Positions 1 to 64,000 of a DNA stretch of 64,000 bases are shown in pieces (the stretch's first letter is position 1; each line of letters starts with the position of its first letter). The position numbers and the translations under genes are program-made. Origin of the DNA: Oscillospiraceae bacterium (GTDB taxonomy: Bacteria; Bacillota; Clostridia; Oscillospirales; Oscillospiraceae); the NCBI GenBank assembly GCA_022846075.1, contig AP025582.1:1054001-1118000 (forward strand), given 5' to 3'. The notes under the pieces are model-generated. The model was not told the origin of the DNA and ran no database searches. It worked only from the letters and a program-made list of their open reading frames with translations.

Positions 1-416
1 AGGGGGGTGAGCCGGAGGGTGTGCCCCTGCCAGGTCATGGTGTATTCGTCCTCAAAGGTCTGGTCCGCCGGGGCGCAGACGAAGGGGGGATAGTGGGCCC
101 CGGGCTTGCCCTTAAAGGTGAGGTAGACCTCCATCATGGCGGACATGTTGAGGTGCTTGTTCCGCAGTCCGGCGTCGCAGGCCCCGGAACAGAGCACGGG
201 GGCGTCGGGATACTTGCGGCGCAGGGTCTCTAGGCCCAGCATGTGGTCACAGTGCTCGTGGGTGAGCAGGATCCACTCTGGGACAAGACCCCGCTCCTCC
301 AGAAGAGAAGCGGGGCCTTGGGGATGACAGGGGTCGATGACCACCGCTCTGTCCCCCTCGGCGCAGACGTAGCAGTTGCCCTCGGCCAGGGGATCGGTCC
401 AGCGCAGGATGTCCAT
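1..416 (-). CDS. Metallo-beta-lactamase fold hydrolase (partial, 3' end outside window)
   Basis: The frame reads MDILRWTDPLAEGNCYV at its start and contains LLTHEHCDHMLG around residue 60, the HxHxDH-type zinc motif of the metallo-beta-lactamase fold (first histidine pair and Asp-His seen). An upstream VVIDPCHPQG strand fits the usual beta-strand before the metal site. Only about 138 codons lie in the window, so the C-terminal metal ligands cannot be checked. The start ATG is 5 bases after the stop of the acyl carrier protein gene, so the two are co-transcribed. In such a setting a thioesterase-like or glyoxalase-II-like hydrolase acting on a thioester is plausible, but that is inference from context. 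Confidence 0.8.
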   Translation of the reverse strand, partial: MDILRWTDPLAEGNCYVCAEGDRAVVIDPCHPQGPASLLEERGLVPEWILLTHEHCDHMLGLETLRRKYPDAPVLCSGACDAGLRNKHLNMSAMMEVYLTFKGKPGAHYPPFVCAPADQTFEDEYTMTWQGHTLRLTP

Positions 417-421
417 GGGGA

Positions 422-658
422 TCAGAGCTCCACGCCGTACTTGGCCAGGATGGTCTTGCCCTTCTCATAGGAAGAAAAGTCCAGCACGTCCAGGGTGGAC
501 AGGCTGATCTTGAACATCTCCTCCAGGGCGCTCATGAATTCCATATGGCCCACGCTGTCCCAGGCGGGGATGCCCCGGTAGGTGATGGTGGGCAGGTCCT
601 CGGCCTTCACCCGGAAGCTTTCCATAAAGAGCTTGTCGTATTTCTCCAGATTGGTCAT
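422..658 (-). CDS. Acyl carrier protein-like protein
   Basis: This 78-residue protein has the length and pattern of a carrier protein. The phosphopantetheine site is IPAWDSVGHMEF, with Ser35 as the predicted attachment residue, followed by an acidic helix (ALEEMFKI). The WDSVGHM form is the one common in accessory carrier proteins rather than the LGADSVD form of the housekeeping AcpP, which is present separately at 60048. It sits between a FabZ-type dehydratase fusion and a thioesterase-like hydrolase, which suggests a dedicated acyl pathway. Its ribosome binding site (AGGAGGAACACCCC on the minus strand) is strong. Confidence 0.85.
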   Translation of the reverse strand: MTNLEKYDKLFMESFRVKAEDLPTITYRGIPAWDSVGHMEFMSALEEMFKISLSTLDVLDFSSYEKGKTILAKYGVEL

Positions 659-727
659 TGGGGTGTTCCTCCTCAGTTCTGTTCTAAATATACCAAAGGG
701 AGGGAAAACCTCCCGGATGGGTCGGGA

Positions 728-1450
728 TCAGCGCATGGCCAGGGTGACCTCGGCCTCGGCGCACAGATTGCCCTCCACAAAGGCCCGGCCCTTGCAGATG
801 GCCATGCCGAATTCGGCGCGTTCACTCAAAAGACTGGCGTGGAGCTCCACGGTGTCCCCAGGGGAGATGGGGCGGCGGAAAAAGACCTTCTCCGCCCCGG
901 CGAAGAGGGGGGCCTTCCCGGCGTAGCGGTCCAGGGAGAGAACGATCAGGTCGGCGCACTGGGCCATGGCCTCCAGGGAATAGACACCGGGCAGCACGGG
1001 CCGGCCGGGGAAGTGGCCCTGAAAGATATCCCATTTGGGATCTATGTAGAGGGAAGCCACCGCCTCGCTGCCGGGGACCAGGCGGCTGACCGTGTCGATG
1101 AGGAGCATGGGGGAGCGGTGGGGGAGGACGGTCAGCACCTCCTCGTGGGTCAGGCTCTTGGCCTCCCCGCCGAAAACCAGTTCCTTGAGTTTTTCCTGGG
1201 CGGGGATGAAGTCCAGGTCCCCCGCCAGGGGTACCTGCCGGGCCTCGGGGACCGCCAGGCCGGAGACGTTGGTGCACCGGTTGGTGCAGCCGTTGGCGAT
1301 GAGGGCGGCGGCGTAGGGCACTCCGTCCTCGGCGGGGACAAATTCCATCTCCGGCAGGGCCGCCTCCAGCCGTTTTACCAGCTTGACCCGGTCATACCGG
1401 GGATTGCAGCCGCCGCAGTAGCGCACACCGACCTGGGGCTTGTCGCTCAT
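728..1450 (-). CDS. FabZ-like hot-dog dehydratase with N-terminal four-cysteine domain
   Basis: Residues about 105-240 are a FabZ-type hot-dog domain: LPHRSPMLLID, then GHFPGRPVLPGV with the catalytic histidine, then SLEAMAQ with the catalytic glutamate. This predicts dehydration of a 3-hydroxyacyl thioester on the neighbouring carrier protein. The first 80 residues are a separate domain with RYCGGCNPRYD (Cys12, Cys15) and ANGCTNRC (Cys55, Cys59). A CxxC plus Cx3C pattern could hold a metal or Fe-S cluster, but I do not recognise the family with certainty. I chose the ATG at 1450 because AGGTG lies 9 bases upstream; an in-frame ATG at 1468 has no such site. A plain FabZ is about 145 residues, so the fusion is real extra length. 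Confidence 0.75.
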   Translation of the reverse strand: MSDKPQVGVRYCGGCNPRYDRVKLVKRLEAALPEMEFVPAEDGVPYAAALIANGCTNRCTNVSGLAVPEARQVPLAGDLDFIPAQEKLKELVFGGEAKSLTHEEVLTVLPHRSPMLLIDTVSRLVPGSEAVASLYIDPKWDIFQGHFPGRPVLPGVYSLEAMAQCADLIVLSLDRYAGKAPLFAGAEKVFFRRPISPGDTVELHASLLSERAEFGMAICKGRAFVEGNLCAEAEVTLAMR

Positions 1451-1655
1451 TCTCTGAACACCTGCCATACTTAAAAGAGTTTATACCTGTTCCAAATAAC
1501 CATGCGAAGCGCCGCTTGGATGGAGATCTGAAATCAGGCAAAATAGCCGCTATGCGGCTATTTTATCATGCCCTCCGCCAGATGTCCAGCCCTTTCCGGG
1601 GGTGTTTTTCCGAGGCCTGTTCCGAGGTGCGAAAGAAAAAAGGCGAAAAAATATC
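1451..1655. other. Divergent intergenic region with weak minus-strand promoter
   Basis: Between the minus-strand acyl operon and the plus-strand DUF3793 operon. On the minus strand a TATAAA at about 1480 with a poor -35 could start the acyl operon. The only strong structure is the hairpin at 1540-1564. No gene is seen. Confidence 0.4.
1540..1564. terminator. Perfect AT-tailed hairpin (terminator-like)
   Basis: AAAATAGCCGC, loop TAT, GCGGCTATTTT: an 11-bp perfect stem with a T run on either strand. It lies between two divergent operons where no upstream gene needs terminating, so it may insulate them or end a short unseen RNA. Confidence 0.6.
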
Positions 1656-1684
1656 TTGACAGCTTTGGCAGGATGTGGTACCTT
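1656..1684 (+). promoter_or_regulatory. Sigma-A promoter of DUF3793-flavodoxin operon
   Basis: TTGACA at 1656-1661, 17-bp spacer, TACCTT at 1679-1684. The first operator (1694-1709) covers the predicted start site, as expected for a repressor site. Confidence 0.7.
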
Positions 1685-1693
1685 CATATTGAA

Positions 1694-1709
1694 GTTAGCG
1701 CTAGCTAAC
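1694..1709. promoter_or_regulatory. Operator 1, GTTAGC-N4-GCTAAC
   Basis: Inverted repeat GTTAGC GCTA GCTAAC placed about 10 bases after the -10 element. The half-site resembles the GTTAG/CTAAC core of DtxR/IdeR-type iron boxes, which is an inference only. Confidence 0.6.
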
Positions 1710-1770
1710 TATTGAGCTGGGGGAAAAGCAGACTATGAACTGTCAAAGCCCCGTTCTTTTTTGCAAAAAG

Positions 1771-1786
1771 GTTAGCTGGAGCTAAC
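1771..1786. promoter_or_regulatory. Operator 2, GTTAGC-N4-GCTAAC
   Basis: Second copy of the same inverted repeat (GTTAGC TGGA GCTAAC), in the 5' leader just before the ribosome binding site TTGGAGG. Identical arms and different centres argue that the arms are what is conserved. Confidence 0.6.
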
Positions 1787-1802
1787 TACTTGGAGGTGGC
1801 CA

Positions 1803-2387
1803 ATGGATTCCCGGAGATTTGAGCAGACGGTGGTGTGGCACTGTGCCCCCGCGCTGGCGGGGCTGAAACCCGCCTGTTTGATGTCCCTTTCGGCGGAGGA
1901 GTTCCCGGAGCTGCCCCGCCTGGCCGGGCAGTATAACGCCATGATGGGCGAGGGAGGGCCCAGGTTCCTGGTGTTGTGCCGCTGCCGCCGCGGGGCGCTG
2001 CTGCTGGTCTACCGGGAGGCGCTTTTGCGCCGGGCATTGGACCATCCCGGGGCCCGGGCGATCCTGAGAGCCGCGGGCTATCCGGCGGGGGCGTCTCTGC
2101 CCGTGATGCTGCGGTGCCTGATCCGCCGTCTGGAGGAGTCTGAGGGCTTTCCCCACGAGATCGGTCTGTTTCTGGGCTATCCTCCGGAGGATGTGGAGGG
2201 GTTCCTCACCGACGTGGACGGCACCGGCTGCAAGCTGCGGGGCGACTGGAAGGTATACCACGACGTGGAGGGGGCCAAACGGCGGTTCACCCAGTTCCGA
2301 CAGTGCCGGGACCAGCTCTGGGCCAGGCTGGAGCGGGGCTTTACCCTGAGCCAGCTCTTCGGCGGGGCACGGACCAGAACGGCCTGA
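1803..2387 (+). CDS. DUF3793 family protein
   Basis: A 194-residue protein of unknown biochemical function whose overall pattern matches DUF3793, a family common in Clostridia and often encoded beside a flavodoxin, as here. Visible family features are the N-terminal CAPALAGLKPACLMSL, the central HEIGLFLGYPPEDVEGF and the C-terminal KVYHDVEGAKRRFTQF. No signal peptide or membrane segment is seen. The start follows GGAGG with 6 bases. The paired palindromic operators upstream and the flavodoxin downstream suggest a role in iron limitation or low-potential electron transfer, which is inference. Confidence 0.8.
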   Translation: MDSRRFEQTVVWHCAPALAGLKPACLMSLSAEEFPELPRLAGQYNAMMGEGGPRFLVLCRCRRGALLLVYREALLRRALDHPGARAILRAAGYPAGASLPVMLRCLIRRLEESEGFPHEIGLFLGYPPEDVEGFLTDVDGTGCKLRGDWKVYHDVEGAKRRFTQFRQCRDQLWARLERGFTLSQLFGGARTRTA

Positions 2388-2442
2388 ATTTGAGAACGGC
2401 ATATTCCGACCTGTTATTACATTCTGAAAGGAGAAACAACAC

Positions 2443-2871
2443 ATGAGCAAGATCGCTGTGATCTACTGGTCCGGCACCGGCAATACGGAGGCGATGGCCG
2501 CCGCGGTGGCGGAGGGAGCCAGAGGAGCGGGGGCCGAGGTGGACCTGTTCCAGGTCTCCGAGATCACCCCCGATGCCGCCGCCGAATACGGCGCGCTGGC
2601 CCTGGGCTGTCCCGCCATGGGCGCCGAACAGCTGGAGGAGGGGGAGTTCGAGCCCTTTTTTGCCGCACTGGAGAGCAGGCTCTCCGGGAAGAAGGTGGCT
2701 CTGTTCGGCTCCTACTCCTGGGCCGGCGGCCAGTGGATGCGGGACTGGTATGAGCGCGCCCAAAGCGACGGCGCCAACCTGGTCGGAGACGAGGGTCTGG
2801 CCTGCTATGAGGCCCCCGACGCCGACTGCTTGGCCGCCTGCAAAGCCTTGGGGGCCGAACTGGCCAAGTAA
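2443..2871 (+). CDS. Flavodoxin
   Basis: A 142-residue short-chain flavodoxin. The FMN phosphate loop is YWSGTGNTEAMA at the N-terminus, and the second flavin loop includes GSYSWAGGQWM with the aromatic residues that stack on the isoalloxazine ring. It would carry single electrons at low potential in the cytoplasm and can stand in for ferredoxin. It follows the DUF3793 gene by 55 bases with its own GGAG site, so both probably share the regulated promoter at 1656. Ends at a strong bidirectional terminator. Confidence 0.93.
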   Translation: MSKIAVIYWSGTGNTEAMAAAVAEGARGAGAEVDLFQVSEITPDAAAEYGALALGCPAMGAEQLEEGEFEPFFAALESRLSGKKVALFGSYSWAGGQWMRDWYERAQSDGANLVGDEGLACYEAPDADCLAACKALGAELAK

Positions 2872-2928
2872 GGTCCATTCACCCAGTTACTCACCGTTCA
2901 TCATCCTACATCACGACGCGCTTCAAAA

Positions 2929-2970
2929 ACAGGAAGGGACGGACACTGAAAAGTGTCCGTCCCTTCCTGT
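2929..2970. terminator. Bidirectional terminator between flavodoxin and hydA
   Basis: A 19-bp perfect stem (ACAGGAAGGGACGG... with loop GAAA) flanked by A run on the left and T run on the right. It lies 4 bases from the hydA stop and serves both convergent operons. Confidence 0.92.
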
Positions 2971-2973
2971 CTT

Positions 2974-4740
2974 TTAGAGCTGATTGTCCGTACGGTAACG
3001 GGTCTGGGGCACGTAAGTGCAGTGGAGCAGGTCGTGGGCCCGGGGGCCTCCCGGCTCACCCAGGAAGCAGGTGTAGATCTCCTTGACCACCGGGTTTTCG
3101 TGGCTCTTGCGCAGGGACATGGCCTTGTCCTGGTCATAGAGGGCCTTGGCCCGGAGGGAGGCCAGGTCGGTGAAGGAGCGCACGTCGGAGGAGTGGAGGG
3201 GCTGTCCGCCGCCGTTGATGCACCCGCCGGGGCAGGCCATGAACTCCACGAAGTCGTAGCGCAGGGAGCCGTCCCGGATGCCGTCCAGCACCTTTTTGAT
3301 GTTGGAGAGCCCGGAGGCGGCGCACACCCGGACCACACGGCCGGGCAGGTGGTAGCTGGCCTCCTTGACCCCCTCCATGCCCCGGACCTCGGTAAACTCC
3401 AGGGGGGCCATCTCGCCGCCGGTGAATTTCTCCACCACGGTCCGGAGGGCGGCCTCCATCACGCCGCCGGTGGCGCCGAAGATGACGCTGGCGCCGGTGG
3501 ACACCCCCAGCAGGGGATCGAACTCCCCGTCGGGCAGGTGGTCGAACATCATGCCCGCCTGGGTGATGAGCCGGGCCAGCTCCCGGGTGGTGAGGGACAC
3601 GTCCACCGGCATACAGCCGTTGGGCAGGCGCTGCTCGGGGCGGTTGACCTCGTATTTCTTGGCGGTGCAGGGCATGACGGACACCACGAAGATGTCCTTG
3701 GGGTCGATGCCCGCCTCCTGGGCGTAATAGCTCTTCACCAGGGAACCGAACATCTGCTGGGGGGACTTGCAGGAGGAGAGGTTGCCCAGCATATCGGGGG
3801 CGTGCTGCTCGCAGTAGCGGATCCAGCCGGGGGAGCAGGAGGTGATGAGGGGGAGATGGCCGCCCGTCTCCAGCCGGTGGAGGAACTCTGTGCCCTCCTC
3901 CATGATGGTGAAGTCGGCGGCGGCGTCCACGTCAAAGACCTTGTCGAAGCCCAGCCGCTTGAGTGCGGTGACCATCTTGCCCTCCACGTTGGTGCCCACG
4001 GGCAGGCCGAAGCACTCGCCCAGGGTGACCCGGACGGAGGGGGCGGGGCCCACCACCACGTGCTTGTTGGGGTCGTGGAGGGCCGCCATTACCTGGGCGG
4101 TGCTGTCCTGCTCGGCCAGGGCCCCGGTGGGACAGGCCACGATGCACTGGCCGCAGGAGACGCAGTCCACCTCGGCCAGGTCCCGGTCGAAGGCGCAGCC
4201 CACGTGGGTGGCGAAGCCCCGGTCGTTGCAGCCGATGACCCCCACCTCCTGGACCTTCCGGCACATGGCGGTGCAGCGGCGGCAGAGGATGCACTTGGAG
4301 TTGTCCCGGACTAGGTGCAGGGCGGTGGCCTCCACCTGGGGGGGGAGCTGGTCGTTGGCGTAGCGCACGGCGTCGATGCCCAAGTCGGCGGCCAGCTGCC
4401 GCAGCTCACAATGGGCGTTCCGGGCGCAGGTGAGGCAGTCCATGCGGTGGTTGGACAAGATGAGCTCCAGGGTGAGCTGACGGGAGTGGCGCACCTTGGC
4501 GGTGTTGGTCAGCACCTCCATCCCCTCGCTGACGGGGTAGACGCAGGAGGCCATCAGGCTCCGGGCCCCCTTCACCTCCACCACGCACACCCGGCAGGCG
4601 CCGATCTCGTTGACGTCCTTCAAGAAGCACAGGGTGGGGATCTTGATGCCGGCGGACCGGGCCGCCTCCAGGACGGTGGTCCCCTCGGGGACGGTGACGG
4701 GGATGCGGTCGATGGTCAAGCTTACCATTTTCTGTTCCAT
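2974..4740 (-). CDS. hydA: NADH-dependent [FeFe] hydrogenase, catalytic subunit
   Basis: Catalyses reversible H2 formation. An N-terminal 2Fe-2S domain (Cys about 38, 49, 52, 66) is followed by the His-Cys3 cluster region (DCLTCARNAHCEL), two 4Fe-4S motifs (CILCRRCTAMC and CVSCGQCIVACP), then the H-cluster domain with TSCSPGW (about 300), MPCTAKKYE (about 356) and FMACPGGCINGGGQP (about 490). All H-cluster cysteines are present. At 588 residues it matches the bifurcating M3 type rather than the short ferredoxin-only type. I chose the ATG at 4740: AAGGGGG lies 9 bases upstream, whereas the ATG at 4749 abuts it. Last gene of the hyd operon. Confidence 0.95.
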   Translation of the reverse strand: MEQKMVSLTIDRIPVTVPEGTTVLEAARSAGIKIPTLCFLKDVNEIGACRVCVVEVKGARSLMASCVYPVSEGMEVLTNTAKVRHSRQLTLELILSNHRMDCLTCARNAHCELRQLAADLGIDAVRYANDQLPPQVEATALHLVRDNSKCILCRRCTAMCRKVQEVGVIGCNDRGFATHVGCAFDRDLAEVDCVSCGQCIVACPTGALAEQDSTAQVMAALHDPNKHVVVGPAPSVRVTLGECFGLPVGTNVEGKMVTALKRLGFDKVFDVDAAADFTIMEEGTEFLHRLETGGHLPLITSCSPGWIRYCEQHAPDMLGNLSSCKSPQQMFGSLVKSYYAQEAGIDPKDIFVVSVMPCTAKKYEVNRPEQRLPNGCMPVDVSLTTRELARLITQAGMMFDHLPDGEFDPLLGVSTGASVIFGATGGVMEAALRTVVEKFTGGEMAPLEFTEVRGMEGVKEASYHLPGRVVRVCAASGLSNIKKVLDGIRDGSLRYDFVEFMACPGGCINGGGQPLHSSDVRSFTDLASLRAKALYDQDKAMSLRKSHENPVVKEIYTCFLGEPGGPRAHDLLHCTYVPQTRYRTDNQL

Positions 4741-4754
4741 TTCTTCCATCCCCC

Positions 4755-6557
4755 TTACATTTTCACGATGGCGTCAAAGCGGCAGTTGGACATACACACG
4801 CCGCACTTGATGCACTTGGTCATATCGATGGTATAGGTAGCCTTGAGGGCGCCGGTGATGGCGCTGGCCGGACAGTTGCGGGCGCACAGGGAGCAGCCCC
4901 GGCACTTGTCGGGCTGGATGTAGTAGCGGATGAGGTTCTTGCACACCCCGGCGGGGCACTTCTTGTCCACCACGTGGGAGATGTACTCCTCACGGAAGTA
5001 CTGGAGAGTGGACAGCACCGGATTGGGGGCCGACTGGCCCAGGGCGCACAGGGCGGACTCCTTCAGGTGGTAGCACAGCTCCTCGATGGTGTCCAGATCC
5101 TCCATGGTGCCGTTGCCGTCGGTGATCTTGCAGAGGAGGTCGTACAGCCGCTTGGTGCCGATGCGGCAGGGGGCGCACTTGCCGCAGGACTCATCCACGA
5201 TAAAGGAGAGGAAGAACTTGGCGATGTCCACCATGCAGTTGTCCTCGTCCATGACGATGAGGCCGCCGGAGCCCATCATGGAGCCGATGGCGGTGAGGGA
5301 GTCGTAGTCGATGGGGGTGTCGATGAGCTGGGCGGGGATGCAGCCGCCGGAGGGGCCACCGGTCTGGGCGGCCTTGAACTTCTTGCCGCCGGGCACGCCG
5401 CCGCCGATGTCCTCCACGATGGTCCGGAGGGTGGTGCCCATGGGGACCTCGACGAGGCCGGTGTTGGTGATCTTGCCGCCCAGGGCAAAGACCTTGGTGC
5501 CCTTGGACTTCTCAGTGCCGATGGCGGCGAACTCCGCCGCACCGTGGTTCAGGATCCAGGTGATGTTGGCGTAGGTCTCCACGTTATTGAGGAGGGTGGG
5601 CCGCTGGAAGAGGCCCTTCACCGCCGGGAAGGGGGGGCGGGGCCGGGGCTCGCCCCGGTGGCCCTCGATGGAGGTCATGAGGGCGGTCTCTTCACCGCAG
5701 ACGAAGGCGCCGGCCCCCAGCCGCAGCTCGATGTCGAAGGAGAAGTCGGAGCCCAGGATGTTCTTGCCCAGCAGGCCGTAGTCCCGGGCCTCCTCGATGG
5801 CCTTTTGGAGCCGCTTGACGGCGATGGGGTACTCGGCCCGGACGTAGATGTAGCCGTCGGTGCCGCCCACGGCGTAGGCGGCGATGGTCATAGCCTCCAG
5901 CACGGAGAAGGGGTCGCCCTCCAGCACGGAGCGGTCCATGAAGGCGCCGGGGTCACCCTCGTCGGCGTTGCAGCAGACGTACTTGATGCCGTCTGGGCTG
6001 ACGGCGTCCTTGGTGAACTGCCACTTGGTGCCCGTGGGGAAGCCTGCGCCGCCCCGGCCCCGCAGGCCGCTGGCCTTGATGGCGTCCACCACAGCCTGGG
6101 GGTCCACCTTGTTCTCCAGGATATTGCCCAGGGCCAGATAGCCGTCGGCGCCGATGTACTCGTCGATGGACTCGGGGTCGATGACGCCGCAGTTCCGGAG
6201 CGCGATGCGCTGCTGGTGCTGGTAGAACTGGGTGTCGGCCAGGGAGGTGACCGCGTCGCCGCCGTCCCCCTCCATGTGGAGGAGGCGCTTGACGATGCGG
6301 CCCTTCACCAAATGCTCGTGGACGATCTCGGGCACGTCCTCGGGGGTGACCCGGCTGTAACAGGCACCCTCGGGGAAGATCATGACGATGGGGCCGATGG
6401 CGCACAGGCCGAAGCAGCCGGTGCGGACCACCTTGACCTCCTTATCCAGCTTGGCCTTCTGGAGCTGCTCCTCAAAGGCGTCGATGATCTTGGGGCTGTC
6501 GGAGGAGGTGCAGCCGGTGCCGCAGCACACCATGACGTGGGAACGAATCCTGCTCAT
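4755..6557 (-). CDS. hydB: Hydrogenase NADH-binding subunit (NuoF-like)
   Basis: A 600-residue NuoF homologue that couples NAD(H) to the hydrogenase. In order: an N-terminal thioredoxin-like 2Fe-2S domain (CCGTGCTSS and CFGLCAIGP), the NADH/FMN domain with GRGGAGFPTG and the CNADEGDPGAF FMN loop, the SLBB region, the 4Fe-4S motif ESCGKCAPCRIGT, and two C-terminal ferredoxin clusters (CRGCSLCARNCP, CIKCGVCMSNC). This domain set is that of HydB in electron-bifurcating hydrogenases, where NADH and reduced ferredoxin are oxidised together. It precedes hydA by 14 bases. Confidence 0.95.
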   Translation of the reverse strand: MSRIRSHVMVCCGTGCTSSDSPKIIDAFEEQLQKAKLDKEVKVVRTGCFGLCAIGPIVMIFPEGACYSRVTPEDVPEIVHEHLVKGRIVKRLLHMEGDGGDAVTSLADTQFYQHQQRIALRNCGVIDPESIDEYIGADGYLALGNILENKVDPQAVVDAIKASGLRGRGGAGFPTGTKWQFTKDAVSPDGIKYVCCNADEGDPGAFMDRSVLEGDPFSVLEAMTIAAYAVGGTDGYIYVRAEYPIAVKRLQKAIEEARDYGLLGKNILGSDFSFDIELRLGAGAFVCGEETALMTSIEGHRGEPRPRPPFPAVKGLFQRPTLLNNVETYANITWILNHGAAEFAAIGTEKSKGTKVFALGGKITNTGLVEVPMGTTLRTIVEDIGGGVPGGKKFKAAQTGGPSGGCIPAQLIDTPIDYDSLTAIGSMMGSGGLIVMDEDNCMVDIAKFFLSFIVDESCGKCAPCRIGTKRLYDLLCKITDGNGTMEDLDTIEELCYHLKESALCALGQSAPNPVLSTLQYFREEYISHVVDKKCPAGVCKNLIRYYIQPDKCRGCSLCARNCPASAITGALKATYTIDMTKCIKCGVCMSNCRFDAIVKM

Positions 6558-6570
6558 ACGCCTGCCCCCC

Positions 6571-6939
6571 TTATTCCGCGGCCCCGATGGTGTACTCGGT
6601 GACCACCCGGTGATTGACCAGGTGCTCGCCCACCACGATGGGGACCATATCGGGCTTCATCTTCACGTAAGTGACCTTTTCCTCGCCGGGGACGTAGACC
6701 TCCACGATGGGCTCCAGCCGGCACACGCCGATGCAGCCGGTCTGGGCCACGGTCACGTTGTGGAGGCCCCGGTGGTCGATCTCCTCGAGAAAAGCGGCCA
6801 GCACGGGCTTGGCGCCGGCGGCGATGCCGCAGGTTGCCATGCCGACCACCACCCGGATGTTGTCGCCGGACTGGTCCCGGATGTCCATCTGCTGTTTCAT
6901 CTTTTCCCGGATGGCTTTCAGTTCTTCCAGGCTCTTCAA
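6571..6939 (-). CDS. Thioredoxin-like 2Fe-2S ferredoxin of hydrogenase operon
   Basis: A 122-residue protein with the Cx(n)C...Cx3C layout of thioredoxin-like [2Fe-2S] ferredoxins: GMATCGIAAGAKP and QTGCIGVCRLEP. Related proteins are found between hydC and hydB in many clostridial hydrogenase operons and probably pass electrons within the complex. Translation starts at TTG (6939), which is 10 bases after AAGGAG. It is 13 bases upstream of hydB. The spacer upstream (6940-7068) holds a dispersed repeat that separates it from the ATPase gene. Confidence 0.85.
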   Translation of the reverse strand: MKSLEELKAIREKMKQQMDIRDQSGDNIRVVVGMATCGIAAGAKPVLAAFLEEIDHRGLHNVTVAQTGCIGVCRLEPIVEVYVPGEEKVTYVKMKPDMVPIVVGEHLVNHRVVTEYTIGAAE

Positions 6940-6970
6940 ATTGGTTCACTCCTTACTAGATGTGAGGTGG

Positions 6971-7105
6971 AAAGGCCTTCCCCTGGGGGAAGGTGCCCCG
7001 AAGGGGCGGATGAGGGGAGCGGCGGGGCGGGCGGAAACCCGGAGACAGAAGGGGCTCTCCCTCATCGGTCAGCTTTGCTGACAGCTTCCCCCGGGGGAAG
7101 CCTTT
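6971..7105. repeat. Dispersed inverted-repeat element, copy A
   Basis: The ends are inverted copies of each other: AAAGGCCTTCCCC on the left and GGGGGAAGCCTTT on the right. Inner landmarks GGATGAGGGGAG and CTCCCTCATCGGTCAG are also inverted. Related copies lie at 50962 and 58489. It has no coding capacity and behaves like a MITE. It overlaps the 3' end of the ATPase gene at 7069. Confidence 0.8.
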
Positions 7106-7650
7106 GGAGAAGGCAAAAGGCTCTTTTCCTGCTCGGCCAGATATTCCCCGATCCAGAGAAAGACCTCGGGGGAATCCAGAGGGACCTCCGGCCCCAGCAG
7201 CTCCCGGACCTCTGCGGTATCAAAGGTATAGCTCCCTGCGGGGGTGGTGTGGGTCAGGGTGAAGTCCACGCCGGGACTCCCCTGGACCATGAGCGCAACC
7301 GCCCCGGGCAGATCCCCCATGGGGGGGCAGTCCAGGTGCTCCAGATGGAACACCGCTGTCACCGTGGTGCCCCGGCCCAGGGCGCTGGCCAGGGAGAGGG
7401 ACCCGCCGGTGAGTTCCGCCGCCATGCGGTAGAGGGGGATACCCATCCCTACGCTCCGGGTGGTCCGGGTGGTGGTGAAGGGGTCAGCCACCGCGGCGAG
7501 AAATTCCGGGGACATCCCCCGGCCGTCGTCGGCGATGACCGCGGTGAGGACGCGCCCCTCATCCTCGGTGAGGGTGATGCCCACCCGGGCGGCGCCGGCG
7601 GCGGTGGAATTTTTCACGATGTCCAGGAAATAGAGGGCCAGCTCCTTCAT
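7069..7650 (-). CDS. Histidine-kinase-type ATPase domain protein of hydrogenase operon
   Basis: A 193-residue stand-alone GHKL ATPase domain. The N box is LDIVKNSTAAGAARV, the G1 box VIADDGRGM, and a G2-like GMGIPLYRMA is followed by GRGTTVTAVF. There is no sensor or phospho-accepting histidine domain. Similar proteins occur in clostridial hydrogenase clusters, with unknown function. Its ATG overlaps the hydC stop by one base, so the two are translationally coupled. The last dozen residues (about SPKASPGGSCQQS) are encoded by the dispersed repeat copy A, so the original C-terminus has been replaced. Confidence 0.85.
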   Translation of the reverse strand: MKELALYFLDIVKNSTAAGAARVGITLTEDEGRVLTAVIADDGRGMSPEFLAAVADPFTTTRTTRSVGMGIPLYRMAAELTGGSLSLASALGRGTTVTAVFHLEHLDCPPMGDLPGAVALMVQGSPGVDFTLTHTTPAGSYTFDTAEVRELLGPEVPLDSPEVFLWIGEYLAEQEKSLLPSPKASPGGSCQQS

Positions 7651-8144
7651 TACTTGTACATGTCCAGGATGGGGCCCACCTGGGCGGGGGTGAGGCGGCC
7701 GTAGACATCCTCGTTGATCATCATGACGGGGGCCAGGCCGCAGGCGCCGATACAGCGGCAGGCGTCCAGGGAGAATTTTCCGTCCTTCGTAATGCCTCCG
7801 GGGCCGATGCCCAGCTTTTGCTGCACCGCCTCCAGGATATCCCCCGCGCCCTTGACGTAGCAGGCGGTGCCCAGGCATACGGAGATCTGATAGCGGCCCT
7901 TGGGATTCAGGTTGAACTGGGTGTAAAAGGACACCACGCCGTAGACTTCGCTCAGCGGGATATCCAGCCCTTCGGCGATCATGATCTGGACCTCCTCGGG
8001 GAGATAGCCGAAAATCTCCTGGGCGGCCTGGAGCACGGGCATGGTGGCGCCGGGCTGGCCCTTATGGGAGTCGATGGCCTGCCGGAGCTTTTCTTCCTGC
8101 TCTGGTGTTCCCCGGTAGGGGACTGCGGTTTTCACATTGGGCAT
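7650..8144 (-). CDS. hydC: Hydrogenase NuoE-like 2Fe-2S subunit
   Basis: A 164-residue homologue of the 24-kDa NuoE subunit. The [2Fe-2S] ligands are in CLGTACYVKG and CRCIGACGLAP, and the N-terminal helical region contains the LPVLQAAQEIFGYLPE-like block. It completes the HydABC set, so the encoded enzyme is predicted to be the trimeric, NAD- and ferredoxin-linked bifurcating hydrogenase. First gene of the operon, with an AAGGAGG site 9 bases upstream of the ATG. The promoter should lie in 8150-8250, where an inverted repeat is seen. Confidence 0.93.
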   Translation of the reverse strand: MPNVKTAVPYRGTPEQEEKLRQAIDSHKGQPGATMPVLQAAQEIFGYLPEEVQIMIAEGLDIPLSEVYGVVSFYTQFNLNPKGRYQISVCLGTACYVKGAGDILEAVQQKLGIGPGGITKDGKFSLDACRCIGACGLAPVMMINEDVYGRLTPAQVGPILDMYK

Positions 8145-8219
8145 ATGTAGGGTCTCCCTCCTTATTGGTGGTGGGCACCGCCGGGTACCCGGAAAAGGGT
8201 TGCAAAGATATGTACATAG

Positions 8220-8240
8220 TAACCTATCATGCGTAGGTTA
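8220..8240. promoter_or_regulatory. Inverted repeat TAACCTA-N7-TAGGTTA upstream of hydC
   Basis: A 7-bp perfect inverted repeat with a 7-base centre, overlapping a weak minus-strand promoter (TTGGCT, 17 bp, TTACTA) of the hydrogenase operon. A likely operator. It does not match the Rex consensus well, so the regulator is not assigned. Confidence 0.5.
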
Positions 8241-8257
8241 GCCAAGGCAAACATCGT

Positions 8258-8297
8258 AAAAAATGACGTCACCTCCCAAGATACGGGAAGTGGCGTC
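8258..8297 (-). terminator. Terminator of the DRTGG-PHP operon
   Basis: On the minus strand a 13-bp stem (GACGCCACTTCCC with GGGAGGTGACGTC, one mismatch and one wobble) is followed by ATTTTTT. The stem includes the PHP gene's stop codon. Confidence 0.8.
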
Positions 8298-9009
8298 AAA
8301 TTCCGCCCCGGCGGAGCCAGTCCAGCACGGCCTGGGGGGTTCGCGCGGAGAGGTCCATATATTGGTGGGCGTCGGGGATCTGGTGTAAGTAGTGGGCGTC
8401 GCAGTCCACGATGAGCTTCACCCCGGCCAGGTCGGGCCGGTGGGCCAGCTCCGGGGGACAGCGGGGGGTGACCTCCGCCAGTGGGAACCTCATGGCGGGA
8501 TCCCAGAGGCCCAGGCTCCCCAGCAGGGAGAAGGCGGGGCGGTCGATGTGGGCGGGATAGGCCACCCCGCCGTAAGAGGCGGTAAGGGCGGCGGCGTCAT
8601 AAATTCCGATGTCGGCGGCCCCGGCCAGGAAGGCGGTCTCCTCCCCCAGGACGGTGTCGCCGTCGTCCATGAGAAGCTGGGGGCCGAACTGGGCCTCGTC
8701 ATTGGGGATGGGCGGCAGCTTCCTCCTCACGTATTCCCCGAAGGCCCCGGCCCGGTCCAGGTTGGGGAAGAGGCAGATCACATGCACCTCCTCCCGGCAG
8801 GTCAGCTCCATGCCGGGGAGAGCCAGCAGGCCGTGGCGGGCGGCGGCGGAGCAGAAGGCGGCGCAGTTGCCCACGGTGTTGTGGTCGGTGAGGGCAACCA
8901 CGTCCAGCCCCGCCAGGGCGCACATGGCCGCCAGGTCGGCGGGGGTGTTCTCCGCCCCGCCGCAGGGGGAGAGGCAGGAGTGCATGTGGAGATCGAAGGC
9001 CAGCCTCAT
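8296..9009 (-). CDS. PHP domain phosphoesterase-like protein
   Basis: A 237-residue PHP-domain protein. The N-terminal metal motif is DLHMHSCLSPCG, followed by ALTDHNTVGN and a C-terminal DCDAHYLHQI, giving the His and Asp residues of the trinuclear metal centre. PHP proteins are phosphoesterases or exonuclease-like enzymes; the substrate is unknown. Its ATG overlaps the stop of the DRTGG gene (ATGA). Genes of this pair recur next to clostridial [FeFe] hydrogenase operons. Here a terminator separates it from hydC, so co-regulation is not certain. Confidence 0.9.
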   Translation of the reverse strand: MRLAFDLHMHSCLSPCGGAENTPADLAAMCALAGLDVVALTDHNTVGNCAAFCSAAARHGLLALPGMELTCREEVHVICLFPNLDRAGAFGEYVRRKLPPIPNDEAQFGPQLLMDDGDTVLGEETAFLAGAADIGIYDAAALTASYGGVAYPAHIDRPAFSLLGSLGLWDPAMRFPLAEVTPRCPPELAHRPDLAGVKLIVDCDAHYLHQIPDAHQYMDLSARTPQAVLDWLRRGGI

Positions 9010-9344
9010 ACCCCGGCCTCCAGGGCCTTGGCGGCCAGAACGGCGGCCTCATAGGTCCCCATGCCGCAGCCCAGCAGATTGACCCCCCGGGCCCGGGCCT
9101 TCTTCAAAAGATCCTCGTCCGGCGCCACCCCCTCGGTCAGCAGGACGCAGGCCACGCCGGCCAGGGAGGCCACCGCCGCCACGTTGGCGTTGGACATGAT
9201 GGTGAACCACACGCAGCCTTCCCCCGCCCGGCCCATGACCCAGCTCAGCAGGTCCCCGCAGTAGCCCCCGGTGACGGGGGCCTCCCCGTCGGCCAGGTGA
9301 AAGACGGTGAGGGAGAGGGTGTCGATCAGCGCCTGTACGGTCAT
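9006..9344 (-). CDS. DRTGG domain-containing protein
   Basis: A 112-residue protein that matches the DRTGG domain: VTGGYCGDLLSWVMG near residue 25 and a SNANVAAVASLAGVACVLLTEG core. The domain is thought to bind a nucleotide or regulatory ligand and is often linked to CBS domains or hydrogenase clusters. I chose the ATG at 9344 because AAAAGGAGG lies 6 bases upstream; a longer frame start at 9383 has none. It overlaps the PHP gene by 4 bases. Confidence 0.85.
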   Translation of the reverse strand: MTVQALIDTLSLTVFHLADGEAPVTGGYCGDLLSWVMGRAGEGCVWFTIMSNANVAAVASLAGVACVLLTEGVAPDEDLLKKARARGVNLLGCGMGTYEAAVLAAKALEAGV

Positions 9345-9470
9345 AAGGGACCTCCTTTTTTCCTTTGGAAAGGGTAAAAACAAAGAATTGATTCATTATA
9401 CCACGGGGTTCGGCGAAAGGGAAGAGGGGCACTAAGCAGAAAATTTTTAGAAGAAAGTTATAAAAAGGTG

Positions 9471-9499
9471 TTGACAAAACCGGGAGCCTATTGTACAAT
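9471..9499 (+). promoter_or_regulatory. Strong sigma-A promoter of an unassigned RNA
   Basis: TTGACA at 9471-9476, exactly 17 bp, TACAAT at 9494-9499. No protein gene follows for nearly 600 bases. Confidence 0.85.
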
Positions 9500-9505
9500 A
9501 CAGAC

Positions 9506-9915
9506 AGAAAGAAAGAGGTGAATCCAATGGGCTAGGAAGCCTGAGCAAAAGAACCCTTTCTGGAAAGGGAAACCGAAGTGATATCCCAGCGAAGGTCCAA
9601 AACCCATCCCTAGGAATCAAGAGGTATCCCGGCAAAGCGAAATCAGAACCGGCAAATTCCAGGCAAGAGCAGAGTCCGAACTTTCTCACAAGTGTGAGGC
9701 CAAGCACCGGCAAACCCATCTGAAGCGAAGGATCGTCGACGAAGGAAACCCGAAGTGCTCAAGTAAGTTCCAAGGTAACTGCAAAGCGAGGATTTTGACC
9801 CAGTTCTCCGATTTCAGCGATGCAAACATCCCGTAGAAAGTGAAGGTAAAACAATTTGGTAGAACCCACTCAGCAGTAACCCCCCGGTCACGTTGGATGG
9901 CCGGGGGGTTGGTGT
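9506..9915 (+). ncRNA. Candidate large structured non-coding RNA (about 410 nt)
   Basis: The stretch between a consensus promoter and a 10-bp terminator has no open frame with a ribosome binding site. An RBS-like GAGGTG is followed by ATG GGC TAG only. It is rich in short perfect hairpins, for example GGCT-AGGA-AGCC, CCCTTT-CTGG-AAAGGG near 9554 and CTCAC-AAGT-GTGAG near 9685. It also repeats a purine-rich module, AAACCGAAGTG near 9571 and AAACCCGAAGTG near 9746, along with many AGCGAAG and CAAAGCGA tracts. It lacks the RNase P core GAGGAAAGTCC, a tmRNA tRNA-like end, and an SRP-type fold that I can see. I cannot name a family. Confidence 0.6.
9878..9910 (+). terminator. Terminator of the unassigned RNA
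   Basis: AACCCCCCGG at 9878-9887 pairs perfectly with CCGGGGGGTT at 9901-9910. The following GGTGTTTGTG is only a modest T tract. Confidence 0.75.
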
Positions 9916-10006
9916 TTGTGTGGGCTTTTCCGGTTCTGGCGGGGCGGATCTTTCCTCTATATATGAATACCCGGCGATTTCCCCGGCTTCAAACAAGACC
10001 TGGCGG

Positions 10007-10035
10007 TTGCGCGGGGGCCGGAAAACCTTTATAAT
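10007..10035 (+). promoter_or_regulatory. metA promoter
   Basis: Perfect TATAAT at 10030-10035 with a weak TTGCGC 17 bp upstream. No SAM riboswitch or T-box is seen between it and the metA start. Confidence 0.55.
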
Positions 10036-10078
10036 GATATCCATTGAATGAACCGAAAAACGCCTGGAGGTATGATCC

Positions 10079-10993
10079 ATGCCGATCCGTATTCCCGATT
10101 CTCTGCCCGCCCGCTCCGTTTTGGAGGGGGAGAACATCTTCGTCATGACCGAATACCGGGCCATGCACCAGGACATCCGCCCGCTGAATGTGCTGATCCT
10201 CAACCTGATGCCCACCAAGATCGTCACCGAGACCCAACTGCTGCGCAAGCTGTCCAACACCCCCCTCCAGATCCAGGTGGAGCTGCTGCGGACGGCCAGC
10301 TATCAGTCCCAGCACACCGACGAGGACCATTTGGAGTCCTTCTACACCACCTTCGACCAGGTCAAGGACCGCAACTTTGACGGCCTCATCATCACCGGGG
10401 CCCCGGTGGAGGACCTGGACTTTGACCAGGTGGACTACTGGGACGAGCTGCAGGAGATCATGGCCTGGTCCACTCACCATGTCCATTCCACCCTCCACAT
10501 CTGCTGGGGAGCCCAGGCGGGGCTCTATTTCCACCACGGCATCCAAAAGCGGAAGCTGGAGAAAAAGCTCTTCGGCGTCTTTGAGCACCGGGTGCTCAAG
10601 CCCTCCTCGCCCCTGTTCCGGGGTTTTGACGACAAATTCTACGCCCCCCATTCCCGGTATACCGAGGTCAGCCGGGAGGATATCCTGGCGGCGCCGGGGC
10701 TGGAGCTGGTTGCCGACTCGGAGGAGGCGGGGGTATTCGCCGTCAAGACGGAGGACTCCCGGCAGTTCTTTATCATGGGACATCCGGAATATGACGCGGA
10801 TACCCTGGCCCGGGAATACCGCCGGGACGTGGACAAGGGGCTGGAGATCGCGGTCCCCGCCCACTATTTCCCCGGAGACGACCCCTCCCGGACCCCTGTG
10901 GTCCGCTGGCGGAGCGCCGGGCAGCTGCTCTACACCAATTTCCTCAATTACTACGTGTACCAGACGACCCCCTATGATTTGAAGCAGATATAA
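10079..10993 (+). CDS. metA: Homoserine O-acetyltransferase (MetA family)
   Basis: A 304-residue MetA that acylates the hydroxyl of homoserine, the first committed step to methionine. The nucleophile is Cys142 in HICWGAQAG, and the catalytic His/Glu lie in [10 protein letters not shown]. Residue 111 is glutamate (ITGAPVE). In characterised MetA proteins Glu111 goes with acetyl-CoA use and Gly111 with succinyl-CoA, so an O-acetyltransferase is predicted despite the common name homoserine O-succinyltransferase. Stand-alone gene with CTGGAGG 7 bases upstream; no other methionine genes adjoin. Confidence 0.95.
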
Positions 10994-11109
10994 AGCAGGT
11001 GCCGGAAACACGCGGCCCTATACCCTATACATTATAAATAAGAAAAGAACGGTTTTCTTGGCCAGGCGCCGGATGGAATGGGAAAAGGCAGATAATTTGA
11101 AAAAAGGTG
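10994..11109 (+). other. Spacer between metA and rRNA promoters
   Basis: No gene and no convincing terminator for metA is seen. The sequence becomes AT-rich before the first rRNA promoter. Confidence 0.5.
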
Positions 11110-11138
11110 TTGACTTTTCTGACTGGGTTTGGTATATT
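11110..11138 (+). promoter_or_regulatory. rRNA promoter P1
   Basis: TTGACT, 17-bp spacer, TATATT at 11133-11138. First of three tandem promoters. Confidence 0.85.
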
Positions 11139-11214
11139 AATCGAGCGCTTGTTGAGCAAGTCAGAATTTGCTCGAAGAACCCTGAAAAAGAATTCAGAAA
11201 CTTGAAAAAAGTTC

Positions 11215-11243
11215 TTGACAAGGCCGACCGGCTATGGTAACCT
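11215..11243 (+). promoter_or_regulatory. rRNA promoter P2
   Basis: TTGACA, 17-bp spacer, TAACCT at 11238-11243. The -35 is preceded by GAAAAAAGTTC, as in P3, and is 105 bp after that of P1. Confidence 0.85.
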
Positions 11244-11320
11244 ATCAAAGTTGTGTCTGGCAAGTCAAAGAATAAAACTTCGAGATTCTGAAAGAAATTT
11301 CAGAAAGACGAAAAAAGTTC

Positions 11321-11349
11321 TTGACAAGAGCTGCGAGATATGGTAACAT
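11321..11349 (+). promoter_or_regulatory. rRNA promoter P3
   Basis: TTGACA, 17-bp spacer, TAACAT at 11344-11349, 106 bp after P2 and sharing GAAAAAAGTTC upstream of the -35. Confidence 0.85.
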
Positions 11350-11568
11350 ACAAAAGTTCGCAGCAAGCAAACGAGCAGCGGCGTGTACCTTGTAAATTAA
11401 ACAACGAAAAGAAGCTTTTAAAAGCACCAGAAGAGGATGAGAAGTCCTCTTGAAGCAAGCAAGAAATTGTTTGTGAAGAGAGGCTCTTGACAAATTTCTT
11501 TGAAGCTATGGAAATGGTTTCAGTAGAATGATTTAGACAGGCCGGAAACGGCTTGTATAGATACCATT
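11350..11568 (+). other. 16S rRNA leader
   Basis: Transcribed leader from P3 to 16S. A further TTGACA at 11487 lacks a usable -10. A hairpin GGCCGGAAACGGCT near 11540 may be a processing site. No gene. Confidence 0.6.
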
Positions 11569-13106
<1,538 letters not shown>

Positions 13107-13212
13107 AGACTTCAAGAAGTGAGACATCTTCTTGTAACGTCCTAAGGTCAGAACTCATCTGGAGCTTAGAGAGTGACTTTTCGTTGTTTAATTTAGAGGG
13201 CACACGTTGTCT

Positions 13213-13288
13213 GGGGGTTTAGCTCAGCTGGTAGAGCACCTGCTTTGCAAGCAGGGGGTCACCGGTTCGAGTCCGGTAACCTCCACCA
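13213..13288 (+). tRNA. tRNA-Ala (TGC)
   Basis: 76 nt including the encoded CCA. The anticodon loop TTTGCAA gives TGC; the acceptor stem GGGGGTT pairs with AACCTCC. In the 16S-23S spacer. Confidence 0.97.
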
Positions 13289-13292
13289 AGAC

Positions 13293-13369
13293 GGGCCAAT
13301 AGCTCAGCTGGCTAGAGCACACGACTGATAATCGTGAGGTCGGTGGTTCGAGTCCACTTTGGCCCACCA
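13293..13369 (+). tRNA. tRNA-Ile (GAT)
   Basis: 77 nt including the encoded CCA. The anticodon loop CTGATAA gives GAT; the acceptor stem is GGGCCAA with TTGGCCC. The Ala-Ile pair in the spacer is the classic arrangement, in the order Ala then Ile. Confidence 0.97.
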
Positions 13370-13397
13370 CCTTCTTTCTCTTGAAAGAGAAAGAAGG
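13370..13397 (+). repeat. Spacer hairpin, rRNA processing type
   Basis: CCTTCTTTCTCTT pairs perfectly with AAGAGAAAGAAGG, beginning directly after the tRNA-Ile CCA. The same core recurs at 16895 and 17051. Probably an RNase processing stem. Confidence 0.7.
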
Positions 13398-13724
13398 CAA
13401 AGAGAACTTCCATAGCGGATCATCCTTCCAAGAGAATATTCATTGAGAACGGATTCAAGCGTTCAAAGGGTTGAATGTTTGAATCTGGTTTCAACGAAAG
13501 GCGAGACCGGAAGGGACGCACCTTGAAAACTGAACAATGTAGATTGAAAGTATGATAAGCAAGCAACAGAGGGCAATGAAAGCAAAAATGTTGTGGAATA
13601 AATATTGAATGGCGAAAGCTGTTTAGTAGGGTAACGACAATAATAAGCCAAATTGACAAACTTCTGTGACGCCTGCATAATTCATGATTATTGAGAACAG
13701 CTTTAATTCAAGGTTGTTCTACAA
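13398..13724 (+). other. 23S leader in the internal transcribed spacer
   Basis: A 327-bp stretch without a gene. It is AT-rich and contains the 5' flank that pairs with the 23S 3' flank: CTACATTGTTCAG-type complement near 13534 (GAACAATGTAGATT) against AATCTACATTGTTC near 16605. This forms the long 23S processing stem. Confidence 0.65.
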
Positions 13725-16566
<2,842 letters not shown>

Positions 16567-16713
16567 AACATGAAACATGCAAGGCGTGCTTGCTGAAGTA
16601 TCCAAATCTACATTGTTCGGTTTTGAGGGTGCGTTCCAAAGCACCATTCTTCGGAAGAAGAGGGAGCCTTAAGAAAGCTCCGCATGGAAGAGAGGTTTAT
16701 GAAAGCTTCTTTT

Positions 16714-16743
16714 GCATACTTTCCTTCTCGAAGAAAAGTATGC
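16714..16743 (+). repeat. Hairpin overlapping tRNA-Lys 5' end
   Basis: GCATACTTTCCTTC pairs with GAAGAAAAGTATGC with one mismatch. The last two bases are the start of tRNA-Lys, so the stem competes with the tRNA acceptor stem and may time its processing. Confidence 0.55.
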
Positions 16744-16817
16744 GCCTTTAGCTCAGTTGGTAGAGCAACTGACTCTTAATCAGTGGGTCCCCGGTTCGAG
16801 TCCGTGAAGGCGCACCA
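16742..16817 (+). tRNA. tRNA-Lys (CTT)
   Basis: 76 nt with encoded CCA. The anticodon loop CTCTTAA gives CTT. The acceptor stem GCGCCTT pairs with AAGGCGC. The T stem reads CCCGG / CCGTG, leaving one C-U mismatch at the second pair, which is unusual. Confidence 0.93.
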
Positions 16818-16818
16818 T

Positions 16819-16893
16819 GGCCCGTTGGTCAAGTGGTCAAGACGGCGGCCTCTCACGCCGCAAACGGGAGTTCGACTCTCCCACGGGTCACCA
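16819..16893 (+). tRNA. tRNA-Glu (CTC)
   Basis: 75 nt with encoded CCA, one base after tRNA-Lys. The stem GCGGC / GCCGC closes the loop CTCTCAC, giving anticodon CTC. Acceptor stem GGCCCGT with ACGGGTC. Confidence 0.95.
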
Positions 16894-16894
16894 T

Positions 16895-16920
16895 TTACTT
16901 TCTCTTGAAAGAGAAAGTAA
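16895..16920 (+). repeat. Spacer hairpin between tRNA-Glu and the 5S promoter
   Basis: TTACTTTCTCTT pairs perfectly with AAGAGAAAGTAA, the same core as at 13370. It is also the approximate reverse complement of the 17040-17078 region, so the two could pair over a distance and bracket the spacer before 5S. Confidence 0.65.
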
Positions 16921-16946
16921 GCAAAGAGAACTTTGATAAAAGGCTC

Positions 16947-16975
16947 TTGACACAGCGAGGACAACTGAATATAAT
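16947..16975 (+). promoter_or_regulatory. Consensus promoter for the 5S rRNA unit
   Basis: TTGACA at 16947-16952, exactly 17 bp, TATAAT at 16970-16975: perfect in both elements. It lies between tRNA-Glu and 5S, giving 5S its own start. Confidence 0.85.
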
Positions 16976-17050
16976 ATCTTACTGTTGATAAGAACGGTAA
17001 GGAGAAGAAAGTTCCGTAGGGCAGAGACGGAGATATGGAAGTTTCTTTTG

Positions 17051-17078
17051 CTTACTTTTCTTTTCAAAGAAAAGTAAG
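17051..17078 (+). repeat. Hairpin directly upstream of 5S
   Basis: CTTACTTTTCTTT pairs perfectly with AAAGAAAAGTAAG, ending at the first base of 5S. Probable processing stem for the 5S 5' end. Confidence 0.65.
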
Positions 17079-17192
<114 letters not shown>

Positions 17193-17204
17193 ACAAACAA
17201 AAAG

Positions 17205-17229
17205 GACTGGTCATTGACCAGTCTTTTTT
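17205..17229 (+). terminator. rRNA operon terminator
   Basis: GACTGGT pairs with ACCAGTC around CATTG, followed by six T. It lies 13 bases after 5S. Confidence 0.92.
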
Positions 17230-17307
17230 GCGTTTTGATTGACTTTCTCTAGCTGGAGTGTTATTCTGATACTACGAACACGGAATAAATGAGAGGATGT
17301 AACTCCG

Positions 17308-18438
17308 ATGCCCCAATTTTTGGCGGTAGTAGCTTGTACTGCAGTTCTGGTGCAGGGCGGCTATTTTCCGGCGTTTTTTTTATGGGCAGGTGTGTCCCTG
17401 GGAATTGCCATATTGATAAGCCGGCGGGAATTGCGCTGCCCCAGACCGCTGTGGTTTTTGCTGGTGCTGGCCGGATGGTATCTTCTCTCCAGCCTGGTGA
17501 ATGGACCGGCCGCTCCGGGGCTTTCACAGGCGGCTCTGCCGCTGGTGTGCTGTCTCTTTGCGCTCCTCTGTTTGTCCCTGGAGGAGGGGGAGCGGCGGGA
17601 GCTGCTGGTTTGGGTGTGCCGGTTCGGCGGCGGGGCCGCCATCGCCGCCCTTTTGGCCTTTTTAGGGATCCTTCCTATCCCGGGAAGTGTGACCGCCCAG
17701 CGGCTTCAATTTACGTTTCAGTACGTCAACGCCGCCGCCGTCTGGTTTGCCGCGGTGCTTCTCCTGCGGGGGGAACTTCGCGACCCGTGGGTGAACCGTC
17801 TGAGCCCCTTTGTGGCGGCCGCCCTGCTGCTGACCCGGTCCGCAGGGGGGATCGGCGCTTATCTTGTCATTCAGGCTTTGGTTTTGCTGGCCCAATATGG
17901 GAGGAAGAACTGGAAAGCCTGGGCCGTATCCGGAGCGGCGGTCCTGGTGGGCGCCGCCGCCGTGGCGACCCGCTTTCACCAGGCACTCGGCACCTTTCAG
18001 GAACGGCTTGTGCAGAGCATGGATGGATTGCGAGGGATGCTGGCCGCTCCGCTGTTTGGCTACGGTGCCGGGAACTGGCCACAGGTGAAGGAATTGTTCC
18101 AATCCTATGATTACCGGGCCCAGGTGGTCCACAACAGCTATGTACAAGCAGGGGTGGAGGCGGGGTTCCCCGCCCTGCTGTTTTTGGCGGCGGCCGTGGT
18201 GTTGGCGCTTTCCCTCCTGAAGGGGAGCTCCCCGGCTTTGAAAGGGGCGGCTATCCTGATCCCGCTCCACGCCGTGATGGACTTTACCCTGTGCTTCTTT
18301 GCGGTGGACGCGCTGGCCATCGCCGCCGTTGCCCTGGCCGCGGGAAAGACCGGTAAGCCTCTGCCCAGGTGGCTGGCCCGGGCGGCGGGCGCTGTGTGTT
18401 TGGTATTTTTTATCCTGCTGATCGTCTTGCGGCGGTGA
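17308..18438 (+). CDS. O-antigen ligase / Wzy-like polysaccharide membrane protein
   Basis: A 376-residue polytopic membrane protein with roughly ten hydrophobic segments. The signature is in the second half: LFGYGAGNWPQVKELF followed by VVHNSYVQAGVEAGFPALL, the H-N-x-x-[VL]-x-x-x-[VA]-E-x-G block of the O-antigen ligase (Wzy_C) family. Such proteins join or polymerise lipid-linked glycans on the outer face of the membrane; in a Gram-positive the product would be a capsular or wall glycan. No glycosyltransferases adjoin, so the substrate is unknown. Upstream are the rRNA terminator and a weak GAGAGGATG site. Confidence 0.8.
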   Translation: MPQFLAVVACTAVLVQGGYFPAFFLWAGVSLGIAILISRRELRCPRPLWFLLVLAGWYLLSSLVNGPAAPGLSQAALPLVCCLFALLCLSLEEGERRELLVWVCRFGGGAAIAALLAFLGILPIPGSVTAQRLQFTFQYVNAAAVWFAAVLLLRGELRDPWVNRLSPFVAAALLLTRSAGGIGAYLVIQALVLLAQYGRKNWKAWAVSGAAVLVGAAAVATRFHQALGTFQERLVQSMDGLRGMLAAPLFGYGAGNWPQVKELFQSYDYRAQVVHNSYVQAGVEAGFPALLFLAAAVVLALSLLKGSSPALKGAAILIPLHAVMDFTLCFFAVDALAIAAVALAAGKTGKPLPRWLARAAGAVCLVFFILLIVLRR

Positions 18439-18480
18439 GCGGGACAAAAATAAAAAGAGGAAACGAAAGAGGGAAACAGT

Positions 18481-20196
18481 ATGAACAAGTGGAAAAAGTT
18501 CTTGACGGCCGCTTTGACGGCGGGCATGATTCTGGGTCTGATGCCCACGACAGCCTGGGCCGCCGCGGCCCAAGTAATCGTGGAACCCACCTACGTTTAC
18601 GGCCAGGTCTATAACTTCGACGCCAACAACAAGGCCCTTGTGAACGACGCCGAATGGAAGCCCATGACGGTTACCGCAAGCGACGCCGGCCTGACCGCCG
18701 CGCCCGCCAGCAGCCTGAGCGCCTATCAGGATGAGGCCACCGGAAAGTACGGCTATCGGGACGAGAACGACAAGATCGTCATCTCCGCCGCCTATGACGA
18801 CATCTTCACCTGGAGCGCCGACGACTCCGTAAAGCTCCTGATCGTCGATAAGGACGGCAAGGACGGCGCCATCGACCGGAAGGGCAAGACGGTCATTCCC
18901 TTCCAGTACAGCTACCTGTGCCCCGCCTATGGCACCGACGGCAAATATTATGAGGCCATGACGGAGGAAGGCTGGGGCGTGCTGGACGCCAGCGGCAAGA
19001 CGGTCATTCCCATGGTCTACGATTATATCACCAATTATGACGAGCTGCCCGGCGGCGTGCCCGTCTTCTGGGCAAGCCAGGGGGAAAGCGACGTCCTGGT
19101 GAGCGCCGTCAACGGCCAGCCGGTCTTTACGGTCCCGGCGGAGGTCTATGTCAGAGGAGACTTTAACGGCGGGAACCTTGTGGACGTGTGGAACAGCACC
19201 ATCCAAAAGGGCGGCTATCTGGACGTTACCGGCAATCTGGCCGTGCCCTGCATCTTCGACGAAGTCCGTTCCTTCGTGGGCGATCTGACCTACGTGGGGA
19301 TGAACGTGGAAGACAGCTATGACAGCAAATTTGCCGTGATGAACAGCCAGGGCGTGCTGCTGACCGACTATATCTACGACTATCCCTACGAGCTCTCCGG
19401 CGGGGACGGCCTTATTTCCGTGCGGGATCCCGAGACAAAGCTGTTTGGCTATATGAACGCCGCCGGCATGGTGGTCATCCCCTGCCAGTATGACACGGTG
19501 AGCAATTTTACCAACGGTCTGGCCGTGGTCAGCACGTATGATGCGGAGACCTACAACAACTCCTTCGGCATCATCGATACCACCGGCGGCATCGTGCTGC
19601 CCATCCAGTACGCCGATATCGGCGGCTCCTGGGAGAGCTACGACGGCGTGTCCGACTACGTGTGGATCGCCCAGCGGGTGGGCTATGAAAAGTATTACGG
19701 CCTGGCCAAAATCGACCGCACAGCGGCTTCCACCCCCGCCCCGGTGGAAAATCCCACCGCCCCCACCGCCGTGCCCACCAGCTACCCCGTTATCCTGGAC
19801 GGCCAGCAGGTGGCCTTCGACGTCTACGCCATGAAGGACGCCAACGGCAACGACACCAACTATTTCAAGCTGCGGGACGTGGCCTTTAAGCTCAACGGTA
19901 CCCCCGCCCAGTTCAACGTGGGCTGGGACGGCTCCGTCACCATCACCACCGGCGCGGCCTACGAGGCCAACGGCTCCGAGATGTCCGCCCCCTTCTCCGG
20001 TCCTCAGAGCGTCAGCGATGTGAAAACCACCACGCTGGTCAACGGCATTGAGACCGCGCTGGAGACCATCACCCTCACCGACGCCGGAGGCAGCGGCTAT
20101 ACCTATTATAAGCTGCGCGACCTGGGCGCCGCCTGCGGATTCGTGGTGGACTGGGATGCCGCCGCGGGTGCCATCGTCATCAATACCAAGGTCTGA
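18481..20196 (+). CDS. Secreted WG-repeat protein with stalk-like C-terminal domains
   Basis: A 571-residue exported protein. A signal peptide (KKFLTAALTAGMILGLMP, cleavage near TTAWA-AAA) is followed by about seven WG-type beta repeats of the form YGYRDENDKIVISAAYDDI, GAIDRKGKTVIPFQYSY, GVLDASGKTVIPMVYDY and FGYMNAAGMVVIPCQYD. A proline-rich linker (about 415-435) leads to two copies resembling copper-amine-oxidase N-terminal / stalk domains, each with YFKLRDVAF or YYKLRDLGA. Probably a cell-surface or ligand-binding protein; no enzyme motif is seen. The RBS AGAGGGAAACAGT precedes the ATG. Ends at a strong terminator shared with the opposing XRE gene. Confidence 0.85.
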   Translation: MNKWKKFLTAALTAGMILGLMPTTAWAAAAQVIVEPTYVYGQVYNFDANNKALVNDAEWKPMTVTASDAGLTAAPASSLSAYQDEATGKYGYRDENDKIVISAAYDDIFTWSADDSVKLLIVDKDGKDGAIDRKGKTVIPFQYSYLCPAYGTDGKYYEAMTEEGWGVLDASGKTVIPMVYDYITNYDELPGGVPVFWASQGESDVLVSAVNGQPVFTVPAEVYVRGDFNGGNLVDVWNSTIQKGGYLDVTGNLAVPCIFDEVRSFVGDLTYVGMNVEDSYDSKFAVMNSQGVLLTDYIYDYPYELSGGDGLISVRDPETKLFGYMNAAGMVVIPCQYDTVSNFTNGLAVVSTYDAETYNNSFGIIDTTGGIVLPIQYADIGGSWESYDGVSDYVWIAQRVGYEKYYGLAKIDRTAASTPAPVENPTAPTAVPTSYPVILDGQQVAFDVYAMKDANGNDTNYFKLRDVAFKLNGTPAQFNVGWDGSVTITTGAAYEANGSEMSAPFSGPQSVSDVKTTTLVNGIETALETITLTDAGGSGYTYYKLRDLGAACGFVVDWDAAAGAIVINTKV

Positions 20197-20209
20197 ACCT
20201 GAAACGAAG

Positions 20210-20242
20210 AAAAAGACAGCCGCTTAGCGGCTGTCTTTTTTT
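20210..20242. terminator. Bidirectional terminator
   Basis: AAAAGACAGCCGC, loop TTA, GCGGCTGTCTTTTTTT. It ends the WG-repeat gene on the plus strand, and its loop is the stop codon of the XRE gene on the minus strand. Confidence 0.92.
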
Positions 20243-20472
20243 CGCGCTTTACCGGCGGGAGGGTAGGGCTCCGCCATGTCGGTCCGGCCCAAGAGATAAT
20301 CCACGCTGGTGCCGTAGAGCTCGGCGATCTCCGCCAGCAGCTCGGGCACGATGGAGTTGACCCCATTTTCATAAGCGGAGTAGGTTCTCCGGTTAATGCG
20401 CAGCAGGTCTGCCACCTGCTGCTGGGTCCAGTCGTGATCCTCCCGCAGAGAACGTATTCTCGGATAAATCAT
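20224..20472 (-). CDS. Small XRE-family transcriptional regulator
   Basis: An 82-residue Cro/CI-type protein that is almost only a helix-turn-helix: IRSLREDHDWTQQQVADLLRI, then RRTYSAYENGVNSIVPELLAEIAELYGTSVDYLLG split over the classic five helices. I chose the ATG at 20472 because GGAGG lies 6 bases upstream; the frame stays open further upstream without a start signal. It is divergent from the SLH protein gene at 20716. The gap between them holds three matching palindromes, one lying between the -35 and -10 of the SLH-side promoter, so it is probably a repressor of that gene and of itself. Confidence 0.88.
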   Translation of the reverse strand: MIYPRIRSLREDHDWTQQQVADLLRINRRTYSAYENGVNSIVPELLAEIAELYGTSVDYLLGRTDMAEPYPPAGKARKKDSR

Positions 20473-20509
20473 GTGAGCCTCCGAAATCAAGCTTTTCTTT
20501 AGTATATAC

Positions 20510-20524
20510 GGCGGAAATTCCGGC
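20510..20524. promoter_or_regulatory. XRE operator site O1
   Basis: GGCGGAA-A-TTCCGGC, centre 20517. It overlaps the minus-strand start region of the XRE gene and fits the consensus GGCRGAA-W-TTCYGCC with mismatches. Confidence 0.55.
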
Positions 20525-20534
20525 ATTTGATTTT

Positions 20535-20549
20535 GGCATGATTTCTGCC
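20535..20549. promoter_or_regulatory. XRE operator site O2
   Basis: GGCATGA-T-TTCTGCC, centre 20542, exactly 25 bp from O1 and O3. Confidence 0.6.
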
Positions 20550-20550
20550 G

Positions 20551-20579
20551 TTGACTTATGGCAGAATTTCTGCCATAAT
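20551..20579 (+). promoter_or_regulatory. Promoter toward the SLH protein gene
   Basis: TTGACT at 20551-20556, 17 bp, CATAAT at 20574-20579. Operator O3 fills the spacer, so a bound regulator would block polymerase. Confidence 0.7.
20556..20578. promoter_or_regulatory. XRE operator site O3
   Basis: A perfect 23-bp palindrome, TTATGGCAGAA-T-TTCTGCCATAA, centre 20567. The strongest of the three sites. Confidence 0.75.
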
Positions 20580-20715
20580 ATGTTAAGGACGGACGCAAAA
20601 CGGGAATTGGCAGAGAACAACGGGGATAAAAAATAACTTTTTCCGGCAATATTGGGAAAAAAGTTCCGCCTTTCTCACGGGGTGCGCCGCTGTTACAACA
20701 AAGGAGGGTATATTT

Positions 20716-23700
20716 ATGAAACGCGCAAAGATTCTGTCCCTGCTTTTATCCTTTGCCCTGCTTCTCTCTCTGGTGACCCTTCCGGCCGCCGCCGGAGACA
20801 AGGGGGCCTTTCCCGATGTGGAGGGCCATTGGAGCGAGGAATCTGTGGGGCGCTGGGCCGGGTATGGGGTCCTAAACGGAGATGAGAACGGGACCTTCAG
20901 CCCGGATAAATCCATGACCAGAGCAGAGTTTGCCACGATGCTTGTGAATCTGATGGGCTATACCGAGAAGGCCCAAAACACCTTTCTGGATGTGGCGGCC
21001 GACGCCTGGTACGCGGATGCCATCCTTAAACTGGCGGCCGCTGGCGTGATGAAGGGCGACGGCGTCAACGCCAACCCCGACGCGCCCATCAGCCGGGAGG
21101 AGGCCGCCGTGCTCCTGTGCAGGGCCATGGGGATCGAGCCCGGCGGAGACGCGGGGCTGGAGTTCGTGGACCGGGGCGCCGTGTCCCCCTGGGCCCAGGG
21201 GGCGGTGGCCGCCCTGTCTGAGCGGGGCATGATTTCCGGCGTGGGGGAGAATACCTTCGCTCCCGGCCTGGATATCACCCGCGCCGCCGTGGCCAAGATG
21301 GTGGACAACATGGTGGCCGCCTATGTGGTGGACGACGCCGCGGAGCTCACCGGCGAGATCAATGGCGTGGTCATTGTGGCCGCCAACGCCGACGTGGTCC
21401 TCAAGGACGCCGCTTTGAGCGAGAACCTGATCGTCGCCCCTAAGGCTGGGGAGGCCGCCGTGACCCTCGCGGGCAAGACAGTGGCCGAAGGCAAGATCCT
21501 GGTGGACTCCGCCTCCTCCAGCCTGACCGTGGAAAAAACCGCCGCTGCGGGCGACATCATGGTATCCGCCCCCAAGGCCCAGGTGGCGGTGGAGGGCAAG
21601 GCGGGCTCCGTCGCGGTCTCCGGGCGTGCCGGCGGCGCCAGCCTTACCGTGGCGGAGACCGCTTCCGTGGACAGCGTGTCTACTGAGGCCGCCGGGACAA
21701 AAATGAAAGTGGCCGGGGAGGTAAATGCCGTGGCCGTGGCGGAGAGCGCCGCCGGCGCGGACATCACCGTGTCCAAAGGCGCCAAGGTGGACAGCGTGGC
21801 CCTGGAGGCCGAGGGGGCCAAGCTGGCTGTGGCCGACGCCGTCAAGAATGTGGAGGTGGCCCCCACCGCTTCCGGCACCGCCCTGACCGTAGAGAAGGGA
21901 GCCACCGTCTCCAAGCTGGAGACCTCCGCCGACGGCGTGAAGGTGGACGGCAAGGGCAAGGTGGAGGACATGACCGTCACCGCCGGCGAGGGCGTAAGCG
22001 TCTCCAAGGATACCTCCGTCAAGGTGGAGAATAAGGGAGACAGCACCGTCAGCGTGGGTGGCAAGGACGTGAAGCCCGGCGGCAGCGGCACCGGTTCCGG
22101 CACCACCGGCTCCGGCGGCGGCTCCAGCTCCGGCGGCTCCTCCCATTCCCACAGCTACGTGGACGGGATCTGCTCCTGCGGAGGGATCGACCCAGCGGCG
22201 GCCCAGGCCGACAGCGAGGAAACGCTGGCCGCCGCCCTGGCGGGGGAGGCGGGCACCATCGTGCTCACTGCCAACATCACCACCGCGGCCCAGGTCAACG
22301 TGACCCGCGCCGTCACCATCAATGGAAACGGAAAGACCCTGACGGCCAGCAGCCGGGCAGGGGAGGCGGCCCAAAAGGCCGGTATCCTGGTCAGTTCCGG
22401 CGCCAACGCCGTCAAAATCACGAATCTGACCGTATCCGGCCCCAATACCACGCCGGCCGGCAATGGTGAGAAAAAGTGGGATGACGGCGAGTACGGCATC
22501 AAGGTCTATGATTCCACCCAAGTCCTGCTGGACAAGGTCACCGTGACGGCTGCAAACGCCGGGATCCAGGTGAACTCCGCCACGGTGGCCCTGTCCGGCA
22601 CCGTCACCGTCTCTGGAAATGAGTGGGGCGGGATCGAGGTCTGTAAGAGCGAGAGCGGCGCCGCCCTTCCCGCCGGTACGCTGAACATCAACGGGGCCAC
22701 TGTGGTCTGCACCGACCAGGATATCCCCGCCGTCTGGATCGACGGCACGACTGCGGACGCCGGTATTGTGAACGGCGCGGAGAAGCTCTATACCTATACT
22801 ACTCCCGCCCCCAAGCCGCAGATCTACTACTTTACCGACACGGCCTGCGCCGGAGCCGCGGCGGCCGTCACCGGACGGGTGCTGTACACCGACCTGGCCG
22901 CCGCGGTGGCCGCCGCGCGGAGCGGCGACACGGTAAGACTGCTGAAAGACACAGCGGTAGATGCCGGTGCGCTGACCGCCGCCTGGAACAGGACCGCCGA
23001 AATGGAACTGACCCTGGATCTGGGCGGAAAGACGTTGACGGTCAACGGCCAGTCCAGTGTGGCCCTGGGATATGGGGACAGCCGAGTGCCGCAAAACACG
23101 GTCTCGGACCAGAAGGGCTTCCAGGCGGACTATACCATCAAGAACGGTTCCATCATAGCGGAGAATACTGCGGGCGGTACCATTGCCAACTTTGTCGTGG
23201 AGACAGGACAAAAGCTGACCCTGAACGGGGTGGACGGAGACATGCGGTTCCGCGGCAACGGCAGTGCCTTCTTTGTCCGCGGCAGGGACGCCGCTTTGAC
23301 TGTCATAGACAGCAAGATCACCTCTACCGGGGTTTATGCCGTTTCCACGAACGCCAACAATGAGGTCAACTACGGCGTCAAAATTGATATCAGAAACTCT
23401 GAACTTGTCACCGACTCGAGTGACGGGGACAACTGCGCGCTGTGCGTCAACGTTCCGGCCGCCGTCACCATTGCGGATTCGAGCATTACCGGGGAGAGAC
23501 AGGCCGTGCTCATTCGCGCCGGTACCGTCACGATGACCAACTGCACGCTGACGGCGCAGGGGCTCCAATACGATCCCGGACAGGCGAGCCTGACCAAATT
23601 TTATGAGGAGGACAAATGGGGCGGCGGCGATGAAGTCCCCTACGGCGCGCTGGTGGTCGGCCGCGGCGTCGGCACCGGCACCTCCTACCCGGGACCCATT

Positions 23701-24060
23701 GAGCTGACCCTGGATAAATGTACTTTTTCCTGCTCCGGGGCGGCGGAAGGGCTGAAAGATTATGAAAGCGCTGTCTATATTGCCAAATGCGGCGGCAGCA
23801 ACACGCTCACCGTGACCGCAAATGACTGCGCCATCCTCGCCGGTAATGTGATTGTCAAAGATGTCTCGTTTGGCTCCAATCCCTTTCAAGATGCGGGCGG
23901 CAGTGAGGTCACGATCTATGATAGTATCGCGGCGATGAAAGAGGCCAACGTCCAGGGGGCTGCCGAGAGCGGAAATGACCCCGGGAAGGACGACTCCGCC
24001 GGGGTCGGAACGCCCGATGCGGCCGGGGAGTCTGCGCAGGCGGAAGACTCCGCCGCGTAA
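20716..24060 (+). CDS. S-layer homology (SLH) domain surface protein with beta-helix region
   Basis: A 1114-residue exported protein. A signal peptide (ILSLLLSFALLLSLVTLP) is followed by three SLH domains at about 30-75, 90-135 and 150-195, with FPDVEGHWSEESVGRWAGYG, FLDVAADAWYADAILKLAAAG and SPWAQGAVAALSERGMI; these bind pyruvylated wall glycan. Residues about 210-455 are short alternating beta repeats rich in Ala, Val and Lys. A Gly/Ser linker (about 460-480) ends in HSHSYVDGICSCGG, a His/Cys motif seen in gut Firmicute surface proteins. The rest resembles a right-handed beta helix (ITNLTVSGPNTTP, VTVTAANAGIQVNSAT). No catalytic site recognised. AAAGGAGGG precedes the ATG. Probably under the XRE regulator at 20224. 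Confidence 0.88.
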   Translation: MKRAKILSLLLSFALLLSLVTLPAAAGDKGAFPDVEGHWSEESVGRWAGYGVLNGDENGTFSPDKSMTRAEFATMLVNLMGYTEKAQNTFLDVAADAWYADAILKLAAAGVMKGDGVNANPDAPISREEAAVLLCRAMGIEPGGDAGLEFVDRGAVSPWAQGAVAALSERGMISGVGENTFAPGLDITRAAVAKMVDNMVAAYVVDDAAELTGEINGVVIVAANADVVLKDAALSENLIVAPKAGEAAVTLAGKTVAEGKILVDSASSSLTVEKTAAAGDIMVSAPKAQVAVEGKAGSVAVSGRAGGASLTVAETASVDSVSTEAAGTKMKVAGEVNAVAVAESAAGADITVSKGAKVDSVALEAEGAKLAVADAVKNVEVAPTASGTALTVEKGATVSKLETSADGVKVDGKGKVEDMTVTAGEGVSVSKDTSVKVENKGDSTVSVGGKDVKPGGSGTGSGTTGSGGGSSSGGSSHSHSYVDGICSCGGIDPAAAQADSEETLAAALAGEAGTIVLTANITTAAQVNVTRAVTINGNGKTLTASSRAGEAAQKAGILVSSGANAVKITNLTVSGPNTTPAGNGEKKWDDGEYGIKVYDSTQVLLDKVTVTAANAGIQVNSATVALSGTVTVSGNEWGGIEVCKSESGAALPAGTLNINGATVVCTDQDIPAVWIDGTTADAGIVNGAEKLYTYTTPAPKPQIYYFTDTACAGAAAAVTGRVLYTDLAAAVAAARSGDTVRLLKDTAVDAGALTAAWNRTAEMELTLDLGGKTLTVNGQSSVALGYGDSRVPQNTVSDQKGFQADYTIKNGSIIAENTAGGTIANFVVETGQKLTLNGVDGDMRFRGNGSAFFVRGRDAALTVIDSKITSTGVYAVSTNANNEVNYGVKIDIRNSELVTDSSDGDNCALCVNVPAAVTIADSSITGERQAVLIRAGTVTMTNCTLTAQGLQYDPGQASLTKFYEEDKWGGGDEVPYGALVVGRGVGTGTSYPGPIELTLDKCTFSCSGAAEGLKDYESAVYIAKCGGSNTLTVTANDCAILAGNVIVKDVSFGSNPFQDAGGSEVTIYDSIAAMKEANVQGAAESGNDPGKDDSAGVGTPDAAGESAQAEDSAA

Positions 24061-24155
24061 GCCTCACCGTTTGGGGCATTTTGTCTATCCGCCGCTTTGC
24101 CTTCCTTTTCATTTTTCCATAATTGTGGTACGATATCCGGCAGGAAGGTGAAGAA

Positions 24156-24836
24156 ATGCGCTATCCCAATATACACAAGGCCCGGTTCCTCGCCCGGCCC
24201 AACCGTTTCATCGCCCGGGTCCTCCTGGAGGGGGAGGAGCTCACCGTCCACGTGAAGAACACCGGCCGCTGCCGGGAGCTCTTGGTGCCGGGGGCCCCGG
24301 TGTGGCTCGTCCGCTCCGACAACCCGGCCCGTAAGACCGCCTACGACCTGGTGGTCGTGGAGAAGGCCGGGCGGCTTATCAATATGGATTCCCAGGCCCC
24401 CAACGCCCTCTTTGCCGAGTGGGCCCGAGCCGGTCATTTCGTTCCCGGACTCACCCTTCTGCGCCCAGAGACCACCTGGGGGAATTCCCGCTTTGACTTC
24501 TACTGGGAGGCGGGGGCGCAGAGGGGATTTACGGAGGTAAAGGGCTGCACCTTGGAGGAGGACGGCTGGACCTACTTCCCGGACGCCCCAACGGAGCGGG
24601 GGGTCAAGCACCTGGAGGAGTTGGTCCGGGCCAGGGCCGAGGGCTTCGAGGCCGCGGTCTGCTTCGTCATCCAGATGGCGGATGTGGACGGCTTTTCCCC
24701 CAACGACCGCACCCATCCCGCCTTTGGCGAGGCCCTCCGCCGGGCCGCGGATCAGGGCGTGGAGGTGCTGGCCCGCCAGTGCGCCGTGTCCCCGGGAGAG
24801 GTCTGGATGACCGGCCCGGTGGAAATAAGATTGTGA
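24156..24836 (+). CDS. sfsA: SfsA family DNA/RNA nuclease-like protein
   Basis: A 226-residue SfsA: RFLARPNRFIARVLLEGEE at the N-terminus (OB-fold part), then VHVKNTGRCRELLVPGAPVWL, and a nuclease-like second half with SRFDFYW, FTEVKGCTLEEDG (the PD-(D/E)xK-type EVK) and FPDAPTERGVKHLEEL. First described as a sugar fermentation stimulation protein in E. coli; the biochemical role is still unclear. AGGAAGGTG lies 6 bases before the ATG at 24156; an in-frame start 33 bases upstream has no such site. Confidence 0.93.
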   Translation: MRYPNIHKARFLARPNRFIARVLLEGEELTVHVKNTGRCRELLVPGAPVWLVRSDNPARKTAYDLVVVEKAGRLINMDSQAPNALFAEWARAGHFVPGLTLLRPETTWGNSRFDFYWEAGAQRGFTEVKGCTLEEDGWTYFPDAPTERGVKHLEELVRARAEGFEAAVCFVIQMADVDGFSPNDRTHPAFGEALRRAADQGVEVLARQCAVSPGEVWMTGPVEIRL

Positions 24837-25092
24837 TTTGCAGGATTGTGAATGGCCGGCAAAAACACGATTTCGGGATTGACATAGGGCGTAAAGAGGG
24901 CTGCGCGACGCGCAACAAGGCAAAGGCGCCGGGACTTCTGTCCCGGCGCCTTATTTCTTGCGGTCCGGTGAGAGAGCGCATGCTTCCGGGAGAGAGGGAG
25001 CGTGATTTTTATGGGGAGAGTCGGCTCGGAGGGAGCCGCCTCTCCTTTATGCGGAGGGCGCGGATGAAAATTTTTTGTCGATTGGAATTTCC
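24837..25092 (+). other. Intergenic region between sfsA and the str operon
   Basis: No gene. It holds the terminator at 24923 and ends in the promoter at 25093. Confidence 0.6.
24923..24957 (+). terminator. Terminator after sfsA
   Basis: AAGGCGCCGGGAC, loop TTCT, GTCCCGGCGCCTT: a 13-bp perfect stem followed by ATTTCTT. Confidence 0.85.
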
Positions 25093-25121
25093 TTGACTTC
25101 ACAGGGGGTATATGGTATAAT
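25093..25121 (+). promoter_or_regulatory. str operon promoter
   Basis: TTGACT at 25093-25098, 17 bp, TATAAT at 25116-25121, upstream of the L7Ae-like gene. Confidence 0.85.
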
Positions 25122-25186
25122 TCCAACTTGCGCAGGTGTTTCCCCAAGGGGGCATTCTGCCCATTTCCAGACAGGAGGCCGGCTGA

Positions 25187-25429
25187 ATGCTCACGGAACT
25201 TTCCACAAATGAGATCGTCGTGGGTGCCAAGCAGGTCAAGCGGGCCGTGGAAGCAGGCACCGCCCGGCGGGTCTTTTTGGCCTCCGACGCGGATCCCCGG
25301 GTCGTGGACCCCATCGCCGCCGCGTGCGGGGAGAAGGGACTGCCCACCGAGACCGGCTTTTCCATGAAAGAGCTGGGCAAGGCCTGCCAGATCGCCGTTG
25401 GCGCGGCTGTGGCCGCCATCCTGGCGTAA
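25187..25429 (+). CDS. L7Ae-like ribosomal protein (YbxF/RplGB type)
   Basis: An 80-residue L7Ae/L30e-fold protein: VGAKQVKRAVEAGTARRVFLASDAD, then GLPTETGFSMKELGKACQIAVGAAVAA. Members bind kink-turn RNA; in Bacillus the homologue YbxF sits at the same place, upstream of rpsL. The exact role in translation is unclear. ACAGGAGG precedes the ATG, and the gene is the first of the str operon. Confidence 0.9.
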   Translation: MLTELSTNEIVVGAKQVKRAVEAGTARRVFLASDADPRVVDPIAAACGEKGLPTETGFSMKELGKACQIAVGAAVAAILA

Positions 25430-25512
25430 GCGCTCTATTTTGGTTTTAGCGGGATATTTTAACTCTTATCCTGTTAAAATATAGAATCAACAAGAAAGAA
25501 AGGAGGAAAATC

Positions 25513-25935
25513 ATGCCTACGTTTAACCAACTCGTCCGTAAGGGCCGTCAGCAGGCGTCTTTCAAGTCCAACTCCCCCGCCATGCAGTTCGGCCTGAACA
25601 CCCTGAAGAACAAGGCCACCGACCTGCCCTCTCCTCAGAAGAGAGGTGTCTGCACCGCTGTGCGTACCTCCACGCCGAAGAAGCCGAACTCCGCCCTTCG
25701 TAAGATCGCCCGTGTGAAGCTCACCAACGGCTACGAGGTCACCGCCTATATCCCCGGTGTGGGCCACAACTTGCAGGAGCACTCTGTGGTTATGATCCGC
25801 GGCGGCCGTGTCAAGGACCTGCCCGGTGTGCGTTACCACATCATCCGCGGTTCTCTGGACACTCAGGGTGTCAGCGGTCGTATGCAGGCCCGTTCCAAGT
25901 ACGGCGCCAAGAAGCCCAAGGCGGGCAAGAAGTAA
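25513..25935 (+). CDS. rpsL: 30S ribosomal protein S12
   Basis: A 140-residue S12 of the decoding centre. Conserved stretches [28 protein letters not shown] (the streptomycin-resistance region, with the usual wild-type lysine) and [13 protein letters not shown] are present. AAGGAGG precedes the ATG. Compared with E. coli S12 it has a slightly longer central loop, as is common in Firmicutes. Confidence 0.98.
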
Positions 25936-26139
25936 TTTTTCTTCGGAAAAATTACGAACCATTGAAGTGAACTGTTGCGCGGCACGCGCAAGGCAGCAGC
26001 CTTGCTAAAGAGCGCTTATTTATATAGGCGTTTCTTCGGCGGGCACTGGACAAGCAGGCACTTGTCTTACACGGGACGCCCGGGTGCGACCCGGCGTTTC
26101 GAGTACCTATGAAATCATATTATGAAGGAGGGAAGCAAA
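25936..26139 (+). promoter_or_regulatory. Structured rpsL-rpsG leader region
   Basis: A 204-base spacer, long for this operon, with successive hairpins: GCGC-GGCAC-GCGC near 25978, GACAAG-CAGGCA-CTTGTC near 26050 and GACGCCCGGG / CCCGGCGTT near 26079-26100. A plausible S7 autoregulatory site, as known for the E. coli str operon, though the sequence itself is not homologous by eye. Confidence 0.45.
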
Positions 26140-26610
26140 GTGCCCAGAAGAGGAAACGTACCCAAGCGGGAGATTCTCCCCGATCCTATTTATAATTCCG
26201 TTCTGGTGACCAAGCTCACCAACAGCATCATGCTCGACGGCAAGAAGGGTATTGCCCAGAAGGTCGTCTACGGTGCTTTTGACATCATCCAGGAGAAGTC
26301 CGGCAAGGACCCCCTGGAGACTTTCACCACTGCTCTCGAGAATATCATGCCTTCTCTGGAAGTCAAGGCCCGCCGTGTCGGCGGCGCCACTTACCAGGTG
26401 CCCATCGAGGTCCGTCCCGAGCGTCGGCAGACCCTGGGGCTGCGGTGGCTGACCAGCTACTCCCGCAACCGCAGTGAGAAAACCATGAAGGAGCGGCTCG
26501 CCGCTGAGATCATGGACGCCGCCAACGGTGTGGGCGGCGCGGTCAAGAAGCGTGAGGACGTCCACAAGATGGCCCAGTCCAACCAGGCCTTCGCCCACTA
26601 CCGCTGGTAA
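26140..26610 (+). CDS. rpsG: 30S ribosomal protein S7
   Basis: 156 residues, the normal bacterial length. [19 protein letters not shown] at the N-terminus, then [19 protein letters not shown], and [20 protein letters not shown] are typical. Start is GTG at 26140, 7 bases after GAAGGAGG, which makes the standard S7 N-terminus; an ATG 18 bases upstream would add residues not found in S7 and overlap the ribosome binding site. Confidence 0.97.
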
Positions 26611-26624
26611 TAAGGAGTTAAAGT

Positions 26625-28733
26625 ATGCCTAGGAAAGTTACCTTAGAGAATACCCGGAACATCGGTATCATGGCGCACATCGACGCCGGCAAGACCACGA
26701 CCACCGAGCGTATCCTCTATTATACCGGCGTCAACTACAAGATCGGCGAGACCCATGACGGTACCGCCACCATGGACTGGATGGCCCAGGAGCAGGAGCG
26801 CGGCATCACCATCACCTCCGCCGCCACCACCTGCTACTGGAAGGGCACCAAGGACCAGTTCCCCCAGACCCGGATCAACATCATCGACACCCCGGGCCAC
26901 GTGGACTTCACCGTGGAGGTGGAGCGTTCCCTGCGCGTGCTGGACGGCTCTGTGACCGTCATGTGCGCCAAGGGCGGCGTGGAGCCCCAGTCCGAGACCG
27001 TCTGGCGCCAGGCCGACCACTACAAGGTCCCCCGCATGATCTACGTCAACAAGATGGACATCATGGGCGCCAACTTCTACCACGTCCTGGAGATGATCCA
27101 CGACCGTCTGAAGTGCAACGCCGTGCCCATCCAGCTCCCCATCGGGAAAGAGGAGACCTTCAAGGGGATCATCGACCTGGTGGAGATGGACGCCGACGTC
27201 TACTACGACGAGATGGGCAAGGACATGCGGGTGGAGGAGATCCCCGCCGACATGATGGAGCTGGCCAAGGAGTACCGGGTCAAGCTTATCGACGCCTGCG
27301 CCGATCTCAGCGATGAGATCATGGAGCTGGCCCTGGAGGAGAAGGAGATCCCCGCCGACCTGATCCGCAAGGTCATCCGTCAGGGCACCATCGACAACAA
27401 GTTTGTCCCTGTGTGCTGCGGCACCTCCTACAAGAATAAGGGCGTGCAGAAGCTGCTGGACGCTATCGTGGACTATATGCCCTCTCCGCTGGACATCCCC
27501 GCCATTGACGGCGTGAACCCCGACACCGGCGAGGAGGATACCCGTCCCGCGGACGACGACGCCCCCTTCTCCGCTCTGGCCTTCAAGATCGCCACCGACC
27601 CCTTCGTGGGCCGTCTGTCCTTCGTGCGTGTTTACTCCGGCATGCTGAATACCGGCACGTCCGTCCTGAACTCCACGAAGAACCAGAAGGAGCGCATCGG
27701 CCGCATCCTCCAGATGCACGCCAACCACCGCGAGGACATCGAGACTGTTTACTCCGGCGACATCGCCGCCGTCATCGGCCTGAAGAACTCCACCACCGGC
27801 GACACCCTGTGTGATGAGAAGCATCCCATCATCCTGGAGTCCATGGAGTTCCCCGAGCCCGTCATCCGCGTGGCCATCGAGCCCAAGACCAAGGCTGGTC
27901 AGGAGAAGATGGGCCTGGCGCTGATGAAGCTGGCCGAGGAGGACCCCACCTTCAAGACCTGGACCGACGAAGAGACCGGCCAGACCATCATCGCCGGCAT
28001 GGGCGAGCTCCATCTGGAGATCATCGTCGACCGTCTGCTCCGGGAGTACAAGGTCGAGGCCAACGTGGGCGCGCCCCAGGTCGCCTACAAGGAGACCATC
28101 AAGAAGAAGGTCGAGCAAGAGACCAAGTACGCCCGCCAGTCCGGCGGTAAGGGCCAGTACGGCCACGTCCGCATCACTGTCGAGCCCAACGAGCCCGGCA
28201 AGGGTTACGAGTTCGTCAACGCCATCACCGGCGGCGTCATCCCCAAGGAGTATATCCCCGCCGTCGATCAGGGCATCCAGGGCGCTATGCTGGCCGGTGT
28301 GCTGGCCGGCTATCCCGTGGTGGACGTGAAGGTCACCCTGACTTACGGCTCCTACCACGAGGTGGACTCCTCCGAGATGGCCTTTAAGATCGCCGGCTCC
28401 ATGGCCTTCAAGGAGGCCTGCCGGAAGGCCAACCCCATCCTGCTGGAGCCCATCATGAAGGTCTCCGCCATCGCCCCCGACGAGTATATGGGCGACGTGA
28501 TGGGCGACCTGAGCTCCCGCCGCGGCATGATCCAGGGCACCGAGGCCCGCACCGGCGCCACTCAGATCGACGCCCTGGTGCCCCTCAGCGAGATGTTCGG
28601 CTATGCCACTGACCTGCGCTCCTCCACCCAGGGCCGCGGCCAGTACACCATGGAGCCCCACAGCTATGTGGAAATCCCCAAGGGCATCGCCGATAAGATC
28701 ATTACTGAGCGGGGCCGCAAGGACGGCGAGTAA
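26625..28733 (+). CDS. fusA: Elongation factor G
   Basis: A 702-residue translational GTPase for ribosome translocation. The G domain has [15 protein letters not shown], the switch [11 protein letters not shown] and NKMD; domains II-V follow, with AYKETI and the conserved C-terminal [20 protein letters not shown]. Standard length. AAGGAG lies 8 bases upstream of the ATG, and the gene is 14 bases after rpsG. Confidence 0.99.
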
Positions 28734-28844
28734 AAGCGATTTTTATATTGCTTTTTCCGGCCCGATACGGTAAAATATTCTCGCATTTCTCTCAGCATTG
28801 AACATCATAAACACATATCGTGTATTATAAGGAGGATTATCAAA

Positions 28845-30047
<1,203 letters not shown>

Positions 30048-30065
30048 TTATTGCTCACGTTTATG

Positions 30066-30099
30066 AAAAGAGGACCGGCTTTTGCCGGTCCTCTTTTTT
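30066..30099 (+). terminator. tuf terminator
   Basis: AAAAGAGGACCGGC, loop TTTT, GCCGGTCCTCTTTTTT: a 14-bp perfect stem. Confidence 0.95.
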
Positions 30100-30122
30100 G
30101 TTTAAAGGATTATCGCGGGACA

Positions 30123-30164
30123 AAAGAACAGCGCGGCGGGGCTTATCCCGCCGCGCTGTTCTTT
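30123..30164. terminator. Bidirectional terminator near the nitroreductase gene
   Basis: AAAGAACAGCGCGGCGGG and CCCGCCGCGCTGTTCTTT form an 18-bp stem around GCTTAT, 5 bases from the nitroreductase stop on the minus strand. Confidence 0.92.
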
Positions 30165-30168
30165 CCTA

Positions 30169-30819
30169 TTACAGGCACCCGGCGCCGAGCTCAAAATGAT
30201 ACCGGACGATCCCCAGGTCGATGTGGCCGTACCTGCCGGACCCGGCCTCAAACTTGGCCTGTTCTCCCTCCAGGGCGATCAGGAAGTCCTGCCTGTTCAT
30301 GGCGGTGGGGGCCAGCATGGCGGCCTCCATCCCTTTTCGGAACCACTCGGGCATATCCCCTTCGGCCCGGCACAGCGCTTCCAGAGGCTTGGAGCGGTGG
30401 GGCACGCCCTGGGACGCGCCGTACCCCAGGGCCAGCACGCATACCAAGGCCTGGCCCGCTCCCACGACGGCCCGGCAGCGGTTCTTTTTATAGGTGGCCG
30501 CCACCCAGCAGGTATTCAGTCCCAGCTGTTGAGCCCGCAGGGCGATCCGCTCCCCGTAATAGCCCAGCGTTTCCTCCGCCTGACCGCCGGAGGGGCCCAC
30601 CAGCGCGATATAGTTGGATACGTTGCGGAAGCCGCCGTAATGGGCCATAAGGCCCTTGAATACGTCCTTGTCTCCCGTGATGAGCTGGATGGACAGCCCG
30701 CCCTCCTGGTTGCAAAGGTCGATCTCCTCCCGCAGGGCCGCGATAAGGGAGCCCTCGATGGGCCTGTCCTCATAGCTCCTGACCGAGTGCCGGGCCGTCA
30801 TTGCCTCGTAAATCGTCAT
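30169..30819 (-). CDS. Nitroreductase family protein
   Basis: A 216-residue flavin-dependent nitroreductase-like protein. The N-terminal MTARHSVRSYEDRPIE is the FMN-contact block, and GLNTCWVAATYKK with LVCVLALGYG is typical of the second flavin region. The C-terminal half (MEAAMLAPTAMNRQDF) fits the TM1586-like subgroup. Substrate unknown; such enzymes use NAD(P)H to reduce nitro or quinone compounds. The downstream TetR gene is upstream in transcription order, so the pair is likely regulated together. GGAAAG lies before the ATG. Confidence 0.88.
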   Translation of the reverse strand: MTIYEAMTARHSVRSYEDRPIEGSLIAALREEIDLCNQEGGLSIQLITGDKDVFKGLMAHYGGFRNVSNYIALVGPSGGQAEETLGYYGERIALRAQQLGLNTCWVAATYKKNRCRAVVGAGQALVCVLALGYGASQGVPHRSKPLEALCRAEGDMPEWFRKGMEAAMLAPTAMNRQDFLIALEGEQAKFEAGSGRYGHIDLGIVRYHFELGAGCL

Positions 30820-30852
30820 GTTGATTTCCTTTCTGCCGCAGAGCGGCCGGGT

Positions 30853-31437
30853 CTAAAACAAGGTGATTTTCTCAGAGAGCAGTTTCTCCGTCAGGGCCCC
30901 CCAGTCCCCATCATAGTGGAACCCTTTCATATTGGCCATGGCCGCCAACCCGTGGACCGCGGCCCACATGACCAGCAGATCGTCCCGCCGCTCCTCCGGC
31001 GGGACACGGCACCGCTCCATCTCCTGGAAGGCTTGGGCCCTGAAGATCCGGAAGGGCTCGAATTCGCCCTCGAAGGAGTCCTCGGTGAGGCGGATGCCGA
31101 GATCACCGTCCTCGTAGAGGAAGGAAAAATAGTGGGGGTTCCGGGCAAAAAAATCCACGTAGGCCCGGCCCATGCGGAGCGTGGCGCAGCCGGCCTGCCC
31201 ATCTGCGGCCTGCTGTGACAAAATGCCGCAGAACCGTTCAGTCACGTACCGCCGCATCTCCTCCAGAAGGGCCTCGGCGGTGGGAAAGTGGTTGTAGCAG
31301 GCGGCGGGGGAGACGTTCAGCCGCCTGGCCAGCTTGCGCAGGGAAAAGTTTCCGCGCCCCTCCTCGTGGATCAGGGCCAGCCCCTCCTCGATCAGCCCGG
31401 TCCGCAGGTTTCCGTGGTGGTATGGTCTTTCTCCCAT
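30853..31437 (-). CDS. TetR family transcriptional regulator
   Basis: A 194-residue TetR regulator. The helix-turn-helix is FSLRKLARRLNVSPAACYNHF near residue 30, preceded by GLIEEGLALIHEEG. The C-terminal ligand domain resembles TetR_C_33-like proteins (VDFFARNPHYFSFLYEDG). It is in the same direction as, and 33 bases upstream of, the nitroreductase gene, suggesting it controls that enzyme. I chose the ATG at 31437, which follows AGAGG; an in-frame ATG at 31491 has no RBS. Confidence 0.9.
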   Translation of the reverse strand: MGERPYHHGNLRTGLIEEGLALIHEEGRGNFSLRKLARRLNVSPAACYNHFPTAEALLEEMRRYVTERFCGILSQQAADGQAGCATLRMGRAYVDFFARNPHYFSFLYEDGDLGIRLTEDSFEGEFEPFRIFRAQAFQEMERCRVPPEERRDDLLVMWAAVHGLAAMANMKGFHYDGDWGALTEKLLSEKITLF

Positions 31438-31634
31438 ATGAGGACCTCTCTTCCAATGTAAACAGTTGTTAATATGATGGCATAATATCACAAATGTGAA
31501 CGGGTGTCAATATTGGGGGCTGGATTTCGGGGAGACGGAGCGGGGCGGCGGCATTTCTCCCGCCGGCGGCTTGCAAGGCGGCGGAGGTTGTGATAAAATA
31601 AGGCAAAATATGTGAAAGCGATTGAGGTCGTAAC

Positions 31635-32189
31635 ATGGACGAACTGGAGATCGGGAAAAAAGTACGCAATTACCGTACGGCACAAAAAATGACCATCCGT
31701 GAACTGGCGGAGGCGACGGGGCTCACCGCCTCGATGCTCAGCCAGATTGAGCGGGATTTGGTCAACCCCTCGATCAACACCCTGAAACTGATCTCCAAGG
31801 TGCTGGGCGTGCCCATTTTCCGCTTTTTCAAAGAGGACATGGCGGCCCGGGACATGATCGTGCGCCGTGACATGCGCAAGACCATCGGACGGCCGGAACA
31901 CAAGGACGTCATGTATGACCTTCTGACGCCGGACACCTCCGGAAACATTGAGTTCTGCCTCATGCGGATCCCGCCGGACAGCGACAGCGCCGATGTCTCC
32001 CAGACCCACAGCGGGGAAGAGGTGGCCTATGTGGACGAGGGAGATGTGGAGATCGCCGTGGCGGGGGAGTGCTATGAGCTCCACGCCGGTGACAGCATCC
32101 GGATTCCACAGTTTACGGAGCACTCCTGGAAAAACAGGACCAGCCAAATGGTGAAGGTTATTTTTGCCATCTCGCCGCCCAGCTTTTAA
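31635..32189 (+). CDS. XRE-cupin transcriptional regulator
   Basis: A 184-residue regulator: an N-terminal helix-turn-helix (MTIRELAEATGLTASMLSQIER) and a C-terminal cupin sensor with QTHSGEEVAYVDEGDVEIAV and FTEHSWKNRTSQ. Family members sense small amino-acid or polyamine-like ligands. It has its own terminator, and is followed by the hydrolase / NhaC / DsdA operon with its own promoter, so it is a good candidate regulator for D-serine use; that link is inference. Confidence 0.92.
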   Translation: MDELEIGKKVRNYRTAQKMTIRELAEATGLTASMLSQIERDLVNPSINTLKLISKVLGVPIFRFFKEDMAARDMIVRRDMRKTIGRPEHKDVMYDLLTPDTSGNIEFCLMRIPPDSDSADVSQTHSGEEVAYVDEGDVEIAVAGECYELHAGDSIRIPQFTEHSWKNRTSQMVKVIFAISPPSF

Positions 32190-32196
32190 AGACCGG

Positions 32197-32227
32197 AAAG
32201 CCGCCCCCGATGGGGGCGGCTTTTTTT
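32197..32227 (+). terminator. Terminator after XRE-cupin gene
   Basis: AAAGCCGCCCCC, loop GAT, GGGGGCGGCTTTTTTT. Confidence 0.93.
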
Positions 32228-32346
32228 GTGCCCGGATTTGGCCTGTGGATTCGATTTTTCCTTGGGCAAATCGACAAACTCTCACTTGAAAAGTTATATA
32301 TAATTAACGAAAATAATCTATACTAATTTTATTTGCGGCAGAACCG

Positions 32347-32375
32347 TTGACAGGACAAGGGAGTTAAACTATACT
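32347..32375 (+). promoter_or_regulatory. Promoter of hydrolase-nhaC-dsdA operon
   Basis: TTGACA at 32347-32352, 17 bp, TATACT at 32370-32375. It sits in an AT-rich 150-bp stretch with palindromic TTATATATAA-like tracts on both sides (near 32293 and 32395) that may be operators. Confidence 0.75.
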
Positions 32376-32457
32376 GAACGCAAGAAAGCAATAATTAACT
32401 TATATATCTCAAAGCGCCGCACCAAATTGGGCGCAGATATCAAAGGGAGGATATACG

Positions 32458-33276
32458 GTGGAAAGATTTGTGACGTGTGAAAGCAATGGCCTGACGCTGC
32501 GGGGCATGCTCCATGTTCCGGAGGGCCGGGAGGGGAAGCTGCCTATGGTCGTCCTGTTCCATGGGCTGTTCGACGACCGGTCAGAGATCAACTTTGTCCA
32601 TACGGAGCTGTCCCGGCGGCTGTGCGAGGCGGGGATCGCCAGCGTGCGCTTCGACTTTGCGGGCAGCGGTGACAGCGACGGACGGTTTGAGGATATGACC
32701 GTCTCCCGGGAGGTGGCCGACGGCAAGGCCATCCTGGACTATGTCAAAACCCTGGAGTTCGTGGATCTGGACCGTGTGGCCATCCACGGCCTGAGCATGG
32801 GCGGCTGCGTGGCCTCCATGGTGGCGGGGGAACGGGACGCCGACGTCTGCGCCCTGAGCCTGTGGTGCCCGGCGCCGGACGTGGTGTACAACATGCGGGG
32901 CAAGGTGCTGTGCGGCCAGGATGTCTCCGATATCGAGGAGAAGGGCTGCGCGGACGTGGAGGGCGTGAAGCTGGGTGTTGGGTTCTACTACGACGCGCTG
33001 AAGATCGATCCCTTTGCCGTGGCGGCCAAGTTCACCAAGCGGGTCAACCTGGTGCACGGGGACGAGGACATCACCGCCTCCGCGGACTGTTCCAGGCGTT
33101 ACAAGGAGATCTACGGAGACCGGGCCCAGCTGCTCATCGTCCAGGGGGCGGAGCACCGGTTTAAATCCTTCGCGTTCCGCCAGGCGCGGATGGATTCGGC
33201 CATGCGGTTTTTGACCAGAGAGCTGTTGGGCGAGGAAAAGGGGGTCGGTTCATATCTTGAAACGCCCGTAAAATAG
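32458..33276 (+). CDS. Alpha/beta hydrolase
   Basis: A 272-residue serine hydrolase of the S33-aminopeptidase-like group. The oxyanion region is VVLFHGLFDDRSE, the nucleophile Ser is in IHGLSMGGCVA, and the likely acid and base are in LVHGDEDITA and GAEHRF. The substrate is unknown; these enzymes hydrolyse esters or amides in the cytoplasm. Starts with GTG at 32458, 7 bases after AAGGGAGG. First gene of the operon with nhaC and dsdA, which suggests that it releases or processes an amino-acid derivative. Confidence 0.88.
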   Translation: MERFVTCESNGLTLRGMLHVPEGREGKLPMVVLFHGLFDDRSEINFVHTELSRRLCEAGIASVRFDFAGSGDSDGRFEDMTVSREVADGKAILDYVKTLEFVDLDRVAIHGLSMGGCVASMVAGERDADVCALSLWCPAPDVVYNMRGKVLCGQDVSDIEEKGCADVEGVKLGVGFYYDALKIDPFAVAAKFTKRVNLVHGDEDITASADCSRRYKEIYGDRAQLLIVQGAEHRFKSFAFRQARMDSAMRFLTRELLGEEKGVGSYLETPVK

Positions 33277-33305
33277 CCAGATGTTGTGTTGAAAGGAAGA
33301 GAAGT

Positions 33306-34742
33306 ATGGAAACAGAGAAAAAAGTCAAAGAGCGCAAAGCACCCTCTCCGGCCTTCGCGGTTGGGTCCTTTGTGGTCATCATCGCCGTGCTGGTGATCCT
33401 GATCAACCTGAACGTGGACACGACCATGTCCGTGTTCGTGGCGGCCATCATTGCCGCGGCCGTCGCTTTTATCCTGCGCATCTCCTGGGCGGAGACGGAA
33501 AAGACCCTGCTTCGTGTGGTGGCGGATTGTATCCCCACCTTCCTCATCGTCATCATGGTGGGCATGCTGGTGGGCATCTGGATGGCCGGCGGCACCGTGC
33601 CCTCCCTGATGTACTACGGCATGAAGCTGATCTCCCCCAAGATCCTGGTGCCCCTGGCCTTCGTGCTGTGCGCTCTGAGCGCTGAGTTTACGGGAACCTC
33701 CTTCGGCAGCGTGGCCACTATGGGCCTGGCCATGGTGGGCGTAGCCTCCACCACCTCCATCCCCGTGCCCCTGGTCATCGGCGCGGTGGTCTGCGGCGCC
33801 TGGTTCGGCGACAAGATGTCCCCCCTGTCGGACACCACCAACCTGGCTTCCGGAGTCAGCCGTGTGCCTCTGTATGAGCACATCAACTCCATGATGTACA
33901 CCACCATCCCCGCCGCCGTGGTGGCCCTGGTGCTGTTTACCATCGCGGGCCTTGTGTACAGCGGCAGTGAGATGGACTCCAGCAAGGCCGACCTCATCTG
34001 CGCCACCCTGACCCAGCACTTCAAGATCAATCCCATCCTCATCCTGCCCGCCGTTCTGGTGCTGCTGGTCTCCGTGTTCAAGCTACCCGCCCTGCTGGGC
34101 ATGGGCATCACCGTGGTGGTCAGCGCCGTCTTTGCCATGGTGTTCCAGGGCGTGGGCCTTGTGGAGCTGATGAACTGCGCCGCCAACGGCTTCTCTATCG
34201 AGACCGGCGTGGCCCTGGTGGACCCCATGCTCAACCGGGGCGGCATCTCCAGCATGACCGGGCTGCTGGTCACCTTCATGATCGCCAGCGTCATGGGCGG
34301 CATCATCACCGCCACCGGCATCCTGGACGTGCTGGCCAAGGATGTGCTGCTGAAGTTCATCAAGAACAGGACCGTTCTCGTGACCGTCACCCTGATCTAC
34401 TGCTACATCGTCAACTTCCTCACCGCCGGCGGGCAGACCGTGTCCATCATCGTCACCCAGCAGACCTTTGAGGACGCCTTTGACCGGATGGGCATCCACC
34501 GCAGGGTGCTCTCCAGGACCCTGGAGGATTCGGGCACCCTGAGCGCGCCCATCGTCCCCTGGGGCGTGGCCACCCTGTTCGTGATGAGCACTCTGGGCTG
34601 CGGCACCGAGTACATCAAATTCGCCTGGTTCATCTTCATCGTCCCCATCTTCTCCATCCTCTGCGCCGCCACCGGCATCGGCATCTGGGACAAAGAGGGC
34701 AACCCCATGTGGAAGCGGGGCAAGAAAGTGGCGAAGGTCTGA
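33306..34742 (+). CDS. NhaC family Na+/H+ antiporter-like transporter
   Basis: A 478-residue membrane protein with about eleven hydrophobic segments. Family features include SAEFTGTSFGSVATMGLAM, GAVVCGAWFGDKMSPLSDTTNLA and the C-terminal GTLSAPIVPWGVATLF. NhaC-type proteins exchange Na+ and H+, and several relatives move amino or organic acids. Between a hydrolase and D-serine dehydratase, uptake of D-serine or a derivative is a reasonable alternative to ion homeostasis. AAAGGAAGAG precedes the ATG. Confidence 0.88.
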   Translation: METEKKVKERKAPSPAFAVGSFVVIIAVLVILINLNVDTTMSVFVAAIIAAAVAFILRISWAETEKTLLRVVADCIPTFLIVIMVGMLVGIWMAGGTVPSLMYYGMKLISPKILVPLAFVLCALSAEFTGTSFGSVATMGLAMVGVASTTSIPVPLVIGAVVCGAWFGDKMSPLSDTTNLASGVSRVPLYEHINSMMYTTIPAAVVALVLFTIAGLVYSGSEMDSSKADLICATLTQHFKINPILILPAVLVLLVSVFKLPALLGMGITVVVSAVFAMVFQGVGLVELMNCAANGFSIETGVALVDPMLNRGGISSMTGLLVTFMIASVMGGIITATGILDVLAKDVLLKFIKNRTVLVTVTLIYCYIVNFLTAGGQTVSIIVTQQTFEDAFDRMGIHRRVLSRTLEDSGTLSAPIVPWGVATLFVMSTLGCGTEYIKFAWFIFIVPIFSILCAATGIGIWDKEGNPMWKRGKKVAKV

Positions 34743-34789
34743 TTCGGGGGCATAGAAACTTGTATTTCGCGTAAGGAGAAACAGAACCT

Positions 34790-36136
34790 ATGAAGGTAAT
34801 TGAAGGTAAGACATTGGAGGAGTGGGAGCGTGCCGTCCCGGCCATCCGGGACCTGACTGCCCTGCGGGAGACCATGTGGCTGGACGGGCACAAGCTCCCG
34901 GCGTCCCAGGCCGCCGGGGCGTGCCCCCTGGGGATGCCGGACATCCGGGAGGCTGAGGCCAGGCTGGCCCGCTTTGCCCCCTATCTGGCGAAGGTGTTCC
35001 CCGAGACGGAGCAGGCGGGGGGCATCCTGGAATCCCCCCTCCGGGAGATCGGCGGGATGGCCGAGGAACTGGGGGTTGAGGGGACCCTCCTGCTGAAGTG
35101 TGACAGCCACCTGCCCGTTTCCGGCTCCATCAAGGCCCGGGGCGGCATCTACGAGGTGCTGTGCGTGGCCGAGCGGATCGCCCTGGAGAGCGGGATGCTC
35201 ACCCTGGAGGAGGATTACAGGGTCCTGGCCGAGCCCCGGTTCGTGGAGCTCTTTTCCAAGTACGGCATCGCGGTGGGCTCCACCGGCAACCTGGGCCTGT
35301 CCATCGGCATCATGAGCGCCAAGCTGGGCTTCCGGGTCACGGTCCACATGTCGGCCGACGCCCGGCAGTGGAAGAAGGACATGCTGCGCAGCAAGGGCGT
35401 CACGGTGGTGGAGTATTCGGACGATTACAGCAAGGCCATCACCGAGGGGCGGGCCCAGGCGGAGAAGGACCCCTGCTGCCACTTCGTGGACGACGAAAAC
35501 TCCAAAAACCTCTTCCTGGGCTACGCGGTGGCGGCGCTCCGGCTGAAAAAGCAGCTGGAGGAGCGGGGGACTCCCGTGGATGAGGCCCATCCGCTGTTTG
35601 TCTACCTGCCCTGCGGGGTAGGCGGCGGCCCCGGGGGTGTGGCCTTTGGCCTGAAACAGGTCTTTGGCGACCACGTCCACTGCTTCTTTGCCGAGCCCAC
35701 CCACGCCCCCTGTATGACGCTGGGCATGGCCACCGGCCTCCACGCCCAGGTGTGCGTCAACGATTTCGGCATCGACAACCGCACCGCCGCCGACGGCCTG
35801 GCGGTGGGGCGCCCCTCTCAGTTCGTGGGCAAGCTGATAGAGCCTTTCCTGTCCGGGTGCTATACCATTTCCGACGAGCACCTGTACCGTCTGCTGACCA
35901 CCCTGGCCGACCGGGAGGGGATCCATCTGGAGCCCAGCGCCCTGGCCGGAATGACCGGCCCCGGATGGATCCAGGACAGCAAGCCGGGTAAGGAGTACCA
36001 GCGCCGGGAGGGCCTGACCGGCAGACTGCCGGAGGCGACCCACATCGTCTGGGCCACCGGCGGCAGCATGGTCCCGGCGGCTGACTGGCAGGCGTATTAT
36101 CAAAGAGGCAGGCAGCTGCTTGCGGACAACGCGTAA
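34790..36136 (+). CDS. dsdA: D-serine ammonia-lyase (D-serine dehydratase)
   Basis: A 448-residue PLP enzyme converting D-serine to pyruvate and ammonia. The PLP lysine is Lys115 in SGSIKARGG; the phosphate-binding glycine loop is [12 protein letters not shown]; the N-terminal domain [22 protein letters not shown] is DsdA-specific. Length and layout match DsdA rather than threonine dehydratase. It is last in the operon after an NhaC-type transporter, and ends at a 14-bp terminator. No DsdC regulator is near; the XRE-cupin at 31635 is the likely substitute. Confidence 0.95.
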
Positions 36137-36210
36137 AAACCGCTTCGGCGCGGGGCCGCCCTCAGAAAGAAGCGCGCGGCTTCCCTGTGCCCTTTCGCAA
36201 TGAGTGCTGT

Positions 36211-36250
36211 AAGGAACCCCGGCATCCGTCAGGATTGCCGGGGTTCCTTT
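36211..36250 (+). terminator. dsdA operon terminator
   Basis: AAGGAACCCCGGCA pairs perfectly with TGCCGGGGTTCCTT, followed by TTGC. Confidence 0.9.
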
Positions 36251-36362
36251 TGCTTTCTCTGGAAATGCCATAGGAAAGATTTTGCGTGCCCTCTGTGGCG
36301 GTTTTTCCTTTCTGGGTTCAGTCCTTGCGGGCCGGTGGCCTCTGCCTGTGACTAGAAATTCA

Positions 36363-36391
36363 TTGCTTTTTTACCGGTTCTGACGTAAAAT
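36363..36391 (+). promoter_or_regulatory. mscS promoter
   Basis: TTGCTT at 36363-36368, 17 bp, TAAAAT at 36386-36391. The rest of the 36251-36437 gap shows nothing else. Confidence 0.65.
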
Positions 36392-36437
36392 AATCGGTAT
36401 TGAACACCATCGACGGGAAAGGGGGGAGGCGCGGGAC

Positions 36438-37289
36438 ATGCCGAACGGAACAGATTCCACTGAGACCACGCAGACGGTTTGGAATATCCTGACCCTTCTG
36501 AAAAAACAGCTCATCAGCTGGGAGAGCCTTCTGGAGCTGGCGCTTCTGTTGGCGGTGTGCCTGATTGCGGTGAAGGTTCTGATGGCTCTGGCCAGGCGGG
36601 CCATCTCCCGGACATCCCTGGATAAGAGCGCCCATCGGTTCCTCCTCTCGGCCCTGCGGGGGGTGCTGCTGCTGGTGGTCCTGTGCGTCCTGCTGGGCTA
36701 TCTGGGGATCCCCACAGCCTCCCTGGTGGCGGTGCTGGGCGTGGCCGGACTGGCGCTGTCCCTGGCCCTCCAGGGTATCCTGGCCAACCTGGCGGGGGGC
36801 TTGATGCTCCTGGGGTCCAAACCCTTTACGGCGGGGGACTACGTGGAGGCCGGCGGGGTCAGCGGCACCGTTGTGGAGATCGGGCTTGTCTACACCAAGC
36901 TGAGCACGGTGGACAACAAGATCATCTTTGTGCCCAACGGGGAGATCTCCGCCAAGACCATCGTCAACTATACCTCTGCCGACAAGCGTCAGATCGAGCT
37001 GAAGTTCAGCGCCTCCTATGACGCGCCTCAAAAGACGGTAAAGGAGTGTATCGCCCGGGTGGTGGGGGAGCACCCCAAGACCCTGCCCACGCCGGAGCCC
37101 CTCATTCGGGTCTGCCGGTACGGCGACAGCTCCATCGAGTATATCCTGCGGGTCTGGTGCGCCACCGAGGATTACTGGCCGGTCTACTACGACCTGCTGG
37201 AACAGGTGAAGGAGGCCTTTGACGGAGCCGGGGTGGAGATGACCTATAACCATCTGAACGTCCATTTGCGAAAGGAAAAAGGAGAATAG
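36438..37289 (+). CDS. MscS-type small-conductance mechanosensitive channel
   Basis: A 283-residue MscS homologue. Three membrane segments occupy about residues 30-120; the pore helix is GLALSLALQGILANLAGGLMLL with the alternating Gly/Ala packing of TM3, followed by the beta domain with KPFTAGDYVEAGGVSGTVVEIG and FVPNGEISAKTIVNYT. It would release solutes on hypo-osmotic shock. GGGAGG precedes the ATG. It is 3 bases upstream of a membrane protein gene, so the two form an operon. Confidence 0.93.
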   Translation: MPNGTDSTETTQTVWNILTLLKKQLISWESLLELALLLAVCLIAVKVLMALARRAISRTSLDKSAHRFLLSALRGVLLLVVLCVLLGYLGIPTASLVAVLGVAGLALSLALQGILANLAGGLMLLGSKPFTAGDYVEAGGVSGTVVEIGLVYTKLSTVDNKIIFVPNGEISAKTIVNYTSADKRQIELKFSASYDAPQKTVKECIARVVGEHPKTLPTPEPLIRVCRYGDSSIEYILRVWCATEDYWPVYYDLLEQVKEAFDGAGVEMTYNHLNVHLRKEKGE

Positions 37290-37292
37290 ACC

Positions 37293-37862
37293 ATGGGAAG
37301 TAACACGAGCGCCGCCGGGAAGGGCCTGCGGCTGGTATTCTGGGGAAATCTTCTGCTGGTGGCCTCGGCGGTTCTGGCCTGTGTGGCGGCGCTGGGGCCG
37401 GTGATCACCGTCCTGTACGTGGCCGTCGGCCTGATCGGCCTGGTCCTGTCGGCCCTGGGGCTGGCCAAGGCTATGTCGGTCCACGGGGGCTACCGCACGG
37501 CCCTGTTCTTTATCCTGATCGTGCTGGTCTGCGATGTGCTGGCCGCCATCACGGGGAGCTGGGTCTACCTGCTGCTGCGGGCCGTTTCCGCCATCGTGTC
37601 CTACATGGGCATGGCCTACGTCTGCGACTCCACCGTCCAGCTGTGCATGGGCGAGCGGGGTATGGCCGATCTGGAGGACAAGGCCCGGAAGATGTACCTG
37701 GGCTGCGCCGCCGTGGTGGTATTCTGCCAGCTTTTGAGCGTGGTGAACGCCCTGGGGGACATGGGAGGCTTTATGAACCTGCTGTCCCGTGTGGTGCAGG
37801 CCATCGGGTGCATCTATTACATGTACTTCCTCCATCTGGGGAGCAAGGCCCTGGCGAGATAA
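37293..37862 (+). CDS. Unrecognised integral membrane protein
   Basis: A 189-residue protein with about five hydrophobic segments (for example LLLVASAVLACVAAL, VLYVAVGLIGLVLSALGL, LFFILIVLVCDVLAAI). I do not recognise the family. A conserved-looking polar stretch, CMGERGMADLEDKARKMYLG, sits between TM3 and TM4. Co-transcribed with mscS, so a membrane or osmotic role is possible but unproven. AAAAGGAG precedes the ATG. Confidence 0.75.
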   Translation: MGSNTSAAGKGLRLVFWGNLLLVASAVLACVAALGPVITVLYVAVGLIGLVLSALGLAKAMSVHGGYRTALFFILIVLVCDVLAAITGSWVYLLLRAVSAIVSYMGMAYVCDSTVQLCMGERGMADLEDKARKMYLGCAAVVVFCQLLSVVNALGDMGGFMNLLSRVVQAIGCIYYMYFLHLGSKALAR

Positions 37863-37895
37863 GAAAAAGGGTGCCCTGAAAAGAAAATGCCATGT

Positions 37896-37930
37896 AAAAA
37901 GGAGCCAGTTTACAAACTGGCTCCTTTTTT
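37896..37930 (+). terminator. Terminator of the mscS operon
   Basis: AAAAAGGAGCCAGTTT and AACTGGCTCCTTTTTT form a long stem with a T run. Confidence 0.93.
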
Positions 37931-38155
37931 GTATTTATAAGGGCGAGAGGCTATTAGGCTGGGGCAAATGTTGATACACCCCATTATATTCCAACAAAAA
38001 AGAGGGGCGTGCCCAGGATGGTCTATCAATATGATTGGATGACGAATCAGCCCTGAAAGACTTATTGAGGGAACAGGCGTGAAGCAGGTCATTCTTAAAA
38101 ATACCGCTTTGGATTTCAAATAAACAAACTTAACTATGACATAATTTGTAAGGGA
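37931..38155 (+). other. AT-richer spacer before the AIPR-like gene
   Basis: No gene with a start signal is seen. Base use is visibly less GC-rich than in the flanking genes, matching the AIPR-like gene downstream; it may be part of the same acquired segment. Confidence 0.45.
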
Positions 38156-38184
38156 TTGACAAATCAAGACGAATTTGGTATTAT
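38156..38184 (+). promoter_or_regulatory. Promoter of the AIPR-like gene
   Basis: TTGACA at 38156-38161, 17 bp, TATTAT at 38179-38184, predicted start near 38191. Confidence 0.8.
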
Positions 38185-38190
38185 GCAGGT

Positions 38191-38302
38191 GTCGGCTGGA
38201 TAGCGGGCAGGTAAAACATGCACCTGGATAGGTTCTGGAAATATTGTGATTATGTATTTCAAGAGCCGACTTGTATAGTTGGCTCTTTTTGTTTCCAGAA
38301 CC
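38191..38302 (+). promoter_or_regulatory. Candidate transcription attenuator in the leader
   Basis: A terminator stem AAGAGCCGACT (38261-38271) / AGTTGGCTCTT (38277-38287) plus TTTTT lies between promoter and start codon. GTCGGCT at 38191-38197, at the very 5' end of the transcript, is perfectly complementary to AGCCGAC (38264-38270) in the terminator's left arm and could act as an antiterminator. An outer pair GGTTCTGGAAA (38231) / TTTCCAGAACC (38292) encloses the terminator. The switch ligand or signal is unknown. Confidence 0.6.
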
Positions 38303-38325
38303 GCAATAATGAAAGGAGACAAAAC

Positions 38326-39723
38326 ATGTTGAACAGAAACACAAGCGTCATTATCAAGTTCGATTTTTCCACTGAGCAGACAGTCGGAGAAATCACCAAG
38401 ATCGTCGGGCTTACCAAGGCCAAGTATCTTATTCCTGTCATTGATTCCCTGGACCTGGAAGCAAATCCTCGTTCTTCCAAAACCGGCCCTGTAACCGATG
38501 CGATTCAGGAATCGATCGAAACAGATCCCGATGTTTTCCCCTTTAAGACAAAAGGCATTCTGCTCGCAGCGTCTCAGTATGAACGGCTGGATAGGGGCCG
38601 CGTCAAAGTAACTCCTGATAATCCTAATATTGAGGGGATTCTGGACGGTGGTCACAATGCGCTTGCCATCGGCCTGCATATCCTGAAAAAGGCGATGGAG
38701 CATGGGGAGGTGTCTTTCCCCAAGGGGGCAAAGACGTGGGACGAGTTCAAGCAGTTGTGGCAGGCGAACCGGGATGTGATTGATGAATATCTGGATGCCG
38801 TGAGAAAAGAGCCTGATATCGGTAGTCTGAACTTTTATGTGCCGGTTGAGCTTCTGGTTCCCCGCAGTGCGGATGAACTGGCCTCTGTTGAAGCTTTCAA
38901 AAACGACCTGCTGGAAATCTGTGCGGCAAGAAACAATAATGTGCAGCTGCAAGTATCCGCCAAGGCAAACCAGCTGGGGTATTTCGACGCATTGAAGTCC
39001 CTCATGGATAAGCGCAATCCTGCCCTCAGCAATCGAATCGAGTGGAAAACCAATGATGGCGGCGACATTAAGGCGCAGGATATTATTGCGCTGGCATGGA
39101 TTCCCTTGAACCTTATTACGCCGGTCAAGGACGCAAACGGGAGAACGCTTGAACCCGTCCTCGCACAGAATATTTATCGGGGAAAAGGCGGCTGTCTGAA
39201 GCAATTCGAGAAGCTGATGAGCTCCCCGGAAGTTACTGCTGAAACTTCTGGGGATTACAAGCGGGAGCTTGAAAATCTCGAAGTGGGTTCTGCATTTAAA
39301 ATTGCGGTTGAGCTGCCTGAACTTTACGATTATATCTATGCGGTGTTCCCTGAGCTGTACAATGCCGCTGGCGGCAGTTACGGACGGATTACCGCCGTTA
39401 AAAAGCTGAATGAAAAGCGGAAGGACAAGAGGACCCCGTACACCGATGTCGAGATTGAGACCATTAGTCCCGAGGGGTTTATTGTCCCGCTGGTGTATGG
39501 GCTTCAGGCGTTGATGGAAAAATATGAGGACAACGGGCGAAGCGAGATCCGTTGGACGCATACGCCAAAGATTTTTCTTCAGAATAATCTGAAGAAAATC
39601 GTTGCTCATTATGCGGGCATTTTTAGTATGTGTGACTACGATCCTCAGAAGATCGGCAAAAATCCTCAAAGCTACGCGCAGGCGCTGGCCGGTTTCAAAA
39701 TGGCCATTGCAGGTATCCTTTAA
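38326..39723 (+). CDS. AIPR-like (abortive infection phage resistance family) protein
   Basis: A 465-residue cytoplasmic protein. Its order of motifs follows the AIPR family: AIQESIETDPDVFPFKTKGI (family: polar helix, PELF, NNGI), then NIEGILDGGHNALAI in the place of the NGxQT motif, then AARNNNVQLQVSAKANQ for the TNxQN segment. The DGGHN form is close to the DGQHR motif of another defence-linked family. AIPR proteins have been linked to phage resistance; biochemistry is not settled. Codons are less GC-biased than in the neighbours. It stands alone, with its own promoter and leader terminator. GAAAGGAG lies 7 bases before the ATG at 38326; the frame is open upstream to an ATG at 38218 inside the leader. 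Confidence 0.65.
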   Translation: MLNRNTSVIIKFDFSTEQTVGEITKIVGLTKAKYLIPVIDSLDLEANPRSSKTGPVTDAIQESIETDPDVFPFKTKGILLAASQYERLDRGRVKVTPDNPNIEGILDGGHNALAIGLHILKKAMEHGEVSFPKGAKTWDEFKQLWQANRDVIDEYLDAVRKEPDIGSLNFYVPVELLVPRSADELASVEAFKNDLLEICAARNNNVQLQVSAKANQLGYFDALKSLMDKRNPALSNRIEWKTNDGGDIKAQDIIALAWIPLNLITPVKDANGRTLEPVLAQNIYRGKGGCLKQFEKLMSSPEVTAETSGDYKRELENLEVGSAFKIAVELPELYDYIYAVFPELYNAAGGSYGRITAVKKLNEKRKDKRTPYTDVEIETISPEGFIVPLVYGLQALMEKYEDNGRSEIRWTHTPKIFLQNNLKKIVAHYAGIFSMCDYDPQKIGKNPQSYAQALAGFKMAIAGIL

Positions 39724-39736
39724 TCATTAATTGCCA

Positions 39737-39780
39737 AGAAAAAAGACCCCCGCCCACTTTCAAAAAGTCGGGCGGGGGTC
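39737..39780 (-). terminator. Terminator of the DUF4830 gene
   Basis: GACCCCCGCCC pairs with GGGCGGGGGTC; the T run (TTTTTTCTT) is on the minus strand. Plus-strand reading from the AIPR-like gene has no T run. Confidence 0.85.
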
Positions 39781-39852
39781 AACTGCTTTGCTGAGCAAAA
39801 CAGCTTCCTGCTTATCTCGATTACATTGTTTGGAAAGGGCGCCCTTTCTGCG

Positions 39853-40323
39853 TCATCCCGGCATGGCCAGGCCGTGGAGGAAATCCTCGCCCACGATCTC
39901 ACCGGCCACCACCGTGTTCTTGCAGATCAGCAGGTGGGCCCGGACCCCGGTCTCCCCGGTGGGATAGTTCAGGATATCGTAAGTGTAGCGCTTGATCCGC
40001 TTGCCCGCGTACTTTGTCAGGTCGAAGCCCTGGTCCGCCTGGAGGGACATGTACTGGTCGTACTCCGGGCCAAATTCCTTGGGGAGCTCCAGCTCCTCCA
40101 CCTCCGCCGCGTCGTCCGGCACCTGCCAGCCCCAGGCCGCCAGGTAGGCCGCCCGGTCCTCCGCCGTCTTGACCCCTTTGGGGCTCACCGCGGCGGAGGC
40201 CGCCGTTCCCCTCGTGCCCAGGAACACGGCCGCCAGCACCGCTCCGCAGAGCACCACCGCGCCCACCAGGACCAGCGCCGTCTTGCGCCGGTCGATCTTT
40301 GCTGTCCAAATAAACACCGCCAT
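39853..40323 (-). CDS. DUF4830 domain membrane-anchored protein
   Basis: A 156-residue protein with one N-terminal membrane helix (TALVLVGAVVLCGAVLAAVFL) and an extracytoplasmic domain typical of DUF4830: AEDRAAYLAAWGWQV, LPKEFGPEYDQYMSLQADQG, GKRIKRYTYDILNYP. Function unknown; members are common in Clostridia. Single gene with its own terminator, divergent from the pseudouridine synthase gene. Confidence 0.8.
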   Translation of the reverse strand: MAVFIWTAKIDRRKTALVLVGAVVLCGAVLAAVFLGTRGTAASAAVSPKGVKTAEDRAAYLAAWGWQVPDDAAEVEELELPKEFGPEYDQYMSLQADQGFDLTKYAGKRIKRYTYDILNYPTGETGVRAHLLICKNTVVAGEIVGEDFLHGLAMPG

Positions 40324-40414
40324 CGCCCCTTTATTCAGCCTTGCTCAATTTCTATGGGAAATGGGGCGGAAATATGATAAGATAGAGCCAAAGAAAAAAC
40401 AGGGGGGCGGCATC

Positions 40415-41128
40415 GTGGAACGCCTGGATAAGATATTGACCAATACCGGTCGGTGGTCCCGGAAAGAGGCCGCCGAGCTGATCCGCACCGGACGGGTGAC
40501 GGTGGACGGGGCCGCCGCCCTCCGGCGGGAGGAGAAATTTTCCGAGGGGGCCCGGTTTCAGGTGGACGGGGAGGAGCTCTCCGGGGAAAAGCGGGTGTAC
40601 CTGATGCTCCACAAGCCGGCGGGCCTGGTCTCGGCCACCGACGACCCCAGGCAGCCTACCGTCCTCTCCCTTCTGCCCGAGCACCTGCGGCGGGTGGGGC
40701 TCTTCCCGGCGGGACGGCTGGACAAGGACACGGTGGGCCTGCTGCTCCTCACCAACGACGGCGCCCTGGCCCACGGCCTTCTCTCCCCCCGCCGCCATGT
40801 GGACAAGACCTATCTGGTGCGGGTGGACGGGGCGCTGGACGAGGGGGACGAGCGGGCCTTCCGGGAGGGGATGACCCTCCAAAGCGGCCTGCGCTGCCTG
40901 CCCGCCGGGCTGGAGCGGCTGGGCCCGGGGGAGGCGCTGGTGACCCTGCGGGAAGGGAAATACCATCAGATCAAGCGGATGATGGCCGCCCGGGGAAAGC
41001 CGGTGGTGTTCCTCAAGCGGCTCACCTTCGGCCCTCTGGTTCTGGACGAGGCCCTGGCCCCCGGCCGGTGGCGGGAGCTGACCGGGGCGGAATTGAAGGC
41101 CCTCCGGGCCGCCGGTGGGACAGAATAA
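40415..41128 (+). CDS. RsuA-type 16S rRNA pseudouridine synthase
   Basis: A 237-residue enzyme: an S4 RNA-binding domain (ERLDKILTNTGRWSRKEAAELI) and a catalytic domain with the motif-II aspartate in AGRLDKDTVGLLLLTNDG, then YHQIKRMMAARG. The lineage RsuA/RluB/RluF isomerises uridines in rRNA; the position here is most likely U516 of 16S. Start is GTG at 40415, just after a G-rich AGGGGGGCGG. The frame is open for 246 bases upstream but there the opposite strand is coding. Confidence 0.92.
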   Translation: MERLDKILTNTGRWSRKEAAELIRTGRVTVDGAAALRREEKFSEGARFQVDGEELSGEKRVYLMLHKPAGLVSATDDPRQPTVLSLLPEHLRRVGLFPAGRLDKDTVGLLLLTNDGALAHGLLSPRRHVDKTYLVRVDGALDEGDERAFREGMTLQSGLRCLPAGLERLGPGEALVTLREGKYHQIKRMMAARGKPVVFLKRLTFGPLVLDEALAPGRWRELTGAELKALRAAGGTE

Positions 41129-41170
41129 AATGAGATTCGGCATTTTCCACAAAAATCTTTCAATTTGCTA

Positions 41171-41199
41171 TTGAAAAGGGAGAAAAAAGCCGTTATAAT
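41171..41199 (+). promoter_or_regulatory. Promoter of the CdaR-type gene
   Basis: TTGAAA, 17 bp, TATAAT at 41194-41199. Confidence 0.8.
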
Positions 41200-41269
41200 A
41201 AAAGGCGTTGAGTGTTGTAAACCAAAGATTGACCGCCCGGGTGGGAATTAAAGCAAGGAGGCATTCCAG

Positions 41270-42361
41270 ATGTCCAACAGGATCTTTCAGAGTGTCGTTT
41301 TACAGATGAAGGAAGGGACGGACCGGGCGGTAGGCGTCATCGACGCCGAAGGCACTGTCGTAGCCTGCGACGAGCTCTCTCTGATCGGAGAGCGCTGGGG
41401 CGGCGTGGTGGACCAGCTCAATGCCGCCGACGGCGGCATGGTCCACTATGAGGGACGGACCTTCAAGACCCTGGCCAGCTGGGGCGCCCAGTTCGACTAT
41501 GCCGGTTTTGTCCAGGGGGAGGACGACTTCGCCCGCTCCCTGTGCCACCTGGCCGCCGTGGCCTTCAACGGGGCCAAGCAGAGCTATGAGGAGAAGCACG
41601 ACAAGGGGACCTTTGTCAAAAACATCATCTCCGACAACATCCTCCTGGGGGATATCTATGTTCGGGCCAAGGAGCTGCACTTCGTGTGCGACGTGCCCCG
41701 GGGGGTCTTCCTGGTGCGGCAGGCCGAGCCCGCCGACCCGGCCATGATCGACGCCATCCAGGCCATGTTCCCCGATAAACAGATGGACTTCGTGCTCTCC
41801 ATCAGCGAGACCGACGTGGCCGTCATCAAGCAGCTTCCCGAGGGGACCGAGGGCAAGCGGCTGGATAAGATCGCCCAGCAGATCGAGGAGGGCCTGGTGT
41901 CCGAGCTGGATCTGAAGGCGGTGGTGGGCATCGGCACGGTGGTCACCAACATCCGGGACCTGGCCCGCTCCTACAAGGAGGCCCAGATGGCCATCGAGGT
42001 GGGCAAGGTCTTTGACACCGAGCGCAGCGTCATCAACTACGACAACCTGGGCATCGGGCGGCTCATCTACCAGCTGCCCACCACCCTGTGCGAGATGTTC
42101 CTCCAGGAGGTCTTTAAGAAGAACCCCATCGACGCTTTGGACCAGGAGACCCTCTTCACCATCAACAAATTCTTCGAGAACAACCTGAACGTGTCCGAGA
42201 CCGCCCGGAAGCTCTTCGTCCACCGCAATACCCTGGTGTACCGGCTGGAGAAGATCAAGAAGCTGACGGGGCTGGACCTGCGGGAATTTGACGACGCCAT
42301 CACCTTCAAGGTGGCCCTGATGGTCAAGAAGTACCTGGTCTCCCGGGGCATCGACAACTAA
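41270..42361 (+). CDS. CdaR/PucR-type helix-turn-helix regulator
   Basis: A 363-residue protein. The C-terminal DNA-binding domain is the PucR-type HTH_30: FFENNLNVSETARKLFVHRN followed by TLVYRLEKIKKLTGLDLREF. The centre (about 165-275) resembles the degenerate GGDEF-like domain of CdaR regulators (VGIGTVVTNIRDLARSYKEAQ). The N-terminal sensor part is not recognised. CdaR proteins activate sugar-acid use; here the next genes are ftsEX, separated by an inverted repeat, so the target is unknown. GGAGG lies 9 bases before the ATG. Confidence 0.85.
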   Translation: MSNRIFQSVVLQMKEGTDRAVGVIDAEGTVVACDELSLIGERWGGVVDQLNAADGGMVHYEGRTFKTLASWGAQFDYAGFVQGEDDFARSLCHLAAVAFNGAKQSYEEKHDKGTFVKNIISDNILLGDIYVRAKELHFVCDVPRGVFLVRQAEPADPAMIDAIQAMFPDKQMDFVLSISETDVAVIKQLPEGTEGKRLDKIAQQIEEGLVSELDLKAVVGIGTVVTNIRDLARSYKEAQMAIEVGKVFDTERSVINYDNLGIGRLIYQLPTTLCEMFLQEVFKKNPIDALDQETLFTINKFFENNLNVSETARKLFVHRNTLVYRLEKIKKLTGLDLREFDDAITFKVALMVKKYLVSRGIDN

Positions 42362-42388
42362 AGCGGGTACATATTTTAGATACGAATG

Positions 42389-42443
42389 ACGATTGACAAT
42401 CGAACCTGGACGGACCGACCGTCCGCGTCTGATTGTCAATCGT
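42389..42443 (+). repeat. Inverted repeat upstream of ftsE
   Basis: ACGATTGACAATC (42389) pairs perfectly with GATTGTCAATCGT (42431), and an inner GGACGG / CCGTCC extends the structure. No T run. It occupies most of the space between the CdaR gene and ftsE. Confidence 0.8.
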
Positions 42444-42462
42444 TGTTATGAGGAGCTTGCGA

Positions 42463-43155
42463 ATGATACGCCTCTTAGACATTCAAAAGACCTATGATAA
42501 CGGCACCAAGGCCCTGAAAGGGGTCTCCATGCGCATCGACGACGGGGAGTTCGCCTTCCTGGTGGGCCCCTCCGGCTCGGGCAAGTCCACCATCATCAAG
42601 CTCATCACCGGGGAGGTCCACCCCTCCGGCGGGCGCATCATGGTGAACGGGTACAACCTGAACAGCATCCGGCCCAACCAGATCCCCTATATGCGCCGCA
42701 CCCTGGGGGTCATTTTCCAGGACTTCCGGCTCATCGACAAGAAAACGGTGTGGGAGAACCTGACCTTCGCCATGCGGGCTGTGGGGGCCTCCCCCCGGGA
42801 GATCCGCAAGCGCATCCCCTACGTGCTGGACCTGGTGGGCCTGAGCCGGAAAGAGGACCGCTATCCCACCCAGCTCTCCGGCGGGGAGCAGCAGCGTGTG
42901 GCCATCGCCCGGGCCCTGGTGAACAACCCCCAGATGATCATCGCCGACGAGCCCACGGGCAATCTGGACCCCCAGCGGTCTTTGGAGATCATGATGCTGC
43001 TGGAGAAGATCAACGAGCTGGGCACCACCATGCTGGTGGTCACCCATGAGAAGGAACTGGTCAACCGCTTTTCCAAGCGGGTCATCGCCATTGAGGGCGG
43101 ACGGATCATCAGCGACGAGACGGGCGGGTATTATAACAATGAAGAGACATTATAA
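42463..43155 (+). CDS. ftsE: Cell division ATP-binding protein FtsE
   Basis: A 230-residue ABC ATPase. Walker A VGPSGSGKSTIIKL, signature LSGGEQQRVAIARAL, Walker B MIIADEPTGNLDP and the switch histidine in VVTHEKEL are present. With FtsX it forms a complex that activates peptidoglycan hydrolases at the septum. The ATG at 42463 follows AGGAG; two upstream in-frame starts do not have one. Overlaps ftsX by 17 bases. Confidence 0.96.
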   Translation: MIRLLDIQKTYDNGTKALKGVSMRIDDGEFAFLVGPSGSGKSTIIKLITGEVHPSGGRIMVNGYNLNSIRPNQIPYMRRTLGVIFQDFRLIDKKTVWENLTFAMRAVGASPREIRKRIPYVLDLVGLSRKEDRYPTQLSGGEQQRVAIARALVNNPQMIIADEPTGNLDPQRSLEIMMLLEKINELGTTMLVVTHEKELVNRFSKRVIAIEGGRIISDETGGYYNNEETL

Positions 43156-44038
43156 TCTGAGCTATTATTTTTCCGAGGGCTTCCACTCCATCTTCACCCA
43201 CGGTCTGATGTCCTTCGCCGCCGTGTTCATGATCGTGGCCTGCCTCATCATCATGGGGTCCTTTTCCCTGGTGGCGCTGAACCTGGAGAACAAGCTGGGG
43301 GATCTGGAGCGGGACAACGAGTTTTTGGCCTTCGTGGATGAGAGTTACAGCCGGGAGGACGCCCTGGCCCTCCAGACCAAGCTGGAGGCCCTGCCCAATG
43401 TGGCCTCCGTGAGCTTCACCACCAAGGAGGAGGCCAAGGCCAACTACGCCGACCAGTTTGCCCAGGATAAGAACGCCGGGCTCTATGCCGACCTCCCGGA
43501 CGAAGTGTTCCGGGACCGCTACTCCGTTCACATGGAGGACATCGCGAAAATGCAGGAGACCATGGACCAGGTCCGGGGGGTGGCAGGCATCGTTAACCTC
43601 CAGGCCGCCCCCGAGGTGGCCCAGGGCTTTGTGCTGGTGCGCAACGTGGCCACCGGCGTGGCCCTCATCCTCATCGTGCTCCTGCTGCTCATCTCCCTGT
43701 TCATCATCTATAACACCATCAAGCTGGGCACCTTCACGAGGCGGGACGAAATCGCCATCATGAAAATGTGCGGCGCCACCAACGGCTTTGTCCGGGGGCC
43801 CTTCATCTTTGAGGGCATGCTCCTGGGCCTGGCCGGCGCCGTTATCGCCTTCCTTCTCCAGTGGGGGGTCTACGGCTTGATCGCCCAGGCCATCAACACG
43901 GGGGAGACCATCCAGCTCTTGGACGTTGTCCCCTTCCAGGTCATCGCCGCCAGGGTGCTGGGCGTCTTTGCCGCCACCGGGCTGGTGGTGGGCACCGGAG
44001 GGTCGGTCATGGCCATCCGGAAGTTCCTTCAGGTTTAA
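43139..44038 (+). CDS. ftsX: Cell division membrane protein FtsX
   Basis: A 299-residue membrane partner of FtsE. One N-terminal membrane segment (LMSFAAVFMIVACLIIMGSF), an extracellular domain of about 120 residues that contacts the hydrolase, and three C-terminal segments with the conserved GTFTRRDEIAIMKMCGATNGFVRGPF coupling region. The ATG at 43139 lies within the end of ftsE, in another frame, which indicates coupling. The next gene encodes an M23 hydrolase, the expected partner. Confidence 0.95.
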   Translation: MKRHYNLSYYFSEGFHSIFTHGLMSFAAVFMIVACLIIMGSFSLVALNLENKLGDLERDNEFLAFVDESYSREDALALQTKLEALPNVASVSFTTKEEAKANYADQFAQDKNAGLYADLPDEVFRDRYSVHMEDIAKMQETMDQVRGVAGIVNLQAAPEVAQGFVLVRNVATGVALILIVLLLLISLFIIYNTIKLGTFTRRDEIAIMKMCGATNGFVRGPFIFEGMLLGLAGAVIAFLLQWGVYGLIAQAINTGETIQLLDVVPFQVIAARVLGVFAATGLVVGTGGSVMAIRKFLQV

Positions 44039-44062
44039 GCGCCGCGGTCGGAGGGAAGTACA

Positions 44063-45328
44063 TTGAAACAGCAGCCTCAGACAAAAAAGAAGAGCTCCAG
44101 GCCGGACTGGCGGCGGATCGTCACGGTCCTCCTGGCCCTGGTGATGGTGCTGGCCCTGGTGCTGCCCCTGCTGGGCAGCGCCTTTACCCTCATGGCCCGG
44201 GCGGCCAGCCAGAGCGAGCTGCAAAGCCAGATCTCCGGGCTCAAGGGGGACGCCGCCGACACCAAGGCCCGGAAGAAAGAGCTCCAGGACCAGCTGAAGG
44301 CCATCGAGAACGACAAGGCCAAAGCTTTGGAGCGCAAGCAGATCTTGGACCAACAGCTGGCCGCCATCGACGCCCAGGTGGCCAATACCCAGAGCCAGAT
44401 CGACACATACGTCAGCCTCATCGCCGAGCAGGAGGTGGCCCTGGCCGACGCCCAGGCCAAGGAGGCGGCGGCCTACGAGAGGTTCTGCCAGCGGGCCAGG
44501 GCCATGGAGGAGGCGGGCACCGTCTCTTACTGGTCGGTGCTCTTTGAGGCCAAGGACTATACCGACCTTCTGGACCGGCTGGCCCTGGTGGACGAGATCA
44601 TGGAGTACGACAACACCGTGGTGGACACCCTGGCGGCGGCCCGGCAGGAGGTGGAGGAGACCCTGGCGGGACTCAACGAGTCCAAAGCCGCCCTGGACGA
44701 GCAGAAGGCCGAGCTGGACGCCCAGCGGGCCGAGCAGGCATCCAAGGTCAAAGAGGCCCAGGCCCTCTTTGACGAGCTCAAGGGTCAGGCCGCCGCGGCC
44801 GAAGCCCTGGTGGCGGCCGAGGAGGCCGAGGAGAAGAAGATCAACAACCAGATCGCCCAGAAGCAGAAAGAACTGGACCGGCTCATCGCCTCCCAGCAGA
44901 TCACCTTCACCACCGGCTCCGGGTACCATTATCCCCTGCCCTCCAGCAATACGCACATCACCTCCTACTTTGGACCCCGGACCCACCCCATCACGGGCAA
45001 GTACAACAACCATACCGGCATCGACATCGCCGCCCCCGGCGGCACCACCATCACCGCTGTCCAGGGCGGGGTGGTCACCATCTCGGCCTATGCCCCCAGC
45101 TCCTACGGCAACTACGTGGTGGTGAGCCACGGCAACGGCATGACCACCCTCTATGCCCACATGTCCTCCCGGGCGGTGAGCGAGGGCCAGGTGGTGAGCC
45201 AGGGCCAGACCTTGGGCTACGTTGGCATGACCGGCTCCGCCACCGGCAACCACCTTCACCTGGAGCTGCGGATCAACGGGGTGCGCCAGGACCCCCGGAG
45301 CCTGTTCCCCGGTGTGAATTTCTACTGA
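44063..45328 (+). CDS. Coiled-coil M23 murein hydrolase / activator (EnvC-PcsB type)
   Basis: A 421-residue exported protein. A membrane/signal segment (IVTVLLALVMVLALVLPLLG) precedes a long coiled coil (about 45-275, e.g. LQSQISGLKGDAADTKARKK) and a C-terminal M23 LytM domain. The zinc-site motifs HTGIDIAAPGG, YAHMS and GNHLHLEL are complete (His, Asp, HxH), so unlike EnvC it may itself be an active endopeptidase. Just downstream of ftsEX, fitting the role of an FtsEX-activated septal hydrolase. Confidence 0.93.
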   Translation: MKQQPQTKKKSSRPDWRRIVTVLLALVMVLALVLPLLGSAFTLMARAASQSELQSQISGLKGDAADTKARKKELQDQLKAIENDKAKALERKQILDQQLAAIDAQVANTQSQIDTYVSLIAEQEVALADAQAKEAAAYERFCQRARAMEEAGTVSYWSVLFEAKDYTDLLDRLALVDEIMEYDNTVVDTLAAARQEVEETLAGLNESKAALDEQKAELDAQRAEQASKVKEAQALFDELKGQAAAAEALVAAEEAEEKKINNQIAQKQKELDRLIASQQITFTTGSGYHYPLPSSNTHITSYFGPRTHPITGKYNNHTGIDIAAPGGTTITAVQGGVVTISAYAPSSYGNYVVVSHGNGMTTLYAHMSSRAVSEGQVVSQGQTLGYVGMTGSATGNHLHLELRINGVRQDPRSLFPGVNFY

Positions 45329-45337
45329 GCGGACTTC

Positions 45338-45369
45338 AAGCGGGCGGAGAATGACTCTCCGCCCGCTTT
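45338..45369 (+). terminator. Terminator between M23 and S41 genes
   Basis: AAGCGGGCGGAGA, loop ATGAC, TCTCCGCCCGCTT. The T run is short, so read-through to the S41 gene is likely. Confidence 0.75.
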
Positions 45370-45389
45370 GCGCTGAAAGGATGACCCAA

Positions 45390-46556
45390 ATGAGGCAAAG
45401 ACGTTTTTCCACCCTTCAACTGCTGCTCTCCGCCCTGGGCGGGGCGGTGGCCGCCCTGGCCCTGGCCCTGCTGGCGGCCTGGGTGGTCCTGGGCCCCCAG
45501 GCGGTGCCCCTGCTGGAGGGGCTGGCGGTGATCCGCACCCAGTTCGTGGGGGACTATGACCCCCAGGCCATGACGGACGGCGCCCTGGCGGGGATGGTGG
45601 ACGGCCTGGGCGACCGGTGGAGCCACTATCTGACGGCGGAGGCCTACGAGGCCCAGAACCAGCGCCGTACCAACACCTATATCGGCGTGGGTATCACCGT
45701 GGGATTCGAAGACGAGCGGGGCATGACCATCCTATCTGTAAAAAAAGGCTCCCCGGCGGGAGAGGCCGGCGTGGAGGCGGGAGAGATCATCACCGCGGTG
45801 GACGGCACCTCCGTGGCTGGAGAGGCCCGCTACGACGGCTCTGAGGCCGTCATGGGGGAGGCGGGCACCCCGGTGGCTCTTACGCTCCTAGCTCCCGGCG
45901 GGACGGTGCGGGAGGTCACGCTCCTGCGTGGGGCGGTGGAGACGGACCCAGTCTCCAGCGAGCTGCTGGACGGCGGCGTAGGCTATATTAAGGTAGAGAA
46001 CTTTTACTCCAACAGCGCCAAACGCCTCCGGGAGGAGGTGGACGCCCTTCTGGACCAGGGGGCCCGGGCCCTGGTCTTCGACATGCGGGACAACGGGGGC
46101 GGCTACGTGGGAGAGCTCACCGATATGCTGGACCGCCTGCTGCCCGAGGGGCCCATTTTCCGCACCCGGAGCAAGGGGGGGCCGGAAGAGGTGGTGGAGT
46201 CCGACGAGGAGCACGTGGACGTGCCCATGGCGGTGCTGGTGAACGCCAACACCTACTCCGCCGCGGAGCTCTTTGCCGCCGAGCTTCGGGAGGCGGCTGG
46301 GGCCCCGGTGGTGGGGGAGGAGACCTCGGGCAAGGGCTATTCCCAGCAGGCCATCGCCCTGGCCGGCGGCGGAGCGCTGAACCTGTCCACCGCCAAGTAT
46401 TTCACGGGGGAGGGGGTCTCCCTCATCGGCACGGGAGTGACCCTGGACGCCCGGGTGGCCCTCTCCGACCAGGACGCCGCCGCCCTGGCGGCGGGAAAGC
46501 TGGACCACGGCGCCGACGCCCAGCTCCAAAAGGCGCTGGAGCTTTTGGGATACTGA
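45390..46556 (+). CDS. S41 family C-terminal processing protease
   Basis: A 388-residue exported protease. One N-terminal membrane segment, a PDZ domain (about 95-170, with IGVGITVGFEDERGMTILSV and GSPAGEAGVEAGEIITAVDG) and the S41 core with FDMRDNGGGYVGE, the Ser in NANTYSAAELFA and the Lys in GEETSGKGYSQQ: a Ser/Lys dyad. Similar CtpA-type proteases sit next to ftsEX-envC genes in many Firmicutes. I preferred the ATG at 45390, 9 bases after AAAGG, over the in-frame ATG at 45381, which is 0 bases from it. Confidence 0.93.
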   Translation: MRQRRFSTLQLLLSALGGAVAALALALLAAWVVLGPQAVPLLEGLAVIRTQFVGDYDPQAMTDGALAGMVDGLGDRWSHYLTAEAYEAQNQRRTNTYIGVGITVGFEDERGMTILSVKKGSPAGEAGVEAGEIITAVDGTSVAGEARYDGSEAVMGEAGTPVALTLLAPGGTVREVTLLRGAVETDPVSSELLDGGVGYIKVENFYSNSAKRLREEVDALLDQGARALVFDMRDNGGGYVGELTDMLDRLLPEGPIFRTRSKGGPEEVVESDEEHVDVPMAVLVNANTYSAAELFAAELREAAGAPVVGEETSGKGYSQQAIALAGGGALNLSTAKYFTGEGVSLIGTGVTLDARVALSDQDAAALAAGKLDHGADAQLQKALELLGY

Positions 46557-46559
46557 ATG

Positions 46560-46590
46560 AACGGGCCTTCCGAAAGGGGGCCCGTTTTTT
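46560..46590 (+). terminator. Terminator after S41 protease gene
   Basis: AACGGGCC at 46560-46567 pairs with GGCCCGTT at 46579-46586, followed by four more T. Confidence 0.85.
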
Positions 46591-46643
46591 CGGGAATACC
46601 CACCTTCCCGGCCGCATACCATCCCCTGAAAGGGGGCTGGCCC

Positions 46644-47372
46644 ATGGTGGGATGGATCTACTGGACGGGGGAACGGCGGTGGCGGCCCAGGGTGGAGCCC
46701 CAGCGGGTCCTGGGGCTGCCCCTGCTGGCGGTGGGCCTTCCGGCGGGAGGGCGGGGCCGCAGGCTCCGGCAGGGGGCCAGGGCGCTGCTGCGCCAGGGGG
46801 CCCGCCGGGCCCTGGCTGCCCCGGGGTTCGACGGCTGGGAAGAGCTGCGGGAGGCGGGAGTCTCCCCGGTGGATCCCCTGCCCCTGTGCCGCGCCAAGGG
46901 GGCTGGGCTGGCCCTGGCCCTTTTGGAACATATGCCCGAGCGGCGGCGGGCCGTGGCCCTCCGGGGCGGGCGGGCGGACGAGACGGCCTGGGCCCTGGCG
47001 GAGGAACTCTGCCCCCGGGTGGGCGCCCTCCTGCTGGACCTGGACAGGGGAGAGGAGGAGCTGGCGGCCCATCTGAGGGGGCGGTACGGGGCGGCTCCTC
47101 TCCATTTGGGCCAGGGGCCGGCGCCCGCCGTATCCCTGGAGCTGTCCCCCCGGAACAGCCCGGCGGGGACCCCGCTGCGGCTGTGGGGGGAGCCGGAATT
47201 GGCGGGTCTGACCCTGGGCCTGGGGCAGGAGGAACTGCCCCGGGAGCTGGAACCCCTGCCGCTGCTGGAGCTGCTCTGGGAGACCGGACGGAGGACATTG
47301 GAAGAAATCACCATCCTTCCGGGGCGGAAGGCCCTTGACAGGACGGGAGAAAATACATATAATACAGGATAA
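46644..47372 (+). CDS. Unrecognised GC-rich protein
   Basis: A 242-residue soluble protein very rich in Arg, Leu, Gly and Glu. I recognise no family. The N-terminus MVGWIYWTGERRWRPRVEP and a C-terminal ETGRRTLEEITILPGRKALDR may be conserved ends. No signal peptide or membrane helix. The start at 46644 follows AAAGGGGG. The 3' end contains the promoter of greA. Codon pattern is coding-like and the opposite strand is also open, as often in GC-rich genes, so the strand choice rests on the RBS and the terminator layout. Confidence 0.6.
   Translation: MVGWIYWTGERRWRPRVEPQRVLGLPLLAVGLPAGGRGRRLRQGARALLRQGARRALAAPGFDGWEELREAGVSPVDPLPLCRAKGAGLALALLEHMPERRRAVALRGGRADETAWALAEELCPRVGALLLDLDRGEEELAAHLRGRYGAAPLHLGQGPAPAVSLELSPRNSPAGTPLRLWGEPELAGLTLGLGQEELPRELEPLPLLELLWETGRRTLEEITILPGRKALDRTGENTYNTG
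47335..47363 (+). promoter_or_regulatory. greA-lysS promoter inside the preceding gene
   Basis: TTGACA at 47335-47340, exactly 17 bp, TATAAT at 47358-47363: perfect consensus, within the last codons of the unrecognised gene. Confidence 0.85.
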
Positions 47373-47401
47373 TGTAAAAGGGACATGTATTTAACTGAGA
47401 T

Positions 47402-47421
47402 GAGCCGGCAACGGCTCTTTT
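47402..47421 (+). terminator. Small hairpin in the greA leader
   Basis: GAGCCG, loop GCAA, CGGCTC, then TTTT. A short intrinsic terminator between the greA promoter and start codon, possibly an attenuator, or a terminator for the preceding gene. Confidence 0.5.
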
Positions 47422-47459
47422 CTCATGGAATAGGCAATTAAAGAAAGGTGACTAGAGCC

Positions 47460-47936
47460 ATGGCGAAGCAGTATAAACTGACCCCGAAGCGCCTGCAAGA
47501 GCTGCAGGAAGAGCTGACGTACCTGAAGACCGTCCGGGAGCGGGAAGTTGCCGAGCAGATCAAAGAGGCCCGGTCCTTCGGGGACCTGAGCGAAAACAGC
47601 GAGTACGACGAGGCCAAGAACGAGCAGGGCAAGCTTTACTCCCGCATCGCGGAGGTGGAGGAGGTCCTGGCCAACTACGTCATCATCGAAGAGCATGCCG
47701 CCGACGCCAACGCCGTCGGCCTGGGCAGCCTGGTGAAGGTGCTGGACAAGGAGTTCAACGAGGAGGAGAGCTACCACATCGTGGGCTCCCAGGAGGCCGA
47801 CCCCATGCAGGGCCGCATCTCGGAGGACTCCCCCTTCGGCAAGGCCCTGCTTGGCAAGGTTGTGGGGGACGACGTGGACGTGGAAGCCCCCGCCGGCATC
47901 CTCCACTATCAGGTGCTTGCCATCCAGAAGGCCTGA
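47460..47936 (+). CDS. greA: Transcription elongation factor GreA
   Basis: 158 residues, the normal length. The N-terminal coiled coil contains LTPKRLQELQEELTYLK and EARSFGDLSENSEYDEAKNE, with the acidic tip (D and E residues) that enters the RNA polymerase channel; the C-terminal FKBP-like domain follows. It rescues backtracked polymerase. The ATG at 47460 has AAAGGTG 9 bases upstream. Confidence 0.96.
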   Translation: MAKQYKLTPKRLQELQEELTYLKTVREREVAEQIKEARSFGDLSENSEYDEAKNEQGKLYSRIAEVEEVLANYVIIEEHAADANAVGLGSLVKVLDKEFNEEESYHIVGSQEADPMQGRISEDSPFGKALLGKVVGDDVDVEAPAGILHYQVLAIQKA

Positions 47937-47988
47937 CCTTACCAAAGAAATCGAGAGCCGCCCGCGGCTTTGAATAGGAGAGTACAAG

Positions 47989-49491
47989 ATGGCAGAGGAA
48001 CAGAAGAACAGCGCCCCCCAGACCGAGCAGGAGCTCTCCGAGCTGCTGCGCCTGCGCCGGGAGAAGCTGGCCGCCCTCCAGGAGGCGGGGGAGGACCCCT
48101 TCCAGCAGACCCGGTTCGCCTGGGACGCCACCTCCCGGCAGATCAAGGAGAACTTTGACGCCATGGAGGGCCAGAGCGTGAAGGTGGCCGGGCGGCTTAT
48201 GTCCAAGCGGGGGATGGGGAAGGTCAGCTTCTGCGACCTCCAGGACCGGGACGGCCGCATCCAGCTCTACGCCCGCCAAGACGAGATGGACGAGGCGGTC
48301 TACAAGAAATTCAAGAAATTCGACATCGGCGACATCGTTGGGGTGGACGGCGAGGTGTTCCGCACCCAGCGGGGGGAGATGAGCGTCCGGGCCAAGGACA
48401 TCACCCTTCTGTCCAAGTCCCTGCTGCCCCTGCCCGAGAAGTTCCACGGCCTTCAGGACAAGGAGCTGCGCTACCGCCAGCGGTACGTGGACCTCATCAT
48501 GAACCCCGAGGTGAAGCGGAACTTCATCATCCGCTCCCAGTTTATCAAGCACGTGCGCAACTTCATGGACGCCAGAGGCTACATGGAGGTGGAGACCCCC
48601 GTCCTCAACACCATCTCCGGCGGCGCCACCGCCAAGCCCTTCATTACCCACCACAACACCCTGGACCTGGATATGTACATGCGCATCGCCACCGAGCTGC
48701 CCCTGAAGCGGCTCATCGTGGGCGGGCTGGACCGGGTGTATGAGATTGGCCGCATCTTCCGCAACGAGGGCATGGACCCCAAGCACAACCCCGAGTTCAC
48801 CACCATCGAGCTCTACCAGGCCTACGCCGACTTCAACGATATGATGGACCTCTTCGAGGACCTGCTGTCCTCCGCCGCCAAGGAGATTCTGGGCACTTAT
48901 GAGCTGGAGTGGCAGGGGGAGAAGCTGGACCTGACCCCCGGCTGGCCCCGGCTGACCATGGCCGAGGCCGTGAAGCAGTACGTGGGCATCGACTTCATGG
49001 CCATCGGCTCCGACGCCGAGGCGGTGGCCGCCGCTAAGGCCCACGGCGTGGAGCTGCCCGAGACCGCCGACAAGACCTGGGGCAACGCCCTCTATGAGTG
49101 TTTCGACCAGAAGGTGGAGGAGAAGCTCATCCAGCCCACCTTCATCACCATGCATCCGGTGGATGTCTCCCCCCTGGCCAAGCGCTCCCCCAAGGACCCC
49201 CGGCTCACCGAGCGGTTCGAGCTGTTCGTCTGCCGCTCCGAGATGGGCAACGCCTTCTCTGAGCTCAATGACCCCATCGACCAGAAGGGGCGTTTCCAAA
49301 AGCAGGTGGAGTTGCGGGACAAGGGAGACGACGAGGCCGGCATGATGGACGAGGACTATATCACCGCCCTGGAATACGGCCTGCCCCCCACGGGCGGCCT
49401 GGGCATCGGCATCGACCGGTGCGTCATGATGCTGACAAATTCCGACTCCATCCGGGACGTTATCCTGTTCCCCACCATGAAACCCCTTTGA
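47989..49491 (+). CDS. lysS: Lysine-tRNA ligase (class II)
   Basis: A 500-residue class II LysRS. The OB-fold anticodon domain ([20 protein letters not shown]) is followed by the catalytic core with motif 2 ([17 protein letters not shown]) and motif 3 ([13 protein letters not shown]). It charges lysine to tRNA-Lys, including the CTT isoacceptor at 16742. It is 52 bases after greA in a common arrangement and ends in a terminator. Confidence 0.98.
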
Positions 49492-49500
49492 GATTTGACT

Positions 49501-49537
49501 GGCATACCGGCGGCATTGCTTCGCCGGTATGCCTTTC
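49501..49537 (+). terminator. lysS terminator
   Basis: GGCATACCGGCG pairs perfectly with CGCCGGTATGCC, followed by TTTCTGC. Confidence 0.85.
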
Positions 49538-49570
49538 TGCGTTCCCACCCTGAGGAGAGGAGGGTGCCGT

Positions 49571-50953
49571 TTGTACGAACGGATCGCCCGGTTTATCCAA
49601 GATCATTTTATCCGCGGGCGGCGGCTCAATCCCACCCGGCTGGTGGCCATGTCCTTCGGCTTGATCATCCTGATCGGGGCCCTGCTCCTCACGCTGCCCA
49701 TCGCCGCCCGGTCCGGGGAGAGCGCGGGTTTTTTTACGGGACTGTTCACCGCCACCTCGGCCACCTGTGTCACGGGGCTCGTGGTGGCCGACACCTGGCT
49801 GACCTGGTCCCCCTTCGGGCAGGCGGTCATCCTGCTGCTCATTCAGCTGGGCGGGCTGGGCTTCATGACGGTCATCACCCTCATCTCCTTCCTGTTCCAC
49901 CGGCGCATCGGATTGTCCGAGCGGCTCATCATGGTCTCCACCTTGAACCTCAACGACCTGGACGGGGTGGTGCGGGTGGTCCGCCGGGCCCTGGCTGGGA
50001 CGGCGGTCCTGGAGACGGCGGGGGCTGTGCTGATGGCCACCCGGCTGGTGCCCCGGTTCGGGCTGCTGCGGGGGATCTGGCACGCCGTGTTTCACTCCGT
50101 GTCCTCCTTCTGCAACGCCGGCTTCGACCTGATGGGCGGGGAGACCGGGCCCTATTCCAGCCTGTCCGCCTTCCAGGACGACCCGGTGATCCTGCTGACC
50201 ACGGCGGGGCTCATCATTGTGGGCGGCCTGGGCTTTTTCGTCTGGGAGGACGTGGCCCGGAAGCGCAGCTGGAGGAAGCTGACATTGTACACCAAGCTGG
50301 TGCTGTGTCTCACCGGCCTGCTGCTGGCGGGGGGGACGGTGTTTTTCCTCCTGGCGGAGGGAGGCAACCCGGACACCCTGGGGGGGATGCCCCTGGGGGA
50401 GAAGTGGCTCAACGCCTTCTTCCAGTCCACGACCCTCAGAACGGCGGGCTTCAACGTCATCGACCAGGGGGCCATGCGGGACAACTCCATGGTCATGAGC
50501 TGTATCCTCATGCTCATCGGCGGCTCCTCCGGCTCCACCGCCGGCGGCATCAAGACGGTGACGGTGTGGGTGCTTTTCATGGTGCTTCTCACCGGTCTGA
50601 GAGGGCGGGAGAGCATCACCTTCCGGGGCCGGACCCTGCCCGCCCGCCGGGCCATGAACGCGGTCAACCTCTTTTTGATGGTGCTGCTCCTCTTTGTGGG
50701 GGGCGCCATGCTCATCTCCCTGGCGGACGGGGTGCCCTTCCTCCACGCGGCCTTCGAGACGGCCTCCGCCTTGGGGACCGTGGGGCTGACGGCGGGGATC
50801 ACCGCCTCGCTGTCCAGGGTGTCCCAGGCCCTCCTGATCCTGCTCATGTACACCGGGCGGGTGGGAGTGCTGTCCTTCTCCATTGCCTTCCTCATGCGCA
50901 GGAAGGACGCTTTGCACATCAAATACCCCGAGTTCAACATCATGGTCGGGTGA
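49571..50953 (+). CDS. Potassium uptake protein TrkH/KtrB family
   Basis: A 460-residue membrane subunit of a Trk/Ktr K+ channel-transporter. The four pore loops are visible: ATSATCVTGLVVADT, FHSVSSFCNAGFDLMGG, STTLRTAGFNVIDQG and ETASALGTVGLTAGI, each with the selectivity glycine. The start is TTG at 49571, 6 bases after GGAGAGGAGGG; the upstream in-frame ATG overlaps the lysS terminator. It pairs with the trkA gene at 51276, but 322 bases of repeats and a gene remnant now separate the two. Confidence 0.93.
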   Translation: MYERIARFIQDHFIRGRRLNPTRLVAMSFGLIILIGALLLTLPIAARSGESAGFFTGLFTATSATCVTGLVVADTWLTWSPFGQAVILLLIQLGGLGFMTVITLISFLFHRRIGLSERLIMVSTLNLNDLDGVVRVVRRALAGTAVLETAGAVLMATRLVPRFGLLRGIWHAVFHSVSSFCNAGFDLMGGETGPYSSLSAFQDDPVILLTTAGLIIVGGLGFFVWEDVARKRSWRKLTLYTKLVLCLTGLLLAGGTVFFLLAEGGNPDTLGGMPLGEKWLNAFFQSTTLRTAGFNVIDQGAMRDNSMVMSCILMLIGGSSGSTAGGIKTVTVWVLFMVLLTGLRGRESITFRGRTLPARRAMNAVNLFLMVLLLFVGGAMLISLADGVPFLHAAFETASALGTVGLTAGITASLSRVSQALLILLMYTGRVGVLSFSIAFLMRRKDALHIKYPEFNIMVG

Positions 50954-50961
50954 CCACCCCC

Positions 50962-51036
50962 AAAAGCCTTCCCCCGGGGGAAGGTGCCCCCGCAGGGGGC
51001 GGATGAGGGGAGCCTATCGAGATTTCCCTCACCTAC
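50962..51036. repeat. Dispersed inverted-repeat element, copy B (truncated)
   Basis: Carries the left half AAAAGCCTTCCCCCGGGGGA with GGATGAGGGGAG, as in copies A and C, then only a trace of the right half (TTTCCCTCA). Confidence 0.75.
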
Positions 51037-51054
51037 CGTAAAGGAAGTGCTCAC

Positions 51055-51105
51055 ATGAAAACATTTGTTGTCATCGGCCTGGGCCGCTTCGGCACCGCCG
51101 TGGCC
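51055..51105 (+). pseudogene. Remnant of a second trkA 5' end
   Basis: Encodes MKTFVVIGLGRFGTAVA, identical in protein to the first 17 codons of the intact trkA at 51276, then departs into a hairpin-rich element. The DNA differs at 4 of 51 positions, all third-codon and all silent. It has its own GTAAAGGAAG ribosome binding site. Either a tandem paralogue that was mostly deleted, or the original gene start that an insertion cut off. Confidence 0.85.
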
Positions 51106-51114
51106 GCCCCAAAA

Positions 51115-51253
51115 GCGCGTCCCGCGCTTCCGGGGATCCCCCGGATTTGATTGCTCGGGCCAAATGAATTGGCCCTGCGCGGGTGTTCCGCCCACAGGCG
51201 AAACACCCCAACGCGCCAAAAGGCGCGAACCGCGGCCACGGCTGCGTCCGTGG
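51115..51253. repeat. Array of six perfect hairpins
   Basis: Consecutive perfect stems: GCGCG-TCC-CGCGC (51115), TCCGGGG-ATC-CCCCGGA (51129), GGGCCAA-ATGAA-TTGGCCC (51157), GGGTGTT...AACACCC with inner CGCC/GGCG (51181), CGCGCC-AAAA-GGCGCG (51212) and CCACGG-CTGCGT-type loop-CCGTGG (51236). No coding sense. It looks like a mobile or structured repeat placed between the trkA remnant and the intact gene. Confidence 0.75.
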
Positions 51254-51275
51254 GAAGCGGAAGGAGGATGCATCT

Positions 51276-51938
51276 ATGAAAACATTCGTCGTCATCGGCC
51301 TGGGGCGTTTCGGCACCGCCGTGGCCACGGAGCTGTCCGCCCTGGGGCACGAGGTGCTGGCCATCGACGGCCTGGAGGAGAACGTGCAGAAGGTGGCCGA
51401 CCAGGTGACCCACGCCGTGGCGGGGGACGCCCGGGACCCTGCCGTGCTGCGGGCCATGGGGGTGCGAAACTACGACTGCGCCATCGTGGCCGTGGGGGAT
51501 GACGTGGGCAATTCCGCCCTCATCACCCTGAACCTCAAGGACATCGGCATGAAAGAGGTCATCTGCAAGGCCCAGAGCCACGTCCACCGGAAGGTGCTGG
51601 AGAAGATCGGGGCCGACCGGGTGGTGTTCCCTGAACATGAGATGGGGGTCAAGCTGGCCCAGGGCTTGTCCTCTTCCAACGTGCTGAACTTCATCGAGGT
51701 CTCAGACGATTACGGCATCGTGGAGCTGGCGGTGCCCAACTCCTGGCGGTATCACAGCATCCGGGAGCTGGACGTGCGCAACACCTACCACGTGAACATC
51801 ATCGCCGTCCGCAAGGCCAAGGACGCCGACCATGCCCTGGACGTGGCGCCGGGGGCGGAGTACGTGCTGGAGAACGGGGACCACGTGGTGGTCCTGGGCC
51901 GCAGCGAGGCCATCAACCTTTTGCACGAGGTAAAGTGA
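51276..51938 (+). CDS. Potassium uptake regulatory protein TrkA/KtrA family
   Basis: A 220-residue cytoplasmic gating subunit. The RCK_N Rossmann motif is VVIGLGRFGTAVATELSALG with the acidic residue at the end of strand 2 (LAIDG), fitting NAD(H)/ATP binding; an RCK_C domain occupies the last 80 residues. It works with the TrkH/KtrB protein upstream. GGAAGGAGG lies 6 bases before the ATG. The stop overlaps the start of the TrmH-family gene (TGATG). Confidence 0.93.
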   Translation: MKTFVVIGLGRFGTAVATELSALGHEVLAIDGLEENVQKVADQVTHAVAGDARDPAVLRAMGVRNYDCAIVAVGDDVGNSALITLNLKDIGMKEVICKAQSHVHRKVLEKIGADRVVFPEHEMGVKLAQGLSSSNVLNFIEVSDDYGIVELAVPNSWRYHSIRELDVRNTYHVNIIAVRKAKDADHALDVAPGAEYVLENGDHVVVLGRSEAINLLHEVK

Positions 51939-52690
51939 TGGAGTGCGTTACCAGCCGCCAAAACCCACTGTTCCAGCAGATCCGGAAGCTGAACGCCTCC
52001 GCCTCGTTCCGCCGGAGCCAGGGGTTGTTCGTCTGTGAGGGGCCCAAGCTCCTGGCGGAGGCCCTTAAGTGGGGCTGGCGGGTGCCCGCCGTGGTCTCGG
52101 CCCAGGGGACGGCCCTGCCCGAGATTCCGGGGGCCCGCCGGGTGGAGACCCCGGGGGACGTGCTGAAATCCCTGGCGGACACCCAGAGCCCCCAGGGGGT
52201 GGTCTTTCTCTGCGCCCTGCCCGGCACCGATCTGCCGGACAAGCTGGAGCCGGGCCGCTATCTGGTGCTGGACGGGGTCCAGGACCCGGGCAATCTGGGG
52301 ACCGTGTGGCGAACCGCCGACGCCATGGGGGCCAAGGGTCTCCTCCTCACCGGCGGCTGTGCCGATCCCTTCGGCCCCAAAGCGGTGCGGGCCACCATGG
52401 GGGCCTGCTTCCGCCTGCCCGTGTGGCGGGGGGAACCCCGGGCGGTGAAGGCCCTGCTGGACGCCTCCGACATCCCGCTCTACGCCACGGCGCTGCGGGA
52501 GGATACGGTGGACGTCCGCCGGGCGGACCTGTCCCGGGCCGCCGTGGTCATCGGCAGCGAGGGCCGGGGCATCTCGGAGGAGATGCTGGCCCTGTGCGAA
52601 AAGGCTCTGAAGATCCCCATGGAGGAGAAATGCGAATCTCTGAACGCCGCCGTGGCGGCGGCGGTGGTCCTCTGGGAGGGCTGGCGGTAG
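51938..52690 (+). CDS. TrmH family RNA 2'-O-methyltransferase
   Basis: A 250-residue SPOUT methylase. The N-terminal substrate-binding domain (RKLNASASFRRSQGLFVCEG) is followed by the knotted domain with the three TrmH motifs: VLDGVQDPGNLGTVWRTADAMG, VVIGSEGRGISEEML and IPMEEKCESLNAAVAAAVVLWE. It methylates a ribose in tRNA or rRNA; the exact site is not clear from sequence. Coupled to trkA by overlap. Confidence 0.93.
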   Translation: MECVTSRQNPLFQQIRKLNASASFRRSQGLFVCEGPKLLAEALKWGWRVPAVVSAQGTALPEIPGARRVETPGDVLKSLADTQSPQGVVFLCALPGTDLPDKLEPGRYLVLDGVQDPGNLGTVWRTADAMGAKGLLLTGGCADPFGPKAVRATMGACFRLPVWRGEPRAVKALLDASDIPLYATALREDTVDVRRADLSRAAVVIGSEGRGISEEMLALCEKALKIPMEEKCESLNAAVAAAVVLWEGWR

Positions 52691-52709
52691 TCGAAAGGAG
52701 GCCCCAGGC

Positions 52710-53930
52710 ATGGCTAACCTGAAATACTTTCTCTGGCTCACCACCCGCCGGGGCTTCCAGCCCGCGGAGGCGGGGAAGCTGCTGGAGCGCTTCGGCACCC
52801 CCGAGGCGGTCTACTTTGCCGATCCGGAGGAATACGGGCTGCTGGGCCTCCCGGCGGCCAAGCGGAAGGCCCTGGAGGACAAGGACCTGTCCGGGGCGGA
52901 GCGGATCCTGGCCGACTGCGACCGGCTGGGCATCCGCATCCTCACCATCCAGGACGCCAACTACCCGGAGCGGCTGGCCCAGATCTACGATCCGCCCTGT
53001 GTCCTCTATCTCAAGGGGCGGGAGCTGGCGGTGGATGAAGAGCTGGCCATCGGCGTGGTGGGGACAAGAAGCTCCACCCCCTATGGCGAGGGCCTGGCGG
53101 GAAAGCTGGGCCTGGAGCTAGCCCGCTCCGGGGCAATGCTGGTCTCCGGCATGGCCGAGGGCATTGACGCCGCCGGCATCCGGGGCGCCCTCAAGGGCGG
53201 GGGCGGCGTGGTCAGCGTGCTGGGGGGCGGCATCGACGTGGTCTACCCCAAGCAGCACCGCTGGCTCTACGCCGACGTGGCCGCCGCGGGCACCCTGGTC
53301 AGTGAATACCCGCCGGGCACCGAGCACGCGGGCTTCCATTTTCCCGTCCGCAACCGCATCCTCAGCGGCCTGTCCCTGGGCGTGGTGGTCGTGGAGGCGG
53401 GGGAGCCCAGCGGCGCCCTCATCACCGCCCACGCGGCCCTGGAGCAGAACCGGGAGGTCTTCGCCTTCCCCGGCCCCGCCGACGGACCGGCCAGCCTGGG
53501 GGCCAACCGGCTGATCCAGCGGGGAGAGGCCAAGCTGGTCCTCTCCGCCCGGGACGTTTTGGAGGAGTTCGCCGCCCAGTTCCCAGGCCGGGTCCATCCC
53601 CTGCCGCCCATGGAGGCGGAGGAGATTCGGGAGCGGCTGGAAGCCCCCGTTCCCGAGGGGAAAGAAGAGAAACCGGCGGAAAAAGAGGTTGACAAGGAGC
53701 GGCCGCGGGCATATATTTCTTTATCAGACGACTCCGAGGCCTTTACCGACGACGAGCGGGACCTCCTTCTGGCCCTCCAGCGCCGGGCCCTGACGGCGGA
53801 CGACCTGGTGGAAGCCGTCCAGATCCCCGCCCGCCGGGTCCTCTCCGCCCTCACCATGCTTCAGGTGCGGGGGCTGGTGGAGGAGCGGCCCGGAAAACGA
53901 TTTACAGCAGCGGTGCTTCTGACGCCGTAA
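52710..53930 (+). CDS. dprA: DNA-processing protein DprA
   Basis: A 406-residue DprA (Smf). An N-terminal SAM-like region leads to the Rossmann core with VVGTRSSTPYGEGLAGKLG, SGMAEGIDAAG, GGGIDVVYPKQHR and SEYPPGTEH, which binds single-stranded DNA and loads RecA. A C-terminal winged-helix domain (about 345-405) is present after a charged linker. Known for natural transformation, but widely kept in non-competent species. AAAGGAGG precedes the ATG; topA follows at once. Confidence 0.96.
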   Translation: MANLKYFLWLTTRRGFQPAEAGKLLERFGTPEAVYFADPEEYGLLGLPAAKRKALEDKDLSGAERILADCDRLGIRILTIQDANYPERLAQIYDPPCVLYLKGRELAVDEELAIGVVGTRSSTPYGEGLAGKLGLELARSGAMLVSGMAEGIDAAGIRGALKGGGGVVSVLGGGIDVVYPKQHRWLYADVAAAGTLVSEYPPGTEHAGFHFPVRNRILSGLSLGVVVVEAGEPSGALITAHAALEQNREVFAFPGPADGPASLGANRLIQRGEAKLVLSARDVLEEFAAQFPGRVHPLPPMEAEEIRERLEAPVPEGKEEKPAEKEVDKERPRAYISLSDDSEAFTDDERDLLLALQRRALTADDLVEAVQIPARRVLSALTMLQVRGLVEERPGKRFTAAVLLTP

Positions 53931-53953
53931 TGATAGAACCCCGGAGGTATAAT

Positions 53954-56293
53954 GTGGCTACAAAAACAAATATGAACCTTGTGATCGTGGAGTCCCCGGC
54001 AAAGGCGAAGACCATCACCAAATATCTGGGCCCCGGCTTTGAGGTCAAGGCCTCCATGGGCCACGTCCGGGACCTGCCCAAGAGCAAGATCGGCGTGGAC
54101 CCCGACCGGGATTTCGCCGTGGATTACCAGCCCATCAAGGGCAAGGAAGACATTATCGCAGATTTGAAGAAGGCCGCCAAGAAGAGCGACAAAGTCTTTC
54201 TGGCCACCGACCCTGACCGTGAGGGCGAGGCCATCTCCTGGCATTTGAAGGAACTGTTGAAGCTCCCCGACGAGAGCACCTACCGGGTGACCTTCAACGA
54301 GATTACCAAGAAGGTGGTCAACGAGTCCATCGCCGCCCCCCGGCAGATCGACATGGACCTGGTGGACGCCCAGCAGGCCCGGCGGGTGCTGGACCGGGTG
54401 GTGGGCTACCAGATCTCCCCCCTGCTGTGGAAGAAGATCCGCCGTGGCCTCTCCGCCGGGCGGGTCCAGTCCGTGGCCACCCGCCTTGTGTGCGAGCGGG
54501 AGGAGGAGATCCGGGCCTTCGTCCCCCAGGAGTACTGGTCCCTGGACGCCGACCTGGAGCGGGTGAAACCCAACGTAGGCCGGTTCACCGCCGGGTTCTA
54601 CGGCAAGGAGAAGAAGCAGGAGCTCACCAGCGAGGGGGAGGTCAACACCGTCATGGAGGCGGTGAAGAACGAGCCCTTCACCGTCACCGGCGTCAAGCGC
54701 CAGGACAAGACCCGCAACCCCTCGCCCCCCTTCACCACCTCCACCCTCCAGCAGGAGGCGTCCCGGAAGCTGGGCATGGCCCCCCGGCGCACCATGGCCA
54801 TCGCCCAGCAGCTCTACGAGGGCGTGGATATCACCGGCGAGGGCACCGTGGGCCTTATTACCTATATGAGAACCGACTCCCTGCGGCTGTCCGACGAGGC
54901 CATCGACGCCGCCAAGAACTTTATCCTGGGGCGCTACGGCAAGGACTACTATCCTCCGGAGACCCGGCACTATAAGGCCAAATCCGGCGCCCAGGACGCC
55001 CACGAGGCCATCCGGCCCTCCAACGTGAACCTGGTGCCCGAGGACATCAAAAAGGACCTCACCAGCGAGCAGTTCCGGCTTTACAAGCTCATCTGGAGCC
55101 GCTTCCTCTCCTGCCAGATGTCCTCCGCCGTCTACGACTCCGTCACCATCGAGGCCGCCTCCGCCGGCTACCGCTTCCGGGCCAACCACACCGCCCTCAA
55201 GTTCGCCGGCTACACCGCCGTCTACGTGGAGGGCAAGGACGAGGAGGACGAGGTCCACCAGTCCCCCCTGCCCGATTTGAAGGAGGGGGAGGCCTTGGAC
55301 CTGAAGGCCCTCAAGCCCGAGCAGCACTTCACCACGCCCCCCGCCCGGTACACCGAGGCCAGCCTCATCAAGGCCCTGGAGGAAAAGGGCATCGGCCGCC
55401 CCTCCACCTACGCCCCCACCATCTCCACCATCGAGAGCCGGGAGTACGTGGTGAAGGAGGGCAAGTACCTGCGCACCACCCCCCTGGGGGAGGTGGTCAC
55501 GGGTCTCATGAAGGATAAGTTCCCCGACATCCTGGACTATGACTTCACCGCCCAGATGGAGAGCCGTCTGGACCAGGTGGAGCAGGGCAAGGAGAACTGG
55601 AAGGCCCTCCTGAAGCACTTTTACGGGGACTTCTCCAAAGAACTGGAGAAAGCGGAGAACGACCTGGACGGGGAGCGCATCAAGGTCCCCGACGAGGTCT
55701 CCGACGAGATCTGCCCCTTGTGCGGGCGGAACCTGGTGTTCAAGTCCGGCCGGTTCGGCCGGTTCCTGGCCTGTCCCGGCTGGCCCGAGTGCGGCCACAC
55801 CCAGCCCATCGTGGTGGAGATGCCGGGCAAGTGCCCCAAGTGCGGGGGCCGCATCCTGAAAAAGACCTCCAAGCGGGGCTACACCTACTACGGCTGCGAG
55901 TTCAACGTGGTCAAGGAGGGCAACCCCCATGAAAAGTGCGACTTCATGACCTGGGACGTGCCGGTGGCGGACAACTGCCCCACCTGCGGCAAGACCATGT
56001 TCAAGCGCTCGGGCCGTGGGGCCAAGAAGCCCTTCTGCGCCAACCCCGACTGCCCGGATTTCCTGCCCGAGGATCAGCGGGGCTACTATAAAAAGAAAAC
56101 CGACGGCCAGGGGGAGCAGGCGTCCGCCGAGGGGGCGGAGGCCTCCGGGGAGGGAAAGAAAGCCCCGGCGAAGAAGGCCGCCGCCAAAAAGGCCCCGGCG
56201 AAAAAGCCGGCGGCCAAGAAACCCGCCGTCAAGAAACCGGCGGCGAAAAAGACCGCCGCCAAGAAGACCACAGCCAAAAAGACGAAGGAATAA
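53954..56293 (+). CDS. topA: DNA topoisomerase I
   Basis: A 779-residue type IA topoisomerase. Toprim motifs VIVESPAKAKTITKYLGPG and ATDPDREGEAIS, active-site Tyr in GLITYMRTDSLRLS, then C-terminal zinc ribbons (CPLCGRNLVFKSGRFGRFLAC; CPKCGGRILKK; CPTCGKTMFKR). A Lys/Ala/Pro tail of about 45 residues (repeats of AAKKAPAKK type) is a DNA-binding extension resembling histone H1. I chose GTG at 53954, 6 bases after GGAGG; the ATG at 53972 would be too far, and the one at 53930 overlaps the dprA stop. Confidence 0.97.
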   Translation: MATKTNMNLVIVESPAKAKTITKYLGPGFEVKASMGHVRDLPKSKIGVDPDRDFAVDYQPIKGKEDIIADLKKAAKKSDKVFLATDPDREGEAISWHLKELLKLPDESTYRVTFNEITKKVVNESIAAPRQIDMDLVDAQQARRVLDRVVGYQISPLLWKKIRRGLSAGRVQSVATRLVCEREEEIRAFVPQEYWSLDADLERVKPNVGRFTAGFYGKEKKQELTSEGEVNTVMEAVKNEPFTVTGVKRQDKTRNPSPPFTTSTLQQEASRKLGMAPRRTMAIAQQLYEGVDITGEGTVGLITYMRTDSLRLSDEAIDAAKNFILGRYGKDYYPPETRHYKAKSGAQDAHEAIRPSNVNLVPEDIKKDLTSEQFRLYKLIWSRFLSCQMSSAVYDSVTIEAASAGYRFRANHTALKFAGYTAVYVEGKDEEDEVHQSPLPDLKEGEALDLKALKPEQHFTTPPARYTEASLIKALEEKGIGRPSTYAPTISTIESREYVVKEGKYLRTTPLGEVVTGLMKDKFPDILDYDFTAQMESRLDQVEQGKENWKALLKHFYGDFSKELEKAENDLDGERIKVPDEVSDEICPLCGRNLVFKSGRFGRFLACPGWPECGHTQPIVVEMPGKCPKCGGRILKKTSKRGYTYYGCEFNVVKEGNPHEKCDFMTWDVPVADNCPTCGKTMFKRSGRGAKKPFCANPDCPDFLPEDQRGYYKKKTDGQGEQASAEGAEASGEGKKAPAKKAAAKKAPAKKPAAKKPAVKKPAAKKTAAKKTTAKKTKE

Positions 56294-56330
56294 GCGGGCG
56301 TGACCGCCCGCCGGAGAGGAGGCCCCACCC

Positions 56331-57629
56331 ATGGAACCCGTCATCATCATCGGCGCCGGGCTGGCAGGCTGTGAGGCCGCCTGGCAGCTGGCGAAGCGCG
56401 GCATCCCCGTGGAGCTGCGCGAGATGAAGCCCCCGCGGATGACCCCCGCCCACCACAGCCCGGACTTCGCCGAGCTGGTCTGCTCCAACTCCCTGCGCTC
56501 CGACCAACTGGAGAACGCCGTGGGCCTTTTGAAGGAGGAGCTGCGCCGCCTGGACAGCCTCATCCTCTCCTGCGCCGACGCCCACCGGGTGGAGGCGGGG
56601 GGCGCCCTGGCGGTGGACCGCCACGCCTTCTCCGCTGCCGTGACGGAGAAGATCAGAAGCCACCCCCTCGTCACCGTAACGGAGGGAGAGGTCTCGGCTA
56701 TCCCGGCGGAGGGGAACGTTATCATCGCCGCCGGGCCCCTGGCCTCGGAGGGCCTCACCGCCGCCATCCACGCCGCTTTCCCACAGAGCGCCACCCTCAA
56801 TTTCTTTGACGCTGCCGCCCCCCTGGTGTCCTTTGAGAGCGTGGACATGGACCACGCCTGGTTCGCCTCCCGCTACGACAAGGGCACGGCGGACTACATC
56901 AACTGCGCCCTCTCCCGGGAGGAGTATTTTGCGTTCTGGAAGGAGCTCACCGCCGCCCAGGAGGCGGAGGTCCACGGCTTCGAGGACAAGAGCGTCTTTG
57001 AGGGCTGTATGCCCGTGGAGGTCATGGCGAGAAGGGGAGAGGACACCCTGCGCTACGGCCCCCTCAAGCCCAAGGGCCTCAAGGACCCCAGGACCGGCCG
57101 GGAACCCTACGCCGTGGTCCAGCTCAGAAAGGACAACGCCCAGGGCAGCGTCTACAATCTGGTGGGCTTCCAGACCCATCTGAAATGGCCGGAGCAGAAG
57201 CGGGTGTTCTCCATGATTCCCGCCCTGAAAAACGCCGAGTTTTTGCGCTATGGGGTGATGCACCGCAACACCTATCTGCGCTCCCCCGGCTTTTTGAACC
57301 GCTATTACCAGGTGAAGGAGGCCCCCCGGGTCATGTTCGCCGGCCAGATCACCGGCGTGGAGGGCTACGTGGAGTCCACTGCCTCCGGCGCCCTGTGCGC
57401 CATCGAGCTGGCCAGACGGCTGGAGGGCAAGCCCCCGGCGGATTTCCCCCAGGAGACCGCCATCGGGGCCCTGGCCCTCTATATCTCCAACGAGAGTGTC
57501 ACCGACTTCCAGCCCATGAACGTGAATTTCGGCATCCTGCCCCCTCTGGGTTATAAAATCAAGGGCAAGCGGGAGAAGAACGCCGCCATCTCTCAGCGCG
57601 CCCTGGAGGCGCTGACGGCCCACATGTAG
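56331..57629 (+). CDS. trmFO: Folate-dependent tRNA (uracil-54-C5)-methyltransferase TrmFO
   Basis: A 432-residue flavoprotein that makes m5U54 in tRNA using methylene-tetrahydrofolate. The FAD loop is IIGAGLAGCEAAWQLAKRG; the family block MKPPRMTPAHHSPDFAELVCSNSLRS and FEGCMPVEVMARRGEDTLRYGPLKP, with the catalytic cysteines, are intact; the C-terminus has FAGQITGVEGYVES. Typical of Firmicutes instead of TrmA. It follows topA in a common order. GAGAGGAGG precedes the ATG. Confidence 0.98.
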   Translation: MEPVIIIGAGLAGCEAAWQLAKRGIPVELREMKPPRMTPAHHSPDFAELVCSNSLRSDQLENAVGLLKEELRRLDSLILSCADAHRVEAGGALAVDRHAFSAAVTEKIRSHPLVTVTEGEVSAIPAEGNVIIAAGPLASEGLTAAIHAAFPQSATLNFFDAAAPLVSFESVDMDHAWFASRYDKGTADYINCALSREEYFAFWKELTAAQEAEVHGFEDKSVFEGCMPVEVMARRGEDTLRYGPLKPKGLKDPRTGREPYAVVQLRKDNAQGSVYNLVGFQTHLKWPEQKRVFSMIPALKNAEFLRYGVMHRNTYLRSPGFLNRYYQVKEAPRVMFAGQITGVEGYVESTASGALCAIELARRLEGKPPADFPQETAIGALALYISNESVTDFQPMNVNFGILPPLGYKIKGKREKNAAISQRALEALTAHM

Positions 57630-57638
57630 GGGCGGATA

Positions 57639-57887
57639 TCATCCGCCTGCCCGCACAGCCTCCATCCCCAGCCGAAGGCCCAGCAGAAAACAGTACATGC
57701 GCTCGAAGGCCATACAGTCTGCCTGGATGCCGATGAGCCGGTCGGTATACTCCTCGCCAATCAGGTCAGAAATGGCTGTGATGGCCTCTCCTTCCAAGTG
57801 GCACAACTCAGTATAACGTTTGTTTGTACCAAACAGGCTTTCGACCATTTCTGAGAGAAACTTGGGGAATTCGTTGGTAATGTCCAT
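57639..57887 (-). CDS. Small protein, possibly DUF6809-like
   Basis: An 82-residue mainly helical protein with no recognised motif. The C-terminal MAFERMYCFLLGLRLGMEAV recalls the FxxGFRLG ending of DUF6809-type small clostridial proteins. The start ATG (57887) has GAGGTGG upstream. It is divergent from an XRE regulator and shares an operator-rich gap with it, a layout used by phage-type switches and by some toxin-antitoxin pairs; no toxin motif is visible. Confidence 0.65.
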   Translation of the reverse strand: MDITNEFPKFLSEMVESLFGTNKRYTELCHLEGEAITAISDLIGEEYTDRLIGIQADCMAFERMYCFLLGLRLGMEAVRAGG

Positions 57888-57900
57888 ACAATCCACCTCG

Positions 57901-57938
57901 ACACTTTTAGTGTAATATCAGTATAACACTAAAAGTGC
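57901..57938. promoter_or_regulatory. Paired XRE operators between divergent genes
   Basis: ACACT-TTT-AGTGT (57901-57913) and ACACT-AAA-AGTGC (57926-57938), centres 25 bp apart. They overlap a plus-strand promoter TCGACA (57898), 18 bp, TATAAC (57922). Confidence 0.75.
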
Positions 57939-57960
57939 GAAAGTCAAGAGGAGAATCCAG

Positions 57961-58170
57961 ATGGAGATTTTCGGAGCGCGCCTACGCCAACTCCGCACAC
58001 AAAAAGGGGAGAGCCGGGAGGCACTGGGACAGGCAATCGGTGTTTCCGTAAGCCAAATCAGCGAGATGGAGAATGGCCGCAAAGGAACCACCTTGGAAAA
58101 GCTGGTGCTCATTTGCCGGCATTATCAAGTTTCCGCCGATTATCTCTTAGGTCTTTCTGACGAGTGTTGA
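57961..58170 (+). CDS. Small XRE-family transcriptional regulator
   Basis: A 69-residue Cro/CI-type helix-turn-helix protein: RLRQLRTQKGESREALGQAIGV, SVSQISEMENGRKGTTLEKL and VSADYLLGLS. Related in size and layout to the regulator at 20224. GAGGAG lies 7 bases before the ATG. It should bind the two ACACT-N3-AGTGT sites upstream and repress itself and the small gene on the other strand. Confidence 0.9.
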   Translation: MEIFGARLRQLRTQKGESREALGQAIGVSVSQISEMENGRKGTTLEKLVLICRHYQVSADYLLGLSDEC

Positions 58171-58488
58171 CAGGGCACGGCCCTGCCGGGGGCCTTCCTT
58201 TCCCCTGTGGGAAAGGAAGCGAAAGGACACCAGGGGGAGAGAGTTTCGACTCAACAGCTACGCTGCATTAGCTGGCCCTAAGCTCGTGCCTCGCTAAGAA
58301 CCAACAAATCTCTCCCCCTGGACCCCCACTCTCAACGGCCAAAGGGAGGGGGACTGCGGTTCCCCTCCTTTGGAAACCTCCCCACGTCCCCGCCCGGCAT
58401 AGCCGGGCGGCCACCGCTAAAAACTTGCCATTGGCAAGTTTTCTTAACGCTATGGCTCCGTAACGGGTCCGGGGGTTCGGCAGCTCTT
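58171..58488. other. Repeat-rich spacer, first part
   Basis: No gene. It holds hairpins such as CGCCCGGC-ATA-GCCGGGCG (58391) and AAAACTTGCC-ATT-GGCAAGTTTT (58420-58442), the second being terminator-like. GGGGGAGAGAGTTT near 58232 is matched by an inverted AAATCTCTCCCCCTGG near 58306, giving a long-range inverted repeat. Confidence 0.6.
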
Positions 58489-58628
58489 GGGCTTCCCCTG
58501 GGGGAAGCTGTCTGCGAAGCAGACTGATGAGGGGAACTTATCTTGCTGGCAGAGCCTTTCGTGTTTTCCGCAGTTCCCCTCATCCGTCAGCCCTCCGGGC
58601 TGCCACCTTCCCCCAAGGGGAAGGCTAA
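58489..58628. repeat. Dispersed inverted-repeat element, copy C
   Basis: Complete copy: GGGCTTCCCCTGGGGGAAGC at the left, CCTTCCCCCAAGGGGAAGGC at the right, with inner GATGAGGGGAAC and GTTCCCCTCATC inverted, and a GTCTGC-GAA-GCAGAC hairpin. It includes an internal 40-bp unique centre. Confidence 0.85.
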
Positions 58629-58915
58629 GAGCAGGACCAGCTTGTATCAAGAACACGTCAGCGGCGAGCGGCGCAAGAGGGGCCACGGGTCGCACAGACG
58701 CACCCGTGCTTATCCCCCTATCTTCGGGAAGTAGACCTTCTACTGAGAAGGGAAACTGCGAGCAGGTTAGCACCTAAGACTTTTCTTTGGGGGTCTGGGG
58801 CGGTGTTTCTTTTCCTCGGGAAAAGAAACATCCCTCAGTTTTACGCACGTCCCAACGTGCGAGCAGGTAACAGCCAAACGGTAAAATCTCCCCAATCACC
58901 AAGGAGGTAATTCAA
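58629..58915. other. Repeat-rich spacer, second part
   Basis: No gene. A 12-bp hairpin TGTTTCTTTTCC-TCG-GGAAAAGAAACA lies at 58804-58830. No convincing plsX promoter found. Confidence 0.5.
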
Positions 58916-59965
58916 ATGAAGATCATCGTAGACGCCATGGGCGGCGACAACGCCCCCCAGTCCAACGTCAAGGGCGCGGTGGAGGCCGTCCGGGACCTGG
59001 GCGTGGAGGTCACCCTGGTGGGCCGTGGGGATGAGATCCTCTCCGCCCTCAAGGACCTGGGCTGCGACGCCCCCCCGCCGAGCATCGAGATCGTCCACGC
59101 CTCCGAGGTGGTGGATATGGAGGACAACCCCGCCACCGCCTTCAAGGAGAAAAAGGATTCCTCCCTCACCGTGGGGCTGAACCTGGTGAAGGACGGCAAG
59201 GGGGACGCCTTCGTCTCCGCCGGCTCCACCGGGGCCCTGCTGTCCGCAGCCACCCTGGTCACCAAGCGCGTCCGGGGCATCCGCCGGGCGGCCCTGGCCC
59301 CCCAGATCCCCACCCCCAACGGCGGAGCCATCCTCATCGACTGCGGCGCAACCGCCGAGTGCACCCCCGAGTACCTCCTCCAGTTCGCCTTCATGGGCTC
59401 CTACTACGCCGAGCACATCATGGGCCGCCCGGAGCCCCGGGTGGGCCTGCTGAATATCGGCGCCGAGGAGGGCAAGGGCACCGACCTCCAGCGGGAGGCC
59501 TACACCCTGCTGAAAAAGGCGGGGGAGGAGGGCCGCATCCACTTCACCGGCAACGTGGAGGCCCGGGACGCCATGCTGGGGGCAGTGGACGTCATCGTCT
59601 GCGACGGCTACTCCGGCAACATCTTCCTCAAGACCATGGAGGGCACCGCCCTCTTCCTCAACGGCAAGCTGAAGGCCATGTTCAAAAAGAATATCCTCAC
59701 CAAGCTGGCGGCGGTATTCGTCTCCGGCGGGCTGAAGGACCTGAAAAAGACCCTGGACTCCCGGGAGGTGGGGGGCACCGCCCTGGTAGGCATCTCCAGG
59801 CCGGTCATCAAGGCCCACGGCTCCTCCGACGACTACGCCATCAAGAACGCCATCGCCCAGGCGGCCAAATTCGCCGGGGCGGGCATTATCGAGAGCATCA
59901 CCGAGAACATCGAGTATATGAAGCTGCCGGTGATCAGGGCCGGGGCCGAGGCGGAGAAAATTTGA
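58916..59965 (+). CDS. plsX: Phosphate acyltransferase PlsX
   Basis: A 349-residue acyl-ACP:phosphate acyltransferase that makes acyl-phosphate for PlsY in phospholipid synthesis. [13 protein letters not shown] at the N-terminus, then [13 protein letters not shown] and [19 protein letters not shown] are family hallmarks. Starts after AAGGAGG. Followed by acpP, its acyl donor carrier, and rnc, as in many Firmicutes. Confidence 0.97.
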
Positions 59966-59973
59966 TTTCCCCC

Positions 59974-60002
59974 TTGACAGGCAGGAAGAGATTGCCTATT
60001 AT
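59974..60002 (+). promoter_or_regulatory. acpP promoter
   Basis: TTGACA at 59974-59979, 17 bp, TATTAT at 59997-60002. Confidence 0.82.
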
Positions 60003-60047
60003 CATAATGCCTGGAAACAGTACAAAGGGATAGGAGTTCGATCAGTT

Positions 60048-60281
60048 ATGATTTTTGAGACAGTGGCGAAGCTGCTCTCCGAGCAGTTTGGCATGGAACC
60101 GGCCGACATCACCGAGGAGACCAGCTTCGAGGACCTGGGCGCCGACTCCGTGGATATCGTGGAGCTCTCCATGGCCCTGGAGGAGGAGTTCGACATCGAG
60201 GAGATGGGCGAGGAGGACCTCACCAACGTCTCCACCGTGGGCGATCTGGTGAATTATCTCAAGGCCAAGCTGGGCGAGTGA
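60048..60281 (+). CDS. acpP: Acyl carrier protein
   Basis: 77 residues, standard fatty-acid ACP. The phosphopantetheine Ser is in [11 protein letters not shown]; highly acidic helices follow ([16 protein letters not shown]). Housekeeping counterpart of the divergent carrier protein at 422. The rnc ATG begins 3 bases after its stop. Confidence 0.97.
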
Positions 60282-60283
60282 GC

Positions 60284-60952
60284 ATGGAGACGTTGGAGGC
60301 CAAGCTGGGCTACCACTTCAAGGACCGGGCCCTGCTGGAAAACGCCCTGACCCACAGCTCGTACGCCAACGAGAACCGGGGGGCTCTGGGCAGTAACGAG
60401 CGGCTGGAGTTCCTGGGTGACTCGGTGCTGGGCATGGTGACGGCGGACTTCCTCTTCAAGGAGCACCCCGACCTGCCGGAGGGGGACCTGACCCGGACCC
60501 GGGCGGCCCTGGTGTGCGAGGAGAGCCTGGTGGAGGTGGCCGACCTGCTGGACCTGGGGGCCTACCTGAAGCTGGGCCGGGGCGAGGAGGCCGGCGGGGG
60601 CCGGGAGCGGCCCTCCATCCGGGCCGACGCCGTGGAGGCGGTGCTGGCCGCCGTCTACCTGGACGGCGGGCTGGTGGAGGCCCGGAAGATCATCCAGCGA
60701 TTCATCCTGGACAAGGAGACCGAGAAGAGCGCCAGCCGGGACTACAAGACCACCCTCCAGGAGTTGGTCCAGCGAGAGAGCGGCCAAGTGCTGACCTACC
60801 GCCTCACCGGTGAGAGCGGCCCCGACCACGCCAAGGTCTTTTCCGTGGAGGTGGACCTCAACGGCCAAAAGGTGGGCGAGGGCACCGGCCACAGCAAGAA
60901 AGAGGCCGAGCAGATGGCGGCCCGTGCCGCCATCGCCAGGCTGGATCAATAG
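60284..60952 (+). CDS. rnc: Ribonuclease III
   Basis: A 222-residue RNase III that cleaves double-stranded RNA, including the rRNA processing stems. The signature NERLEFLGDSVLGMV carries the metal-binding acidic residues and a second one is in DAVEAVLAAVYLDGG; the dsRBD covers the last 75 residues (DYKTTLQELVQ to EAEQMAARAAIARL). ATG at 60284 is preferred; an in-frame GTG lies two codons before it. No strong RBS, fitting coupling to acpP. Confidence 0.97.
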   Translation: METLEAKLGYHFKDRALLENALTHSSYANENRGALGSNERLEFLGDSVLGMVTADFLFKEHPDLPEGDLTRTRAALVCEESLVEVADLLDLGAYLKLGRGEEAGGGRERPSIRADAVEAVLAAVYLDGGLVEARKIIQRFILDKETEKSASRDYKTTLQELVQRESGQVLTYRLTGESGPDHAKVFSVEVDLNGQKVGEGTGHSKKEAEQMAARAAIARLDQ

Positions 60953-60963
60953 CGGAACACAGG

Positions 60964-61000
60964 AAAGCGGGCATCCCGGCCGGGATGCCCGCTTTTTTTG
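60964..61000. terminator. Terminator after rnc
   Basis: AAAGCGGGCATCCC, loop GGCC, GGGATGCCCGCTTTTTTT. It also faces the minus-strand gene ending at 61005. Confidence 0.93.
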
Positions 61001-61004
61001 CGCC

Positions 61005-61694
61005 TCAGAGGGCTCTGGCTTCCTCATACACGTTCTTGGGCGTCCGGCGCCAGTGGACCAGCTCGGTGATCAGGGTCACCAGCGCCGCGCCGCCCAGGGC
61101 CAGGCCCAGGACCAGGGCTCCCGCCCGGGCCCAGAAGGCCTCAGGGAGGATGAGGATAATTTCATCCGTGCGGTAGTCGAAGATCCAGTTGGTCTTGCCG
61201 GGGAAAAAGACGGTGTGAAAGGCGGTGAAGAGCCCCTCAAAGTCCAGAAGGGCCCAGGCCGCCAGGACGAGGAAGAAAACCAGCATCCCCGCCATGGCCC
61301 AGAAGGCGGGGCCCCGGCCCCAAAAGCGGTAGGCGGAGCGCCGTCTCAGCTTCAAGGCCAAGGCCAGCACGGCCAGCGCCGCGGCGCTGGCCCCCAGGAG
61401 AATGAAGTCCAGCCGGAAGAGACCCCTGCAGTCGGCAAAATGGGCCCTGCCGCTCTCCGACCACTTCAGCGTCCCGGTGCCGAAGGGGGCGTCCTTCACC
61501 AGGTAGTCCATCACCTCGTCGAAGGCGTTCCGGATGGTATCCTCGCTCCAGCCGGTCTGCTGGGGGAGGGTCAGGCTGTCGATCTGGGCGTAGTAGAAGG
61601 GGCGGCAGAGGATGGGGGCCGCGATGGCGGCCGTCAGCAGGAACAGGGCCAGAAAGAGGGAACAGAGGATAGAGAGGGGTTTAGAAGGTTTCAT
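61005..61694 (-). CDS. TIGR01906 / DUF1461 family integral membrane protein
   Basis: A 229-residue protein with five or so hydrophobic segments. The family pattern is visible: an N-terminal helix (ILCSLFLALFLLTAAIA), an extracytoplasmic LRNAFDEVMDYL-like block (here IRNAFDEVMDYLV), GRAHFADCRGLF, and a long loop with AFHTVFFPGKTNWIFDYRTDEII before the last helix. Function unknown. It overlaps the gene upstream (61681) by 14 bases. Confidence 0.88.
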   Translation of the reverse strand: MKPSKPLSILCSLFLALFLLTAAIAAPILCRPFYYAQIDSLTLPQQTGWSEDTIRNAFDEVMDYLVKDAPFGTGTLKWSESGRAHFADCRGLFRLDFILLGASAAALAVLALALKLRRRSAYRFWGRGPAFWAMAGMLVFFLVLAAWALLDFEGLFTAFHTVFFPGKTNWIFDYRTDEIILILPEAFWARAGALVLGLALGGAALVTLITELVHWRRTPKNVYEEARAL

Positions 61695-62355
61695 AGGGGT
61701 CTCCTTTCATTTGCTGGGAGAGGACGATCAAGACCTGGGAGGGCAGGTAGAACAGCCACATGCCCACCCGGGTGAAGCCGGGCAGGATCTCCAGGTTCCA
61801 CCCGCCCACGCACAGGTCGCAGGCGACGAAGAGGCACAGCCCAAGTGAAAAGCGGTTTCGCAGAGGGTGGTTCAGGACGTCTGAGGGCCTGCTGGTGACG
61901 AAGGGGAGGGCGGACTCGCAGGCGTTGGCCGCCAGGTTGGAAAAATAGAAGAGGGACAGGGCGGGGAAGATATCCCGGCCCGACAGGGCGGAGATGATCA
62001 GGGCGGCGAGGCCCGCCAAACGGAAGAGGGCGTACCGGCTGATCCACCCGCCCCGGTGGCGGTAGAGGCGGTATGCGTAGAGGAGCTGGACCACCAGGAA
62101 GAGGGTGATCCCCGCCTCATAGCGGCTGTCCAGCACCAGCAGGAACCAGTCGGCCCCCACGGTGAAGCACAATGCCAGGGCCACCAACCGCCCGTCGGCG
62201 GTCCCCAGGCCGGTGAGGGAGGCCAGAAGGCACAGGCAGATGGCGGCGAACTTCACCCAGGTGGAATCCCCCCACCGGGTCAGGTCCAGGATCAGGAACC
62301 AGAGGTAGAGTCCGCCCGCCAGGATGGGAAAGACCCGTTCCCGGAACCGCTTCAT
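61681..62355 (-). CDS. Membrane protein, YhhN (lysoplasmalogenase)-like
   Basis: A 224-residue protein with about eight hydrophobic segments. ALALCFTVGADWFLLVLDSRYEAGITLFLVVQLLYAYRLY, taken in pieces, follows the YhhN pattern of a conserved Asp after TM3 then G-x-x-x-F-x-x-x-Q/H-x-x-Y, and FVACDLCVGGW may be the second conserved Asp. Lysoplasmalogenases cleave vinyl-ether lysolipids, which would fit an anaerobe with plasmalogens, but similarity is partial. Upstream gene of a two-gene operon with the DUF1461 protein. Confidence 0.55.
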   Translation of the reverse strand: MKRFRERVFPILAGGLYLWFLILDLTRWGDSTWVKFAAICLCLLASLTGLGTADGRLVALALCFTVGADWFLLVLDSRYEAGITLFLVVQLLYAYRLYRHRGGWISRYALFRLAGLAALIISALSGRDIFPALSLFYFSNLAANACESALPFVTSRPSDVLNHPLRNRFSLGLCLFVACDLCVGGWNLEILPGFTRVGMWLFYLPSQVLIVLSQQMKGDPYETF

Positions 62356-62410
62356 CCCCTCACCCCCTTTTTTCCATCATACCACGCCGGGGCGGGAAGG
62401 ACAAGACCGC

Positions 62411-62445
62411 GGCGCCCCCGTCCGCGAATGGCGGGCGGGGGCGCC
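62411..62445 (-). terminator. Hairpin after the AraC-GyrI gene
   Basis: GGCGCCCCCGTCCGC pairs with GCGGGCGGGGGCGCC over 15 bp with one G-T wobble. No T run on the minus strand, so termination strength is uncertain. Confidence 0.6.
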
Positions 62446-62451
62446 GTGATT

Positions 62452-63333
62452 TTATTTCCGCTCCACCGCGACCCAGATCTCGCACTCGTAGTCGGGGGAG
62501 GACATGTCTCCGTCGGAGTAGGCCTCAATGTCGATGCCGCCCGTGGGCGCGTAGTCGGCGGTGGGGAAGAATTCGGCGTAGATCCGCCGCCAGGTCTCCT
62601 GGATGGCTTGGGGCATGGCCCCCCGGCAGGGGAAGACCGCCCAGGTGGCGGCGGGGATGGTGTTCACCCGGAACCCCTCGGGGGCAGGCTCCAGCCCGCT
62701 GTACCCGACGGCGATGGAGTAGGGGAACTGCCGGGGCTCCCCCTCGCCCCGGGAAGTGCCGTAGCAGATGCCCAGGATCTTTTTCGCGGGCTCCGCCGAA
62801 GCGGCGCGGCAGAGGGTTGGGATCACGCCCTCCTTGCGGGCATGGTTCCAGAACGCTGGGATCTCCGCCTGGCGCAGCTCCTCGTCCTCCGGGAACCACT
62901 TGACTTTCTCCAGCACACGGAATGCTTCTTTTTTCACGATTTTGTAGTCCATGGTATGACCGCCTTCCAATATCAATTTGACATGAAGGCGGGAGAAAGA
63001 TTTGAGCTTGACGCCGGGCAGCTTGGCCTGGGACGGCGTGAGGCCGTGGAACCGGGTGAAGGCCCGGGCGAAGCTCTCAGGGCTGTCATAGCCGTATTTG
63101 AGAGCCGTGTCCACCACCCTGGCCTCCCCGGCGGTCAGCTCGGTCCCCGCCTGGGTGAGCCGCCGGGCGCGGATGTATTCCCCCAGGGTGACGCCGCACA
63201 GGATGGAAAACACTCGCTGAAAGTAGAAGCTGGAGGAGCAGGCCCGTTTGGCGATCTCCTCATAGTCCAGCTCCCCGGTGAGGTTGTCCTCCACATAGTC
63301 GATGGCCCGCTGTATCCCGGTGATCCAGTTCAA
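62452..63333 (-). CDS. AraC family regulator with GyrI-like effector domain
   Basis: A 293-residue regulator. Two helix-turn-helix motifs (LDYEEIAKRACSSSFYFQRVF and ALKYGYDSPESFARAFTRFHG) are followed by a GyrI-like small-molecule binding domain (about 125-293) of the Rob/SoxS-with-GyrI type found in multidrug-sensing regulators. Translation probably starts at TTG (63333) in GGGGGAGAGAGATTTG, giving the usual short MNWITGIQRAIDYVEDNL; the in-frame ATG at 63477 adds 48 residues that look non-family. No target gene is adjacent. Confidence 0.88.
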   Translation of the reverse strand: MNWITGIQRAIDYVEDNLTGELDYEEIAKRACSSSFYFQRVFSILCGVTLGEYIRARRLTQAGTELTAGEARVVDTALKYGYDSPESFARAFTRFHGLTPSQAKLPGVKLKSFSRLHVKLILEGGHTMDYKIVKKEAFRVLEKVKWFPEDEELRQAEIPAFWNHARKEGVIPTLCRAASAEPAKKILGICYGTSRGEGEPRQFPYSIAVGYSGLEPAPEGFRVNTIPAATWAVFPCRGAMPQAIQETWRRIYAEFFPTADYAPTGGIDIEAYSDGDMSSPDYECEIWVAVERK

Positions 63334-63471
63334 ATCTCTCTCCCCCTTCCGCCTGATCTCAGAATAACGGATTCGTCCGCTTGTGTCGTGACTTTCTCTG
63401 CCCGCCGCTGTCAGACGGGACAAGGCTATCTTAACACGGGGAAGGTCCCACTTCAAGACAGTGAAAAGAGT

Positions 63472-63500
63472 TTGCATTGGGGGGCGAAAATTGATATAAT
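63472..63500 (+). promoter_or_regulatory. smc promoter
   Basis: TTGCAT at 63472-63477, 17 bp, TATAAT at 63495-63500. Confidence 0.75.
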
Positions 63501-63538
63501 ATCTTATTCATAACCATTTATACTGCGAGGTGTACGCC

Positions 63539-64000
63539 TTGTACTTAAAAGCCTTGGAAGTCCAGGGGTTCAAATCCTTTCCCGACAAGACCGTCCTCTC
63601 CTTCGGGGAGGACATCACCGCCATCGTGGGGCCAAACGGGTCGGGCAAATCGAATATTTCCGACGCCATCCGCTGGGTCATGGGGGAGCAGTCCACCCGG
63701 GCCCTCCGGGGGGGCAAGATGGAGGACGTCATCTTCGGCGGCACCGCCAAGCGCAAGCAGCTTGGCTTCGCCGAGGTTTCCCTCGTGCTGGACAATACCG
63801 AGCACATCTTCCCCAACATGGACGAGAGCGAGGTCATGGTCACCCGGCGGTACTACCGCTCCGGGGAGAGTGAGTACTACATCAACCGCCGCTCGGTGCG
63901 GCTCAAGGACGTCAACGAGCTGTTCATGGACACGGGCCTGGGCCGGGAGGGGTACTCCATCATCGGACAGGGCAAGATCGATGAGATCTTGTCCGTCAAG
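63539..64000 (+). CDS. smc: Chromosome segregation protein SMC (partial, runs off the window)
   Basis: The first 154 codons of SMC. YLKALEVQGFKSFPDKT and the Walker A IVGPNGSGKSNISDAIRWVMGEQS are diagnostic, followed by DVIFGGTAKRK, YYINRRSVRLKDVNELF and GREGYSIIGQGKIDEIL. The start is TTG at 63539, 8 bases after GCGAGG. In many Firmicutes smc directly follows rnc; here 2.6 kb with three minus-strand genes has come between them. Confidence 0.97.
   Translation, partial: MYLKALEVQGFKSFPDKTVLSFGEDITAIVGPNGSGKSNISDAIRWVMGEQSTRALRGGKMEDVIFGGTAKRKQLGFAEVSLVLDNTEHIFPNMDESEVMVTRRYYRSGESEYYINRRSVRLKDVNELFMDTGLGREGYSIIGQGKIDEILSVK

Follow-up and report, generated by a model that had tools for sequence, protein, structure and literature searches.

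An AIPR-like gene in the 64,000-nucleotide stretch of an Oscillospiraceae genome analysed here (the window) is preceded by a leader that is a real, conserved and new family of structured RNA. We are highly confident that, in Bacillota, this leader is built as an anti-antiterminator attenuator in front of the AIPR-like gene. Computation shows small hairpins with GGAY tetraloops that covary and, among the genes examined, are restricted to one protein subfamily, an antiterminator and a terminator that are both conserved, and a promoter whose position places the RNA start at the first hairpin (Table 1). A preliminary description of the locus had seen an attenuator- or riboswitch-like layout, or the source of an RNA of about 100 nt. 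That layout is supported by the comparison of homologues, because the terminator and a mutually exclusive antiterminator are conserved in Bacillota and the promoter starts the RNA at HP1; the antiterminator that it named is a different one and was not supported. Its promoter, its 11-bp terminator with a T run and its start codon at 38326 all stand as described.

Table 1. Features of the leader and gene, in window coordinates
Feature	Position	Strand	Remarks
Sigma-70-type promoter, TTGACA-17-TATTAT, extended -10	38156..38184	+	11/12 match, TG before -10
HP1, first GGAU-tetraloop hairpin	38191..38208	+	3 pairs, G.G mismatch, 3 pairs; at predicted transcription start
HP2, second GGAU-tetraloop hairpin, ACCU-GGAU-AGGU	38222..38233	+	anti-antiterminator
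Shared strand, GGTTCTGGAAATA	38231..38243	+	HP2 3' arm, antiterminator 5' arm and 5' arm of outer helix P3
Antiterminator 3' arm, TATTTCAAGAGCC	38255..38267	+	conserved; overlaps terminator left arm
Intrinsic terminator and T run	38261..38290	+	stem 38261-38287, 11 pairs; inside leader
P3 distal arm, TGTTTCCAGAACC	38290..38302	+	partner of 38231-38243 after read-through
Shine-Dalgarno AGGAG	38314..38318	+	predicted paired more than in control ORFs
AIPR-like gene	38326..39723	+	465 aa; conserved motifs NxR, LDGGHN, ARNNN, IEWKTNDGG, DPQKxGK

A subfamily of AIPR-like proteins

As far as the available text of PMC3506569 goes, AIPR genes are counted among phage-defence genes, are linked to DndB and have a predicted RNase-like HEPN domain; in the available portions of the literature examined, AIPR activity and its control are not settled. 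The window gene had been called AIPR-like, a label that is marginal by Pfam: the protein scores 22.7 bits against AIPR (PF10592), with a cut-off of 25, over the N-terminal part of AIPR only, and 25.5 bits when neighbouring pieces are summed in frame. Profile and fold comparison nevertheless place it, as a predicted member, with the AIPR family. Distant AIPR genes score 59–128 bits with a profile built from 13 homologues, and a DGGH core is common to the 465-aa protein and the AIPR/AbiU1 family (PF10592). In fold comparison, an AlphaFold2 model of the protein (pLDDT 89.7) matches a viral ‘AIPR protein’ best (E 7.5e-8; TM 0.46–0.56), and the window protein would thus, as modelled, have an AIPR fold. 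Searches with the protein gave no match in the PDB at E ≤ 0.001, where neither the profile nor the fold search was convincing, no match in PADLOC or NCBIfam and one weak match in PHROGs; phage records searched with the window protein and the L026 protein gave nothing useful.

The subfamily comprises 20 distinct members: the window gene and loci L013–L028, L029, L101 and L102. Loci L030 and L031, identical to L029 at the gene, were counted once with it, and the set does not include another three Roseomonas plasmids whose match figures equal those of L014. Members come from Clostridia, Bifidobacteria, Selenomonas, Roseomonas, other alphaproteobacteria, a beta- and a gammaproteobacterium and an acidobacterium; L027–L029 are viral contigs, and the L029 protein is 37% identical. 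The L101 leader is 95% identical to that of L013 and is not an independent case.

The gene is single-copy in its own 3.23-Mb genome, and the subfamily is rare among the genomes searched. Eight of 400 genomes of the family matched, with the only intact subfamily member in the window’s own genome; the remaining matches are a relic in genome G069, where only the last 51 codons are left with a promoter-like sequence before them, and otherwise distant AIPR genes. Two more members were found at order level (394 genomes) and no further ones at class level (391 genomes) or phylum level (398 genomes), these sets overlapping one another. At an empty site in G305, a genome of the same genus, the matched flanks lie 131 bp apart, compared with 2,019 bp in the window. 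Both the RNA and the gene are missing there, so that the two appear to be gained and lost as one unit.

The neighbouring genes hint, by sequence likeness, at a role in defence. The gene overlaps the next gene at the stop codon in two of the 12 loci listed. Locus L023, from Rhodospirillales, has a 418-aa gene without a Pfam match and then an SNF2 helicase like BrxH/DrmD (L023:7362-11452). In L028, a viral contig, the gene is directly followed by one for a PLD-SNF2 protein resembling the HKD-SNF2 model (L028:5368-8511). In L027, another viral contig, the second gene downstream (6183-6884) resembles part of the PADLOC endonuclease-effector models and has no Pfam hit. These three arrangements are candidate defence operons.

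GGAY-tetraloop hairpins in the leader

Small hairpins capped by GGAY, one to four per leader, occur in 17 of the 20 homologues. Hairpins with at least four pairs and a GGAU or GGAC loop, counted over the 250 nt upstream of the gene in 18 members, number 31 and lie in 16 leaders; 1,000 dinucleotide shuffles average 0.98 and never exceed 5. Of 707 control pieces taken from these loci, 4% had one such hairpin and none had two. A count of tetraloops without a preset motif (at least four Watson–Crick pairs) put GGAU first with 18, the next loops having 2 each. Counted independently of hairpin selection, GGAY sites are capped on a stem in 31 of 56 cases in 17 leaders and in 28 of 1,453 elsewhere. 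The closing pair is always pyrimidine–purine and the next pair is C–G in 22 of 31, giving a rough consensus CYGGAYRG.

The number and placement of the hairpins differ among members. Four are present in L020 and both are present in L101; in the window, HP2 alone passes the four-pair cut, HP1 having three pairs under the loop and then a mismatch. HP2 has another loop in L014, L022, L023, L027 and L028, in which GGAY is confined to the other hairpins. No GGAY hairpins were found in the leader of L029, nor in those of L016 and L102, in which the contigs start 142 and 151 nt before the gene and other sequence is found. An inverted-repeat hairpin occupies the place where HP1 and HP2 would be expected in these two contigs beginning about 150 nt before the gene (L016:1-80 and L102:1-110), and is perhaps an insertion element.

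In an alignment of 16 rows, 97.9% of the 96 cells of the HP1 stem are paired, a percentage that partly reflects selection, as rows were picked as the first GGAN hairpin (a later one in L014). The HP1 covariation score is 1.05, compared with 0.34 in shuffles (0 of 500 as high) and 0.12–0.27 in slid controls. All six HP1 pairs show a change on both sides, which alone is not unusual (4.3 in shuffles, with 43 of 500 reaching six).

No Rfam family matched the leader at the gathering threshold in the window or in 11 loci. Across 37860-38400 there were 17 Rfam matches at E ≤ 10, the best in the leader being L20_leader at 17.8 bits, compared with 58.7, and PyrR was not among them. A covariance model built from six leaders (R1) recovers, beyond those six, the leaders of L101 (E 9e-12; near L013), L028 (0.012), L023 (0.046) and L022 (0.063), with weak leader matches (E 0.24–6.3) in L020, L027, L026 and L025, two off-leader matches in L028 (E 0.14 and 7.6) and no leader match in L014, L016, L018, L024, L029 or L102. 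Applied with strict filters to 99 related genomes, R1 returned the window and three weak matches (E 0.03–0.08), at about chance level. A pattern of HP2 plus CTGGAA matched 44 stretches in viral contigs, none of which encoded a homologue within the sequence available; with up to two mismatches allowed, it matched the window’s own genome 13 times, compared with 24 for the reversed control, and was exact at the locus only.

Eleven distant AIPR genes (L004–L009 and L033–L037, second pieces of the same genes being excluded from the count) have no such hairpin set; L033 has a single GGAC hairpin at the Shine–Dalgarno sequence and L035 a single GGAG hairpin. Among the genes examined, GGAY hairpins are restricted to this protein subfamily.

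A promoter placed at the first hairpin

In 15 of 16 leaders, the highest-scoring promoter candidate within 45 nt upstream of HP1 has a -10 element that ends 3–8 nt short of the hairpin. Twelve of the 16 candidates reach individual significance (P ≤ 0.03); those of L021 and L018 are weak, and those of L026 and L025 do not surpass shuffles. Between the upstream gene and the module, the window also holds a strong 15-pair hairpin with a T run (37896-37929), likely the terminator of the upstream gene.

Mutually exclusive folds in Bacillota

The leader folds more stably than its shuffles (z = -3.8, 0 of 200). In six Bacillota leaders, 59 of 60 hand-aligned terminator cells are paired and compensatory changes are present. 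A terminator scan of the last 200 nt found the element in all eight Bacillota leaders, weakly in L102; the same scan of 12 leaders outside Bacillota found none, except for a weak match at HP1 of L027.

When the leader is cut after the left arm of the terminator, the minimum-free-energy (MFE) fold is the antiterminator in each of five leaders (the window, L013, L015, L021 and L020), with the 3' arm of HP2 and UCUGGAAA, or its equivalent, pairing with the left arm of the terminator. The energy of this pairing is better than that of shuffled arms in each of the five (P 0.004–0.024), and its sum (-70.4, compared with -54.3) is better than all of 1,000 null sums. In all five the antiterminator shares bases with HP2 and with the terminator, and three sequential, mutually exclusive hairpins are thus found in five of five Bacillota leaders that have the region.

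The predicted balance between these folds varies. The gap between antiterminator and HP2 at the pause is 1.1 kcal/mol in the window, 3.1 in L013, 4.9 in L015, 3.6 in L021 and 7.1 in L020, gaps that protein binding could cover. For the complete leader up to the point of termination, HP2 together with the terminator is the MFE fold in the window and L021 and, in L015, comes within 0.3 kcal/mol of it; L020 favours the antiterminator as MFE fold even here, and in L013 the terminator wins without HP2. RNAalifold on a MAFFT alignment showed the antiterminator and misplaced the terminator.

The outer pair of 11 bp that had been described around the terminator (38231-38241 with 38292-38302) is present and extends to 13 bp in the window (P3). 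It reaches at least 8 bp in 11 of 12 leaders, compared with a null mean of 2.9 and a maximum of 7, but no more than 5 of the 12 are significant (P ≤ 0.01) when taken singly; the comparison omits L016, L018, L024, L025, L026 and L029, in which HP2 was not identified. Of the pairings in the preliminary description, this one and the terminator thus survived the check for covariation and conservation among homologues, and the third, which involves GTCGGCT, failed it.

Outside Bacillota, the Shine–Dalgarno sequence is predicted to be paired more than in controls (mean 0.80 in eight bifidobacterial and alphaproteobacteria-like leaders, compared with 0.57 in 40 control ORFs; P 0.006). Pairing is equally high in the Bacillota leaders with terminators, and 17 leaders together give 0.78, compared with 0.56 in 114 controls; the controls, first-ATG ORFs of the same loci, are rough.

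Proposed mechanism and alternatives

In the mechanism that we propose, RNA polymerase would start transcription at HP1 and, once it had passed 38267, the shared strand could pair with the 3' arm of the antiterminator and the gene would be read. If the AIPR-like protein bound the GGAY loops of HP1 and HP2, HP2 would be held closed; with the strand occupied, the terminator would form, only an RNA of about 100 nt would be made and the protein would switch off its own gene. Scarcity or titration of the protein, for example by a phage infection that changes RNA pools, would permit more read-through, after which the shared strand could pair with the distal arm of P3. Translation may be the step that this sensor controls outside Bacillota, where the GGAY hairpins are kept, the terminator is absent and the Shine–Dalgarno sequence is predicted to be paired. 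The RNA of about 100 nt may also serve as a partner or antitoxin, as in RCd22–AbiF.

We give this self-regulated mechanism, taken as a whole, an even chance. That the encoded protein is the ligand of the GGAY hairpins seems probable. The repeated loop on changing stems suggests a protein site, and the encoded protein is the simplest ligand because the RNA follows the protein subfamily across phyla, distant AIPR genes lack the hairpin set and CsrA is mostly missing. Binding would favour termination, and the gene would act in phage defence. CsrA, the known binder of GGA loops, was rejected as a general ligand and is unlikely: it is absent from six of seven genomes (the window’s own and five of six others) and present in that of L020. 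A wider proposal, which we advance tentatively as a possibility, is that GGAY hairpins and AIPR-like proteins form ribonucleoproteins of an undescribed family of RNA–protein defence modules, found in at least Bacillota, Actinomycetota, Pseudomonadota and Acidobacteria, in which the same RNA would be sensor, attenuator and antitoxin or cofactor; in the Rhodospirillales member and in two related viral contigs, helicase or nuclease effectors encoded downstream would be under the control of this RNA–protein pair.

Alternatives to the self-regulated attenuator differ in what the RNA would do and what it would sense. The RNA of about 100 nt could be mainly trans-acting, as an antitoxin of the type III kind or an obligate cofactor, with the terminator only setting the ratio of RNA to protein. 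This reading is compatible with attenuation and, although rather unlikely, draws on the succession of promoter, small structured RNA, terminator and protein gene that is shared with RCd22–AbiF and type III systems, on the two hairpin motifs of RCd22 and its action on AbiF in cis and in trans (as the accessible part of that report has it), on a repeated motif that varies from one to four copies and on the degraded relic in G069. Such a terminator would not need the conserved antiterminator, however, and is lacking from the 12 leaders outside Bacillota (apart from a weak hit in L027); the repeated units are short hairpins that have the tetraloop in common but unlike stems, rather than head-to-tail sequence repeats of about 35 nt. 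That the leader senses another factor, a host RNA-binding protein or a small molecule, is improbable. Riboswitches and ribosomal-protein leaders typically join a sensor to a terminator in some members and to a paired Shine–Dalgarno sequence in others, yet the RNA follows the AIPR-like gene through several phyla, R1 finds little beyond the window in related genomes, a constant loop on unlike stems, present in varying numbers, does not resemble a small-molecule pocket and CsrA, as noted, is mostly missing.

Very improbable, too, is attenuation by a leader peptide, in which ATG 38218 would be translated and the ribosome would choose between the folds. This ATG is in frame with the gene and opens a 501-aa ORF spanning HP2 and the terminator, and peptides beginning MHLDRFWK or MKNLDRFWK lie at HP2, with a weak Shine–Dalgarno sequence, in the window, L013, L101 and L017. 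An ORF above threshold is found in only 4 of 17 leaders, which led us to reject it as a general mechanism; moreover, L013 and L101 are close relatives, the stems change with compensation and HP1 precedes the ORF. The switch of the preliminary description, an antiterminator between GTCGGCT (38191) and AGCCGAC (38264), is hardly credible. The complement exists, is perfect over seven bases and, for Watson–Crick matches of the first 25 nt to the left arm of the terminator, is better than 99% of shuffles (P 0.0095); L020 has a different seven-base match (P 0.01). No pairing of this type is found in L013, L015 or L021, however, 16% of shuffles equal the match once any stretch of the leader may partner the left arm and G–U pairs count (P 0.16), and forcing it costs 8.9 kcal/mol relative to the terminator fold; we rejected it on these three grounds. 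GTCGGCT is instead the left arm of the conserved HP1, a hairpin absent from that description, as were the GGAY hairpins common to homologues across phyla and the anti-antiterminator role of HP2. A chance hairpin or leftover terminator has a negligible probability: the region 36000-42000 has no more terminator-like sites than its shuffles (7 compared with 6.7), but the conservation and covariation counts in homologues refute it.

Comparison with known systems

CsrA- and RsmA-binding leaders present GGA in hairpin loops, several per leader. The leaders described here are alike in having several GGA loops and differ in that the loop is always preceded by a pyrimidine, besides the general lack of CsrA. 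Four distant AIPR genes on Bacillota plasmids (L034–L037) have an annotated divergent HTH gene instead of the RNA, and RNA may replace a repressor in the subfamily of the window. By eye, an HTH-like sequence also lies upstream of two distant AIPR genes (L004 and L033), and three others, from genomes of the same bacterial family (L005, L007 and L009), have a terminator-like hairpin leader just before the gene, without GGAY hairpins; the leaders of these three are possibly further RNA leaders of AIPR genes. Among the records listed on AIPR/PF10592, GGAU tetraloops and defence attenuation, mostly papers outside subscription and accessible in part, no description of an RNA leader of an AIPR gene was found.

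In type III toxin–antitoxin systems (ToxIN, AbiQ and CptIN), an RNA, a terminator and a protein gene share one operon and the RNA units are repeated, according to the accessible text of PMC5086642. Here, that arrangement of RNA, terminator and protein gene is confined to the Bacillota members. Tandem sequence repeats of the kind described there were not found in the leaders, in which the loop is repeated on unlike stems as capped hairpins, and no PADLOC model matches the protein.

Closer in its order of parts is RCd22–AbiF of Clostridioides difficile, in which, as set out in the available sections of PMC12373285, a SigA promoter is followed by an RNA of about 100 nt with two hairpin motifs, a terminator and a defence protein; read-through yields the mRNA, RCd22 binds and neutralizes AbiF in cis and in trans, and the authors call the element riboswitch-like. 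AbiF belongs to Abi_2 rather than AIPR, those sections describe no antiterminator for RCd22, and the covariance model of abiF RNA (RF03085) had no match in the window or 11 loci.

The logic of the leader is that of the PyrR-controlled pyr attenuator of Bacillus subtilis. As given in the accessible parts of PMC7430163 and PMC4347634, A–B is the anti-antiterminator, B–C the antiterminator and C–D the terminator, and the protein that holds the anti-antiterminator is a product of the regulated operon; the leader here has the same mutually exclusive chain of GGAY hairpin, antiterminator and terminator. Compared with the PyrR leader in those sources, it has no Rfam match and carries GGAY tetraloops instead of the PyrR site ARUCCAGAGAGGYU, and the AIPR-like gene, whose product is the putative binder, does not encode a phosphoribosyltransferase. 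The second hairpin of L014, L022, L023 and L028, with a GAGA-type loop on a C/G-rich stem, is slightly like the PyrR site, possibly by chance.

A conserved RNA with a simple, mutable loop motif provides a handle on these genes, as it predicts the target of the protein and how the gene stays quiet, and offers a route to further members by RNA rather than protein. What is new is the RNA family; the kind of control is already known. If the encoded protein is the ligand, a product-controlled attenuator like that of PyrR would be added to defence genes, beside RCd22–AbiF and ToxIN.
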